From positions 1 through 42,466 of the IMG/VR virus record IMGVR_UViG_3300037245_000476: 42,466 nucleotides of DNA; one strand, written 5' to 3'. Of the stretch, positions 1 to 42,466 are shown piece by piece; the first letter of the stretch is position 1; every line of letters begins with the position of its first letter. The notes beneath the pieces are model-generated. The model saw only the letters and a list, made by a program, of their open reading frames with translations, was not told the origin of the DNA and made no database searches. The DNA is from a virus. The position numbers and the translations under genes are program-made.

Positions 1-127
1 ATAATAGGGTTTCCTTAAATTCTAGTTTACATTTATCAGCTAATATCTCTGACTGCCGTAACTAGCATCTCCGGTTTTACCCTAATACTTCCGTCACTTT
101 GTGCCTAATATCTCTACTGGCTTATTT
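1..127. repeat. Terminal direct repeat, left copy (assembly overlap)
   Basis: Bases 1-127 are identical to 42340-42466. An exact 127-nt repeat equals a common assembler k-mer and marks a circularised contig rather than proven physical ends. It spans the gap between the capsid gene start and the protease gene end, including the capsid ribosome site (AAGGAAACCC on the minus strand). Inside it the 11-mer CTAATATCTCT occurs at 40-50 and 105-115. Confidence 0.95.
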
Positions 128-829
128 TATTATACTAACTTCTATAAATTCTTCAACTGGTATTGCTACACTTATTGCCTTTTCTTTGAAATCATCTGCG
201 CATAATAGAAGTTCTTCGTCTTCGACCACTTCTACGTGCAGGCATTCTTTAAGTTCGTCTGATATCGTAATGCTTTTATTCTTTACTGCCAGTGCAAGGG
301 CTTCGGCATTAGCCGGTACGGTCACAGGTGAGAACTCGGTAAGTTCCCACTTAGTGAATATAAACCTTGCCTCTGCAAGTGCCGGATTAGCCTTGATATC
401 GTCCGGGGTTGGTCTGTGCCCTTCTTTTGGGATAAAGCCAACCGAGAACGCTTTGAGGAATCCACCCTTGAACAACTGCCATACCTCTTCGGCTAATTTA
501 GTGGTTGCAAACTTGATCTTAGCAGTGATCCGCTTTCTACCCTGCTTTAACCATAAAGCCTTACCAATAGGAGGCTGGAAAGTGTTATGTGACCACGGAA
601 TAACCGGATTCTTACGGAAGTTCTCAGCGTCCATACCTTTAGGCACAAGCACTTCATTATCCCGATCAATCGACCCGGTAGAAATGACGGCGATTACGGA
701 GCGTTCTTCCTCATTTATGTCGGTAGCCTTGCATAGGCCGAAAGATTCCTTCGCCTCGCCGTCGAATTTGTATTCGCACTCGATTAGTTCCTGGTCCTGT
801 TCTAGTTCGTCTATATTCTCGATTGCCAT
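122..829 (-). CDS. HK97-type prohead protease
   Basis: Serine protease of the HK97 prohead family (peptidase U35), which trims the capsid delta domain and scaffold inside the procapsid. From the start chosen here it has 235 residues. The conserved blocks are visible: SIDRDNEVL (53-61), PWSHN with catalytic His81, LKAFSVGF with catalytic Ser129, and LTEFSPVTVPAN (163-174), where the third catalytic residue lies. An upstream TTG at 859 is in frame, but the ATG at 829 has a good AAGGA ribosome site 10 nt ahead. It lies between portal and capsid in the leftward late operon, the usual family order. Confidence 0.9.
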   Translation of the reverse strand: MAIENIDELEQDQELIECEYKFDGEAKESFGLCKATDINEEERSVIAVISTGSIDRDNEVLVPKGMDAENFRKNPVIPWSHNTFQPPIGKALWLKQGRKRITAKIKFATTKLAEEVWQLFKGGFLKAFSVGFIPKEGHRPTPDDIKANPALAEARFIFTKWELTEFSPVTVPANAEALALAVKNKSITISDELKECLHVEVVEDEELLLCADDFKEKAISVAIPVEEFIEVSIIK

Positions 830-855
830 AGTTCTGTTCCTTATTTTGGTAATGC

Positions 856-1104
856 TCAAGCATTGTCTTCGCTAACATTGATTGCCAGCCTATATGTTTT
901 CTTGCCTGCCAGTTTATATATCAGGTTCGCTACTCCGAGATAAATCTTTGCTGGTATAGCGAATAACTTAAGGGCCATACGTAGATTATTTGTATTTAGC
1001 TTCACCGTTACTTGTATAGTGACGGTATTAACCGTAGGTCTTTCTTGGTGTGGCCCTGTATCAATCCATGTATCCTGTAAGTTATCAGGTGTATCGTTAG
1101 CCAT
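856..1104 (-). CDS. Hypothetical protein between portal and protease
   Basis: An 82-residue protein I do not recognise. Residues 43-70 are hydrophobic and basic (ALKLFAIPAKIYLGVANLIY), which suggests an amphipathic or membrane-associated helix, and the N-terminal half is polar. The ribosome site AAAGGAAAAG precedes ATG 1104. It sits between portal-MuF and protease in the head morphogenesis block, so a role in head assembly is possible but is inferred from position only. Confidence 0.6.
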   Translation of the reverse strand: MANDTPDNLQDTWIDTGPHQERPTVNTVTIQVTVKLNTNNLRMALKLFAIPAKIYLGVANLIYKLAGKKTYRLAINVSEDNA

Positions 1105-1115
1105 TTTCTTTTCCT

Positions 1116-3233
1116 TTAATTATCCGATATAATAGGTATCAATTGGCACCTGCAATTCGGGTGAAGCGGAGGGTGTTTAATCGGTTCATAGTTGTACTTC
1201 TGTGTTATATTATTCCCTGTGTCCGGGTCTTTTACTGTCAATGAATCACCTTTGTCGAAGAAATTAGAACCGAGCTTTTGTACTTTGCCGTGCATTCTTG
1301 CGCAGTACGGGCATCTGCGATCATCGGGGACTGTGTCCCACTTCTTGCTTACAACAACGCCCGATTGCTCCCAGGCAAGCGTAGTGCCTTCGTTATGCGC
1401 CCAGATAGTCTCGGTTCGTACAACCCGGTCAGCTTTGAACCTTGCATCGAACTGGGTACGAACTCGCTTGATCGTACCGCTACGGGATTCACCGGCGGCG
1501 ATTGATTCTGCGATGTCGTCCCTGATTTCCCTCTGGACGGTAGTAGCTACAGACCTTATCTGGCCTGCTCTATCATCTAAAGCCCGCAATACGGCGGGGC
1601 TGGAAGCGTTCACTACAGCACCGGGCTTTGCCAATTCCATTGCTTCGACAAGACCTATATCTAACAGACCCCTAATGAACGGTGCAGACTGAGCCGCAAT
1701 CTCATCGGCCCATTTAGCTTCATTATACACTGAGCTTATGATATCATCGGCAGAAGCGGCAAAAGCGGCGTCGCTTGCTTCGTCTTCGATTGCTTTAGGC
1801 TTGCCAAAGGCTTTGAGGTTCTTAATAACCTCGGCCTCCATAGCCTTGAATGTCCTTACCATAGTCGCAACGAATACCCTCGGCATAAAGTCCGGTTCTG
1901 GCAGGTCGTTTGTCTGGCCCTCTCGCTTTTCTACTACTTCAATCGCCTTTTTAGGCTCTTCGACCGTCTCAACCTCTATCGGCTGTGGTTCTACTGGCTC
2001 GTCACCCCACGGGGCCGGGTCAACGCCGTCCTTTGCCCGTTCCTCATTAACTGAACTGTATTTAGTCCTTATGAGCGTTTCGATCTCCTTAAGCCTTTGC
2101 TCGCCGTCTACCGGAATAGCGTCATCGAATAGCAAGAAAAGGTCTTCACCCCAATTACGAGTAAATTGCTCGTTTAGCTTCTGTTCGATCATTGTAAGCT
2201 TCGGGTTAATGGTAAACTGCATCCATAGCTTAATAGACGACCGGAGATTATCCCGCGATATCTCGGTAGGAACTACGAATGTCAGAGGCACGCCATATAC
2301 ACCACAGGTCTCTTCGAGGGTAGTCTTGCGGCCTTGAACAAAGCCCATATCTTTCGGCTTGTGTCCGTATTCGTGGACTTTCGCACCTCCAGAGGCGATA
2401 AATAGATTGCCTGTGTTCTTGACGCCTCCATTCGTGCTTCTGTGATTAGCAAGAATCCGTTTCCTTTCGGTATCGCCCAATGTGCTCTCTACAGGTATCT
2501 CCATGACCATTGACGGATTACCACCGTTCTTAAAGTTGGCAATCTCGTACTGATTCATAGCCTCGTTAAGATCGATGGACTGCTCACCGGCCTTTGTAGG
2601 AGAATCACCTTTTAACGGGCAGGTCATGGAGGTGTATTTGAAGTGGATTATGTCTTTTGGGTTGAAATTGCTTGTATGCTGGCCCACTTTGTATTCATAG
2701 CTGGCAATCCGCTTTTCGTTCTTTGTGAGCTTGACTTTGACGAATTGAGACTGTAAAGGCCATATATTAAGAATCTCACCGCCGACCCCTCGCTGTAGCA
2801 TCCAATAATCAACACCGATTGCCTCCAGATACTTAACTGTAATCTCTTTGAGGTCGAAAGCGTTATTGTTGGGGTTTACCTGACGGAGCAGGTCGATAAT
2901 AGGATGGTCTGTTACCTCTTCGAGTTGGTCTGCTGTGCCTACCCGCTCTGCCAGCTTTGTATGTAGGAAAGCGTGTCGTCCTTTGCTTAGAGATGTCGTT
3001 TTGAGGCTCTTGGTCGTCTTTGTTGATTTCGTGGTGTATAACCGGAGTGGCACTTGCGCACAAGCCTTTGCATTGCGATCAATACATGTCCAACTCCAGC
3101 CCCGTATCTTAGCGATAAGCTGTGCATCGGTCTTTGCGCCGTAATAGTCCGTAGAAAGACCGCACATCTCCAAGACAGAATAGTGCATGGCCTTGCGGAA
3201 TAAATACCCTAATACTTTGCTTTTAAATGACAT
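1116..3233 (-). CDS. Portal protein fused to MuF-like head morphogenesis domain
   Basis: A 705-residue fusion. The first ~430 residues are an HK97-type portal: WSWTCIDRNAKACAQVPLRLY near the N-terminus, then the stem, ending near the acidic proline-rich linker EPVEPQPIEVETVEEP. The last ~200 residues are a MuF domain with the zinc-like signature DDRRCPYCARMHGK followed by HPPLHPNCRCQLIP. MuF proteins enter the procapsid with the portal, and fusion guarantees co-incorporation. Separate genes are more usual, but this fusion is known in several phage groups. ATG 3233 with AAGGTT just upstream is preferred over an in-frame TTG at 3239, which would lie beside the -10 box of the promoter at 3241-3269. 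Confidence 0.92.
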   Translation of the reverse strand: MSFKSKVLGYLFRKAMHYSVLEMCGLSTDYYGAKTDAQLIAKIRGWSWTCIDRNAKACAQVPLRLYTTKSTKTTKSLKTTSLSKGRHAFLHTKLAERVGTADQLEEVTDHPIIDLLRQVNPNNNAFDLKEITVKYLEAIGVDYWMLQRGVGGEILNIWPLQSQFVKVKLTKNEKRIASYEYKVGQHTSNFNPKDIIHFKYTSMTCPLKGDSPTKAGEQSIDLNEAMNQYEIANFKNGGNPSMVMEIPVESTLGDTERKRILANHRSTNGGVKNTGNLFIASGGAKVHEYGHKPKDMGFVQGRKTTLEETCGVYGVPLTFVVPTEISRDNLRSSIKLWMQFTINPKLTMIEQKLNEQFTRNWGEDLFLLFDDAIPVDGEQRLKEIETLIRTKYSSVNEERAKDGVDPAPWGDEPVEPQPIEVETVEEPKKAIEVVEKREGQTNDLPEPDFMPRVFVATMVRTFKAMEAEVIKNLKAFGKPKAIEDEASDAAFAASADDIISSVYNEAKWADEIAAQSAPFIRGLLDIGLVEAMELAKPGAVVNASSPAVLRALDDRAGQIRSVATTVQREIRDDIAESIAAGESRSGTIKRVRTQFDARFKADRVVRTETIWAHNEGTTLAWEQSGVVVSKKWDTVPDDRRCPYCARMHGKVQKLGSNFFDKGDSLTVKDPDTGNNITQKYNYEPIKHPPLHPNCRCQLIPIISDN

Positions 3234-3240
3234 ATTCAAC

Positions 3241-3269
3241 CTTATACCATACTATTTGTTAGTTGTCAA
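3241..3269 (-). promoter_or_regulatory. Leftward sigma70-like promoter abutting the portal start
   Basis: On the minus strand TTGACA (3269-3264), a 17-nt spacer and TATAAG (3246-3241). Transcription should begin about 7 nt downstream, at about 3234, while the portal ATG is at 3233, so the transcript could be leaderless or nearly so. It would boost portal, protease and capsid transcription separately from the terminase end of the operon. Confidence 0.65.
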
Positions 3270-3330
3270 GAACTTTCTTTGGCTTGCCTAACATTTAGAT
3301 TAAAAAAACCTTCTGTTCTTATGTCTTTAA

Positions 3331-3654
3331 TCATGACTTGCCCACATTAGCTAATTGCCATTGAAATATATCCCATTTACGGTTATCTATCTGTGATATC
3401 TCTGCTCGAATCCGAGTTATTTCTTGTTTGTCGTAGCCGTCCGCTACAACCACGCTCGGTGTCGTTTTGTTATGCCCACAGCAGCAACTAAGCGTGTTAT
3501 ATCCTTTTTTCCATAGATGCTTTATCGCTTCTACGATACAGGCGTCTATGCAGACAGTTCGATTCTCCCGCCCTTCATCTACATTGTCAGGCAGGTCTAA
3601 TACTGACTCCCCCTGCCCTTCTATATCCAGATTGTAAGATTTACAAGTACACAT
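3331..3654 (-). CDS. Conserved Cys-rich phage hypothetical protein
   Basis: A 107-residue protein with a Cys/His cluster (CIDAC at about 35-39, then LSCCCGHNKTTPSVVV at about 56-71) that looks metal-binding. The CCGHNK...PSVVV block recurs in hypothetical proteins of other tailed phages, but I know of no function. Its ATG overlaps the upstream stop as TAATG, so translation is coupled. A 97-nt gap and a promoter separate it from the portal gene. Confidence 0.65.
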   Translation of the reverse strand: MCTCKSYNLDIEGQGESVLDLPDNVDEGRENRTVCIDACIVEAIKHLWKKGYNTLSCCCGHNKTTPSVVVADGYDKQEITRIRAEISQIDNRKWDIFQWQLANVGKS

Positions 3655-4394
3655 TATTCTTTCACCTGCTCTCTGTCCTCTGGGTGCGGTTTAAATGCTC
3701 TTTTAGCTTGTTCAATGTCTATTGGTTTACCGTCAACCATCTTTAAATCCTGCTCTCTGTATACTTCTAGGGACATAGATTCACCTAAGAAGACGGATTT
3801 AGTGTTTGGAAAGGCCCTTCTTAGGTCGATTTTGATCCTGTCAGACTCCTTAAGGGTTAACGGTGCTGTGCATTTACATACCACCACATCTCCCGGCTGT
3901 ATGCTTATTACTTCTTTGCGGGTTGCATATCCTGAGTCGTACAAGTCCATTGTCTGCCCTTTCAAGGCCTCGAACATATCTTTTGATGCAAAGAAGTCAT
4001 CCACTCCAAGACCGGAAGCCCTATATGCTTTATCAAGTCCCGCTTTGAATGTTTCATATTCTTCTTTGCGGGGGAGGGATGGGTTAAGTTGCTCATCAGT
4101 AATGTCAATATGCTTCCCATAATCTGACCGAGTTTCCGGCTTCGGGTCTTTTACCTTTGGCATGGATGGCTCTACCTGCATATGCCTATATTTAACCCTT
4201 ACCCGAAATTCCCGTGGCCCATTCTCTTCGGTTGACACGTTATATACATAAGCCATATCGTCGCCGGGATGTTGGTCGTAAACCTTTGGAAGCTTGCCTG
4301 TAAAGAATATATCCGCTCCGTTTTCTCCTTCTTTTACCGACACATCAATTATTCTCAATAGAGGGTCAAGCGAGTCAATTTCTTTAAATATCAT
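3654..4394 (-). CDS. Hypothetical protein, 246 aa
   Basis: Not recognised. It is a mixed acidic protein with no signal peptide or membrane span. The N-terminal ~75 residues look like a small beta domain. Residues ~168-215 (IQPGDVVVCKCTAPLTLKES onward) form a second predicted alpha/beta segment ending in a short charged tail. The ribosome site AAAGGAAAG lies just after the stop of the preceding small membrane protein gene, so the two are probably co-translated. It lies in the terminase-portal interval. Confidence 0.65.
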   Translation of the reverse strand: MIFKEIDSLDPLLRIIDVSVKEGENGADIFFTGKLPKVYDQHPGDDMAYVYNVSTEENGPREFRVRVKYRHMQVEPSMPKVKDPKPETRSDYGKHIDITDEQLNPSLPRKEEYETFKAGLDKAYRASGLGVDDFFASKDMFEALKGQTMDLYDSGYATRKEVISIQPGDVVVCKCTAPLTLKESDRIKIDLRRAFPNTKSVFLGESMSLEVYREQDLKMVDGKPIDIEQAKRAFKPHPEDREQVKE

Positions 4395-4406
4395 AATTTC
4401 TTTCCT

Positions 4407-4523
4407 TTATCTATGCCACGGTTTTCGTATTATCCACTGGGTTATATACAAGACAGCCAGTATCGATAGTCCAATTCCGATCATGTGCCAGCTTGTTATG
4501 TTGTAGATTATAGGGGTGTTCAT
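4407..4523 (-). CDS. Small single-pass membrane protein, 38 aa
   Basis: A 38-codon ORF found by reading the gap between two larger genes. It has a short polar N-terminus, one hydrophobic span (about residues 14-32, MIGIGLSILAVLYITQWII) and a basic C-terminus RKPWHR, predicting an N-out/C-in topology. AAAGGG lies 6 nt upstream, and its ATG starts one base after the TAA of the upstream gene. Its stop is followed directly by the next gene's ribosome site. Function unknown; a lysis or membrane role is possible. Confidence 0.6.
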   Translation of the reverse strand: MNTPIIYNITSWHMIGIGLSILAVLYITQWIIRKPWHR

Positions 4524-4524
4524 G

Positions 4525-4707
4525 TTATGCCCTTTCTGTTGAATCCTGCGCGTTTACACACTCCGGGAAGCTGTTTTCGGCCTTAAAACACGGCTCGGTC
4601 TCGCATCCGGCATATGCCCGGCTACAAATAGGCCCGAATGCACAGGTATCGAGGCATGTAATCGGGCTTTCTTGCGTCTGGGTTGGGTTTATAGAATTAC
4701 TCGTCAT
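4525..4707 (-). CDS. Small Cys-rich protein, 60 aa
   Basis: Six cysteines in about 35 residues (CLDTCAFGPICSRAYAGC, then ETEPC and PECV) suggest a small metal-binding or Fe-S-like fold. The spacing does not match a zinc ribbon I know. The ATG overlaps the preceding stop. No function can be assigned. It belongs to the large set of mini Cys-rich proteins in this genome. Confidence 0.55.
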   Translation of the reverse strand: MTSNSINPTQTQESPITCLDTCAFGPICSRAYAGCETEPCFKAENSFPECVNAQDSTERA

Positions 4708-5075
4708 TATCTCATTTTCCCTGTATCGTGAGCATAACCAATTACCTCTATATTTCGCACGTCCCCCAGATAATAGAACTCGTCAGGGGTGTCAAGGATA
4801 ACTCCCGTAACAACATCATGTTTGATCTCGCCTTCGATATCAACAAGCCCGCCCTTAGTGTTTACCTGTCCCTTAATGATATAGCTGGAGTACAAATCCT
4901 CTCCATCTATGTCTGTGTATTCCTCTATACATACCTCTACATGGTAAAGCTCTTTGGCTTCTTTAGCGGGTATATTGTGGGCATAATAATTGCCATCAGA
5001 GAAGAATAGGGCATATATATCGGTTTCTCCGTCTAGCCATACATTATTCAACTTACTCCATACCTTAAACTTCAT
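4707..5075 (-). CDS. YopX-like protein, divergent
   Basis: A 122-residue acidic beta-rich protein. The start (MKFKVWSKLNNVW), a middle EYTDIDGEDLY...YIIKGQV and an end LGDVRNIEVIGYAHD resemble the YopX family pattern (FRVW..., TGL.DkNG..IyeGDIv, eviGN). The final NPEL motif of typical members is missing. YopX proteins are common in phages but of unknown function. A second, more typical member is at 21072-21458. It sits immediately upstream of small Cys-rich genes and downstream of the large terminase gene. Confidence 0.5.
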   Translation of the reverse strand: MKFKVWSKLNNVWLDGETDIYALFFSDGNYYAHNIPAKEAKELYHVEVCIEEYTDIDGEDLYSSYIIKGQVNTKGGLVDIEGEIKHDVVTGVILDTPDEFYYLGDVRNIEVIGYAHDTGKMR

Positions 5076-5087
5076 AATCGGTCCTTT

Positions 5088-6491
5088 CTACATATTAGTC
5101 CATATTGCCGGGTCGTTAGCGTCAAGCGGCTCGTAGTCCACAAACCCGTCTTTAGTAAACATATTATCCTTGTTTTCCTTATCACCGATCACTTCCAGGT
5201 CTACTTTACCACCGCCTACCAGCTTTGTCAAGATATATCTTGTGGCGTCGATTAAATGGTTAAACAGGTCAGCGGGCTTATTAAGCAGCGTCCCGTCTTT
5301 CTTCTCTGCCCACTTGTAGGACGCGAACTCTTTGCGGAGGTTTGGGCTGTTGTGGTCCAATAACACATTATACTGCCTTATCCGCTGTATTCCATGCAGG
5401 ATCGAGTCCGGCCCCTTTTGGCAGGGTACAATCATAAGCCCTGTATTGCGTATCTCGGTGATTGACTTTGGCTCGGCACAATCAGCCACAATAAGCTCTT
5501 GGCCGGCTACAGGGGCAAGTCTGGCGGCAATCATGGGGTTTGTGAGCTTTGTCTCGTATAGATGCTCCCTGACATACAGGTCATCTCCCTTTATGGCTAT
5601 CTCTACAACGGCGCTGGGATCGATGGCAAAGCCGAAGTCAAGACCGAAGCCGGTATGCTCCGGTGTATCAGGCCAATCCCGTGTAATAGACCAGTTATCG
5701 AATATAAGCCCTTTGAGGTTGCCCCACTTACCAAGGCAGTAGATGTTGTAAAAGTTCTTATCACGGTGTACTAATGATTCAAGCTGAGCCTTATATTCTT
5801 TATCAATGAAAAGGTTGTCTTTGTATGTAGAGTGCATAACTGTCATGTTAAATGATACTTCTTCACCCTCGACTATTGTTGTGTATTTACGCCTTACGAT
5901 CTTCTCTCCAGCTTCTATCTTTGCTTGGAGTTCGTCTCCGAACAGGTTTTGCCTTATCCAGTGCTGCTCGTTGATCGGGTTAAAAGATGCGATAAGCTGC
6001 TTATAATCGGGGAGTATACCTCTTAAGCGTAGGTCAAGCTGGTAAAAGTCGTATTCGGTGAATTCGGTGAATTCCTCAAGCCATACACTTGTAATACCTT
6101 GGATAGATTTGATTTTCTCCATATCATCTAAGCCAGTACAGTAAATAGAACTTTCACATTTAGTACCTGGGAACAAAGTGATCGTCATATCAGTTTTGTT
6201 GATTTTAGCCTTACCAGACAGACCCCAATCAACGATATACTCGCCGAACAACTTAAATACGGACGTTCTGGCAGTTGCTTTTATCTTGCGTAACACAAGG
6301 AAGTTATGTACCCTACCCTCTGCTGCGGCCTTGAGAATGCGGATTAAGACCTTTTCTGCCGCGAAGTATGACTTACCGGAGCCGCCCCCACCCATGAGGA
6401 TTAGCCATCTATCCTTATTGGTGAATAGAGGCTGGAAGGCGGGGTTGGTTACTTCTTGGAGGTTGCTTAGGTCTATTTGGGTTTTAGGCAC
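5088..6491 (-). CDS. terL: Terminase large subunit (Terminase_3 family)
   Basis: The packaging motor ATPase and headful or site-specific nuclease; 467 residues, full length. Walker A is GGGGSGKS (34-41), Walker B is SVWLEE (135-140) and the coupling motif is SFNP (169-172). The RNase H-like nuclease carries Asp285 (GLDFGFAIDPSA), Asp337 (IVADCAE) and Asp415 (LIDATRY). The start is GTG at 6491, with only a weak ribosome site. Its closeness to the upstream stop (6495) suggests translational coupling. The small subunit lies two genes upstream. Confidence 0.95.
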   Translation of the reverse strand: MPKTQIDLSNLQEVTNPAFQPLFTNKDRWLILMGGGGSGKSYFAAEKVLIRILKAAAEGRVHNFLVLRKIKATARTSVFKLFGEYIVDWGLSGKAKINKTDMTITLFPGTKCESSIYCTGLDDMEKIKSIQGITSVWLEEFTEFTEYDFYQLDLRLRGILPDYKQLIASFNPINEQHWIRQNLFGDELQAKIEAGEKIVRRKYTTIVEGEEVSFNMTVMHSTYKDNLFIDKEYKAQLESLVHRDKNFYNIYCLGKWGNLKGLIFDNWSITRDWPDTPEHTGFGLDFGFAIDPSAVVEIAIKGDDLYVREHLYETKLTNPMIAARLAPVAGQELIVADCAEPKSITEIRNTGLMIVPCQKGPDSILHGIQRIRQYNVLLDHNSPNLRKEFASYKWAEKKDGTLLNKPADLFNHLIDATRYILTKLVGGGKVDLEVIGDKENKDNMFTKDGFVDYEPLDANDPAIWTNM

Positions 6492-6494
6492 GGC

Positions 6495-6683
6495 TTACTC
6501 GCTGATTATGCGATTTAATTCATTCCTCAAGTCCATACAATTAGACGGTGACAGTGATACATGGTGGCCGTCAAGTGATAGATACACCTCACGAGGTCCT
6601 GAAAAGGACGCTTTTAGTACCATTATAGTCATAGTATCAGGGTTTGCGCCCACTACTTCCCACGATGTTTCGGTCGATAACAT
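6495..6683 (-). CDS. Hypothetical protein, 62 aa
   Basis: A short ORF between the terminase genes with a good ribosome site (AAAGGGAAAG) before ATG 6683. It is mostly beta-like (TMTIMVLKAS, EVYLSLDGHHVSLSPS) with a helical C-terminus. It is not recognised. Its stop lies 3 nt before the large terminase GTG start, so it may serve to couple terminase translation. Confidence 0.55.
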   Translation of the reverse strand: MLSTETSWEVVGANPDTMTIMVLKASFSGPREVYLSLDGHHVSLSPSNCMDLRNELNRIISE

Positions 6684-6707
6684 TTTCTTTCCCTTTCTAT
6701 ATGTCCT

Positions 6708-6887
6708 TTAGCTTGATATACCCGCGATTTCTCTTGCGGAATCTATGGTTTCTTCCCAGTCCTCACCATCCATCGTTTCATTCTCTATAAGCATAAGCAG
6801 GTCAATGAGTGCAGATTCTACGTCCGAAATCCTCTTCTTTGGGTTATATTTCCGCTCCCATGCAATAAGGTCAGTTAATTCGCTCAT
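6708..6887 (-). CDS. Small acidic helical protein, 59 aa
   Basis: A 59-codon ORF (MSELTDLIAWERKYNPKKR...) predicted to be helical and acidic in its second half (MDGEDWEETIDSAREI). The ATG at 6887 is preceded by AAGGAATTTTGAA. It lies between the small and large terminase genes. Not recognised; a terminase accessory role is conjecture from position. Confidence 0.55.
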   Translation of the reverse strand: MSELTDLIAWERKYNPKKRISDVESALIDLLMLIENETMDGEDWEETIDSAREIAGISS

Positions 6888-6950
6888 TTCAAAATTCCTT
6901 TATAAATTACCTTTTCTATTAAGTATACCATGAGGTTAGGAATAGTCAAC

Positions 6951-7346
6951 TTATATATCCTTGAACTTCTCCGGTAGCTTGATTGTGATCGACTCACCAC
7001 CACTTGTTACGTCTGTCCCTTCTCTTAGGCCGTGATTGGCCGATAACATGAGCTTTGCGATAGTGCTATTATAATCGCCCTTTAAGCCCTTATTACAGAG
7101 CATTTGCTTGCTTTTTTGTTTGATGATCCCCAAAGACCTTAAAAACTGTGGGTACTTCCTACCCCAATTCTGCAAAGTTTCCTCTGTTGAACCGATGTAA
7201 CATGAGAACCCACATATACTTATGAGTTCTTCTTTGTCCTCGCACTCATCAAGGTAGCCCTGTATATACTCTCTTGAGCAATATTCCTCTTTATACTTTG
7301 TCGGCCTGCCTCCGGCGTGTTTCTTTTTTGCTTTCTTCTTTGCCAT
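6951..7346 (-). CDS. terS: Terminase small subunit (DNA-recognition)
   Basis: A 131-residue basic protein opening with an AT-hook-like KKKAKKKHAGGRPTKYKEEYC, the GGRPTKY start typical of phage small terminase/gp3-like proteins. A helical DNA-binding core follows (STEETLQNWGRKYPQFLRSL), then a C-terminal tail ending TIKLPEKFKDI that would contact the large subunit. ATG 7346 overlaps the TAA of the upstream mini gene. An in-frame GTG at 7355 lies inside that gene and is less likely. Confidence 0.75.
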   Translation of the reverse strand: MAKKKAKKKHAGGRPTKYKEEYCSREYIQGYLDECEDKEELISICGFSCYIGSTEETLQNWGRKYPQFLRSLGIIKQKSKQMLCNKGLKGDYNSTIAKLMLSANHGLREGTDVTSGGESITIKLPEKFKDI

Positions 7347-7435
7347 TATTTCCACGGCCTCTTAAATGAGAATATGAAACATATCCCTAGTATTATTAGT
7401 CCTGTTATTGTTAAATCAGCGTAATCTATGTCCAT
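7346..7435 (-). CDS. Mini membrane protein leading the late operon, 29 aa
   Basis: A 29-codon ORF: polar start MDIDYADL, one hydrophobic span (about residues 9-23, TITGLIILGICFIFS) and a basic tail FKRPWK. It is the first gene after the leftward promoter, and its stop shares a base with the small terminase start (TAATG). It resembles the 38-aa protein at 4407-4523 in layout. It could be a membrane peptide or a leader ORF for terminase coupling. Confidence 0.5.
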   Translation of the reverse strand: MDIDYADLTITGLIILGICFIFSFKRPWK

Positions 7436-7455
7436 AACTGTTCCGATCTGGTTTA

Positions 7456-7484
7456 ATTATACATCATATTCCTTGACATTGCAA
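7456..7484 (-). promoter_or_regulatory. Leftward late-operon promoter
   Basis: On the minus strand TTGCAA (7484-7479), a 17-nt spacer and a perfect TATAAT (7461-7456), 20 nt ahead of the first ORF start. The -35 lies inside the plus-strand sequence ACATTGCAAGG (7476-7486). That same 11-mer recurs beside the rightward promoter at 17890-17918, a possible shared operator. Confidence 0.65.
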
Positions 7485-7620
7485 GGGTTTTATATTTTTC
7501 TTTTGGGGTATTCCGCGATATTAGCCTAAAAGGGAGAATAAATTTGATTTTCCTTTTTTATAGACGATACTTTTATTAGTAAGACATGTTAATAACAACA
7601 CTTTTTAGGGAATTGGAATT
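7485..7620. other. Divergent intergenic region
   Basis: AT-rich spacer between the leftward late operon and the first rightward block. A rightward promoter must lie here. The only candidate I see is weak: TTGATT (7544-7549) with TACTTT 18 nt downstream. A ribosome site AGGGAATTGG precedes the first gene. No ORF or strong hairpin is visible. Confidence 0.4.
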
Positions 7621-7839
7621 ATGAGACTGAGAACAAACGGAAAATACTCAGCAATACAAAAATGTGAATGCGGTTCCAAGGTGACACCTCTAATGAAGAT
7701 AACGGATGAACCTGATAATTGGGCATGGCCTGAATGTCACGCCTGTGGAGATGTGGTTTGTGAAGATTGTAAATGTGAGCACGAAGATGAATTATATTGT
7801 TCTTGTTGCTATCAAGGAATAGCAATGGATAGGAGTTAA
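7621..7839 (+). CDS. Cys-rich zinc-binding-like protein, 72 aa
   Basis: The first gene of the rightward block. It has at least four CxxC-type pairs (CECG, CHACG, CEDCKC, CSCCY), enough for two zinc sites. It is acidic overall and has no membrane segment. Such proteins in phage early regions are often host-takeover factors, but nothing specific can be said here. It is followed after 3 nt by the next gene. Confidence 0.6.
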   Translation: MRLRTNGKYSAIQKCECGSKVTPLMKITDEPDNWAWPECHACGDVVCEDCKCEHEDELYCSCCYQGIAMDRS

Positions 7840-7842
7840 ATC

Positions 7843-8028
7843 ATGGAAAGTATTGAAGTCCAAGAATTAAATGATGATGGAAATAAGGTCAGATACGCAA
7901 CGAGATGCTATTTTGAGGTAAAGATTAGTGATGACCGCTATGAAGAACTACAGGAAATTGCAGAAAGTCAAGATATTAGCGAATCAGATGCACTTGAAAG
8001 AGTGATAAGAGAAGGTTTTGATGGCTAA
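7843..8028 (+). CDS. Ribbon-helix-helix-like DNA-binding protein
   Basis: A 61-residue protein whose second half fits the RHH/CopG pattern: a beta strand FEVKIS (24-29), helix RYEELQEIAESQ, a turn, then helix SESDALERVIREGF. It has an unusual N-terminal extension of about 23 residues. RHH proteins bind operators as dimers. It is the only regulator-like gene near the divergent promoters, so it may control the early/late switch (inference). Confidence 0.5.
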   Translation: MESIEVQELNDDGNKVRYATRCYFEVKISDDRYEELQEIAESQDISESDALERVIREGFDG

Positions 8029-8067
8029 CCCCGCCCGCCCCTGTGCTGGCAGAAAGAGAGAATCAAA

Positions 8068-8154
8068 ATGACTGAATTAGAAGTATCCGGAATATTGATA
8101 ATTGCATGTGTCTGTGCGTTAATTCTAATAGCGGCTTTGGCCGATAGAAAGTAA
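8068..8154 (+). CDS. Mini membrane protein, 28 aa
   Basis: A 28-codon ORF with a single hydrophobic segment (SGILIIACVCALILIAALA) and the tail DRK. An AGAGAG ribosome site lies about 8 nt upstream. No function is known; a membrane peptide or an accessory to the next membrane protein is possible. Confidence 0.45.
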   Translation: MTELEVSGILIIACVCALILIAALADRK

Positions 8155-8165
8155 GGAGCGTTATT

Positions 8166-8324
8166 ATGATTGATAAATTACCAGGCCTTAATAACCCTTT
8201 ACCTGATCGACTAGACGGCTGGAAGGAAGTATTCATCTTACTCCCTTTGAGGCTGTTGCTTTTATCTATAGCCAGTACGTTTATTCTTTGGGTTTTAATA
8301 ATTATTGGGGAGGTGATGAAATGA
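8166..8324 (+). CDS. Small membrane protein, 52 aa (holin-like candidate)
   Basis: A 52-codon ORF with a polar N-terminus (about 20 residues) followed by a long hydrophobic stretch (about 22-48, rich in Leu and Ile, broken by R29). It ends GEVMK. AAGGAGC precedes it by a few bases, and its stop overlaps the next start (ATGA). By size it could be a small holin or a membrane anchor, but no lysis partner sits beside it, so this is only a candidate. Confidence 0.5.
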   Translation: MIDKLPGLNNPLPDRLDGWKEVFILLPLRLLLLSIASTFILWVLIIIGEVMK

Positions 8325-8518
8325 CAGTTATATTTGAATATGAAGATGAGCAGTACGAAATGAAGCCCATTAAACGCCGCTCCCGCCCCGTCAAGGCTAA
8401 ATGTATGAACTGTACTGCCGTAACCACTATAACCGATAAAGACCAGCCCTGCCCCGTCTGTATGCTGTGTGGTAGCTTGGCTTGGCAAGATTTGAAAGGA
8501 TTGAGCAATGAGCTATAA
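8321..8518 (+). CDS. Zinc-ribbon protein, 65 aa
   Basis: Two CxxC knuckles (CMNC and CPVCMLCG) about 20 residues apart, separated by a beta hairpin, form a classic zinc ribbon. The N-terminus MTVIFEYEDEQYEMKPI is a beta strand pair. ATG 8321 has a near-perfect GGAGGTGAT ribosome site, so I prefer it to an earlier in-frame start at 8288. Start and stop overlap the neighbouring genes. Confidence 0.6.
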   Translation: MTVIFEYEDEQYEMKPIKRRSRPVKAKCMNCTAVTTITDKDQPCPVCMLCGSLAWQDLKGLSNEL

Positions 8519-8747
8519 ATGCCCAATGTGCGGAACTAGAGTTTTCCCAGAAGATAGCCGAAAAAGAGGCAAGGGAGTCCTTGATTACCAAGTTGGCGAG
8601 ATAGTAAAAGGGAAGAGAAAGTATATCCCTATGGTCGACATTGTTGATTTCGTTAATGAAATGTCGCCTGAGTTCCGTCCTGCTTGCGCCCGTTCTATTA
8701 GGGCAACGCCGTCATGGACTAAGTACCATGAGAGGATAGCAAAATGA
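8508..8747 (+). CDS. Hypothetical protein with N-terminal Cys knuckle, 79 aa
   Basis: Begins MSYKCPMCGTRVFPED, a rubredoxin-type zinc knuckle with only one CxxC, then a basic region and a helical C-terminus (IRATPSWTKYHERIAK). AAAGGATT lies 7 nt upstream. It overlaps the previous gene by 11 nt and the next by 4 nt. Function unknown. Confidence 0.55.
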   Translation: MSYKCPMCGTRVFPEDSRKRGKGVLDYQVGEIVKGKRKYIPMVDIVDFVNEMSPEFRPACARSIRATPSWTKYHERIAK

Positions 8748-8890
8748 AACGATGCAAGGATTGTTATTATCATAAACATAAGAGATACTCGGATTCTCGC
8801 GGGTGCATGTTTGACAAGAACTGTCTGCCACCGGAACGAGGCCGACGTAACTACCGCCGCAAGTGGTGGAAGTTCTGGAGGTCAAAATGA
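8744..8890 (+). CDS. Basic Cys-rich protein, 48 aa (paralogue of 15863-15976)
   Basis: A 48-codon ORF starting MKRCKDC, then a Cys pair (GCMFDKNC) and a strongly basic Trp-rich tail RRKWWKFWRSK. The protein at 15863 starts with the same seven residues and ends with a similar basic aromatic tail (FWRKK), so the two are paralogues. The tail suggests membrane-surface or nucleic-acid binding. Stop-start overlaps (ATGA) lie on both sides. Confidence 0.5.
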   Translation: MKRCKDCYYHKHKRYSDSRGCMFDKNCLPPERGRRNYRRKWWKFWRSK

Positions 8891-8970
8891 ACCTACTCAA
8901 AGCCACCCTCTACGCCCTGCTTGCCGGTCTTATGGCTGTTTCGCCTCATGACTGGCGCGAATTAATGTAA
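8887..8970 (+). CDS. Mini hydrophobic peptide, 27 aa
   Basis: A 27-codon ORF (MNLLKATLYALLAGLMAVSP then HDWRELM) with a signal-like or membrane-like hydrophobic segment. It overlaps the previous stop by ATGA, and GGAGGTCAAA lies just upstream. It may be a membrane peptide; too short for confident assignment. Confidence 0.4.
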   Translation: MNLLKATLYALLAGLMAVSPHDWRELM

Positions 8971-8992
8971 ACCCTTTATAGGAGTATTAAGA

Positions 8993-9151
8993 ATGAAAAC
9001 CCCTGAAAAAAGCACTGTTTTATCTGAGCTTGGCGTAGAAGACACTCCCGAAGTTGCAGGTCGTTACATTACCGACATGGACTACGAGTTTAACCGTGAA
9101 GATGTTATTAAGATTGCTGAATGGATTCATTACTTATCCACACAGGATTAA
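8993..9151 (+). CDS. Small acidic protein, 52 aa
   Basis: A 52-codon ORF, the last rightward gene before the leftward LamG cassette. A TAGGAG ribosome site lies 8 nt upstream. It is acidic and helical (FNREDVIKIAEWIHYLS). Not recognised. No clear terminator lies in the 49 nt between it and the converging gene end at 9201. Confidence 0.5.
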   Translation: MKTPEKSTVLSELGVEDTPEVAGRYITDMDYEFNREDVIKIAEWIHYLSTQD

Positions 9152-9200
9152 TCACCTTCCTTAAATACCCCGTTCAGTGTGATCGCTGTTCGGGTTTATT

Positions 9201-10022
9201 TTATGCAATGAGCTTGCTTGGCTGTTCGAGTAGTCCGGTTATAAGATTCACTCCACCTGCTACCGGGGGTGCTTGTGCCCCACCCCATAGGATTAGATTG
9301 TCTTGTTGGTAGGCTTCCCAGGGGAAGTCTGTTGTTTGCTGTGCTTCTGAATCCGTAAATGCTTTTGATCGCATGTTGAAATAACTGATATATCCCATCA
9401 AAGGTCGGCGAGTATTATCTAGCTCAAATCCTATGTTGAGATCATGGTCATTATCGACATTTTGACCATCCCCATTTTGGTTTCCATAAGCACCGTTGTC
9501 TAATACGCCGTCAAGACAAAAATCTATTTCACCAGTGGCGTTTATCCAGCGAACAATTACCGTATGCTCTTTCCCGTCATCGAGAGATGTTAAGTTGTCT
9601 CTGAAAGTCCTACTTCCAGATACGCCCGGCTGCCCGATATTCAGCCTTACAAGGCCCGTACTTGTTATCACTACAAGCTCCCACCCGCCACCTGTAGGAT
9701 TTCTTTTAAATGCTACAGTCCTCGCAAACTCTGCTCCTGTTACCGCATCCATTCTCAATCTAAAGACGAATGTTATATCGCCTGTCCCAAAATTGATACT
9801 TGAACTGTTTTGAATTAAAACATCTTGATTATCAGCAAAATGTAAAGCATCTCCATACTGCCCAGCTACCCATGTAGCCCCGCTGTTTGTGCCATCGTTC
9901 TTATTGCCTGAGTAGTCTTCTAAATCACCTACTCCGAGCATGGGGAGGTCGAGGACTAAGTCCTTGCGAAGCGGCGTCGCTTTTGGATGTCTCCCGAAAG
10001 GCGGTTTGATTAGATTGCTCAT
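9201..10022 (-). CDS. LamG / concanavalin-A-like adhesin
   Basis: A 273-residue protein with a central LamG-type jellyroll: DLPMLGVGDLEDYSGNKNDG (about 25-44), YGDALHFADNQDVLIQNSSS, GDITFVFRLRM, DGKEHTVIVRW and LDGVLDNGAYG are the successive strands. Such domains bind glycans and occur in phage tail fibres and surface proteins. The gene ends a leftward three-gene cassette, and its start overlaps the preceding stop by ATGA. It is a likely receptor or carbohydrate-binding virion protein, although it lies outside the late operon. Confidence 0.7.
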   Translation of the reverse strand: MSNLIKPPFGRHPKATPLRKDLVLDLPMLGVGDLEDYSGNKNDGTNSGATWVAGQYGDALHFADNQDVLIQNSSSINFGTGDITFVFRLRMDAVTGAEFARTVAFKRNPTGGGWELVVITSTGLVRLNIGQPGVSGSRTFRDNLTSLDDGKEHTVIVRWINATGEIDFCLDGVLDNGAYGNQNGDGQNVDNDHDLNIGFELDNTRRPLMGYISYFNMRSKAFTDSEAQQTTDFPWEAYQQDNLILWGGAQAPPVAGGVNLITGLLEQPSKLIA

Positions 10023-10615
10023 GTAAGGCTTGTTATTTTAGATATTCTAGTGGTAAATGCTATATTACAGTCTGGGTCATCAGCAGAAACGAATACTCTC
10101 ACCTTTGCAGCAGCTACTGGGATTTCGACTGTCCATTCATCAACATCTGTATAGCAATTAAGACCCGAAGCGTGGTTACGTATAACATCTTGGGCAAGGG
10201 TGACGACATTAGTAGATTCAGTCTCTACCAGACAACTCTCGCTTTCTACTATTGCTACACCGGAGTCGTCACGAATAAGGAATTTTTGGCCGGGAATAGT
10301 AAAATTGCCGGTTGCTGACGTTAATGTAACTGTTGGGTCGTCTACCGCTACCGCGCCGTTAAGGGTGGTAGTGACTGCCGTTGTCGAGGAGGATGTAAAG
10401 GCCTGGTATCTCACCCAGTTATCATCTGCATAAGACACTTCTACTCTCACAAGTGATCCGCTATTAGCTACGGCCTCGGTCGGGCCAAGCTCAATATAAA
10501 GAAGTGATGCAAAGCTATCGGACACATCGGCTACCGCCCCCGTAAACGCTCCTGTTGCTATTATCTCTGTCCATGGATCGATTTCGATTATCGTGGTTGT
10601 TTTAGTAAGTGCCAT
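10019..10615 (-). CDS. Beta-rich virion-type protein, 198 aa
   Basis: Begins MALTKTTTIIEIDPW, then an all-beta protein with paired features seen in phage decoration or neck-associated proteins: LVRVEVSYADDNWVRYQAF, a VDDPTVTLTSATGNFTIPGQ hairpin, and a C-terminal VEIPVAAAKVRVFVSADDPD. I infer that it assembles with the LamG protein. It is coupled by TAATG to the upstream gene and shares the MAL-KT start with it. Confidence 0.5.
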   Translation of the reverse strand: MALTKTTTIIEIDPWTEIIATGAFTGAVADVSDSFASLLYIELGPTEAVANSGSLVRVEVSYADDNWVRYQAFTSSSTTAVTTTLNGAVAVDDPTVTLTSATGNFTIPGQKFLIRDDSGVAIVESESCLVETESTNVVTLAQDVIRNHASGLNCYTDVDEWTVEIPVAAAKVRVFVSADDPDCNIAFTTRISKITSLT

Positions 10616-10884
10616 TATAACTCCAATCCGTCGTCTATCTGTGATCTTGCTGTTTCGTATCTAGGGTCATTGAAATTGCTAAGGCTTGTCTTGTAACGAT
10701 CTATAGCCTTCTGCATTTTCGCGCCAAGCCTCTTTTTAGTCTCAAACAAAGAAGCATCTTTACGGACAAAAGGCTCTCTGAATACTTGATTTATCTTCTC
10801 GACGCCGTCATCTTCTAGAACTAACCTTAAAGCCAGTTCGTCACCGGACGGAAACTCTTTGGTTACTGTTTTAGCTAAAGCCAT
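10615..10884 (-). CDS. First gene of LamG cassette, hypothetical, 89 aa
   Basis: An 89-residue, mainly helical protein (FETKKRLGAKMQKAIDRYKT). It has a strong TAAGGAGTAATC ribosome site. It starts MALAKTVTKEFPSGDEL, like the next gene. It is not recognised. It is expressed from the consensus promoter at 10970-10997. Confidence 0.55.
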   Translation of the reverse strand: MALAKTVTKEFPSGDELALRLVLEDDGVEKINQVFREPFVRKDASLFETKKRLGAKMQKAIDRYKTSLSNFNDPRYETARSQIDDGLEL

Positions 10885-10963
10885 GATTACTCCTTATAAT
10901 TAGCTTTGGCCGCTTTGTAAACGACCAAGGAACTCTTTGTACGCTTGGTACATGAGCTATATC
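10885..10963 (-). promoter_or_regulatory. Leader RNA with mutually exclusive hairpins
   Basis: The leader of the LamG cassette has three related segments. ACCAAG (10949-10944) can pair with CTTGGT (10929-10924). The overlapping segment TTGGTC can instead pair with GGCCAA (10911-10906). The two folds share one arm and cannot coexist, a switch-like or attenuator-like arrangement. The downstream ribosome site AAGGAG is outside both. Confidence 0.35.
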
Positions 10964-10969
10964 ACTGTT

Positions 10970-10997
10970 ATTATAAGGACTTATCGCTGATTGTCAA
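10970..10997 (-). promoter_or_regulatory. Consensus leftward promoter of LamG cassette
   Basis: On the minus strand TTGACA (10997-10992), a 16-nt spacer and TATAAT (10975-10970): both hexamers are perfect. It drives only the three-gene cassette 10884-9201 and lies back to back with the rightward promoter at 11039. Confidence 0.75.
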
Positions 10998-11038
10998 GGT
11001 TTATTTACCCCTGCCGAAGATTTATTTAATATTTCTGC

Positions 11039-11066
11039 TTGACTTTGGGGAAATAGTTGTTATTGT
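11039..11066 (+). promoter_or_regulatory. Rightward promoter of the second early block
   Basis: TTGACT (11039-11044), 16 nt, TATTGT (11061-11066). An overlapping TATAAG (11066-11071) is an alternative -10, so the exact start is uncertain. The same TTGACTTT plus 16-nt spacing recurs at 21455. Both lead into pseudoknotted leaders. Confidence 0.5.
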
Positions 11067-11083
11067 ATAAGTGTTATGAAAGA

Positions 11084-11162
11084 CCTTGTGAACAAAACCT
11101 TATCGAAACACCGCAGCCCGTATTCCTCTCGTTCACAAGGCGAAGTTCCCAGTACGGGCTGC
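11084..11162 (+). ncRNA. Pseudoknot leader RNA, element A
   Basis: Two perfect 10-bp inverted repeats in interleaved order. Helix 1 is CCTTGTGAAC (11084-11093) with GTTCACAAGG (11131-11140). Helix 2 is GCAGCCCGTA (11113-11122) with TACGGGCTGC (11153-11162). Because helix 2 opens inside the loop of helix 1 and closes outside it, both together form a pseudoknot. The 3' end lies 25 nt before ATG 11188, with the GGAG ribosome site in between. Three more elements share this design. Confidence 0.6.
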
Positions 11163-11187
11163 ATCTAATTTAATATGGAGATGTATT

Positions 11188-11526
11188 ATGAGTTTAAAAG
11201 ACAAGCTAGACCAGGCAGAGCGTGACAGAGAATTAGCCATATTTAATGCTGACGCTGAAATCTCCAGTATTAAGGCAAAGATAGCCGACAGTGAGGTTAC
11301 TTATTCGGCAGGAGATAGGTTTAGGGATAACAGTAACGGCAAAAAGCATATCTTAATATTTGCCTGTAATTCTGCCTCGATGATAGACTTAAAGGATGGG
11401 TATAGTTGGGTTTCTGGTGTTAAAATTGACAGCATAAGATCATTAAAACCTAGCGAAATGGACCTCTTGTATGGCTGTCATACCTTTACCCGCTACTGGG
11501 ACGCCCGCAAGCAATGTAAGTGCTAA
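11188..11526 (+). CDS. Hypothetical protein with coiled N-terminus and SH3-like domain
   Basis: A 112-residue protein. Residues 1-33 form a charged helix (DKLDQAERDRELAIF). Residues ~38-90 look like a small beta barrel (YSAGDRFRDN, KHILIFACN, MIDLKDGYSW), similar in rhythm to the barrel in the protein at 11985-12614. Near the C-terminus is YGCHTFTRYWDARKQCKC. The ribosome site ATGGAG precedes it. Function unknown. Two structured RNA elements flank the gene. Confidence 0.6.
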   Translation: MSLKDKLDQAERDRELAIFNADAEISSIKAKIADSEVTYSAGDRFRDNSNGKKHILIFACNSASMIDLKDGYSWVSGVKIDSIRSLKPSEMDLLYGCHTFTRYWDARKQCKC

Positions 11527-11532
11527 AAACAC

Positions 11533-11601
11533 GGGGTATTAGGCTTCGGCTTATATGGCGACCGGTCGAATAATCGACGCCATGCGGTATACCGCTACCC
11601 C
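11533..11601 (+). ncRNA. Cloverleaf-like structured RNA
   Basis: A closing stem GGGGTA (11533-11538) with TACCCC (11596-11601) encloses three consecutive arms. These are AGGC-TTCG-GCTT (11541-11552, a cUUCGg tetraloop), ATGGCG...CGCCAT (11555-11583, with an inner TCGA-ATAA-TCGA) and GCGG-TATA-CCGC (11584-11595). At 69 nt it has tRNA size and topology but no T-loop or D-loop consensus, so it is not an ordinary tRNA. Confidence 0.5.
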
Positions 11602-11605
11602 ACCC

Positions 11606-11710
11606 GCCCTCGTAGAAGAGTGTTGACCCGCAATATGTATCAGGTATTGCCAGCGATACACTAGGACTATTCTGGGAAACCAGTTGCTGGTTCGAGTCCA
11701 GCCGAGGGCA
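11606..11710 (+). ncRNA. tRNA-like RNA with canonical acceptor and T-arm
   Basis: A 7-bp acceptor stem, GCCCTCG (11606-11612) with CGAGGGC (11703-11709), is followed by discriminator A. The T-arm, GCTGG-TTCGAGT-CCAGC (11686-11702), matches the TTCRANY loop and abuts the acceptor exactly as in tRNA. A GNRA hairpin CTGG-GAAA-CCAG (11672-11683) resembles a long variable arm. The remaining centre has no acceptable D-arm or 7-nt anticodon loop. Instead AGTGT/ACACT encloses GCAATA/TATTGC, and TGTATC/GATACA offers another interleaved pairing. It is a tRNA mimic, a tRNA decayed or interrupted in the middle, or a new RNA class. Confidence 0.55.
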
Positions 11711-11719
11711 TTAACTAAC

Positions 11720-11733
11720 GCCTAATAATAGGC
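11720..11733 (+). other. Short hairpin after tRNA-like RNA
   Basis: GCCTA-ATAA-TAGGC followed by an AT-rich stretch with a TTTT run. It may help end or process the structured RNA. It is followed by the AAGGAAAAG ribosome site of the next gene. Confidence 0.3.
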
Positions 11734-11760
11734 ATAACCATTTTATTAAGGAAAAGTATT

Positions 11761-12012
11761 ATGAGTGAACCAACGTATGCAGCAGTAAAGACAATAAGGA
11801 ACTTCAAGATAACCGCCGTCGAGACAGTCCAGACGGCTCACAAGGGCACGAACATGCTTATTGAGGACGAAGATAATATCATCCTTAACGAAAAACTGTT
11901 CAAGGGCGCAACAAAGGAACTGGCTCTATTTGACGCTATGGCAGAGGTCAAGAAAGACGCTAAATGCGACATGACTAATTTAAGGTGGGACATCCGCCCT
12001 TTTCCCGGCTAG
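11761..12012 (+). CDS. Hypothetical protein, 83 aa
   Basis: An 83-residue protein with a good AAGGAAAAG ribosome site. It is mixed alpha/beta with a helical KELALFDAMAEVKKDAKCD segment and the C-terminal LRWDIRPFPG. It is not recognised. The next ORF overlaps its last 28 nt in another frame. Confidence 0.55.
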   Translation: MSEPTYAAVKTIRNFKITAVETVQTAHKGTNMLIEDEDNIILNEKLFKGATKELALFDAMAEVKKDAKCDMTNLRWDIRPFPG

Positions 12013-12614
12013 CCAAAGCAGGCCAGAGCGAGAACCTGGCCGATCAAAGTGCGGTGTCGATGCCTGCCCCTACCCCCTCACAGGATGTAGCTGTTGCCAT
12101 AGAGCCTGACTACTCCCCGTCTGTTGGGGATGAAGTGAGCTTCGAGTCTTATATGTCGGCCACCAAGGGCATTGTTTTTAAAGCTACTGGGGTAGGCGGT
12201 CTCCTTATTGCCTGCAATAATGGCGAGTGGGCTTATCAGCGGGAGTTAAGTTCTATTAAGAAGACAGGTGTTCATTTCTTGAATACATGTCAAATTAGTG
12301 ATGCTCAAGACCTCGCCAAAGCCTACTTTAAGGCCAAAGAACAGGTGGGGTTTAAGGCCGACCCTGCCCTGTCTTACGCTGAGAATCAGGCAGCGTGGGT
12401 TGAGTTTTACAAGCTTGAAGCAGGCAGTAAGGTTAAGGTAGTGAAAGAGTTTAAAACGGATAAAAATGGCTGTCATGCAGGTTGGAATAAAGGCAAGTCG
12501 AGATGTATAGGCGAGGTCTATTCAATAGCGATCATTGATACTAAAAGAATCGTAATAAAGACAGACGTAGATTCTGCAACACTATGGCCCTACTTCGCTC
12601 TAGAACCAGCATGA
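11985..12614 (+). CDS. Phage protein with two SH3/KOW-like domains
   Basis: A 209-residue protein (start uncertain: GTG 11985 overlaps the previous gene, and ATG 12060 has no visible ribosome site). Residues ~44-92 form a small barrel (PSVGDEVSFESY, KGIVFKATGVGGLLIACNNGEW). A helical linker follows. Residues ~146-207 match the recurring phage domain with the pattern GSKVKVVKEF...GWNKGKSRCIGEVYSI...LWPYFALEP. The domain is common in phage early regions but of unknown function. Confidence 0.6.
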   Translation: MGHPPFSRLAKAGQSENLADQSAVSMPAPTPSQDVAVAIEPDYSPSVGDEVSFESYMSATKGIVFKATGVGGLLIACNNGEWAYQRELSSIKKTGVHFLNTCQISDAQDLAKAYFKAKEQVGFKADPALSYAENQAAWVEFYKLEAGSKVKVVKEFKTDKNGCHAGWNKGKSRCIGEVYSIAIIDTKRIVIKTDVDSATLWPYFALEPA

Positions 12615-12672
12615 AATCACCTCTTGCCGGTCTAAAAGCTGTCAGGAGGCTTATTTAACGAAAGGAATGAAG

Positions 12673-13491
12673 ATGAACTTTTTAACACGGGATCAAATTA
12701 AGACAGAAGCAGGCAAAGGCGAGATAGAAGCCTTGAAGTGTAGTTTGAAGCACCATGAGCAGGGCAGGGATGCTACAAGCTTGGAGTTGCAGAATGCTAT
12801 AAGAGACGATAGGTTTGGGCATGGTCCCGACTGGTGTTCTTCATGCGTGAGAGACGACGAAGTCGAAAGTGACTGTAGTTGTGGTCTTTATGGCAAACAA
12901 ACAGGATGCTGTAACGGGCTATACAACCCTGTATACAAAGCCTTGGGAATCTTCACCAAAGACCCCTCTAACGCCAACCACAAAGCCTTTACCGAGGCCG
13001 AGTCTAAGGTGTGTGAGTATATACAAGGGGTGATAGATAAGAAAGAGGCCGAGCTTGAAGATGCGAAGAAGCCAGTGCTTAAAGTTGGGGATATATGGGG
13101 TGACGGCAGTCCCGTAATGCTCCTTAATGAATGGAATATCCATCACAGGAATAACGAAAAGGGTCGCATTGTTGATTGCCAGTGTGATTTAATGCCCAAT
13201 TTCAGTGAAACATATTACAAAGGGCAGCCTATTATTGGCAACCTTAAAGACATCTTCGACGACCTCAAAGCCATGCAGGAGAATGTTACGGAGTTTGAGA
13301 TGGATTGCTTGTCTCACGCCGGAGACAGGGTCTCAATGTCTATTGTTGATAGCGAAAGTAGACCCGTCTTTGAGTTGAAGTATTACAAAAAAGGAGTGTA
13401 TGCGGGGAATTGTTTCGTAAAAATAACCGACTTCATCCTCAAGCTCCGCCAGATGCAGGCCACGCTCAAACGAAACGAGGCAAAGAAATGA
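12673..13491 (+). CDS. Hypothetical protein with Cys-rich insert, 272 aa
   Basis: Not recognised. Residues ~55-85 carry eight cysteines (WCSSCVRDDEVESDCSCG, then TGCCNGLYNP), probably a metal site. A long charged helix follows (EYIQGVIDKKEAELEDAKKP), and a C-terminal alpha/beta part contains ELKYYKKGVYAGN. An in-frame ATG at 12667 abuts the AAAGGA ribosome site, so ATG 12673 with 6-nt spacing is preferred. The stop overlaps the next start. Confidence 0.6.
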   Translation: MNFLTRDQIKTEAGKGEIEALKCSLKHHEQGRDATSLELQNAIRDDRFGHGPDWCSSCVRDDEVESDCSCGLYGKQTGCCNGLYNPVYKALGIFTKDPSNANHKAFTEAESKVCEYIQGVIDKKEAELEDAKKPVLKVGDIWGDGSPVMLLNEWNIHHRNNEKGRIVDCQCDLMPNFSETYYKGQPIIGNLKDIFDDLKAMQENVTEFEMDCLSHAGDRVSMSIVDSESRPVFELKYYKKGVYAGNCFVKITDFILKLRQMQATLKRNEAKK

Positions 13492-13601
13492 CCCACTCAG
13501 ACCGCATGGCAGACTGGCACGACCTCAAGGCAGAGCAGGCTAAGAATAAGGAAACTCAGGTCTTTCACGAGCAGAGGGCCGCAATATGGAGAACGAAATG
13601 A
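13488..13601 (+). CDS. Small charged helical protein, 37 aa
   Basis: A 37-residue ORF (MTHSDRMADWHDLKAEQAK onward) starting in an ATGA overlap with the previous stop. It is a single charged helix. Function unknown. The longer reading from 13410 lies mostly inside the previous gene and is unlikely. Confidence 0.4.
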   Translation: MTHSDRMADWHDLKAEQAKNKETQVFHEQRAAIWRTK

Positions 13602-13753
13602 ACTTAATTACACTTAAATCCAAATGTATAAACGCAAGGAGGTTAACAGAGAAGCACCCCGACAGCCGCCCCTTGCAGATTCTCTATGAGCGGGCGCAAC
13701 GCAGGGTCGAAGCTAAAGAGCGTGAGGTGTTCTGCACTGAGGAGTCGAAATGA
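13598..13753 (+). CDS. Small basic helical protein, 51 aa
   Basis: A 51-codon ORF (MNLITLKSKCINARRLTEKH onward) overlapping both neighbours by ATGA. It is predicted to be two helices with a basic surface (YERAQRRVEAKEREVF). Not recognised. Its compact packing with exonuclease and annealing-protein genes suggests one operon. Confidence 0.5.
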   Translation: MNLITLKSKCINARRLTEKHPDSRPLQILYERAQRRVEAKEREVFCTEESK

Positions 13754-13938
13754 AAGTCCGCCTATCATTCTGTTCTGACTGTACCGTCACAGTCCCTGAC
13801 GGCTCGACACACGCTGTTTCAGTGCAAGAGGCTAAAGATGCCGTGGAGTTCGCCTTACCCCTCCTACTGGACGGCTACGAGGCCAGGGACTGCGAGATAA
13901 CAGGCGTTAATAATTATACGGCAGAGGAAAAACTATGA
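13750..13938 (+). CDS. Hypothetical protein, 62 aa
   Basis: A 62-residue ORF with a beta hairpin start (VRLSFCSDCTVTVPDGS) and a helix QEAKDAVEFALPLLL. It overlaps the exonuclease start by ATGA. It might be a recombination accessory protein given its place directly upstream of the exonuclease, but I see no family signature. Confidence 0.5.
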   Translation: MKVRLSFCSDCTVTVPDGSTHAVSVQEAKDAVEFALPLLLDGYEARDCEITGVNNYTAEEKL

Positions 13939-14540
13939 TTATACATGATATGGAGCAAGGCAGCCCTGAATGGTTTGAAGCTCGCCTCGGTAAAGTAACG
14001 GGCAGTAACTTCGGAACAGCCATAGCAAAGCCAGGTTCAACCAGAACGCTTTACATGCGTAGACTGATAGCTGAGAGGCTTACCGGAATGCCACAGGTTA
14101 CTTATAAGAATGCCAACATGGAACGTGGTACTGAGCTTGAACCCGCAGCTAGAGAATATTACGCCGCGATAAACGATTGCATTATCAAAGAAGTCGGTTT
14201 TATCGAAGTCAACGAAAACACCGGAGTTAGTCCCGATGGCCTAATCGGAGAAGATGGAGGACTAGAAATCAAGTGTCCATTGCCGTCTACTCACATCGAA
14301 TACATCTTAGGAGACAGAGAGATAGCATGTTACCGGCCACAGGTACAGGGATGTATGTGGGCTACAGATCGCAAGTGGTGGGACTTTGTATCCTACTGCC
14401 CAGAGGTCACTCAGCGTCCAATATGGATACACAGGGTAGAACGTGACTTCGTGTATATGGCAGATATGACAACAAAGTTAAACAAGTTCGTAGCTGAAAT
14501 GGAAAAGAAAATCAATTTAATTATAGGTGAAACATTTTAA
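13935..14540 (+). CDS. YqaJ / lambda-Exo-type viral exonuclease
   Basis: A 5'-3' exonuclease of the PD-(D/E)XK superfamily that produces 3' single strands for the partner annealing protein. Motifs: QGSPEWFEARLGKVTGS (8-24), RGTELEPAARE with Glu69 (64-74), SPDGLIGEDGGLEIKCP with Asp101, Glu111 and Lys113, and the QVQGCMW helix (136-142). At 201 residues it is the usual length. The annealing protein gene follows 10 nt downstream, the classic two-gene phage recombination module. Confidence 0.9.
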   Translation: MIIHDMEQGSPEWFEARLGKVTGSNFGTAIAKPGSTRTLYMRRLIAERLTGMPQVTYKNANMERGTELEPAAREYYAAINDCIIKEVGFIEVNENTGVSPDGLIGEDGGLEIKCPLPSTHIEYILGDREIACYRPQVQGCMWATDRKWWDFVSYCPEVTQRPIWIHRVERDFVYMADMTTKLNKFVAEMEKKINLIIGETF

Positions 14541-14550
14541 GGAAAGAATC

Positions 14551-15354
14551 ATGGAAGACATAGTAGTAAAACCAAAAGAAGAACCGACACAGGCTTTAGC
14601 AATACAAATCAACCCAGACGCGCCGCCTATGGTTCAGATAGCTCAGATGATGCAAGCCGGGCTTGATATTGATGTTGACAAAATGGAAAAACTGCGAGAG
14701 ATTGGCGAAAAATACGATGCTAGTGTTGCCCGCAAATCATTCTTCTCCGCTATCTCATTGGTTCAGTCAGAAGTCGGGGGTGTTTATAAGACCAAAAAGA
14801 ACGCACAAACCAACAGTATGTATGCTACCCTCGACGATGTTATTGAAGTAGCAAAGCCTATTTACACAAAGCATGGGTTCTCCGTAGTCTTCTCTGAGGG
14901 TAAAGCTGATGCTGATGGCGATATAAGAATATGTGCTGACGTTATGCACAAAGACGGACACGAACGATCTTACTACCACGACCTTGCCATAGACGATAAA
15001 GGCATAAAAGGCTCTGTAAACAAAACGCAAATCCACGGCAAGGCGTCTTCTATAACTTATGGACGTAGATATTTAATGTGTATGATCTGGAATATCCCAA
15101 CTCCCGACAATGACGGTAATAATAATAACAAAAAACCCGTGGTAATTGCTTTCCCTACTGAGCTTGAATGGGAATGCGTAGACGCTATAATCGAAAAACT
15201 ACCAAAAGACGACGGCGTGATCGACCGGGAAAGACTTGCTAAGTGGTTCCTTGCTGACAGGGGAGCGTACCCGTCAACGAAAGCGAGAATAAGCGAGGCT
15301 GCCGAGTACGTCATGAAGAAAAGCCCAAAGAATATTTACGTAACCGCAGGCTGA
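14551..15354 (+). CDS. ERF-family single-strand annealing protein
   Basis: A 267-residue ERF-superfamily recombinase that anneals complementary single strands made by the upstream exonuclease. The ERF core runs from about residue 60 to 190: FFSAISLVQSEVGGVYKTKK, SMYATLDDVIEVAKPIYTKH, then the signature GKASSITYGRRYLMCMIWNI followed by DNDGN. The C-terminal 75 residues are a helical tail. ATG 14551 with AAGGAAAG is preferred over the GTG at 14527, which lies inside the exonuclease gene. Confidence 0.88.
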   Translation: MEDIVVKPKEEPTQALAIQINPDAPPMVQIAQMMQAGLDIDVDKMEKLREIGEKYDASVARKSFFSAISLVQSEVGGVYKTKKNAQTNSMYATLDDVIEVAKPIYTKHGFSVVFSEGKADADGDIRICADVMHKDGHERSYYHDLAIDDKGIKGSVNKTQIHGKASSITYGRRYLMCMIWNIPTPDNDGNNNNKKPVVIAFPTELEWECVDAIIEKLPKDDGVIDRERLAKWFLADRGAYPSTKARISEAAEYVMKKSPKNIYVTAG

Positions 15355-15376
15355 TTATATAATTCAATCAGCTTTT
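15350..15376 (+). terminator. Probable intrinsic terminator after the recombination genes
   Basis: GCTGATT (15350-15356) pairs with AATCAGC (15366-15372) and is followed by TTTT. The hairpin is AU-rich but 7 bp long and directly follows the annealing protein stop. Probably partial termination. Confidence 0.5.
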
Positions 15377-15382
15377 CATCCC

Positions 15383-15418
15383 GTATAGCCTGCCCGGTCG
15401 CTAGCTGGGCAGGTATAC
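15383..15418 (+). promoter_or_regulatory. Strong leader hairpin with palindromic loop
   Basis: GTATA-G-CCTGCCC (15383-15395) pairs with GGGCAGG-TATAC (15407-15418), giving 12 bp with one bulge. The 11-nt loop contains the self-complementary GCTAGC, which could form a kissing dimer. The ribosome site AAGGAG begins 4 nt after the hairpin, so it could modulate translation of the 15436 gene. Confidence 0.45.
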
Positions 15419-15435
15419 TTTAAGGAGTAATGATA

Positions 15436-15717
15436 ATGAGTGCAGAGAAACTAAGAAACCTAGCCAAAATACCTGGCATGTCGGAATTGGTCGGCCCGTT
15501 GGGCATTGAGGTATTGAATGATATTTCCGATAGTTATTCAGCTATGTATAAGGCGTTGGAGTATTTTCTGGATATGAATTTAGAGATAGATGCCGCTACA
15601 GTACCAAAAGCAGGTATTGGTTCTGCTCCAGAACAGGTCGTGTACAATGCCGCAATAGGGTATCTTAGGATAAAAAAGGCACGACAAGCCCTCGCCCTAG
15701 CCAAAGGAGAAAACTAA
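15436..15717 (+). CDS. Hypothetical helical protein, 93 aa
   Basis: A 93-residue all-alpha protein ([20 protein letters not shown], then a helix pair ending [16 protein letters not shown]). ATG 15436 has AAGGAG at 8-nt spacing. An in-frame ATG at 15430 is too close to it. No family recognised. Its stop overlaps the next ATG (TAATG). Confidence 0.55.
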
Positions 15718-15866
15718 TGGAAGCTTACATAGACCCCACGGATTTTCCCTGCTTCATAGACTCACAGAAGATCGAGCCAAAGAGTATTAAGTGTATTGGC
15801 GCGGACAAGTGCAAAAACAAGGGTTGCCCGCTTGTGGCAGACAGAGACGAAAGGGACGAAGAATGA
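15717..15866 (+). CDS. Small Cys-containing protein, 49 aa
   Basis: A 49-codon ORF with C-x8-type Cys spacing (IKCIGADKCKNKGCPLV), a likely metal site, and an acidic tail DRDERDEE. Coupled on both sides by TAATG and ATGA overlaps. Function unknown. Confidence 0.45.
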   Translation: MEAYIDPTDFPCFIDSQKIEPKSIKCIGADKCKNKGCPLVADRDERDEE

Positions 15867-15976
15867 AGCGATGTAAGGATTGTAAATGGACGGGCTACAA
15901 AAGCTGTTGGCTGGACTGTAGAAATAACTACTCCCCTAAATGGTATATAAGACTAATGTTCTGGAGAAAGAAATAA
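15863..15976 (+). CDS. Basic Cys-rich protein, 37 aa (paralogue of 8744-8890)
   Basis: A 37-residue protein, MKRCKDCKWTGYKSCWLDC then a basic aromatic end RLMFWRKK. Four cysteines could hold one zinc. The first seven residues are identical to those of the protein at 8744. Start and stop overlap neighbours (ATGA, TAATG). Confidence 0.5.
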   Translation: MKRCKDCKWTGYKSCWLDCRNNYSPKWYIRLMFWRKK

Positions 15977-16407
15977 TGCCCACCTACGAGAACCTAAACA
16001 AAACCCTCGGCCAGCCCCCACGTTTTGAAAAGACCTACGGCGATATTCTTATGGAGATCAAGCCGGGCGGTGGGATTAAGCTACTTGACCCTATAGAGTT
16101 CATCACAGACCGGCAGAGACGCTGGTACAAGGGCGTGTGTCTGCCGTGGCTGGCAAAGCATGACGAGAACCAGGAAAGCACCTATTGGTGGGATGATGAG
16201 GTTAAACGGCTCTGTAACGGCCTTGCCTTACTCAAGCAGGACATCTACTTCATGCAGGGCGTAGACGGACAGAAGATACCTATTGGTAGATTGACCACAA
16301 GCGGGGTTGGTAAGCGGAATATGACGGCCTTTATTGAAGAGATACTGGCTATGTCGGTAACAAAGAATTGGGGCGTTGCAAGCCCTGACCCAGATTTAAG
16401 AAAGTAA
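15976..16407 (+). CDS. NinB-like / recombination-associated protein candidate
   Basis: A 143-residue protein. The layout FITDRQRRWYKGVCLPWLAK (about 43-62), then IGRLTTSGVGKRNMTAFIEE (about 103-122) and a final GVASPDPD, is reminiscent of phage NinB-type proteins (an ST..L...F..YIE...PdP pattern), which act in recombination with single-strand annealing systems. The resemblance is weak and from memory. Position soon after the exonuclease/ERF pair supports it. ATG 15976 overlaps the previous stop. Confidence 0.4.
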   Translation: MPTYENLNKTLGQPPRFEKTYGDILMEIKPGGGIKLLDPIEFITDRQRRWYKGVCLPWLAKHDENQESTYWWDDEVKRLCNGLALLKQDIYFMQGVDGQKIPIGRLTTSGVGKRNMTAFIEEILAMSVTKNWGVASPDPDLRK

Positions 16408-16440
16408 CCTCACTCTCCGAGTGACAGAAAGGAATGAAAG

Positions 16441-16764
16441 ATGTACGGAAACGAAAAAAGAGTAGAAACTAATTGGTCATTTAATTGCAACGCCTGTTCT
16501 AAGCAAGGGTACGATGCGATAGAAGACGCTGTTTATTATTGCGGGATAGTTGAATTTCTCGCTAAGGAGATGGATTGGGGGGAGGGTGCTATTCAAAATA
16601 CACTGATGGATATGTGCGATTTTGATCCCGATAGATTAGTAAGCATAAGCATCGAAGTTCCTGAAACACTTTGGGATTTGCATGAAACCCGGATAGAGGC
16701 TATGTTCGGCAAGATAGAGGACGCCCTTGACGACAATGCAGGTGGTTGGAACTGTAATTGCTAA
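16441..16764 (+). CDS. Hypothetical acidic protein, 107 aa
   Basis: Acidic, with a CNAC pair near residue 16 and a terminal CNC. It is mostly helical between (EDAVYYCGIVEFLAKEMDWG, LHETRIEAMFGKIEDALDD). It has an AAAGGAATG ribosome site. Not recognised. Confidence 0.55.
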   Translation: MYGNEKRVETNWSFNCNACSKQGYDAIEDAVYYCGIVEFLAKEMDWGEGAIQNTLMDMCDFDPDRLVSISIEVPETLWDLHETRIEAMFGKIEDALDDNAGGWNCNC

Positions 16765-16789
16765 GTAATAACCCATCTTGTCGGATGGC

Positions 16790-16813
16790 CGCTCCCGGCT
16801 CGTGGCCGGGGGC
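16790..16813 (+). terminator. GC-rich hairpin, possible terminator
   Basis: GCTCCCGGC pairs with GCCGGGGGC around a short TCGTG loop (9 bp with one G-U). It is followed by ATTTAAA. The U-tract is poor, so termination would be weak. It separates the 16441 gene from the pseudoknot leader downstream. Confidence 0.4.
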
Positions 16814-16824
16814 ATTTAAACTAA

Positions 16825-16898
16825 GCCAGTAAACAGGTGTACCCAGCCATCTAGCGAGCACACCCCGCCATTAAATGGCTAAACACGGCTGGGCTGGC
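16825..16898 (+). ncRNA. Pseudoknot leader RNA, element D
   Basis: GGTGT (16836-16840) pairs with ACACC (16860-16864). CCCAGCC (16842-16848), inside that loop, pairs with GGCTGGG (16887-16893), outside it, so the helices interleave. A hairpin GCCAT-TAA-ATGGC (16867-16879) lies between, and an outer stem GCCAG/CTGGC (16825-16829, 16894-16898) closes the unit. It ends 19 nt before the ATG at 16918. Helix 1 is short, and no promoter is clear. Confidence 0.5.
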
Positions 16899-16917
16899 AT
16901 TATAGAAAGGAAATGAT

Positions 16918-17106
16918 ATGACCCAGAACAAAGAAATCAAAGCCCACCTGGAAGCTGGCTTAACCTTAACCTCCTTACAAGCCCTAGACCTGTACGGCTG
17001 CTTCAGGTTAGCCGCTAGGATATTAGACTTGCGCGAGGCTGGGCTTGACGTTCATATGCGGATGATATTGAATAATGATAAGCGTTACGCGGAATATTCT
17101 TTATAG
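16918..17106 (+). CDS. Helix-turn-helix protein (HTH_39-like)
   Basis: A 62-residue protein with the pattern IKAHLEAGLTLTSLQALDLYG then GCFRLAARILDLREAGLDV and NNDKRYAEYSL. This matches the small phage HTH domain with the consensus ITpleAl..fGcfRLaarI.dLRe.G. It probably binds DNA or RNA. GAAAGGAAATG precedes it. It follows pseudoknot element D and precedes a methyltransferase gene by 8 nt. Confidence 0.7.
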   Translation: MTQNKEIKAHLEAGLTLTSLQALDLYGCFRLAARILDLREAGLDVHMRMILNNDKRYAEYSL

Positions 17107-17114
17107 GAGTTATA

Positions 17115-17879
17115 ATGCTATACAAAGGTGATTGCTTACAAGAAATGAAACAAATCCCTGACGGCTCCGTGGATATGGTTATGACAGACCCACCCTACGG
17201 CACTACTGCCTGTAAATGGGACGCCATCATCCCCCTAGAGCCGATGTGGGAGCAGTTGAAGCGGGTTATTAAGCCTAACGGTGCTATTGTTATGACAGCC
17301 AGCCAGCCGTTTACTACCACCCTTATAGCGTCTAATATGAAGATGTTTAAGTATTGCTGGGTGTGGGAAAAGACGATCGCTGCCAATTTCTTTAACGCAA
17401 AAAACAAACCTCTTCAAAAGCACGAAGATATAGCCGTATTCTCATCCGGTACCGTGGCAAACTGTAGCGATCGAAGAATGCCATATTACCCACAAGGCTT
17501 AATTGAGACTAATAAACGCTGGTCAAGGCCGAAAAAATACCCAAGTGAGCATAAAATGGTCAGAAAAAGCCATAGTCTCGATCGCGTTATTAAGTTTTCC
17601 AATTACCCATCCAGCATCCAAAAGATCTCAAACGGAAATAATAAGTCAGTCCATCCCACCCAAAAACCAGTAGCCCTAATGGAATACCTTATCAAAACAT
17701 ACACCAACGAAGGCGAGACTGTTCTGGACTTTACAATGGGAAGCGGGACTACAGGGGTTGCTTGCGTAAACCTCAACCGTCAATTCATTGGCATTGAAAA
17801 AGACGATAAATACTACGAGATCGCAAAGAAGCGGATTCAAGAAGCAGAGGACGCTTGCGGTTTATTTAATAAAAGTTAG
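17115..17879 (+). CDS. DNA adenine-type methyltransferase (DPPY)
   Basis: A 254-residue N6_N4 methyltransferase of beta-type order: catalytic DPPY at 25-28 first, the SAM-binding FTMGSGTTG near residue 205 last. VHPTQKP (about 180), just before the SAM site, is also typical. It would methylate phage DNA to evade restriction. No cognate endonuclease gene is adjacent, so it is an orphan enzyme. TATAGGAG precedes it. Confidence 0.9.
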   Translation: MLYKGDCLQEMKQIPDGSVDMVMTDPPYGTTACKWDAIIPLEPMWEQLKRVIKPNGAIVMTASQPFTTTLIASNMKMFKYCWVWEKTIAANFFNAKNKPLQKHEDIAVFSSGTVANCSDRRMPYYPQGLIETNKRWSRPKKYPSEHKMVRKSHSLDRVIKFSNYPSSIQKISNGNNKSVHPTQKPVALMEYLIKTYTNEGETVLDFTMGSGTTGVACVNLNRQFIGIEKDDKYYEIAKKRIQEAEDACGLFNKS

Positions 17880-17889
17880 AAAAATTATC

Positions 17890-17918
17890 TTTACATTGCA
17901 AGGAAAGTGTGGTATAAG
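17890..17918 (+). promoter_or_regulatory. Rightward promoter of the replication gene
   Basis: TTTACA (17890-17895), 17 nt, TATAAG (17913-17918), placing transcription start near 17925. It contains ACATTGCAAGG (17893-17903), the 11-mer also present at the late promoter (7476-7486). Confidence 0.55.
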
Positions 17919-17926
17919 TAGAGACA

Positions 17927-18020
17927 TGCTTAGTATAAAACGTAAATTCCAATTGATTCTTCAAGACCAGTTCCGGGTGCATTTCCTTTGCGTTTTGCTA
18001 AGCAGCCCGTTTCTGGTCTT
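17927..18020 (+). ncRNA. Pseudoknot leader RNA, element B
   Basis: Helix 1: TGCTTAG + AAAACG (17927-17942, with a 3-nt bulge) pairs with CGTTTT + CTAAGCA (17991-18004). Helix 2: AAGACCAG (17963-17970) pairs with CTGGTCTT (18013-18020), extended by CGGG/CCCG. The helices interleave. Helix 1 starts about 2 nt from the predicted transcription start. Helix 2 runs into a T-tract, so on its own it would also look like a terminator. The structure ends 18 nt before ATG 18039. Confidence 0.55.
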
Positions 18021-18038
18021 TTTTATTGCAGGTGATCT

Positions 18039-18746
18039 ATGCCACAAGGAAGAATAGTGCTCAAATCAATATGCCAAAGTAAGAAATTATCCCAACTCAA
18101 AACAGATGGAGCAAGGCTTCTTTACACTTGGTTGCTCCCGAATGTTGATATAAATGGTTGCTTTTCTGGTGACGAATATGTTATCAATGGGCAGATACTT
18201 TCAAGGCTTAAAAAAACAATCCCTACAATCACCGGATACCTCCAAGACCTGCACGATAAAGAGTTAATTATTTGGTACGAAGCTGACAACGATAAATTCC
18301 TTTGTATACCAGACTTCGCCACTAAACAACCAAGCTTAAACCCCTCTAAAGAAGCAAAATCAACGATTCCTATGCCTAGTCCAGAGTTACTCCAGACCTA
18401 CTCCGGACTTACTCCGCCTAAAGCGAAGGAAAGCGAAGCGAACGAAAGCGAAGGAAAGGGAAGAAAAAGCGAAGTAAAGGACGGTTCGTCTTTTTCCTCA
18501 ACTGATCGTTCTTCGGTCGTTTCGGATGAGTCTAAATTCCACTTACGGTCTATTGATTTATTTGGATGTGCAAAGAATGGCGACAAGACAACACTGAAAA
18601 GGATTGCAGAACATTTATCGAAATCACTAGATGAGGAAGTTTTTGACAAGGCATGGAGGGTCGCGCAAGAATGCAAGAAGAAGGGTTCTAATCCAATAGC
18701 CCTGTTTATATCAAGAATGAAAGATGAATTTAATTATAGGAAATGA
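18039..18746 (+). CDS. DnaD-like phage replication initiator / replisome organiser
   Basis: A 235-residue protein. Residues ~1-100 form a winged-helix domain like phage replisome organiser N-terminal domains (LKTDGARLLYTWLLPNVDIN, GYLQDLHDKELIIWYEADN, FLCIPDFATKQPSLNP). A low-complexity linker follows (about 125-148, ESEANESEGKGRKSE). A helical C-terminal domain (about 180-233) could recruit the helicase. The linker-coding DNA holds iteron-like repeats, the arrangement used by lambda O. The ribosome site is AGGTGAT. Confidence 0.7.
   Translation: MPQGRIVLKSICQSKKLSQLKTDGARLLYTWLLPNVDINGCFSGDEYVINGQILSRLKKTIPTITGYLQDLHDKELIIWYEADNDKFLCIPDFATKQPSLNPSKEAKSTIPMPSPELLQTYSGLTPPKAKESEANESEGKGRKSEVKDGSSFSSTDRSSVVSDESKFHLRSIDLFGCAKNGDKTTLKRIAEHLSKSLDEEVFDKAWRVAQECKKKGSNPIALFISRMKDEFNYRK
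18388..18475 (+). repeat. Iteron-like repeats inside the initiator gene (candidate origin)
   Basis: TACTCC repeats at exactly 11-nt spacing (18388, 18399, 18410), about one helical turn apart. They are followed by a purine-rich tract with five GCGAA units (18423, 18433, 18438, 18448, 18469). They encode the disordered linker, so the coding constraint is low. Phage origins often lie within the initiator gene. No DnaA box was identified. Confidence 0.45.
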
Positions 18747-18795
18747 AATGCTAGACATTAAAGACATAACAAACACAATAATACAAGGTGATTGC
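18694..18795 (+). repeat. Direct repeat, copy 1 (initiator end / methyltransferase start)
   Basis: About 102 bp nearly identical to 19754-19856. It covers the last codons of the initiator gene, the ribosome site and the first ~16 codons of the 18748 methyltransferase. See copy 2. Confidence 0.85.
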
Positions 18796-19740
18796 ATTGA
18801 AACAATGCGAACATTCCCTGCAAAGTCGATAAACTGCTGTGTTACCTCACCGCCTTATTGGGGCTTGCGTGATTACGGCGTTGATGGTCAGTTAGGGCTT
18901 GAAGATACCCCAGAAGAATTTGTTTCCAAGATGGTTGCTGTCTTCGCCGAGGTCAAGCGGGTATTGCGGGATGATGGTACTTTGTGGTTGAATCTGGGGG
19001 ATAGTTACGCTCATAACACAAAAGGTGATACTCGTACAAAAGAAGATTATATACGGCAAGGTGCGACTGTTGGCGCGTTGCTGTCGGGTGCGCAAAACGC
19101 TGGTGGAGTTCGGAAATGCAATCACGGCGTAAAAGTCAAAGACCTCGTAGGTATCCCGTGGATGGTAGCCTTTGCCTTACGTAAAGATGGCTGGTATCTC
19201 CGTCAGGACATTATCTGGCACAAGCCCAACCCAATGCCCGAAAGCGTCAAAGACCGATGTACGAAGGCGCATGAGTATATTTTCCTGCTGAGTAAGAATA
19301 AGAAGTATTATTATGATGCTGATGCTATACGGGAGGACTTCACAGACGATAGGATGGGAAACCCAAAGGGAGGTGGTCAGTATGCCAAAGAAGCGTTTAA
19401 AGATGTATTTGGCCCAAACGCACAGTCTGGTCTGCAAAAGGGCGAGTGGAACGCAGACGGATCTGTTACGGGTCGCAACAAACGCTCAGTATGGACAGTA
19501 ACAACTAAGCCCTACTCCGAAGCCCATTTCGCTACATTCCCGCCAGACCTCATAGAACCCTGTATTCTAGCAGGTTGTCCTGCAGACGGTATCGTACTAG
19601 ACCCGTTCATGGGAAGTGGCACAACAGCGATGGTGGCTTATGAGAACAACAGGAATTATGTAGGGTGTGAACTTAACCCGGAATATATTGAATTAAATAG
19701 AGCAGATATTGCCAAAGAAAAGTATGGATTGTTTGAATGA
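18748..19740 (+). CDS. DNA N4/N6 methyltransferase with SPPYW motif
   Basis: A 330-residue methyltransferase. The catalytic motif is SPPYWGLRDYG (about 35-45), typical of m4C enzymes, and the SAM motif LDPFMGSGTT lies near residue 290. In between are WLNLGDSYAHN and the target region. ATG 18748 with TAGGAAATGA is preferred over the ATG at 18724, which lies in the initiator gene. The N-terminal ~16 residues are shared with the next methyltransferase through a DNA duplication. Probably an anti-restriction enzyme. Confidence 0.88.
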   Translation: MLDIKDITNTIIQGDCIETMRTFPAKSINCCVTSPPYWGLRDYGVDGQLGLEDTPEEFVSKMVAVFAEVKRVLRDDGTLWLNLGDSYAHNTKGDTRTKEDYIRQGATVGALLSGAQNAGGVRKCNHGVKVKDLVGIPWMVAFALRKDGWYLRQDIIWHKPNPMPESVKDRCTKAHEYIFLLSKNKKYYYDADAIREDFTDDRMGNPKGGGQYAKEAFKDVFGPNAQSGLQKGEWNADGSVTGRNKRSVWTVTTKPYSEAHFATFPPDLIEPCILAGCPADGIVLDPFMGSGTTAMVAYENNRNYVGCELNPEYIELNRADIAKEKYGLFE

Positions 19741-19787
19741 CCCTACAAGAAAACAATAGCCCTGTTTATATCAAGAATGAAAGATGA
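19737..19787 (+). pseudogene. Chimeric 16-codon remnant between methyltransferases
   Basis: A 17-triplet frame (MTLQENNSPVYIKNER then stop). Its first ~19 nt copy the start of the 20462 gene, and the rest copies the end of the initiator gene. It is a recombination join, not a functional gene. Confidence 0.6.
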
Positions 19788-19856
19788 ATTTGATTATAGG
19801 AAACCATAATGCTAAACATTAAAGACATAACAAACACAATAATACAAGGCGATTGC
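19754..19856 (+). repeat. Direct repeat, copy 2
   Basis: About 103 bp matching 18694-18795 with few differences. Immediately upstream, 19737-19755 also matches 20462-20480 (ATGACCCTACAAGAAAACA). Together these two repeats bracket the methyltransferase genes and record an unequal recombination or gene insertion. Confidence 0.85.
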
Positions 19857-20465
19857 TTAGAGGTAATGAAACAGATGCCTGATAATTGTGTGGATTTAAT
19901 TCTAACCGACCCGCCCTATGGAATTGGGATTGACGGACAGAAAGCCTGTTCCTGTAAGAATCCAAAACACAATAGGAAAGAACATGATTTTAAGGGATGG
20001 GACAAGGCTATTCCACCGAAGGAATATTTCGAGGAGATGTTTAGGGTAAGCAGAAATCAAATAATTTGGGGTGGTAATTATTTCGTAGAACATCTTACTG
20101 AGGGGCATAAGGGATGGATAGTCTGGGATAAAGGCCAGCATGGATTAACAATGTCTGATTGTGAACTTGCTTATTCCTCTTTTGATTTTGTTACGCGGAT
20201 TATTGTTATGAATAGAGCCGAGTTACTTAGGGATGGAACGAAACACCCGACTCAGAAACCTTACCGCCTGTTCAAGCAAATAATAACAAAGCACAGTTCC
20301 GAGAATCAAATTATCCTCGACCCCTTCTTAGGTTCGGGAACAACAGCTGTAGCTTGTGAACTCATGAACCGCAACTACATAGGCATAGAGATAAGCCCTG
20401 AATACTGCGAAATTGCCCGTAAGCGAGTACAAGAGGCTAAAGACAGTATGGGGTTATTTAAATGA
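19809..20465 (+). CDS. DNA adenine methyltransferase (DPPY), second type
   Basis: A 218-residue N6_N4 methyltransferase with TDPPYGIGIDG (about 33-43) and LDPFLGSGTTAVAC near residue 175, and KHPTQKP just before. The core differs from both neighbouring methyltransferases. Only its first ~16 residues match the 18748 gene, because of the DNA repeat, so it was probably swapped or inserted behind a duplicated start. The ribosome site is TAGGAAACC. Its stop overlaps the next start. Confidence 0.88.
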   Translation: MLNIKDITNTIIQGDCLEVMKQMPDNCVDLILTDPPYGIGIDGQKACSCKNPKHNRKEHDFKGWDKAIPPKEYFEEMFRVSRNQIIWGGNYFVEHLTEGHKGWIVWDKGQHGLTMSDCELAYSSFDFVTRIIVMNRAELLRDGTKHPTQKPYRLFKQIITKHSSENQIILDPFLGSGTTAVACELMNRNYIGIEISPEYCEIARKRVQEAKDSMGLFK

Positions 20466-20776
20466 CCCTACAAGAAAACATAGACAAATACGAAAGCAAT
20501 GTAAGGAATTTCACGGTAGCAAATCTCAAGGCAGACCCGGAGTTTATGCAAGCTTGCCGTGACGATGTCGAACTAAGGGAATGGGTGCTAGCCCAGAGAC
20601 CTGATATGCGCAACGAGAAGCAGCCTAAAATGAAATTCCTCGGTGTTGCTAGTAGCAAAGGACAGGTAACGGACAAATCGCCTCAGATCGAGCCTGAGCC
20701 AGTAGAGAAAATATCAAAGACAGCCCAGATAATGAAGGATTTAAAGGCGTATAAAGATAAACAAGGTTTTATTTAG
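20462..20776 (+). CDS. Hypothetical protein, 104 aa
   Basis: A 104-residue helical protein: N-terminal half acidic (MTLQENIDKYESNVRNFTV), then a Pro/Lys-rich linker and the C-terminal helix ISKTAQIMKDLKAYKDKQGF. Its start is coupled to the methyltransferase stop (ATGA). A 19-nt copy of its start lies at 19737, so it once followed the first methyltransferase directly. Confidence 0.55.
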   Translation: MTLQENIDKYESNVRNFTVANLKADPEFMQACRDDVELREWVLAQRPDMRNEKQPKMKFLGVASSKGQVTDKSPQIEPEPVEKISKTAQIMKDLKAYKDKQGFI

Positions 20777-20786
20777 GAGTAAGATA

Positions 20787-21059
20787 ATGCGAAGATTAAC
20801 ATTAGCAGTTAAAACAGAATACTTTCAGCAGATAAAGTCAGGCGAAAAGAAGTATGAGTACCGACTTTATAATGATTTCTGGAAGACCCGTATATTGGGT
20901 AAGGCGATTGAAGAGATTGTCATCACGCTTGGCTACCCAAAGAGGGGCGACCCCGACAGGACTGAATACAGGCCATACAAAGGCTATGAAGTAACCTGGA
21001 TAACGCACGATGAATTCGGTAATAAGCCGGTCAAGGTTTTTGCGATAGTAGTTAATTAA
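20787..21059 (+). CDS. ASCH-domain (PUA-like) protein
   Basis: A 90-residue ASCH fold: LTLAVKTEYFQQIKSGEKKY then EYRLYNDFWKTR, the GYPKRGDPDRTEYRPYKGYE segment and the terminal VKVFAIVVN strand. ASCH proteins bind RNA or modified nucleosides; some bacterial ones hydrolyse N4-acetylcytidine. The phage role is unknown. TAGGAG precedes it. Confidence 0.75.
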   Translation: MRRLTLAVKTEYFQQIKSGEKKYEYRLYNDFWKTRILGKAIEEIVITLGYPKRGDPDRTEYRPYKGYEVTWITHDEFGNKPVKVFAIVVN

Positions 21060-21071
21060 AGGAGAAGTATA

Positions 21072-21458
21072 ATGTATAGAGGTAAAAGAATAGACGGCGA
21101 AGGTTGGGTTTATGGGTATCACTCTAAAACATCTTTCCGGTTTGATGAAGACTCAGAATGGGAAACTCACGATGTAATAGTAGAGATATATGAAGGCAGG
21201 TCGTTTGATTACTTCGTCCACCCCTCCTCTGTCGGGCAGTGGACAGGGCTTAAGGATAAGAATGGGGTGGAAATTTACACTGGTGATATACTTGACTTTG
21301 ATTTATCTGAATGGGGCGGTACATTTGATCCCGAAGAAATAACTCTTGAGGGTTTAATTGGTTCGTGGGATTTCTGTGGAAGCAAAAGCGACGTATCTGA
21401 ATGGCGACAGGTCATAGGCAACACCACCGGCAACCCAGAATTATTAACCCAGACTTGA
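21072..21458 (+). CDS. YopX family protein
   Basis: A 128-residue YopX protein with the full pattern: YRGKRIDGEGWVYGYHS (2-18), VHPSSVGQWTGLKDKNGVEI (about 50-69), YTGDILDFD and the end VIGNTTGNPELL. Function unknown; widespread in phages and prophages. Its last codons overlap the -35 box of the promoter at 21455. AAAGGAG precedes it. Confidence 0.85.
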   Translation: MYRGKRIDGEGWVYGYHSKTSFRFDEDSEWETHDVIVEIYEGRSFDYFVHPSSVGQWTGLKDKNGVEIYTGDILDFDLSEWGGTFDPEEITLEGLIGSWDFCGSKSDVSEWRQVIGNTTGNPELLTQT

Positions 21459-21482
21459 CTTTCCCCAAAAAGAGGGTATAAT
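21455..21482 (+). promoter_or_regulatory. Rightward promoter before element C
   Basis: TTGACT (21455-21460), 16 nt, TATAAT (21477-21482), so transcription should start near 21489. That is precisely where helix 1 of the pseudoknot begins. The -35 overlaps the stop of the YopX gene. Confidence 0.7.
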
Positions 21483-21488
21483 TAAGGT

Positions 21489-21582
21489 AGCAATGGAAGA
21501 TAAACCGAAACAATCTAGGCAACCCCGCACCCTCAAGGCACCTCCGCCTGTCTTCCATTGCTGTTAGATCGGGCTGCGGGGT
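21489..21582 (+). ncRNA. Pseudoknot leader RNA, element C
   Basis: Helix 1 is a perfect 12-bp pair: AGCAATGGAAGA (21489-21500) with TCTTCCATTGCT (21551-21562). Helix 2 is a perfect 8-bp pair: ACCCCGCA (21522-21529) with TGCGGGGT (21575-21582). The order is interleaved, giving a pseudoknot. The RNA should start at base 1 of helix 1. It ends 22 nt before ATG 21605, with AAAGGGAT between. This is the clearest of the four elements. Confidence 0.65.
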
Positions 21583-21604
21583 AATTTTATAAAGGGATAG
21601 AATT

Positions 21605-21916
21605 ATGATTGACTGTATAAAATGCAAAACCACTATAACGGTACACGAAAGCCATGAGACGCCAGAGGGCAATATGTGCAATGCCTGCAAGATAGCCGAG
21701 CTTGAGGTAGAACTCGCCCTGCATGAGTGGGTAGATATAAAGGAGAGGGTGCCGGAAGAGTCGGGGTATTTTCAAGTACTACGGCGAATTAATACTTTGC
21801 CATCCACAAGAGAATATTGTTTTGAAACGAACCATTGGTACAGCAAGGATATTATTTGCTTCTGGAAGCCCATCACCCTCCCAGCCATCGGAGAGGAGGT
21901 CAGCCATGACTCCTGA
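21605..21916 (+). CDS. DUF551-like protein with N-terminal zinc knuckles
   Basis: A 103-residue protein. Residues 1-30 hold CIKC and CNAC, a zinc ribbon. Residues ~40-95 show the DUF551 pattern (EWVDIKERVPEESGYFQVL ... ICFWKPITLP). DUF551 occurs widely in phage early genes; function unknown. It is the first gene after promoter and element C. Confidence 0.6.
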   Translation: MIDCIKCKTTITVHESHETPEGNMCNACKIAELEVELALHEWVDIKERVPEESGYFQVLRRINTLPSTREYCFETNHWYSKDIICFWKPITLPAIGEEVSHDS

Positions 21917-22313
21917 CACCCTACTAACAGCCAGCGACAAAGACCTGCCGAGGCTGCTAGGCGAGGTGTTAATCAATGAAGATAAAACTCACGAACCAAA
22001 CCTGCCCGGCCATATGTGCAAAAGGTGTTTCATAAGTTTTCGCTGGCCAACCTCTCCTGCAAAGGACGCCGATTGCCCTGCTAAGAACCTCATCCCCCTC
22101 ACCCCTGACAACGCTTTTAAGTGGCGGGACTGGGCTATTGATGGAAGCCATTACATGAACGGAATATGGGATAAGGCTTGCGATGCTGTTTACTATCACT
22201 TTAGAGATGGTAGTTTCGAGCCTAGAGGTAGGTGGTTCGTAGCGTACGCCCAACCCAAACACTACCTCATCGCCGCCGCCCTGTGCGTATTGAAAGGAAA
22301 AGACAATGAATAA
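21906..22313 (+). CDS. Hypothetical protein, 135 aa
   Basis: ATG 21906 has a strong GGAGGTCAGCC ribosome site, so I prefer it to 21822 inside the previous gene. CKRC and DADCPAKN suggest a metal site. The second half is aromatic-rich (WRDWAIDGSHYMNG, RWFVAYAQPKHYLIAAALC). Not recognised. Confidence 0.55.
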   Translation: MTPDTLLTASDKDLPRLLGEVLINEDKTHEPNLPGHMCKRCFISFRWPTSPAKDADCPAKNLIPLTPDNAFKWRDWAIDGSHYMNGIWDKACDAVYYHFRDGSFEPRGRWFVAYAQPKHYLIAAALCVLKGKDNE

Positions 22314-22536
22314 TAAAGCAGTCAAAATCCCAAGCTATGAAGAACTGACACAGGGCAAGCAAGAATACAAATGCCACGGCTGCGGCAAGACCGAGCAAGC
22401 CCCAACCCTGCCCTATCAGTGGTCAAGCATCCATGAAGAGGCTGCGGGTGTGCATGACTCGGATTGCGTAACGTATAAATATGATTACTTTTTATGTCCT
22501 GATTGCAGAATAAAGGAGTTTGATAATGGCAGATAA
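22306..22536 (+). CDS. Zinc-ribbon protein, 76 aa
   Basis: Two CxxC knuckles (CHGCGK near 23 and CPDCRIK near 64) separated by about 40 residues containing HDSDC. It overlaps both neighbours. No specific function. Confidence 0.55.
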   Translation: MNNKAVKIPSYEELTQGKQEYKCHGCGKTEQAPTLPYQWSSIHEEAAGVHDSDCVTYKYDYFLCPDCRIKEFDNGR

Positions 22537-22867
22537 AGAATTGAAAGCGTGTCCTTGTGGCGGGAAGATGGAATTACTAAACGACCAGCGACATATGAAG
22601 CAAAGCAAGGCTAAGGGTAAGGCGGATAAGTATGAAGACGAACTTGAGAAATGTACACAATTACTAAACAAATACTGGCCGGAAAGCATGTCCTGTAATG
22701 GCTATCTGCAAGTAGCTGGACACCTTAAAAATATACTAACCCGCCAGCCTGAGCAAGAGTTGGTGGATGCGTTGGAGGTAATATGCGGGACTACCTGCGT
22801 AGACGGGTACAGTAAGGTTATTGAAATAGCAGATAAGGCACTCGCTAAATACAAGGAGAAGATATAA
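22526..22867 (+). CDS. Hypothetical protein with N-terminal CPCGG motif
   Basis: A 113-residue protein. The start ELKACPCGGKMELL resembles the zinc knuckle of Lar-like restriction alleviation proteins (LKPCPFCGG), but the remaining C-terminal cysteines of that family are absent. The rest is helical (DKYEDELEKCTQLLNKYW, VIEIADKALAKYKEK). AAAGGAG precedes ATG 22526. It may be a fusion of a short knuckle with an unrelated helical domain. Confidence 0.5.
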   Translation: MADKELKACPCGGKMELLNDQRHMKQSKAKGKADKYEDELEKCTQLLNKYWPESMSCNGYLQVAGHLKNILTRQPEQELVDALEVICGTTCVDGYSKVIEIADKALAKYKEKI

Positions 22868-23352
22868 TGGCACTTAAGAAATCAAGTAAACTCAAATCCC
22901 AGAAGTCCCGCAAGGCGTGGGAGATGGTACGGGCAGGAACCGACTACAAGACTATCGGAATCGAAGTAGGCTACACCGCTACCGCTATCAAGCTCTTTGC
23001 TGTGCGTAAGTACAAGGACGAATCAGAGAAGCTATGGGCTGCGGAGATCAAGGCGATAGGGCATTGCGAGATATGCCTAAAGAATATCGAGTTGAACGCC
23101 CACCACCTCTTGCCGAAGTCTATCTGGACAAACCTTGACCGTGACCTGAGCAATGGAATCTGCCTTTGTACAGACCATCACACTATGAACCCTCAGATAT
23201 CACCACATAACAACATTGCCTCCGGCGAAGAGTTCCTTAAATGGCTTGAGGAATACCGACCTGGACAATTCGCTTGGTACAACGAACACAAGCTCGACCG
23301 GAAGTATATCGGTAATGACTATGAACTAGCGTATAACACACTTAAGGAGTAA
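22867..23352 (+). CDS. HNH endonuclease with N-terminal HTH
   Basis: A 161-residue protein. Residues ~15-50 look like a helix-turn-helix (AWEMVRAGTDYKTIGIEVGY). The HNH core has CEIC (67-70), NAHHLLPKSIW with His79 and His80, and CLCTDHHTMNPQ with Cys99/101 and His104/105, i.e. a zinc-supported HNH. It is a free-standing nuclease, possibly homing or recombination-related. The start is coupled to the previous stop (TAATG). Confidence 0.75.
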   Translation: MALKKSSKLKSQKSRKAWEMVRAGTDYKTIGIEVGYTATAIKLFAVRKYKDESEKLWAAEIKAIGHCEICLKNIELNAHHLLPKSIWTNLDRDLSNGICLCTDHHTMNPQISPHNNIASGEEFLKWLEEYRPGQFAWYNEHKLDRKYIGNDYELAYNTLKE

Positions 23353-23356
23353 AGCA

Positions 23357-23692
23357 ATGGAAGTAAAAACACAAGCATTAATAGCGGCCTGCAAAGAGGC
23401 AGGGTACAAGCACTTAACAATTTTTACAGAGCATGAGAATGTGCCAGAATCCAAGATACATGCAAGCGGTTATGGTACGTTTATGCAGACAGGAGTTAGA
23501 ATCAATACTTTAGTTTGCGCACACCCCGAAAGGTTAGGCCCGAGTGATAAAAAAGCAGGTAAGAAATGGCCTAAGATATGGGGTATAATTAAAGACTTGT
23601 CATTAAACCCACACGGGGCTGGTTATTGCGATTGCTATCCAGTTCATAAGGACTTGTTAGGGTTACTCGACAAAGGCTATTACGAACTTTAA
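23357..23692 (+). CDS. Hypothetical protein, 111 aa
   Basis: Alpha/beta protein (MEVKTQALIAACKEAGYKHL, INTLVCAHPERLGPSDKKAG, GAGYCDCYPVHKDLLGLLD). It might be a small metal- or nucleotide-binding protein, but I recognise no family. It has a TAAGGAG ribosome site, the same as that of the next gene. Confidence 0.55.
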   Translation: MEVKTQALIAACKEAGYKHLTIFTEHENVPESKIHASGYGTFMQTGVRINTLVCAHPERLGPSDKKAGKKWPKIWGIIKDLSLNPHGAGYCDCYPVHKDLLGLLDKGYYEL

Positions 23693-23703
23693 GGAGTAAA
23701 GCA

Positions 23704-23865
23704 ATGGAACAGCCTACAATAACCTGCCCTAAATGCGGGTTTGTGTTTGACGACTTTGACGGGTTTGGGTTTATCTTTTGCACAGAATGTAACCACTGCA
23801 CCCACCCTAATTCTTACGAGGGCAAGTGCGGGATATGCGGAAAAACTATTAAGGAGCAAGAATAA
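23704..23865 (+). CDS. Zinc-ribbon protein, 53 aa
   Basis: A 53-codon ORF with CPKCG, CTECNHC and CGICG, enough for two zinc ions, resembling rubredoxin or double zinc-ribbon minis. TAAGGAG lies upstream. The stop overlaps the next start. Confidence 0.55.
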   Translation: MEQPTITCPKCGFVFDDFDGFGFIFCTECNHCTHPNSYEGKCGICGKTIKEQE

Positions 23866-24470
23866 TGAAGAAAATAAGAATCCTTTTTTATGTAACACCG
23901 AAGAAATTTAAATGGAAGTACAAAATCAACTGGCTCATCTCGCTCTGGACACGGAGTAAGTATAGCCATTGCGAGGTGTGGACGCCTGATGAAAGCGGTA
24001 GAGGCAACCCCGACTTTCAAGAGCAGAATCAATGGATGTACCCTCACCCTGTAGAAATTGACCCATCTACCGGATTCGACATAATGCTAGATAAGCCGAT
24101 GGGCATCTGCTACACCTCCACCATGCGAGGCGACCACAACGGCACTGTCAAGCGTCCGGCAAGCGAGGTGCTGGATAAGCCTAGTCACTGGGAGTATATT
24201 GAGATCAAATTAACAGGCGAACAATATGACCATATAGTTTCCGTAATGGACATAGAAGTCACTAATAACATGGGGTACTCGAAATGGGACTTGCTTAAGT
24301 TTGTTTCGCCGTGGCACTTCCCTGACGAGAGCCGGAATATATGCAGTGAGTTTGTGAATAACATGCTTTACTTTACCAATGTATTTACGGATGGTTTCGG
24401 CATCATCTCCCCTAAGAAGCTACACAAGAAACTGACAAAGCTGGGCTATGAGACAAAGAGGCTGGCATGA
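23865..24470 (+). CDS. Permuted papain-like (YiiX/NlpC-type) enzyme
   Basis: A 201-residue protein with the circularly permuted papain-like order: catalytic His35 in SKYSHCEVW first, catalytic Cys160 in RNICSEFVNNML last. The segment between contains WEYIEIKLTGEQYDHI and GYSKWDLLKFV. Relatives act as amidases, peptidases or lipid hydrolases. In a phage it could cut peptidoglycan (lysis) or a host lipid or protein. There is no signal peptide. The start overlaps the previous stop. Confidence 0.65.
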   Translation: MKKIRILFYVTPKKFKWKYKINWLISLWTRSKYSHCEVWTPDESGRGNPDFQEQNQWMYPHPVEIDPSTGFDIMLDKPMGICYTSTMRGDHNGTVKRPASEVLDKPSHWEYIEIKLTGEQYDHIVSVMDIEVTNNMGYSKWDLLKFVSPWHFPDESRNICSEFVNNMLYFTNVFTDGFGIISPKKLHKKLTKLGYETKRLA

Positions 24471-24589
24471 TACGCAAGAACCCAAAACCCCCACCCAAGG
24501 ACCAGCTTAGAATAAGGCAGGCGAGGCGACATGCTAATTATAGGTTTAAAATTAAACGTAATCAAGAACGATTTATTGAAAGGAAGTGA
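24467..24589 (+). CDS. Very basic protein, 40 aa
   Basis: A 40-codon ORF, about one third Lys/Arg (MIRKNPKPPPKDQLRIRQAR onward), and coupled by ATGA. Probably nucleic-acid binding. Not recognised. Confidence 0.45.
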   Translation: MIRKNPKPPPKDQLRIRQARRHANYRFKIKRNQERFIERK

Positions 24590-24592
24590 AGA

Positions 24593-24739
24593 ATGAGTTT
24601 ATTTAGCCCAGACGAAGTATGTGAAACCTGCATCCATGCAGAATTCCATGATTGTTGTAAGACTTTTTGCAACTGTAAAGAAGACCATGAGATAAATGGC
24701 ATAACAGGAACTTGTGAATACATGGAGGAAAGATCGTGA
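24593..24739 (+). CDS. Cys-rich protein, 48 aa
   Basis: A 48-codon ORF with a Cys/His cluster (CETCIHAEFHDCCKTFCNC) and an acidic tail. Eight cysteines suggest a metal cluster. GAAAGGAAG lies upstream. The next gene's GTG overlaps its stop. Confidence 0.5.
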   Translation: MSLFSPDEVCETCIHAEFHDCCKTFCNCKEDHEINGITGTCEYMEERS

Positions 24740-25023
24740 AACACCTCCTCCTCTCCCTCGCTACCCTATGGCTGTGCGGGTGTGCCTTACATGAATCGAA
24801 AGAGACGCTTACCGTACAAAGCCCTACAGCTACCGTTAAATACGAAAGCAAGGTTTGGGGCGGGTCAGTGCTATCTTTCTTCAAAGTCCGGCAGGTGAGC
24901 AAGACAGGCCCACTGAGCGAGTTGTTTATAGGCGATATGGAGGGTAAGCCAGACCCGAACAGTATAAATGAAGTAAGTGGCGGGATTGTCCCGCTGTTAA
25001 TTAAAGGTTTAACGAAAGGATAG
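24736..25023 (+). CDS. Phage lipoprotein
   Basis: A 95-residue protein with a signal peptide, MKHLLLSLATLWLCGC, and lipobox LCGC (13-16), so it should be lipidated at Cys16. The mature part is about 80 residues, beta-rich (TLTVQSPTATVKYESKVWGG) with no second membrane span. The start is GTG in a GTGA overlap. Candidates are a superinfection-exclusion lipoprotein or an outer spanin. I see no inner-spanin gene beside it, so exclusion is at least as likely. Confidence 0.7.
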   Translation: MKHLLLSLATLWLCGCALHESKETLTVQSPTATVKYESKVWGGSVLSFFKVRQVSKTGPLSELFIGDMEGKPDPNSINEVSGGIVPLLIKGLTKG

Positions 25024-25030
25024 AAGAATT

Positions 25031-25507
25031 ATGGATAACATTAACACAAATGAAACAGCTAGACCCCCGAAGCAAAGGTATATCGGAGTAAAGATTGTTC
25101 TGGCAGATCTGATGAAGTTAGGTGCTTTTAATCACTTTGAAAATCGCAATATGTCGGGTGATCAAAAAGCGGATGGCTACCGTGTCGAATACGAGAACGG
25201 TTGTCGGTCATGGATGCCGAAAGAACAGTTCGAGCCTGGCAATCAACTTTGTGACGCTATGCTATTTGGCCATGCCATCGAAGTAATGAAGTTGGATAAG
25301 AAGGTTGCTCGGAGCGAGTTTGCGAAAGGCACGTACATACGGCTTATTGACCCGTACAGCAATGACCAGTATACCGTTACAGAAAAGGACGGCATGGACG
25401 GAACGCTTTATCCTTACTTCGTAATAAAAACGACCGAAAAGGGACTCGTGCCGTGGGTTCCCACAGACAGCGATATGCTCGCCAAAGACTGGCAGATCGT
25501 AGAATAG
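25031..25507 (+). CDS. Tad2-like (DUF2829) anti-Thoeris candidate fused to a phage N-terminal domain
   Basis: A 158-residue two-domain protein. Residues ~15-69 match a common phage module (YIGVKIVLADLM ... ADGYRVEYENGCRSWMPKEQF). Residues ~72-158 fit DUF2829/Tad2: CDAMLFGHAIEVMKLDKKVAR, GTYIRLIDP, YPYFVIKTTEKGLVPWVPT and DMLAKDWQIVE. Tad2 proteins sequester the cyclic ADP-ribose-type signal of Thoeris immunity and related signals. The domain pair is seen directly; the anti-defence role is inferred from the family. Confidence 0.75.
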   Translation: MDNINTNETARPPKQRYIGVKIVLADLMKLGAFNHFENRNMSGDQKADGYRVEYENGCRSWMPKEQFEPGNQLCDAMLFGHAIEVMKLDKKVARSEFAKGTYIRLIDPYSNDQYTVTEKDGMDGTLYPYFVIKTTEKGLVPWVPTDSDMLAKDWQIVE

Positions 25508-25520
25508 CCACTAGTTACGG

Positions 25521-25564
25521 CCTGCCCCTGCCCTGTAATCCCGTGCGACGGAAAGTGGGGCGGG
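25521..25564 (+). promoter_or_regulatory. GC-rich leader hairpin
   Basis: CCTGCCCC (25521-25528) pairs with GGGGCGGG (25557-25564), with one G-U. The loop holds an inner CCGT-GCG-ACGG hairpin (25541-25551). It lies after the Tad2-like gene and 22 nt before the next ATG, a position similar to the pseudoknot leaders but without a clear interleaved partner. Confidence 0.4.
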
Positions 25565-25586
25565 GGTAATTTAAGGAGATAAGACA

Positions 25587-25766
25587 ATGGCAAAGAAGCT
25601 CAAAAAGAAACTTAAAAGAACTGGCGTATGGCACGCGCATGGACTAACCCAAGCCAAGTGCCCTTACTGTAAGAAATGGGGTACTGTGCTTATGATGGTT
25701 CTAGGTGGCGAAGTTCTGGAGTGTGGTTTATGTAGAGAAGAGTTTGTACTATCCGAAAGGAGATGA
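25587..25766 (+). CDS. Zinc-ribbon protein, 59 aa
   Basis: A 59-codon ORF: basic start MAKKLKKKLKR, then CPYCKKWG and CGLCREEF knuckles about 23 residues apart, a standard zinc ribbon. TAAGGAG is upstream. Confidence 0.55.
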   Translation: MAKKLKKKLKRTGVWHAHGLTQAKCPYCKKWGTVLMMVLGGEVLECGLCREEFVLSERR

Positions 25767-25768
25767 TA

Positions 25769-26167
25769 ATGGAAGTCACTGGCAAAGTATGCGGCGGGTG
25801 CGGCGTTCTTAAAGCTTTCAAAGATATGGTTAGGAACTCGCGGTGTAGTCATGGGTGCGAAGGGACATGTAAGGTCTGCCGTGATACTAAGTCTAAACCA
25901 CAGTGGCAGCGCAGGGATAGAGCGAGAACAGAGCGAAACAGGGCAGAAAGGAAAATAAAAGACGACCTCTGGGAAGAAACGGTGCAGCTTGAGATAGACT
26001 ATTATGCTAAGCAGGTGGCCGTGATGAGACATGACTTAAGCCCGGCTCTAACGCCGGGGAATGTGATATTGTACTTAAAGGAATGTAATGGTAATCCATC
26101 CAATGATGTACAGAGAAGGCACTTGCACTTCTTGCACTGCCACGACCGACGAATGTTACGATACTGA
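25769..26167 (+). CDS. Zinc-finger protein resembling endonuclease VII N-terminus
   Basis: A 132-residue protein. VCGGCGVLKAFKDM (8-21) and CEGTCKVCRDTK (about 30-41) form a zinc site like that at the start of phage endonuclease VII / HNH proteins, followed by a very basic stretch (PQWQRRDRARTERNRAERK). The catalytic part of those enzymes is not evident. AAAGGAG favours ATG 25769 over 25763. The 3' end overlaps the next ORF by 80 nt. Confidence 0.5.
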   Translation: MEVTGKVCGGCGVLKAFKDMVRNSRCSHGCEGTCKVCRDTKSKPQWQRRDRARTERNRAERKIKDDLWEETVQLEIDYYAKQVAVMRHDLSPALTPGNVILYLKECNGNPSNDVQRRHLHFLHCHDRRMLRY

Positions 26168-26339
26168 GACACGATGGGAAACATACATCGTTGATCCGGT
26201 CGAAGAAGAATTGCTAGTCATAGAAACAAAACATATCTGGCCTATCAGGATATTATCAATGCCTAAAGGATTGCCAGTTTACAAGCCATTCATTAGACGC
26301 TACCAAGGCAATAATCGAGGTCGGCACTGGAATAGATAA
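26088..26339 (+). CDS. Hypothetical protein, 83 aa, overlapping frame
   Basis: An 83-residue ORF with AAAGGAATGTA before its ATG. It starts inside the previous gene in another frame (80-nt overlap), so one of the two may be mis-called. It has CTSC plus C and a beta-rich middle (TYIVDPVEEELLVIETKHIW) with a basic tail. It is the last rightward gene, and converges on the late operon end at 26393. Confidence 0.45.
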   Translation: MVIHPMMYREGTCTSCTATTDECYDTETRWETYIVDPVEEELLVIETKHIWPIRILSMPKGLPVYKPFIRRYQGNNRGRHWNR

Positions 26340-26392
26340 GACCCCCATCAAGCACGTATGCCTGACAGGGGCGGAGGATGAAAAGATGGAAC

Positions 26393-27628
26393 TTATACGT
26401 TAGATGTCCTAAGCTGCTTTCTGCCTGTCTCGGATGGAGCAGGGCCGTTTGTTATCGTTAAGAACGCAGAATCGTATTTAAGATTACCACCGTTTTGATT
26501 TAAAGTCGTCACCGTCCTTGCCTCGGCGCTGATTGTAAAGTCTGCCGTGCCTGATTCAAGGTTGCAGGTTGTAATTGTCCCGTTAGAGGCTGGCCTTGCT
26601 TCGCCACCGTCAATATTAAGAGTTGCGATATCTCCTGTGCCTGAGGTTGTCAAAGTCCCACCTTTACAGTCCACAATATTAGCCTCGCATTTAAGCTGAG
26701 TTTCACCGCCGACACAATCCAGGTCGTTCATAGTGACGCCAGCGCCGATCTCAACCTTAGCGTCAGTGCCTACGGATGTCTCAAAGCTTACTAAGACATC
26801 GCCTATAGTTGCCGTCTCGCCTGTCTGAGCGGCAATGCCTACTGAGCCTACCCTGATCTCTTTAATGTCACTGGAGCCGTTAGCTGCGAGGTATCTAAAC
26901 GCTGTCTTGTTCGCGTCGGTTGGGTTTGCGGTGAAATATACAATAACATCACAAGGTTGCGTAGCTCCGGTATCGATCTTGATACGTCCTGACCCTGCTG
27001 CTGTGCCGGTCGAGAACAATTCACCTACGAATAGCTTTGCACATTCTACCTGGAGGTAAGCACCAACCAGCCCAGTAGCTCCGTCATGCCCGATAAAGCC
27101 GGTGTAGGTTCTGGATACGTGCAGGCTTTGGAGGTAGTAAGTCGCTCCGGTATTGTTAAGGCCGTATAGAATATCAACCGTTGAATCCTCGATATAAACA
27201 TCTTCGGAGTTATCTCCCGTATCTTCACCCGGAACTGTACCGAGAGACCAGTTATTAACGTCTTGCCAATCATTAGGCCCACCGTTTGCTGTTGTAGCTG
27301 CTGGCACGAACGTAGCCGAGCCGCCAGAGGCCGAAGAAGCCACTTGGAAAGCCGTTCCTGCTACATCGGCAGTAAGTATGACCGTTGCTGTGCCTGATGC
27401 CGTAATACCCGTCTGGAGGCTATCAAGGGAGTCGTTCCATAGAGTTATCAACGCACCTGATACGGTTGTCGCCGAAGTATCCACCGCTGTATAATTTATT
27501 ACGTTACTAGACCCGTCAAATCCTGTAGTGGTTAAGGTGAATACATCGCCTATCCCCACGCTTGCAGGTGTATCGGTATCTACCTGTGCTACTGCCGTTG
27601 CTGTTCCTAAGAATCTATTTATTGCCAT
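26393..27628 (-). CDS. Beta-helix-like virion / tail fibre protein, 411 aa
   Basis: The last gene of the leftward late operon. It is Thr/Gly/Ala-rich and all-beta. Residues ~1-110 form a beta-sandwich-like adapter (DVFTLTTTGFDGSSNVINYT). The C-terminal half has short repeating strands (VTMNDLDCVGGETQLKCEAN, LTTSGTGDIATLNIDGGEA, ITTCNLESGTADFTISAEA) like a beta-helix. Its place after the tail genes suggests a receptor-binding or tail-fibre protein. Confidence 0.55.
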   Translation of the reverse strand: MAINRFLGTATAVAQVDTDTPASVGIGDVFTLTTTGFDGSSNVINYTAVDTSATTVSGALITLWNDSLDSLQTGITASGTATVILTADVAGTAFQVASSASGGSATFVPAATTANGGPNDWQDVNNWSLGTVPGEDTGDNSEDVYIEDSTVDILYGLNNTGATYYLQSLHVSRTYTGFIGHDGATGLVGAYLQVECAKLFVGELFSTGTAAGSGRIKIDTGATQPCDVIVYFTANPTDANKTAFRYLAANGSSDIKEIRVGSVGIAAQTGETATIGDVLVSFETSVGTDAKVEIGAGVTMNDLDCVGGETQLKCEANIVDCKGGTLTTSGTGDIATLNIDGGEARPASNGTITTCNLESGTADFTISAEARTVTTLNQNGGNLKYDSAFLTITNGPAPSETGRKQLRTSNV

Positions 27629-27631
27629 GAT

Positions 27632-27979
27632 TTACTCCTTTGCCCATTTATCTTTGGGGCATTCTGCTGTTAGAACTCTTGCTTTCGCCGGTATGTCGCA
27701 TTTACATATCCTACAGTAAATGTTCCTTCCGGTATTCTGTTTTGGCAATAACGGCAACTTCGATAAGTCGTCAAAGTTAGTAAGGACTTTTATGCCATTT
27801 TTAAAAAGCCATACCGCGTATTCTATTCGTTTCATCCATGTATTATATTCACACGTTCTGCATACTCTTATTCTGCCGTCCGTAAACTCGTATTTCTTAC
27901 CTGTGGCTAGGGCTGTGTAACCTTTGGCTATGTTTTTGCCTGTTTGTATTATCTTCTTTGTTTTTCCGCAGCAGGTCAT
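27632..27979 (-). CDS. Conserved Cys-rich tail-region protein, 115 aa
   Basis: A 115-residue protein: MTCCGKTKKIIQTGKNIAKG start, then KKYEFTDGRIRVCRTCEYNT and CRICKCDIPAKARV followed by a final Cys, so a zinc-ribbon-like fold. A similar protein (CCGK.KKI...K.YEFTDGRI..C..C) recurs in phage and prophage tail regions. Function unknown; perhaps fibre assembly. Confidence 0.6.
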   Translation of the reverse strand: MTCCGKTKKIIQTGKNIAKGYTALATGKKYEFTDGRIRVCRTCEYNTWMKRIEYAVWLFKNGIKVLTNFDDLSKLPLLPKQNTGRNIYCRICKCDIPAKARVLTAECPKDKWAKE

Positions 27980-28548
27980 TATGGCTGCCTTACAGAGGCT
28001 GTACCACCAGAATACCTAGCGGAAGCAACCTGAACCGGAACGGAAACTGGTGTCGCAAAACATAGATTTCCGGGGCTCATAACCCCACCGTTCAAAATAA
28101 TCATATTAGTTGTACCTGTTGTCGAGGGTGTATCTTCGTCGAACCAACTAGCAACTACTGAACCGAGAACCTGACCGCCAGGAGGTTGATATAAAATGAA
28201 ACGCCGCAACGATGTAGCAATATGTCTTTCGACAACCGAGCCAGTACAGTTACTCCCGTCCCACCGTTCGATAAAGCAACCTAAGCCTGTTAAATCAACA
28301 ATTTGCTCAAACCCTACATTAGCTCCGGTATTGAAGATCTGTGTGAGTGGAAAAGTTCCATTTATCGGCCACGGGCCAGTCGACAACTCCAACGCTTGAC
28401 AACTTGTTGTGTTGTTTAACAGTATAAGCTCCACAGTATCGATACCATCGCATGGAAGCACTGATACCTGCACCTTCCCCGTATCGGGATTACGTGCAAG
28501 CTTGCCTGTACTTTGATTTCTATGTAATTTTCTTATGGTGTCGTACAC
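27979..28548 (-). CDS. Virion-associated hypothetical protein, 189 aa
   Basis: A 189-residue, mostly beta protein with a basic N-terminus (MYDTIRKLHRNQSTGKLAR) and Gly/Ser/Pro-rich end. It has no recognised domain. It overlaps its upstream neighbour by 16 nt and the downstream gene by a start-stop overlap, within the tail-tip block, so a baseplate or fibre part is plausible. Confidence 0.5.
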   Translation of the reverse strand: MYDTIRKLHRNQSTGKLARNPDTGKVQVSVLPCDGIDTVELILLNNTTSCQALELSTGPWPINGTFPLTQIFNTGANVGFEQIVDLTGLGCFIERWDGSNCTGSVVERHIATSLRRFILYQPPGGQVLGSVVASWFDEDTPSTTGTTNMIILNGGVMSPGNLCFATPVSVPVQVASARYSGGTASVRQP

Positions 28549-28949
28549 TCACATTCTTCTGTTACATCAAATAATTGAATACATTCCCATTGCGGCTCTG
28601 GTGTACCTGCGTTATCTATGTTTATTCGTTTTGCGTATAATATAGAGCCTATTTCTAGCAATGGTGAAGCTTCGTTTAAGTCTGTTATTATTGATGGCAA
28701 ATTACAATAAATAGTTACACCCTCACCTGTCGTGCCGTCAAACTTAAATAGGGTTGCCGTTATCGTATTACCTAGACCTGCATCGGCAGTACAGACCGCC
28801 CTTTTAGTTCCGCTACTGCCCGTGCCGCCTATCGGGTTACTTGATATACGCCTGAATACAGGGTTGTCACGGTCAGACAATACCTGTAAAGATTGCGTAT
28901 TACGACTAATCTGCTTTCTAATGTTCTTTGTTGGAGGTTGCACGCCCAT
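28533..28949 (-). CDS. Virion-associated hypothetical protein, 138 aa
   Basis: Begins MGVQPPTKNIRKQISRNTQS, then a beta barrel-like domain (AVCTADAGLGNTITATLFKF, LLEIGSILYAKRIN) and a Cys-rich end ECECTTP. This Phe-Asp-Gly barrel style is common in small phage tail-tip proteins. No exact family named. Confidence 0.5.
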   Translation of the reverse strand: MGVQPPTKNIRKQISRNTQSLQVLSDRDNPVFRRISSNPIGGTGSSGTKRAVCTADAGLGNTITATLFKFDGTTGEGVTIYCNLPSIITDLNEASPLLEIGSILYAKRINIDNAGTPEPQWECIQLFDVTEECECTTP

Positions 28950-29827
28950 TAGACAAGCTCCAATGGATTGAAATCTCTTGCGATATATTGAGGGAAAAGC
29001 TTACGCCCCGCTAGTACTTCTGACCCATTCCCGAAGCCCGGAAGGGCTAAGACGGGGTCTGGCACTGGCTCTCCTGTGTTCGGGTCTTTGAATGTGGCTT
29101 CATATGACCATGTATCTGCATGAGAGAAAATATAAGACACTCTGAACGCCAACCCGTCCTCTGCCGACGCCCCTGATATTTGACATTGCCAATGTCCAGG
29201 ACCATCGTTTGGCCTTAAGTCCCACTCACCATCATCAATAGTTCCGTTATACCGAATCATCCTATCAGTTAGTATCTCTCCGGTAAGTTTCACACCTATA
29301 GCATGGCCAGACTCTGCGTCCGCCTGTATTGTCTCGACCTCCGTTCGGGTAATAGTGATTGTGGGATGATATTGTTTAAAGCTAAGTAGTACGCCGTCTT
29401 TTACTCTTTTACCTGCAAAACCCACCACCTTGTCGTAGTCGTCGGGGTATTCGTACCATAAAACCATCTTGTCAAGTGTAACTGGGTCTTCGTCTATGTT
29501 AGTAATAAACTGCGTTGTCTCGACATCCAACGCTCTCGAACTTATGTCCACTCTGTAATCCTGTGAAAACTCCCGATACGAAACCGTTACCCTTGCAGCG
29601 TTGCCTACGCCCGATATTGATTCTGGGTTAAACGCAATAGCAAGAGCATTAGGCACTGTTGGGTGTGGCGTGCCGATAGGGATATTCAAAGCAAGCGTAG
29701 CCTCTACCATCATGGCATGGCCTATGCTGGTCAAACCCTCTACGGTAAAGATACGAGAGAACTCCCAGCCCTTGATTGTGAATCGACCGCCGTTGCCTTC
29801 TATTATATCTGGTAGTACGAATGACAT
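28949..29827 (-). CDS. Tail-tip / distal tail-type protein, 292 aa
   Basis: A 292-residue protein directly downstream of the tape measure gene, the place of distal-tail proteins. It is all-beta with strands such as GRFTIKGWEFSRIFTVEG and TITRTEVETIQAD. I cannot match a Dit signature with confidence; the assignment is by order. The stop-start overlap with the tape measure gene indicates coupling. Confidence 0.5.
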   Translation of the reverse strand: MSFVLPDIIEGNGGRFTIKGWEFSRIFTVEGLTSIGHAMMVEATLALNIPIGTPHPTVPNALAIAFNPESISGVGNAARVTVSYREFSQDYRVDISSRALDVETTQFITNIDEDPVTLDKMVLWYEYPDDYDKVVGFAGKRVKDGVLLSFKQYHPTITITRTEVETIQADAESGHAIGVKLTGEILTDRMIRYNGTIDDGEWDLRPNDGPGHWQCQISGASAEDGLAFRVSYIFSHADTWSYEATFKDPNTGEPVPDPVLALPGFGNGSEVLAGRKLFPQYIARDFNPLELV

Positions 29828-31164
29828 TAGAAATCCCTCTCTTGGTCTGCGAATCTTTGGTTTATCCTCTTTAACTCTTGGAGTTGTTGGGCTGGTATGG
29901 TGTCAAGTTGAGACTGTGCTGACCCTGATAATTGAGCAGCCTGAGGTGTTGCGAACGGAGTCGCTATTCTACCGACTTGATGGCCTAATCCTTGTGCGAA
30001 CTCTGTAGCCTCGCCAATCACCGCACCAGCAGCCTTGAGAACCTTACCTAAAGGAGTATCGCCGACTGATTGCATGAACCCATCAGCAAACCCTTTACCG
30101 GCCTCAATTCCTAATTTTACGACTACAGGAATAAACCTCTTAAGTAATGCACCTAGTTGATTCAATAGCACGCCGAATAATCTGCCGATCTCCTGAAATA
30201 TTTCACCGAACCGGCCTTGACTTGCAAGGTTGAATGTTATCTTTAGCCATCTTACGACCTTTTGGATAGCCGTTAAAGCAACCTCTGCCCACTGCTTAAT
30301 CATAGGCTGGTTATTTATGAAGAATTCTCTTACTGCTATTCCGGCTTTTGTGACCTCTGGAAGCAAGACTTTGCCGATAGTGTTCGCAGTCACTTTAACC
30401 TGTGCCCATATAACCCTAAACACGTTGGCCGTGTCGTCCATTGTGCGGGCCATGTCGCCCATATCTAAGCGAGTGGCGTTTACTATTGCCTTGTACCTGA
30501 AAAAGACCTTCTCGGCTACCGTAAGCTCTTTAGAACCACCCTTGATGGCCATACGAGCTTTGATCGTAGCGTCTTCTAATGCAAGATGCCTTATTACGGT
30601 CTCATTAACAAGGATGCCCAACCTTTTAAGCGGTTCGGATTCTCCGGTGATACCTGCCTGCAATTTCAAGAAAATCTCTTCTGGTCGTTGATTTCTGAAT
30701 GACGATATATCGTTAACTAACTTAGTTAAGCCTTTGGACATATCGAAAGCTGCCTTTTCACCTAATCCCATCGAGGTAAGCATTAACTGGAAAGTACCAA
30801 GAGCCTTACGGGTGTCGTTCTCGAATAACCCCAAAGACTTTGAGTATTCGGTAGCGAAAGCCTGAGCCTCATCCGCCATACTACCCATTGAAATTTTGAA
30901 TAAATTATCCGTCTCTTGCACATCCGAAGCGATCTTAACCGAAGCAATCCCGATACCCAACAAAGCGGCAGCAGTAATCTTAGCCAGACGGGTAATAGTA
31001 CGCAAGCCTGATTTAATGGCGCGAAAAGCGAGAGAGAAGCCAGACTTCATTACAGAGCCTGCCCGCTTTATCATGCCTTTAATCAGACCGTTAGCCCTTG
31101 CAATCCCCTTTCTAAGAGGTGCTAGGTTGGCTGTGATGTCAATTTTTGCTAAGCCTAAGCCCAT
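29827..31164 (-). CDS. Tail tape measure protein (TP901-type core)
   Basis: A 445-residue protein that sets tail length and forms the DNA channel. The TP901 core lies at about 75-200: ASDVQETDNLFKISMGSMAD, LGTFQLMLTSMGLGEKAAFD and ITGESEPLKRLGILVNETVI. Hydrophobic segments occur at about 55-75 and near 330-360. At roughly 0.15 nm per residue this predicts a tail near 65-70 nm. It follows the G/GT chaperone genes as expected. Confidence 0.85.
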   Translation of the reverse strand: MGLGLAKIDITANLAPLRKGIARANGLIKGMIKRAGSVMKSGFSLAFRAIKSGLRTITRLAKITAAALLGIGIASVKIASDVQETDNLFKISMGSMADEAQAFATEYSKSLGLFENDTRKALGTFQLMLTSMGLGEKAAFDMSKGLTKLVNDISSFRNQRPEEIFLKLQAGITGESEPLKRLGILVNETVIRHLALEDATIKARMAIKGGSKELTVAEKVFFRYKAIVNATRLDMGDMARTMDDTANVFRVIWAQVKVTANTIGKVLLPEVTKAGIAVREFFINNQPMIKQWAEVALTAIQKVVRWLKITFNLASQGRFGEIFQEIGRLFGVLLNQLGALLKRFIPVVVKLGIEAGKGFADGFMQSVGDTPLGKVLKAAGAVIGEATEFAQGLGHQVGRIATPFATPQAAQLSGSAQSQLDTIPAQQLQELKRINQRFADQERDF

Positions 31165-31346
31165 TATCTGTGTCCTTGTGCTTTGTTATGGTTTTCAATT
31201 CTATCGTTTTCAAATCGTTCTGCTGATCTCATTATTTCGATCTCTGTTACAACTTCTTGAAACTCTGATAATTTCATTCTTAATATTTCTTCATATCCAA
31301 AAGCCCCCTCAGTTCCCATTACAACATTGACAACCGAACGGATCAT
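31164..31346 (-). CDS. Tail assembly chaperone T-part (made by -1 frameshift)
   Basis: A 60-codon ORF that is probably not translated alone. The same frame is open upstream to the slippery site in the preceding gene. It would therefore be the C-terminal part of a gpGT-like fusion of about 198 residues (119 from frame 0, 79 from frame -1). It is helical (LRMKLSEFQEVVTEIEIMRS). Its start overlaps nothing, and ATG 31346 lacks a clear ribosome site. Confidence 0.65.
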   Translation of the reverse strand: MIRSVVNVVMGTEGAFGYEEILRMKLSEFQEVVTEIEIMRSAERFENDRIENHNKAQGHR

Positions 31347-31357
31347 TGGATCAGACC

Positions 31358-31759
31358 TTAGTTGTCTCTCGGCTTTTTCTTTCGGACTTTCTTTTTCACC
31401 GTCTTTTTTTTTGTTGGCAGCTTATCGGGAATCGGTAATATTTCATCGATAAGCTCGTTCACATTGTCAATTGATAGCAATTCCCCTGCTGACTCAAATG
31501 TTACATCAGGGTTAGACTTTAACATAGAACGCCAAACAAGGAACTGAGCCATTTCGAGAGTTACCTCTACTTTTCCAGATTCAAGGATGCTGACTATCTT
31601 CTTTAGTTCCCTGTCGATCATCATTACTGTATCTGCCGGTACATTGTCACCATGCACCGCTTTGACGGTGGCTATAAGCTCTTTTCGTCTTTGGTCTTTG
31701 ATCCATCTTTCATATTCAGTAATATCGCCAACATCTAATTTCTTTAATCTGTCTAACAT
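31358..31759 (-). CDS. Tail assembly chaperone G-part
   Basis: A 133-residue protein in the lambda gpG position between tail tube and tape measure. Mainly helical (YERWIKDQRRKELIATVKAV, TLEMAQFLVWRSMLKSNPDV) with a Lys-rich end (TKKKTVKKKVRKKKPRDN). Codons 118-119 lie in a nine-A run followed by G, giving the slippery heptamer A-AAA-AAG in the zero frame. Chaperones of this type bind the tape measure during tail assembly. Confidence 0.75.
   Translation of the reverse strand: MLDRLKKLDVGDITEYERWIKDQRRKELIATVKAVHGDNVPADTVMMIDRELKKIVSILESGKVEVTLEMAQFLVWRSMLKSNPDVTFESAGELLSIDNVNELIDEILPIPDKLPTKKKTVKKKVRKKKPRDN
31403..31409 (-). other. Programmed -1 frameshift slippery site
   Basis: On the minus strand A-AAA-AAG, read with AAA-AAG as zero-frame codons. 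This is the canonical heptamer for tandem slippage by -1. After slippage the frame stays open from 31403 to 31164. This is the conserved expression trick of the G/GT tail chaperones. Confidence 0.7.
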
Positions 31760-31768
31760 TTTCTCTCC

Positions 31769-32578
31769 TTATGCTACTTTCAATTCTACTGCGCCATCGA
31801 ATACGAAAGAAATCACTGTGACTAATTCGCCGTTGACGTTCATTCCTGTATTAGTTCCTGTGCATTTTGCCGCGCCCGTGTAATACCCGGTAGCCGCCGT
31901 TCCATCTTGTCGCCATAAATTAAGCACCGCCAATGTATCCCCAGGTCCAACAATTAAATCAAGGTCAGTGACCGGAGTTAAAATAGTTACTGTCGCCGAT
32001 GCTGACTTAAGACCTACAATCTTAGTCCTGCCACATTCCAAAGGCGAAGCCACTGGCCTTGCGGTAGATGTATCACTTGTCGCTACGCTGGCCGTAACAG
32101 ACCAACCCCTAATCTCTGCAAATGAAGAGCCTACTGCGTACTCGGCGTCAATATTCTTGCCGTGTATCTCTAGACTTGAACCAGCCCCACCTGTACCAGA
32201 ACCGTCAAAGATAAGCCCCGCTTCGTCGTTTCCGACAATCGTATAGCTGATCGAAATAGCGTCGTCTACCGTTGCTGTTTCGGTGAACTCCGTCAGAATA
32301 GCCGCCGCTGAATAACTGGCGTTGGTTTCTTCAATGACTGCAATATTAGTACCGGCATCGCCGAGTAATCCCGCCGCCGCAACTGTCACAAGCCCTACCT
32401 GAGATTTACCTTCTGCGGTAATAGTAAAGTCAGTCAAACCAACAAGCCGGGTTGTCCAATCGTCGCCCATCGCCGGAGTGTCTACTATATCGCTAACCCT
32501 ATCTATCGTGACAGTTTCAAGGTTCACGATAGCCGTTCCATCTAATAAGTTATTACTTAGTTTTCCATGTAAAGCCAT
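31769..32578 (-). CDS. Major tail tube protein
   Basis: A 269-residue Gly/Thr/Ala-rich all-beta protein in tail-tube position. The N-terminal pattern (IVNLETVTIDRVSDIV, DDWTTRLVGLTDFTITAEGK) and C-terminal pattern (LAVLNLWRQDG, GYYTGAAKCTGTNTGM, VISFVFDGAVELKV) are those of siphovirus tail tube proteins. TAAGGAGAG-like spacing at the next gene and the downstream G/GT pair support this. Confidence 0.75.
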   Translation of the reverse strand: MALHGKLSNNLLDGTAIVNLETVTIDRVSDIVDTPAMGDDWTTRLVGLTDFTITAEGKSQVGLVTVAAAGLLGDAGTNIAVIEETNASYSAAAILTEFTETATVDDAISISYTIVGNDEAGLIFDGSGTGGAGSSLEIHGKNIDAEYAVGSSFAEIRGWSVTASVATSDTSTARPVASPLECGRTKIVGLKSASATVTILTPVTDLDLIVGPGDTLAVLNLWRQDGTAATGYYTGAAKCTGTNTGMNVNGELVTVISFVFDGAVELKVA

Positions 32579-32590
32579 AATAAGCCCTTT

Positions 32591-33010
32591 CTAATGTTGA
32601 TACCAAATGTCGTAATCGAGATCGATTCTCCAGACATTATCTATTTTACCCATATTTGTTGCGCTTGTTCTTTCGCAAGCTTCGTGTGTATATTCACCGG
32701 CTGGATAAGTTAAGGTTGTCCAGTCGTAAACCGTTATAAATTTTTGTATAATATCGAATATTGAAATCCCACCATCGTCATTCTTAGTAAAGATGCTGAA
32801 TGTTAATGACGCTATCTCCGTAGCGTTTCGCCTACCGCCCGCTGTCTCGTTTACTGTCGATCCGTCCCAAGTAAAGACACCGTAAGGAAAAGATACGTTG
32901 TCAGCGGCCTCTGTGAAATAAAGCCCGCCTGATAAGGCCGCACGGAGAGCGTCCGAGCCGGGAGTCTCGTTAAACTTCGTCATTATCGCTTGTGCTATGT
33001 CGGTTATCAT
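32591..33010 (-). CDS. Tail terminator / completion protein
   Basis: A 139-residue protein between the gp10-like gene and tail tube: ITDIAQAIMTKFNETPGSDA at the N-terminus, then FPYGVFTWDG and ASLTFSIFTKNDD, finally WRIDLDYDIWYQ. This layout is typical of small tail terminator proteins (DUF3168-like), which cap the tail tube. Coupled to the upstream gene by ATGA overlap. Confidence 0.65.
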   Translation of the reverse strand: MITDIAQAIMTKFNETPGSDALRAALSGGLYFTEAADNVSFPYGVFTWDGSTVNETAGGRRNATEIASLTFSIFTKNDDGGISIFDIIQKFITVYDWTTLTYPAGEYTHEACERTSATNMGKIDNVWRIDLDYDIWYQH

Positions 33011-33534
33011 TCTAATCTCTGATTAACTACTGTAAAAAGTCTCTTTATTTTACGCCTTGACTTAATCAATGCCGGTCTAAGCCACGGTCTTTTCGCTATC
33101 GTTCTTGTACCTACCTCCAAGAAATACCCATAATCCGGATCGGTTCTCGGAGATTGCATCCTTATCTTGTCAATATCAGGGCCGACCGAGGCGACTATAG
33201 TAAGGTCATTCATGCCGCTAATATCCGTAACTCCGGGCTTTAATCCATGCCTTGTCATAAAAGTAACACTGTTCGCTAAGATGCCTGTATCTCTCGCAGG
33301 CGGCTGTCCCGGAGCCGAAGCCCTATGGAAGTCACTGGCCCTGAAAGAACCACGTTTGCCCGTCTGCTTGCGCCTACGGTACAGTTTGCCAGAGCCTACG
33401 CCACCGATAAGCTTCTTAGCTTTCGCTTGTACTAGAATAGCCGCTTTGTTCATTGCCCTTACGTTCGCTTCTGTTGCCATTGCAAAGAACTTGTCGCCGT
33501 TCCACTCAAGAGTACCGCCTTGTATCTTAGCCAT
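33007..33534 (-). CDS. HK97 gp10-like head-tail joining protein
   Basis: A 175-residue protein with the family signature HRASAPGQPPARDTGILANS (about 70-89), then YGYFLEVGTRTIAKRPWLRP (about 134-153). The N-terminal helix ANVRAMNKAAILVQAKAKKL is also typical. It works at the head-tail interface. Its start overlaps the stop of the head-closure gene. Confidence 0.82.
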   Translation of the reverse strand: MAKIQGGTLEWNGDKFFAMATEANVRAMNKAAILVQAKAKKLIGGVGSGKLYRRRKQTGKRGSFRASDFHRASAPGQPPARDTGILANSVTFMTRHGLKPGVTDISGMNDLTIVASVGPDIDKIRMQSPRTDPDYGYFLEVGTRTIAKRPWLRPALIKSRRKIKRLFTVVNQRLE

Positions 33535-33869
33535 TATTTCACCTCCAGCAAATCTATCTCAAGGTGATGCCCGCGACCTGCTCCGTCAGCGATGCCGGTA
33601 ATCTCAAACACTTTACCGTCAGATGTTACCCGGTCACTTTCGTCTATCGTCAACGAAGTGGCATTATTCGGTGTATAAAGCCTATATACATTCACAAGAG
33701 TTTCTTTGTTGAACGAATTTGTCGTGTTTGTATCTTTTCTTTGCAGGGAGCAAGCCAGAGAAGCGATGCGAGTTGAGTACGTAGGATTAGCCGTACCAGA
33801 GGTCGTCTGGTTAAAGCTTACCTGCTGTACTAAAGCTGTGTTTGGATATATCATGCTCGTGTCATCCAC
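33534..33869 (-). CDS. Head closure protein (SPP1 gp16 / HK97 gp7-type)
   Basis: A 111-residue beta-barrel type protein located between connector and gp10-like genes, the usual head-closure slot. Strands such as ASLACSLQRKD, LVNVYRLYTPN and RVTSDGKVFEITGIADG match the class loosely. Assigned by size and order more than by motif. Confidence 0.6.
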   Translation of the reverse strand: MDDTSMIYPNTALVQQVSFNQTTSGTANPTYSTRIASLACSLQRKDTNTTNSFNKETLVNVYRLYTPNNATSLTIDESDRVTSDGKVFEITGIADGAGRGHHLEIDLLEVK

Positions 33870-35026
33870 TTTTTTAACCGTTGCGTTATATCACCTGCCA
33901 TGCCGCTTATGCCCTGCGTTGACGATCCAAGCGGTGTCTCGTATGCGTAATCGCCGATCTTTTCCCGCTTTAAATTAGAGTTTATATTCCGCTTTTCGTA
34001 ATACTGTTTTGTAAGGTCGATGCAAATCTGTTCAAGGTCGGCTGGGATATCTACATAACCAGCCGTATATCGCACCACAACATTCTCGAACCCGCGATTA
34101 AACCTGCCGAAGTATTTAAGTATCCCGGATGTTGTATCGGTAACGAAATCACTGGCCGGGTCATCCGGAAGATTAGGGTAAGCAACATCTGACAAACACT
34201 GCAAACCTTTACCCGTCGGCAGTAATTCAATAGCCGACCACTGGTTAAGAATAGTGTTTTGTGTGATAGTCCATCCCTTATCGAGTGCTGATATAGCAGT
34301 GAACAGGGCAGTTAATGTCGAGTAGCTGGCAAGTGTAAGTGTTTCAGACCCGTCATTCGTACCGCCCTGTACCTGTAATGTCATATCAGATTCACTTATC
34401 GATACTTGGGCATGATAAGCGTCTGTCGAAGTATTTTGAATCCCGAAAGCGTCCTGTCGGCCTACACCGAGCATAGTAACCGAGATTACCGGGAACTGAT
34501 GCAGTACAAGCTCGCTCTGGCCATCGCCGTCATAAAATTCCCTGTATGTAGTGTCTGGGAATACCCGATTACAGAATACATGGATTGCGTCTGTAGAGCG
34601 TGTGATTAGCTGTCCTATCAAAGTGTCGTCATCGCTACTCGTAATGCCCATATACAATTTAAACCTCGCTACGGTCGTCAGGAGATCGCCTGAGGCTACG
34701 GTGAGGTCAGACTGGCCCAATACAATGAAAGAGAAGACCCTTGCAACGTCAACGCCAGATAATAACCCTTCTACTCTGATAGTATAAGTCTTTAATGTTT
34801 CATATCCTAGAGCGGTAGTTGTATCAATCTTCTCAATATAATAGCCAGTGGTATTAGCGTCATCCTGTTTCGCCATTGTGCCGGAGGCTATTTCTGTATT
34901 CGTAACCTCTTCATAAATCTTGTACGTAGGCAGGGCATCAAGGTCTGTGGGCTCGAATGACTCATTCGTAACATTAGCAGAGAAAGTCAAACTTTGCTCT
35001 AATACTCCTATATTTGGACAACTCAT
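33851..35026 (-). CDS. Head-tail connector (gp6-like adaptor) with extra N-terminal domain
   Basis: A 391-residue protein. From about residue 110 it carries the adaptor core (ARFKLYMGITSSDDDTLIGQ, FCNRVFPDTTYREFYDGDGQ ... VVRYTAGYVDIPADLEQICI and DLTKQYYEKRN). Typical gp6-like adaptors are 100-220 residues. Here residues 1-105 form an extra Ig-like beta domain (LTFSANVTNESFEPTDLDAL), similar in style to the start of the 35037 protein, and another beta insert is at ~190-270. The overlap with the next gene is 19 nt. Confidence 0.75.
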   Translation of the reverse strand: MSCPNIGVLEQSLTFSANVTNESFEPTDLDALPTYKIYEEVTNTEIASGTMAKQDDANTTGYYIEKIDTTTALGYETLKTYTIRVEGLLSGVDVARVFSFIVLGQSDLTVASGDLLTTVARFKLYMGITSSDDDTLIGQLITRSTDAIHVFCNRVFPDTTYREFYDGDGQSELVLHQFPVISVTMLGVGRQDAFGIQNTSTDAYHAQVSISESDMTLQVQGGTNDGSETLTLASYSTLTALFTAISALDKGWTITQNTILNQWSAIELLPTGKGLQCLSDVAYPNLPDDPASDFVTDTTSGILKYFGRFNRGFENVVVRYTAGYVDIPADLEQICIDLTKQYYEKRNINSNLKREKIGDYAYETPLGSSTQGISGMAGDITQRLKKWMTRA

Positions 35027-35036
35027 ATTCTATTCC

Positions 35037-36197
35037 TTAAGTTATTCCCGGTGTACCACCACCGCCTGAGATTGCGTCTTTTATTGCTTCTTGTGAATCA
35101 GTCGTGTTGTTATATGCTCCTGCACCTGCACCTTCGTCAGCGTTGATCTCTGTTATCTGGGCCGCGTCATCAGTCGCTATTGCTACATCTTTTCTTGCTA
35201 AGATTCTAATATAGCTCAAAAGCTTAGCTAGTATTACATCCTGTTTGGCATCGGTAGCGTCACCACCGCCTCCGGTAGTCCATGGACCTGTTGAGCCTGT
35301 GGATATGATTGTTGAAAGTTTCGTATCATTATCGGCAGATTGAACAACTCCAAGGTCAGCTACGATAGTATATGCGGCAGCGAGTAAAGTTCTATCTTGG
35401 AATTCGGCAGTCGTCGGAACATCGTTTAAAGTAGTTTCCATTGTGTCCTGTTTTGCCGAAGTTGCCCTTGTACTTATATTCGCATCTAATTGTGTGTCGT
35501 ATTCGTTGGCCGGAGCAAGCCCATTCTGTATCTTCGTAACTGCATCGGCCTTTACGGAAGCTGCGTTAATTGCATCAGTAGCCAAAGATGTTGCTGTTAT
35601 TCCATTAGCCGCAACAGTTCCAACTGAACCTGATAGGCTGCCTGTGATGTTAGCCGTTAATGCTGTAGTAATAGAGGTCGCCGCATTAGTTCCCGCTATA
35701 AACCCACCGCCCGTTGCACCCGGTACTGCATCGGGCAAGCTATTAACCGTACCTGTTGGCGTGCCGATATTAAAGAACTTCTTAAAGCCAGCAGCAATAA
35801 GTCCGGCTGTTTCTGTCAGGGCTGTACCGAGGATGGAAACAAGATCGACTTTATTGTTTCTGTTTTCAGTAGACCATTCAGCAGTAAATGGATTAACAGT
35901 CTTAGTGTCGATCAGTGCACCATTTATCTTAATCTCGTAATCATGCCCTGCCTCATAGAAGTCCGCGTCTGTCGTATCGCTAGTGTCCACACTGAGACGG
36001 TGAGACCCAACGCTGCCTACGTTTATTTCGACCGTTACGCCTGCACCGACGGTTGACTGGATTACTCCGTCTCTATATATCCATACATCGGTAGCAACTA
36101 ACTGAGTTATGGTCGCACTCTCTCCGGCTTGGGCATAACTATTGAAAGTTGCCCTGACTGTTGCTCCGGCTACAAAATCGCCTTTATAATCACTCAT
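35037..36197 (-). CDS. Virion surface / fibre-like protein, 386 aa
   Basis: A 386-residue protein. The N-terminal Ig-like domain (~1-112, GATVRATFNSYAQAGESATI, SHRLSVDTSDTT) is followed by a low-complexity Ala/Thr/Gly section (FFNIGTPTGTVNSLPDAVPG, TALTANITGSLSGSVGTVAA). Helical DNISTRATSAKQDTMETTL-type segments come next. This layout is common in environmental phage fibre or decoration genes. Its place between the esterase and connector genes suggests a capsid or neck appendage. Confidence 0.6.
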   Translation of the reverse strand: MSDYKGDFVAGATVRATFNSYAQAGESATITQLVATDVWIYRDGVIQSTVGAGVTVEINVGSVGSHRLSVDTSDTTDADFYEAGHDYEIKINGALIDTKTVNPFTAEWSTENRNNKVDLVSILGTALTETAGLIAAGFKKFFNIGTPTGTVNSLPDAVPGATGGGFIAGTNAATSITTALTANITGSLSGSVGTVAANGITATSLATDAINAASVKADAVTKIQNGLAPANEYDTQLDANISTRATSAKQDTMETTLNDVPTTAEFQDRTLLAAAYTIVADLGVVQSADNDTKLSTIISTGSTGPWTTGGGGDATDAKQDVILAKLLSYIRILARKDVAIATDDAAQITEINADEGAGAGAYNNTTDSQEAIKDAISGGGGTPGIT

Positions 36198-36206
36198 AAT
36201 TTATCT

Positions 36207-37583
36207 CTATTCTACCTTTTTAACCCAAACGGCACCGTATTGTACGATACCTGCCCATTGACCAGGCCTTAAAATGATATTTGCAATACTGGCAGAGTCA
36301 GTAAGAAACCTCAATCTTGCTATGCCTGATCGTCCGGCAGCGGAAATGTCAATTAACATTCTACAATGAGCCGTAATCGCAGCCCCGTCTTGTGCAGTCA
36401 TACATCCGATTGCAGTCCCTTGTCTTGTCGCATCTGATTTTACACTTACTTCTAAGTAAATGTCATAATAAGTTGCATCTTCCAGTGTTGCGGTAATTTG
36501 TGTGCTCAGTGTCACATCTGTATCGGCGGCATCGACAGTTATTTGTTGCCACGCTCCAACTAACGCATCTGCTTGTATCCCTGAACCTCTGGCTACTTTA
36601 GCAACCGCAGTTGCACCTGATTCGTTTGTAAGCGTAAGGTCGTCTGCTAATCCAGCAGTATCGCCAAGGAACAACGGATTGTCTACGAACCGTAAATCAT
36701 TATACGGAGGTCTTGGTGATGGGGGCAGATTCGGGAATCCTAAGAATATTTCCGCCAACGCATCGGCCATAACCCAGTACCCGGCAATAGACGGATGGGA
36801 ATTATCAGTACCATCCCTGTTTAATGGATTAGTCGCCGCATCTTCCCCCCATGTCACATCATCAGTGGTAGCAGTCTTCTGGCCCGCTAAGGCTACAGCA
36901 AAATTCACACAATAGGTGTTAGCTTTGCTTGAGGCATAGCTGAGAATGAATTCGTTTAGTTGCTCGAATATCAGCTTATGTGGGTCAGACCTGCCATTGC
37001 TAGGACATAATGTGGATAAAATGACAGTTTTGCCAGCATTAACAAGTTGATCGCGTATTGTCTGAATACCTGCAATATTAGTGGCGGCAGAAACATCAGT
37101 AGTATTGACACCGCAAAGAACAATAATAACATCAGCGTCACTTGCCACCGCACCTGGTAAATCGTCTATAATAACCTCTGGAATAGTATTGCCGGATGTT
37201 GCAAACACCAAAGCAGGATCAACGGTTATCCGCTGGTCAAGCTCAAATTCTAAACGCGGCAAGTAATGATACCCATCCGAAGCCCAAAGGGTTTGACTTC
37301 CTCCTGCGTTTATTGAAATACTATCGCCAAGGCAACCTACTTTTAAGCAGGGCTGGTCACCTATCTCGTTAGGACTTGCAACTTCTAAAACAAAATCACA
37401 AGCACCCACCGTCCCTGCATTTACATATAAGAGGGCTAATCCCGACCCGGAAATATGTTGAAAAACGCAACTCTTGCTGTACCCCGCAGTACCAGCAATG
37501 GGGATTGTATCGCCCAGGTCGTTTACTATTCCTAGTTCTGGGATAGTTCGTGGTGAATATTCTTTATATCTAAATAGGTTCAT
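36207..37583 (-). CDS. SGNH/GDSL hydrolase, virion esterase
   Basis: A 458-residue protein with an SGNH esterase core: block I GCLGDSIS with nucleophile Ser88, block II Gly131 (ATSGNTI), block III GVN with Asn160, and block V D-x2-H (Asp260, His263 in DNSHPS). Residues 280-458 add a beta-sandwich, carbohydrate-binding-like domain (DIYLEVSVKSDATRQGTAIG). Such enzymes deacetylate capsule or lipopolysaccharide sugars. Encoded among decoration genes, so probably displayed on the virion. Confidence 0.8.
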   Translation of the reverse strand: MNLFRYKEYSPRTIPELGIVNDLGDTIPIAGTAGYSKSCVFQHISGSGLALLYVNAGTVGACDFVLEVASPNEIGDQPCLKVGCLGDSISINAGGSQTLWASDGYHYLPRLEFELDQRITVDPALVFATSGNTIPEVIIDDLPGAVASDADVIIVLCGVNTTDVSAATNIAGIQTIRDQLVNAGKTVILSTLCPSNGRSDPHKLIFEQLNEFILSYASSKANTYCVNFAVALAGQKTATTDDVTWGEDAATNPLNRDGTDNSHPSIAGYWVMADALAEIFLGFPNLPPSPRPPYNDLRFVDNPLFLGDTAGLADDLTLTNESGATAVAKVARGSGIQADALVGAWQQITVDAADTDVTLSTQITATLEDATYYDIYLEVSVKSDATRQGTAIGCMTAQDGAAITAHCRMLIDISAAGRSGIARLRFLTDSASIANIILRPGQWAGIVQYGAVWVKKVE

Positions 37584-37594
37584 TTTATTACCTC

Positions 37595-37942
37595 TTATTC
37601 AGTAGTTCCTTGAACGTGAACAACCACCTGCCCTGCTCCGCTAGCTACTACGTCAATCGACTTACCAGACGCTACCTTGATCGGGTTCCGGAAAGTATAA
37701 ACCGCTGGTTGAGCCGTAGTGGTAAATGTTATCCCACCAACTATAGGAATCGGAGTACCAGTGTTGTCTTGAATGGTCACTGTTATCGCAGATAAGCAAT
37801 AAATCATTATCGAGTTAATGAGGTGAGACTTACCTGAAACAGCAGCGACTACCGTTTCTGTTCCCTGGGCGTCTGCTGATATTCCTTGCTTGGAGAATCC
37901 AGCCCCGTTGCCGAGTATATGAGTCGTTACTGTAATTGCCAT
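37595..37942 (-). CDS. Small beta-sandwich decoration-type protein, 115 aa
   Basis: A 115-residue all-beta protein (SHLINSIMIYCLSAITVTIQ, YTFRNPIKVASGKSIDVVAS, GQVVVHVQGTTE). It resembles the small virion-associated beta-sandwich proteins that many phages encode next to fibre or capsid genes. TAAGGAATAAATC precedes it. Probably structural. Confidence 0.55.
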   Translation of the reverse strand: MAITVTTHILGNGAGFSKQGISADAQGTETVVAAVSGKSHLINSIMIYCLSAITVTIQDNTGTPIPIVGGITFTTTAQPAVYTFRNPIKVASGKSIDVVASGAGQVVVHVQGTTE

Positions 37943-37956
37943 GATTTATTCCTTAA

Positions 37957-39381
37957 TTATCCGTTTACTGTCGGCGGTACAAAGAAGTACCGGAATCCAA
38001 AGTTTATATTTGTCACGCTATCCGTAAAATCGTCATTGTAATAAATCTCAAGCTTAGAACCTTTTTCCAAGAAAGACGGACGCATTGACAGGTCTACACT
38101 TGTCAATGGCTGCGCTTGTACGCCCGATACCGCTATAGTGGTTACTTTCATATTCTTATCTTCGGCTAATATGATTATACCTGCATCACTACCAGGCGTA
38201 GCGTCCGCTATCTGACCTATATCTAGTACGAATACGTCTTGAGTGCTAAATACCATAAACATCAAGTCAGAGAAATCGCCCGACCCTGCTGCACCCGGAA
38301 TCTTTGTTATATGGTTTGCCGAAGCTTCGCCCGGCGTAGAAAAAGCGTACCCATTGTTATAGTAGCTGATTGAGAATGTCGTATCTGGGCCGTAAACAGT
38401 AACGTCAGTATCTATGTAATGTAATGTTAAGGCGTAGTAATGACCCTCATTCAAAGGATTATTATCCGGTATTTCAAGGGCTACTCCGGCAATGAAAGCC
38501 CTTATCATGTAAAGTTTTTTACCGCCGACAAGATCAAGCAGGTAGGATGTCGTAACTGCACCGCCGTTGGCTCCCCGGTCGCCTATCTCTGCATATTGAG
38601 TTGCATCGTCAAGGCTAAATGTAGCTCCATCACCGACAGGCAGAGTCGTTCCCATATCCCAAAGCTTTATTTCTACCTGGCCGGGAGGCGGAGTTGCTAC
38701 TATATCGTCTACATAGCCAGAGAACGTATTAGCCGCATCGTCAACCCTGAATCCTATTTTATCTATGTCAGTGAGGTCTACAGCTCCGGCGTCGTCTGAT
38801 AAAGCGTTGATATTTATCTCGAAATGTTCCCATGTGTTTATATTGCCAATAGTAAGCTGGATACTCGCTGAAGCACTTGAACCGTCTTCTACAAAGAACG
38901 AAACCTTAGCCTGTGCAAACGCCCTGTCTTGATACCAGTCTAAATTGAAAGTAAAATCAGTATAATCAATACTATCGCCAACCGTAAAAGCCCATTCGTC
39001 ATTCAATGTGGACAAATTCAACTTCATGGATTTATCACCGGTCTTTACGATAGTTGTTTCAAGAGTCGCTTCGTTAGAGCCTGCCAGAATCCATGCAGCC
39101 TGTAAATTCCCACTAGCAGCATAGCCTTCAAAATCATCTAAAGTTGAACCTTCGGCAGATTCCAAAGTTAAGCCTATCCCGTTGATATTGTCCTGAGATG
39201 CTTTGAATATCTGCCCAACGATTACCCCCGATTCAACAATGTCCATAGCTTCACGGGAACTTTCTGCATGTTCGTTGATTATTTGTGGACGAAGTTTAAG
39301 CTTGTTAAGTTGACCCTTTAGGAGAGAGAACTTATTACCGCTTGCGGTCATTTCTCTATATTCGTCTATTAAAGCACCCAT
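37957..39381 (-). CDS. Virion protein with galactose-binding-like domain, 474 aa
   Basis: A 474-residue protein. The N-terminus is helical (1-75). Residues ~80-235 form a carbohydrate-binding-like sandwich (DDFEGYAASGNLQAAWILAG, GDKSMKLNLSTLNDEW, IGFRVDDAANTFSGYVDDIV). Residues ~240-474 are a further beta domain ending RPSFLEKGSKLEIYYNDDFT. Probably a surface or adhesin component, assigned by fold style and neighbourhood. Confidence 0.55.
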   Translation of the reverse strand: MGALIDEYREMTASGNKFSLLKGQLNKLKLRPQIINEHAESSREAMDIVESGVIVGQIFKASQDNINGIGLTLESAEGSTLDDFEGYAASGNLQAAWILAGSNEATLETTIVKTGDKSMKLNLSTLNDEWAFTVGDSIDYTDFTFNLDWYQDRAFAQAKVSFFVEDGSSASASIQLTIGNINTWEHFEININALSDDAGAVDLTDIDKIGFRVDDAANTFSGYVDDIVATPPPGQVEIKLWDMGTTLPVGDGATFSLDDATQYAEIGDRGANGGAVTTSYLLDLVGGKKLYMIRAFIAGVALEIPDNNPLNEGHYYALTLHYIDTDVTVYGPDTTFSISYYNNGYAFSTPGEASANHITKIPGAAGSGDFSDLMFMVFSTQDVFVLDIGQIADATPGSDAGIIILAEDKNMKVTTIAVSGVQAQPLTSVDLSMRPSFLEKGSKLEIYYNDDFTDSVTNINFGFRYFFVPPTVNG

Positions 39382-39391
39382 GATTATTTCC

Positions 39392-39607
39392 TTACTTTTT
39401 GATTCCTTCGATTCTATCCAACGAATCCTTTATATATCCAAACTGTTCTGTCTGATGTTTTTCGTGTTGGTTCATATATTCCTTATTTACTTTCTTGTTA
39501 TCTAGCCCGGTTCTGCCAGCAAAGCCGACTGTAAACGAGCCGAGAACCAAGGTAATGAGTACCGTCAGTAAAACTTTCAGCCACATATCTTTCGTTCCTG
39601 TTGGCAT
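39392..39607 (-). CDS. Small membrane protein, 71 aa
   Basis: One membrane span (about 9-30, WLKVLLTVLITLVLGSFTVG) followed by a polar helix with coiled-coil character (MNQHEKHQTEQFGYIKDSLD). The layout resembles XhlA-like or holin-associated proteins, but it lies among decoration genes rather than with lysis genes. AGGAGAAC precedes it. Confidence 0.6.
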   Translation of the reverse strand: MPTGTKDMWLKVLLTVLITLVLGSFTVGFAGRTGLDNKKVNKEYMNQHEKHQTEQFGYIKDSLDRIEGIKK

Positions 39608-39625
39608 GTTGTTCTCCTATAAAGA

Positions 39626-39655
39626 TGTGGGCGGCGGGACCATGTACCGCCCACA
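39626..39655 (-). promoter_or_regulatory. Intergenic hairpin in the late operon
   Basis: A 9-bp GC-rich stem (TGTGGGCGG with CCGCCCACA) lies between the 39667 and 39607 gene ends. There is no good U-run, so an mRNA stability or partial termination element is more likely than full termination. A similar element lies at 40443-40468. Confidence 0.45.
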
Positions 39656-39666
39656 CAGAAAAGAAA

Positions 39667-40422
39667 TTATCTAATTTGAACACACTTGAAATAGTCGATG
39701 TGCAATATCGGATCGGTTGTACTGTCGGTCTGGCAGACAAACGTAGGAGTCAAATCAACAACCGGGATGTTCGCCGTCAATAAGGTACTGGACCCCTTAA
39801 CGTCATCAATCCAATATTCAATCTTAGTAACGCCGGTGATCTTGAATGCGAACTTGACATAAGTATCTTCTACTAGCGTTTTAATTCCGGTTACTTGACT
39901 CTGTGCCGTCGCCTTACACGCTGACAACTCCGACACTCCCGCGAGGGTAGTCAAAACAGTCAATCCGACATAATCAGCGTTCGCATCAAGCGCCCCGTTG
40001 GGTAAAAGGGTAGTATCGGTATCAGCAAGCCCCACAAATAGCTGTGGCGTGATCGCCGTATCGACAACCTTAAACCGGCATTCGTACCAAATATCCTTGT
40101 CGGCAGCAGGCTTAAAACATTCGCCTAGTTTCTGGACATTAACCCCTTGATGCTGTGTACCGGAATTGCAGTCCGCCAGAACTACGCCGCCAACCTCATC
40201 GGTTAATGCAAACGTGCCTGTCGATGCCTGTGTTACCGTGTACCCTGCTAAAGTAGCAGCGTCGATGTTATTAAAATCCTCAAAGATAACATGAGCCATT
40301 CCAGGATCGTGCATAGCTGCATTTATTGGACAGGTTGCCCATACACCGCCGAGCATAGCCTGATTATGCTTGTCATCGAAAAAGACTTGATTGTCTTCTG
40401 TATATTTTGCTTTAGTAGTCAT
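39667..40422 (-). CDS. Virion protein with jellyroll-like domain, 251 aa
   Basis: A 251-residue protein from ATG 40422, which has TAAGGAATATATT ahead; an earlier in-frame start at 40467 lies inside a hairpin. Beta-rich with a concanavalin-A-like pattern (DKDIWYECRFKVVDTAI, LFVGLADTDTTLL, TYVKFAFKITGVTKIEYWID). Located two genes after the capsid gene. Probably a capsid decoration protein or adhesin. Confidence 0.55.
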   Translation of the reverse strand: MTTKAKYTEDNQVFFDDKHNQAMLGGVWATCPINAAMHDPGMAHVIFEDFNNIDAATLAGYTVTQASTGTFALTDEVGGVVLADCNSGTQHQGVNVQKLGECFKPAADKDIWYECRFKVVDTAITPQLFVGLADTDTTLLPNGALDANADYVGLTVLTTLAGVSELSACKATAQSQVTGIKTLVEDTYVKFAFKITGVTKIEYWIDDVKGSSTLLTANIPVVDLTPTFVCQTDSTTDPILHIDYFKCVQIR

Positions 40423-40442
40423 AATATATTCCTTAATATTAG

Positions 40443-40468
40443 GGTGCGGACAGTTTCCCGCCCGCACC
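40443..40468 (-). promoter_or_regulatory. Intergenic hairpin after the first decoration gene
   Basis: GGTGCGG pairs with CCGCACC (7 bp, GC-rich) between the 40483 and 40422 genes. Together with the hairpin at 39626 it may stabilise the abundant upstream capsid message. Confidence 0.45.
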
Positions 40469-40482
40469 GGACTTTATTAAAT

Positions 40483-40962
40483 TTACGCCGTTACAGCGTT
40501 CAATACTTCGCTGTCATACGAAGGCTTAGCCATCATAATGAGACAACCTGCGAGAACGGCGGCGTTAGCCACTTCCACGCATTTTAGCCTGACATTGGGA
40601 TAGTTCAGATATGCGTTTTCTGCTTTCGCACGAATAACATACGTCTGATTACTTCCAGCGGTAGTCGTGAAACCAGAGGACGTTACTGCTGTCCATTTGG
40701 TATTCGTCTCGCTTGCCGAAATACGTTTGTATTCGTATTCAACGGCTTGCTGAGTCGTAGGCACGAGGTCATCACAAGACTCTACCGTAATCAAGGTAGT
40801 TCCTGTAGTTCCGAGTCCCCATGACAAGATGAAATAAGCTTCTTCATACTCAGACATTTTCACAACGTCAGTATAGATAGTTCCGGCAAGAGCGTCGGCT
40901 ACTGGCGATGCCAATAGCGTAGTGCTTGCCCCTGTTCCTGTTACAAAGTGAAATTCACTCAT
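40483..40962 (-). CDS. Probable capsid decoration / head fibre protein, 159 aa
   Basis: A 159-residue all-beta protein immediately after the capsid gene (EFHFVTGTGASTTLLASPVA, MSEYEEAYFILSWG, TYVIRAKAENAYL). The size, position and fold style suggest a decoration protein. The ribosome site AAGGAATATACAA overlaps a short TCCTTTTAAGGA palindrome. Confidence 0.55.
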   Translation of the reverse strand: MSEFHFVTGTGASTTLLASPVADALAGTIYTDVVKMSEYEEAYFILSWGLGTTGTTLITVESCDDLVPTTQQAVEYEYKRISASETNTKWTAVTSSGFTTTAGSNQTYVIRAKAENAYLNYPNVRLKCVEVANAAVLAGCLIMMAKPSYDSEVLNAVTA

Positions 40963-40991
40963 TTGTATATTCCTTAAAAGGAGGGTTTAGA

Positions 40992-42341
40992 TTAACGAGC
41001 CGCCAGAGTTACGAAGCTGGACAGGGTTTTATCACTGTGCTTCGGAGTCAATGCGGTCTTTTCCCACGGCTTACCATCCATACGGACAATGAACCTGAAC
41101 GCTGTCTGATCGGATACAAACTTCAAGTGAATACTGGAAGCTGCTCTAATCTGGCCGCCGTTCTTTTCGCCGACAAGGTACTGTCCCCAATCTGCGAGGG
41201 TGATATCACCCTTATCGCCGAGCGTCTGGTTGTGTTCGGAGAAGAAGATAGGACGCCCGAGGAGGGTAGTGATAGGGCTACCAGTAACGCCGTTGGTACT
41301 TGTCTGCATCAAGCCAGCCGAAGAACCGCCTGTGCCAACAGGAAGAGCTAGGGTAGCGATGGCAACAAACGCATCGATATTAGCCTGCCATATAGCAGAA
41401 CTCTGACCAGCAGGTCGTAGACGCGACCACATCTTGAGGATGTTTTTCGTTACGATGGTATCTGCGGCCTGCCCGGACTCTTTAGCGACAGTAACGAGAC
41501 TTGGTGCATTCAAGATACCCAGAGACTGATTTGCTCCGTTACCGTTCATCAGGTCTTCGTCGATCTGGAATCCTATAGCGTCACCGAAGCCCTTATTGAG
41601 CATTGGCTCAATCGAGATCGGAGAATCTTCAAGCAGTTCGCTTGTAGCGAATACCAGACAAGCAAGCTTGGATAGTTCCAGGTTGACCTTGCCGAGTTTC
41701 ATCTTACTGGCCGTAATGTCGCCGCCTTCGTCTGGACGGTAAACAATAATACCACCATAAACATGGAGGGCATGGCTTTCGTCTTCGATTACCGGGATTC
41801 CGACTGCGTTAGTCATCATTGGAATCTTCATCGTTCGAGGATAAGCAATAGATGTTTCAAGCAGATTCGACATCAGCGTATTACGCTGCATTGTCGGAAC
41901 CAGGAACCCACCTTCGGAATCAATGCCTTCGTTCTGACCCGATGGAGCTTTTGAGACCTGGTTGATCCAGTTGCTCATCTTTTCAGTGAATGTACCACTG
42001 GCAGACTTGCGGCATTCAATTGCGAAATCTCCCATGCAACTAAACCCGCCTGTTTTGAGAAAGTCGTCTTCGTTGTCCTGCTGGATTTGGAAGTCGGCGT
42101 TCTGCTTAAGGATTTCGTTGATAATTTCCTTCTTAAGCTCGTCCCTTAATTCCTTGTTACCTGCGTCTGGATTGAATTCGTCTACTTTGACGATGTCGCC
42201 TGCCTTTGCGATATACATTTCGCAAATATCTTTTCCTACAAGGCTTTTTGCGGCATCTTCATCAAGCTCTAATAGGCGGCCTTTTGCCCACTTGATACCA
42301 TCGTTTTCCCACTCTTTTAAGAGTCTTATTTGTACTTTCAT
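40992..42341 (-). CDS. Major capsid protein, HK97 fold
   Basis: A 449-residue protein. Residues ~1-135 are an N-terminal scaffold/delta region: a small domain (VQIRLLKEWENDG, RLLELDEDAAKSLVGKDI), then a charged helix (KELRDELKKEIINEILKQN). The mature HK97 core starts near GGFLVPT (144-150) and includes VFATSELLEDSPISIEPMLN and NGNGANQSLGIL. The protease encoded just upstream should remove the N-terminus. ATG 42341 lies two bases inside the terminal repeat, which holds its AAGGAAACC site. Confidence 0.93.
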   Translation of the reverse strand: MKVQIRLLKEWENDGIKWAKGRLLELDEDAAKSLVGKDICEMYIAKAGDIVKVDEFNPDAGNKELRDELKKEIINEILKQNADFQIQQDNEDDFLKTGGFSCMGDFAIECRKSASGTFTEKMSNWINQVSKAPSGQNEGIDSEGGFLVPTMQRNTLMSNLLETSIAYPRTMKIPMMTNAVGIPVIEDESHALHVYGGIIVYRPDEGGDITASKMKLGKVNLELSKLACLVFATSELLEDSPISIEPMLNKGFGDAIGFQIDEDLMNGNGANQSLGILNAPSLVTVAKESGQAADTIVTKNILKMWSRLRPAGQSSAIWQANIDAFVAIATLALPVGTGGSSAGLMQTSTNGVTGSPITTLLGRPIFFSEHNQTLGDKGDITLADWGQYLVGEKNGGQIRAASSIHLKFVSDQTAFRFIVRMDGKPWEKTALTPKHSDKTLSSFVTLAAR

Positions 42342-42466
42342 AATAGGGTTTCCTTAAATTCTAGTTTACATTTATCAGCTAATATCTCTGACTGCCGTAA
42401 CTAGCATCTCCGGTTTTACCCTAATACTTCCGTCACTTTGTGCCTAATATCTCTACTGGCTTATTT
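42340..42466. repeat. Terminal direct repeat, right copy (assembly overlap)
   Basis: Exact copy of bases 1-127. Removing one copy joins the capsid gene (start 42341) to the protease gene (ends 122) in one leftward operon with a 119-bp gap. Confidence 0.95.

Follow-up and report, generated by a model that had tools for sequence, protein, structure and literature searches.

A Tad2-like phage protein with an altered beta1-beta2 loop and an N-terminal module shared with antagonists of nucleotide immune signals

The gene at 25031-25507 and its surroundings

The window, 42,466 bases of a tailed phage from an IMG/VR record, carries on the plus strand an open reading frame at positions 25031-25507, which starts with ATG, spans these coordinates exactly with the stop codon included and encodes a protein of 158 amino acids. 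Seven bases separate its start from the stop of the preceding gene, and a ribosome-binding-like AAAGGA, read from the sequence, lies 10 bases before the ATG (25015-25020, +). The protein belongs to the phrog_872 / N4 gp49-like family and has two parts. Residues 15-76 (25073-25258, +; YIGVK...DGYRVEY..GCRSWMPKEQF) form a small, beta-rich N-terminal module, here called the N-module, which has no Pfam family. Residues 77-157 (25259-25501, +) form a Tad2-like domain, PF11195, identified with Pfam and Foldseek. Two stretches of this second domain are of particular concern below: SEFAKGT at residues 95-101 (25313-25333, +), which stands in place of the beta1-beta2 loop xGWNGKGM and is one residue shorter, and PWVPTDSDMLAKDW at residues 141-154 (25451-25492, +), the conserved beta4/alpha3 signature of Tad2.

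The gene sits in a run of small genes on the same strand, with a YopX-like reading frame (21072-21458), an HNH endonuclease-like reading frame (22867-23352) and an endonuclease VII-like reading frame (25763-26167) nearby and DNA methyltransferase-like reading frames farther upstream. From about 26.4 kb on, the genes lie on the opposite strand, tail and head genes among them. Such surroundings suggest an accessory gene region. Immediately before the fusion gene, positions 24736-25023 (+) encode a small predicted lipoprotein-like product with a lipobox-type start, LWLCGC, for which no match was obtained in Pfam or PHROG. In the DNA methyltransferase family phrog_67, one region is matched by two separate reading frames, at 17115-17879 and 18724-19740 (+), which suggests, from the sequence, two related methyltransferases near each other, and short tandem-repeat arrays with periods of 10-15 are found at 18380-18479 (+), just upstream of the second. 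At the other end of the window, the major head protein (40992-42341, -) has its closest matches in Streptomyces phage Dagobah, with 42% identity across 70% of the query, and in a Bradyrhizobium phage; for the terminase, the nearer phages are those of other hosts.

The Tad2-like domain and its altered loop

The initial annotation had recognised a DUF2829/Tad2 pattern in the C-terminal half from its PW...DMLAKDW ending, and this was borne out by profile, sequence and fold comparisons. PF11195 was matched over its full profile (1-73 of 73) with 71.9 bits and an E value of 6.6e-20; since the curated cut-off of this family is 25 bits, the match is not due to chance. The family signature PW..(S/T)..D.LA.DW is present as PWVPTDSDMLAKDW, and a sequence search of solved structures recovered ModTad2 and SPO1 Tad2. 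The AlphaFold2 model of the whole protein, built from 46 aligned sequences, had a mean pLDDT of 89.3 and a pTM of 0.80. When this predicted model was submitted to Foldseek, 23 Tad2-family PDB chains ranked first with a probability of 1.00 (E 2.8e-5 to 2.2e-3, target TM-score 0.60-0.84), and these included structures of SPO1 Tad2 with gcADPR, ModTad2 with hisADPR, and HgmTad2/AcrIIA7. Because the HMM, the sequence search of solved structures and the predicted fold agree, the Tad2 assignment is secure at the level of family and fold. In the window protein, PF11195 was the only family found by Pfam, and the domains that define Acb4 (PF13876), Tad1 and RyDEP (PF02026) were absent; NCBIfam and PADLOC searches returned nothing. 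An internal duplication, with the N-module as a second Tad2, was considered and rejected, as hhalign found no similarity in either direction.

SPO1 Tad2, ModTad2, HgmTad2/AcrIIA7 and SptTad2 share the C-terminal domain with the window protein by sequence and predicted fold, but these characterised chains are about 90-100 amino acids long, lack the N-module and differ from the window protein in the beta1-beta2 loop. Where the family has xGWNGKGM, the window protein has SEFAKGT (aligned as SEF-AKGT). GWNGK is present in the solved SPO1, Mod and Spt Tad2 and is invariant or nearly so in the relatives; among 154 family members covering the site, 152 have the loop tryptophan, the exceptions being the window protein and one divergent sequence, L269. 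In Tad2, the beta1-beta2 loop of both protomers lines the gcADPR pocket (review, PMC12043709). By our reading of the model and the alignments, GWNGK is probably this pocket-lining loop.

Given this change in the loop, the window protein may bind another ligand than the characterised Tad2 proteins do, or bind more weakly, and since the GWNGK stretch is both replaced and shortened, the pocket could even be non-functional. In the last case, the Tad2-like domain would have lost signal binding and the protein would now do another job, for example scaffolding of oligomers or another kind of counter-defence. The near-uniqueness of the missing tryptophan is in favour of this, as is the divergence of the window copy in both domains, the N-module departing from the family at about 10 conserved positions. 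Against it, the rest of the Tad2 core is kept, including PW..(S/T)..D.LA.DW and R94, the reading frame is uninterrupted and the fold is predicted with confidence, and we consider a complete loss of binding unlikely. Thus, where the loss of ligand-pocket residues had been named as an argument against the Tad2 assignment, the outcome was divided: the pocket-adjacent loop, nearly invariant elsewhere, is lost, and the beta4/alpha3 signature is retained. The window protein is most likely a sponge whose pocket has changed or become weaker, and it could serve as a naturally occurring test case for the question of whether Tad2 owes its ligand choice to the GWNGK loop.

The N-terminal module and its partners

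The N-module motif quoted in the initial annotation (GVKIV...DGYRVEY..GCRSWMPKE) occupies residues 19-65 and is a conserved feature of the family. Modelled alone, the N-module reached a pLDDT of 95.9. A sequence search against solved structures gave no credible match, and none of the PDB folds matched its model significantly: the top-ranked fold was the RNA-polymerase-interacting domain of Mfd, with a TM-score of 0.58 by query length and an E value of 1.0, and the UvrD Tudor domain and SH3 domains, also on the list, were not significant either. By profile comparison, the N-module showed no similarity to the beta-sheet of Tad1, nor to Acb4, Tad2 or crAss001_48. It is a mobile domain. Although it had been described as usually a separate phage protein or domain, it is nearly always fused to another domain and only occasionally separate.

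Its partners were identified by searching viral and bacterial contigs with alignments of the N-module only and reading out Pfam domains on 115 non-redundant proteins. Tad2-like domains were found in 63 of these, crAss001_48 in 31, PF13876 in 25, the Acb2_Tad1 hairpin in three and WDGH in one; an earlier search with the N-module gave the same partners. The Tad1 fusions fall into three different groups, all confirmed against solved Tad1 (E 2.7e-16, 3.3e-34 and 2e-12), and the type with E 2.7e-16 was found in 30 further contigs. A fusion of the N-module to an RyR domain (PF02026, E 1.9e-10) also recurs in other phages. Triple fusions of N-module, crAss001_48 and Tad2 occur, and there is one of N-module, PF13876 and Tad2. 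An example of the former is a single protein of 297 residues (L030, 3998-4888) with N-module, Tad2 and crAss001_48; the latter, in a Clostridia genome bin (L364, 5025-5732), joins PF13876 (the Acb4 family) and Tad2, two sponge-family domains, in one protein with the N-module. A further N-module protein, of 160 residues (L351, 1110-1589), carries the letters WDGH at its C-terminus and gave no match to Tad2, Tad1, PF13876 or crAss001_48. It probably accounts for the one PF25311 WDGH protein among the 115, and its C-terminal part is another candidate partner.

The characterised partners act on nucleotide signals. Tad1 and Tad2 act as sponges that take up gcADPR and other signals (PMC12043709, review), PF13876 is the Acb4 family of cyclic-dinucleotide sponges, several members of which have unexplained extensions (PMC11722364, preprint), and RyDEP, the phage proteins with PF02026, break down or sequester 2'/3'cADPR (PMC13232231, preprint). 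The Acb4, Tad1 and RyDEP families thus all antagonise nucleotide immune signals and have members with the N-module of the window protein, but their effector domains are unrelated to it and none is present in the window protein, so that only the N-module is common. Tad1, Tad2, PF13876 and crAss001_48 likewise showed no similarity to each other in the pairs tested. Since the same module caps Tad2, Tad1, Acb4-family and RyR-domain proteins, we infer from the partner list itself that the N-module belongs to a class of nucleotide-signal counter-defence proteins.

crAss001_48 (PF21825) shares the N-module with the window protein, but is a helical-looking, uncharacterised domain absent from it. No solved relative of crAss001_48 was found, and the idea that it is an Acb2/Tad1-type hairpin was abandoned, as it showed no similarity to the Tad1 alignment. 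By analogy, because the four characterised partner families all neutralise nucleotide immune signals, crAss001_48 is the strongest candidate for a new signal antagonist. A more general proposal, which we make tentatively and hold to fall just short of probable, is that the N-module is a general tag of signal neutralisers, to which it would give some property in common, for instance assembly or tethering, and that crAss001_48 is an unrecognised sponge or degrading family. For this family, which is common in gut phages and includes crAss-like phages, the prediction is a specific one. Sponges have mostly been discovered singly, through screens; a recurrent domain marking four independent antagonist families provides a sequence handle for finding more, and the N-module may help to locate immune-signal blockers so far unrecognised. 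In the part of the literature covered, neither the module-wide association nor the altered loop was found described, and specialists may already know of the association.

On balance, we favour as reasonably probable that the gene at 25031-25507 is an accessory gene for a counter-defence sponge, in which the Tad2 half sequesters a signal and the N-module is a shared accessory domain. The Tad2-like domain would oligomerise, as a tetramer by inference, and capture a cADPR isomer, His-ADPR or a cyclic dinucleotide as the nucleotide immune signal, which would keep a host defence based on TIR or CD-NTase proteins from being activated. The N-module of about 60 residues, attached by phages to the unrelated antagonist families Tad2, Tad1, Acb4/PF13876 and RyR/RyDEP, would add a common property, for example stability, localisation, assembly of a higher order or one more contact; it would probably not be the source of ligand specificity, in which the partners differ.

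The fusion had been expected to reveal the function of the partner or a second captured ligand. It did prove informative on the partner, through the Tad1, Acb4-family and RyR-domain proteins that carry the same module, and capture of a second ligand found no support. An N-module that itself binds or processes a second immune signal, making the fusion a two-ligand antagonist, would fit its strongly conserved motifs (GY.V.Y.DGY.SWSP), which look functional, and its joining to antagonist families with different ligands. But the occurrence of the same N-module on different sponges argues for a generic role, the profile comparisons gave it no homology to known sponges, no fold matched its model significantly and it rarely stands alone. 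We regard such a two-ligand protein as improbable and retain the single sponge with an accessory N-module as the preferred interpretation.

Distribution and naming of the two-domain family

The initial annotation was correct that the Tad2-like half is fused to another phage domain, as the fusion of N-module and Tad2 is genuine; it is not rare, and the two-domain family is already known. An initial scan of viral sequences with only the window protein as query found no relative, and no relative above about 40% identity to it was found. phrog_872 was matched along its full length (positions 3-172 of 172, E 4.7e-30). The architecture is that of phrog_872, and 80 of 50,697 phage records have one place that covers at least 80% of the query; in IMG/VR, relatives are encoded on at least 465 stretches. 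The 80 records include N4 (gp49), the P22-like phages IME10, Louie and Kapi1, and phiAH14a. The phrog_872 / N4 gp49 proteins and similar DUF2829 two-domain proteins have the same full-length architecture as the window protein, but are only about 30-40% identical to it and have the GWNGK loop that it lacks; the N-module of the window protein is also without an insertion of about 10 residues that many of them have between the DG and SWSP strands. No two-domain Tad2 relative was found reported as assayed in the literature covered.

Several relatives are annotated as DUF2829, 'anti-CRISPR' or hypothetical. As a solved Tad2 homologue bears the anti-CRISPR name AcrIIA7, the function cannot be read from the fold alone. 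An anti-CRISPR role of the window protein would accord with the label 'anti-CRISPR protein' on relatives in phages Louie, Huey and Mimir124 and with the Tad2 fold of AcrIIA7 (8kbi, 9kzr), which has only this fold and a weak sequence match in common with the window protein. We think this role very improbable: the labels appear to have been propagated by annotation transfer, in the PDB the family is also listed under HgmTad2 with 1',2'-cADPR bound (8kbj), and the mechanistic Tad2 literature concerns nucleotide signals (PMC12043709). A virion or decoration protein, as suggested by the label 'putative capsid decoration protein, phage N4 gp49-like' on a standalone N-module relative in phage Possum and by a decoration-protein note on a longer N-module protein of phage DT01, is hardly credible either, given that the Tad2 domain matches soluble sponges, that the N-module profile found no decoration protein among solved chains and that the genomic position of the relatives varies, often far from head genes. 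The gene has lysis genes in its vicinity in the P22-like phages, adjoins the virion RNA polymerase gene in N4 and lies between head genes in phiAH14a, and this variation between phages fits an accessory gene.
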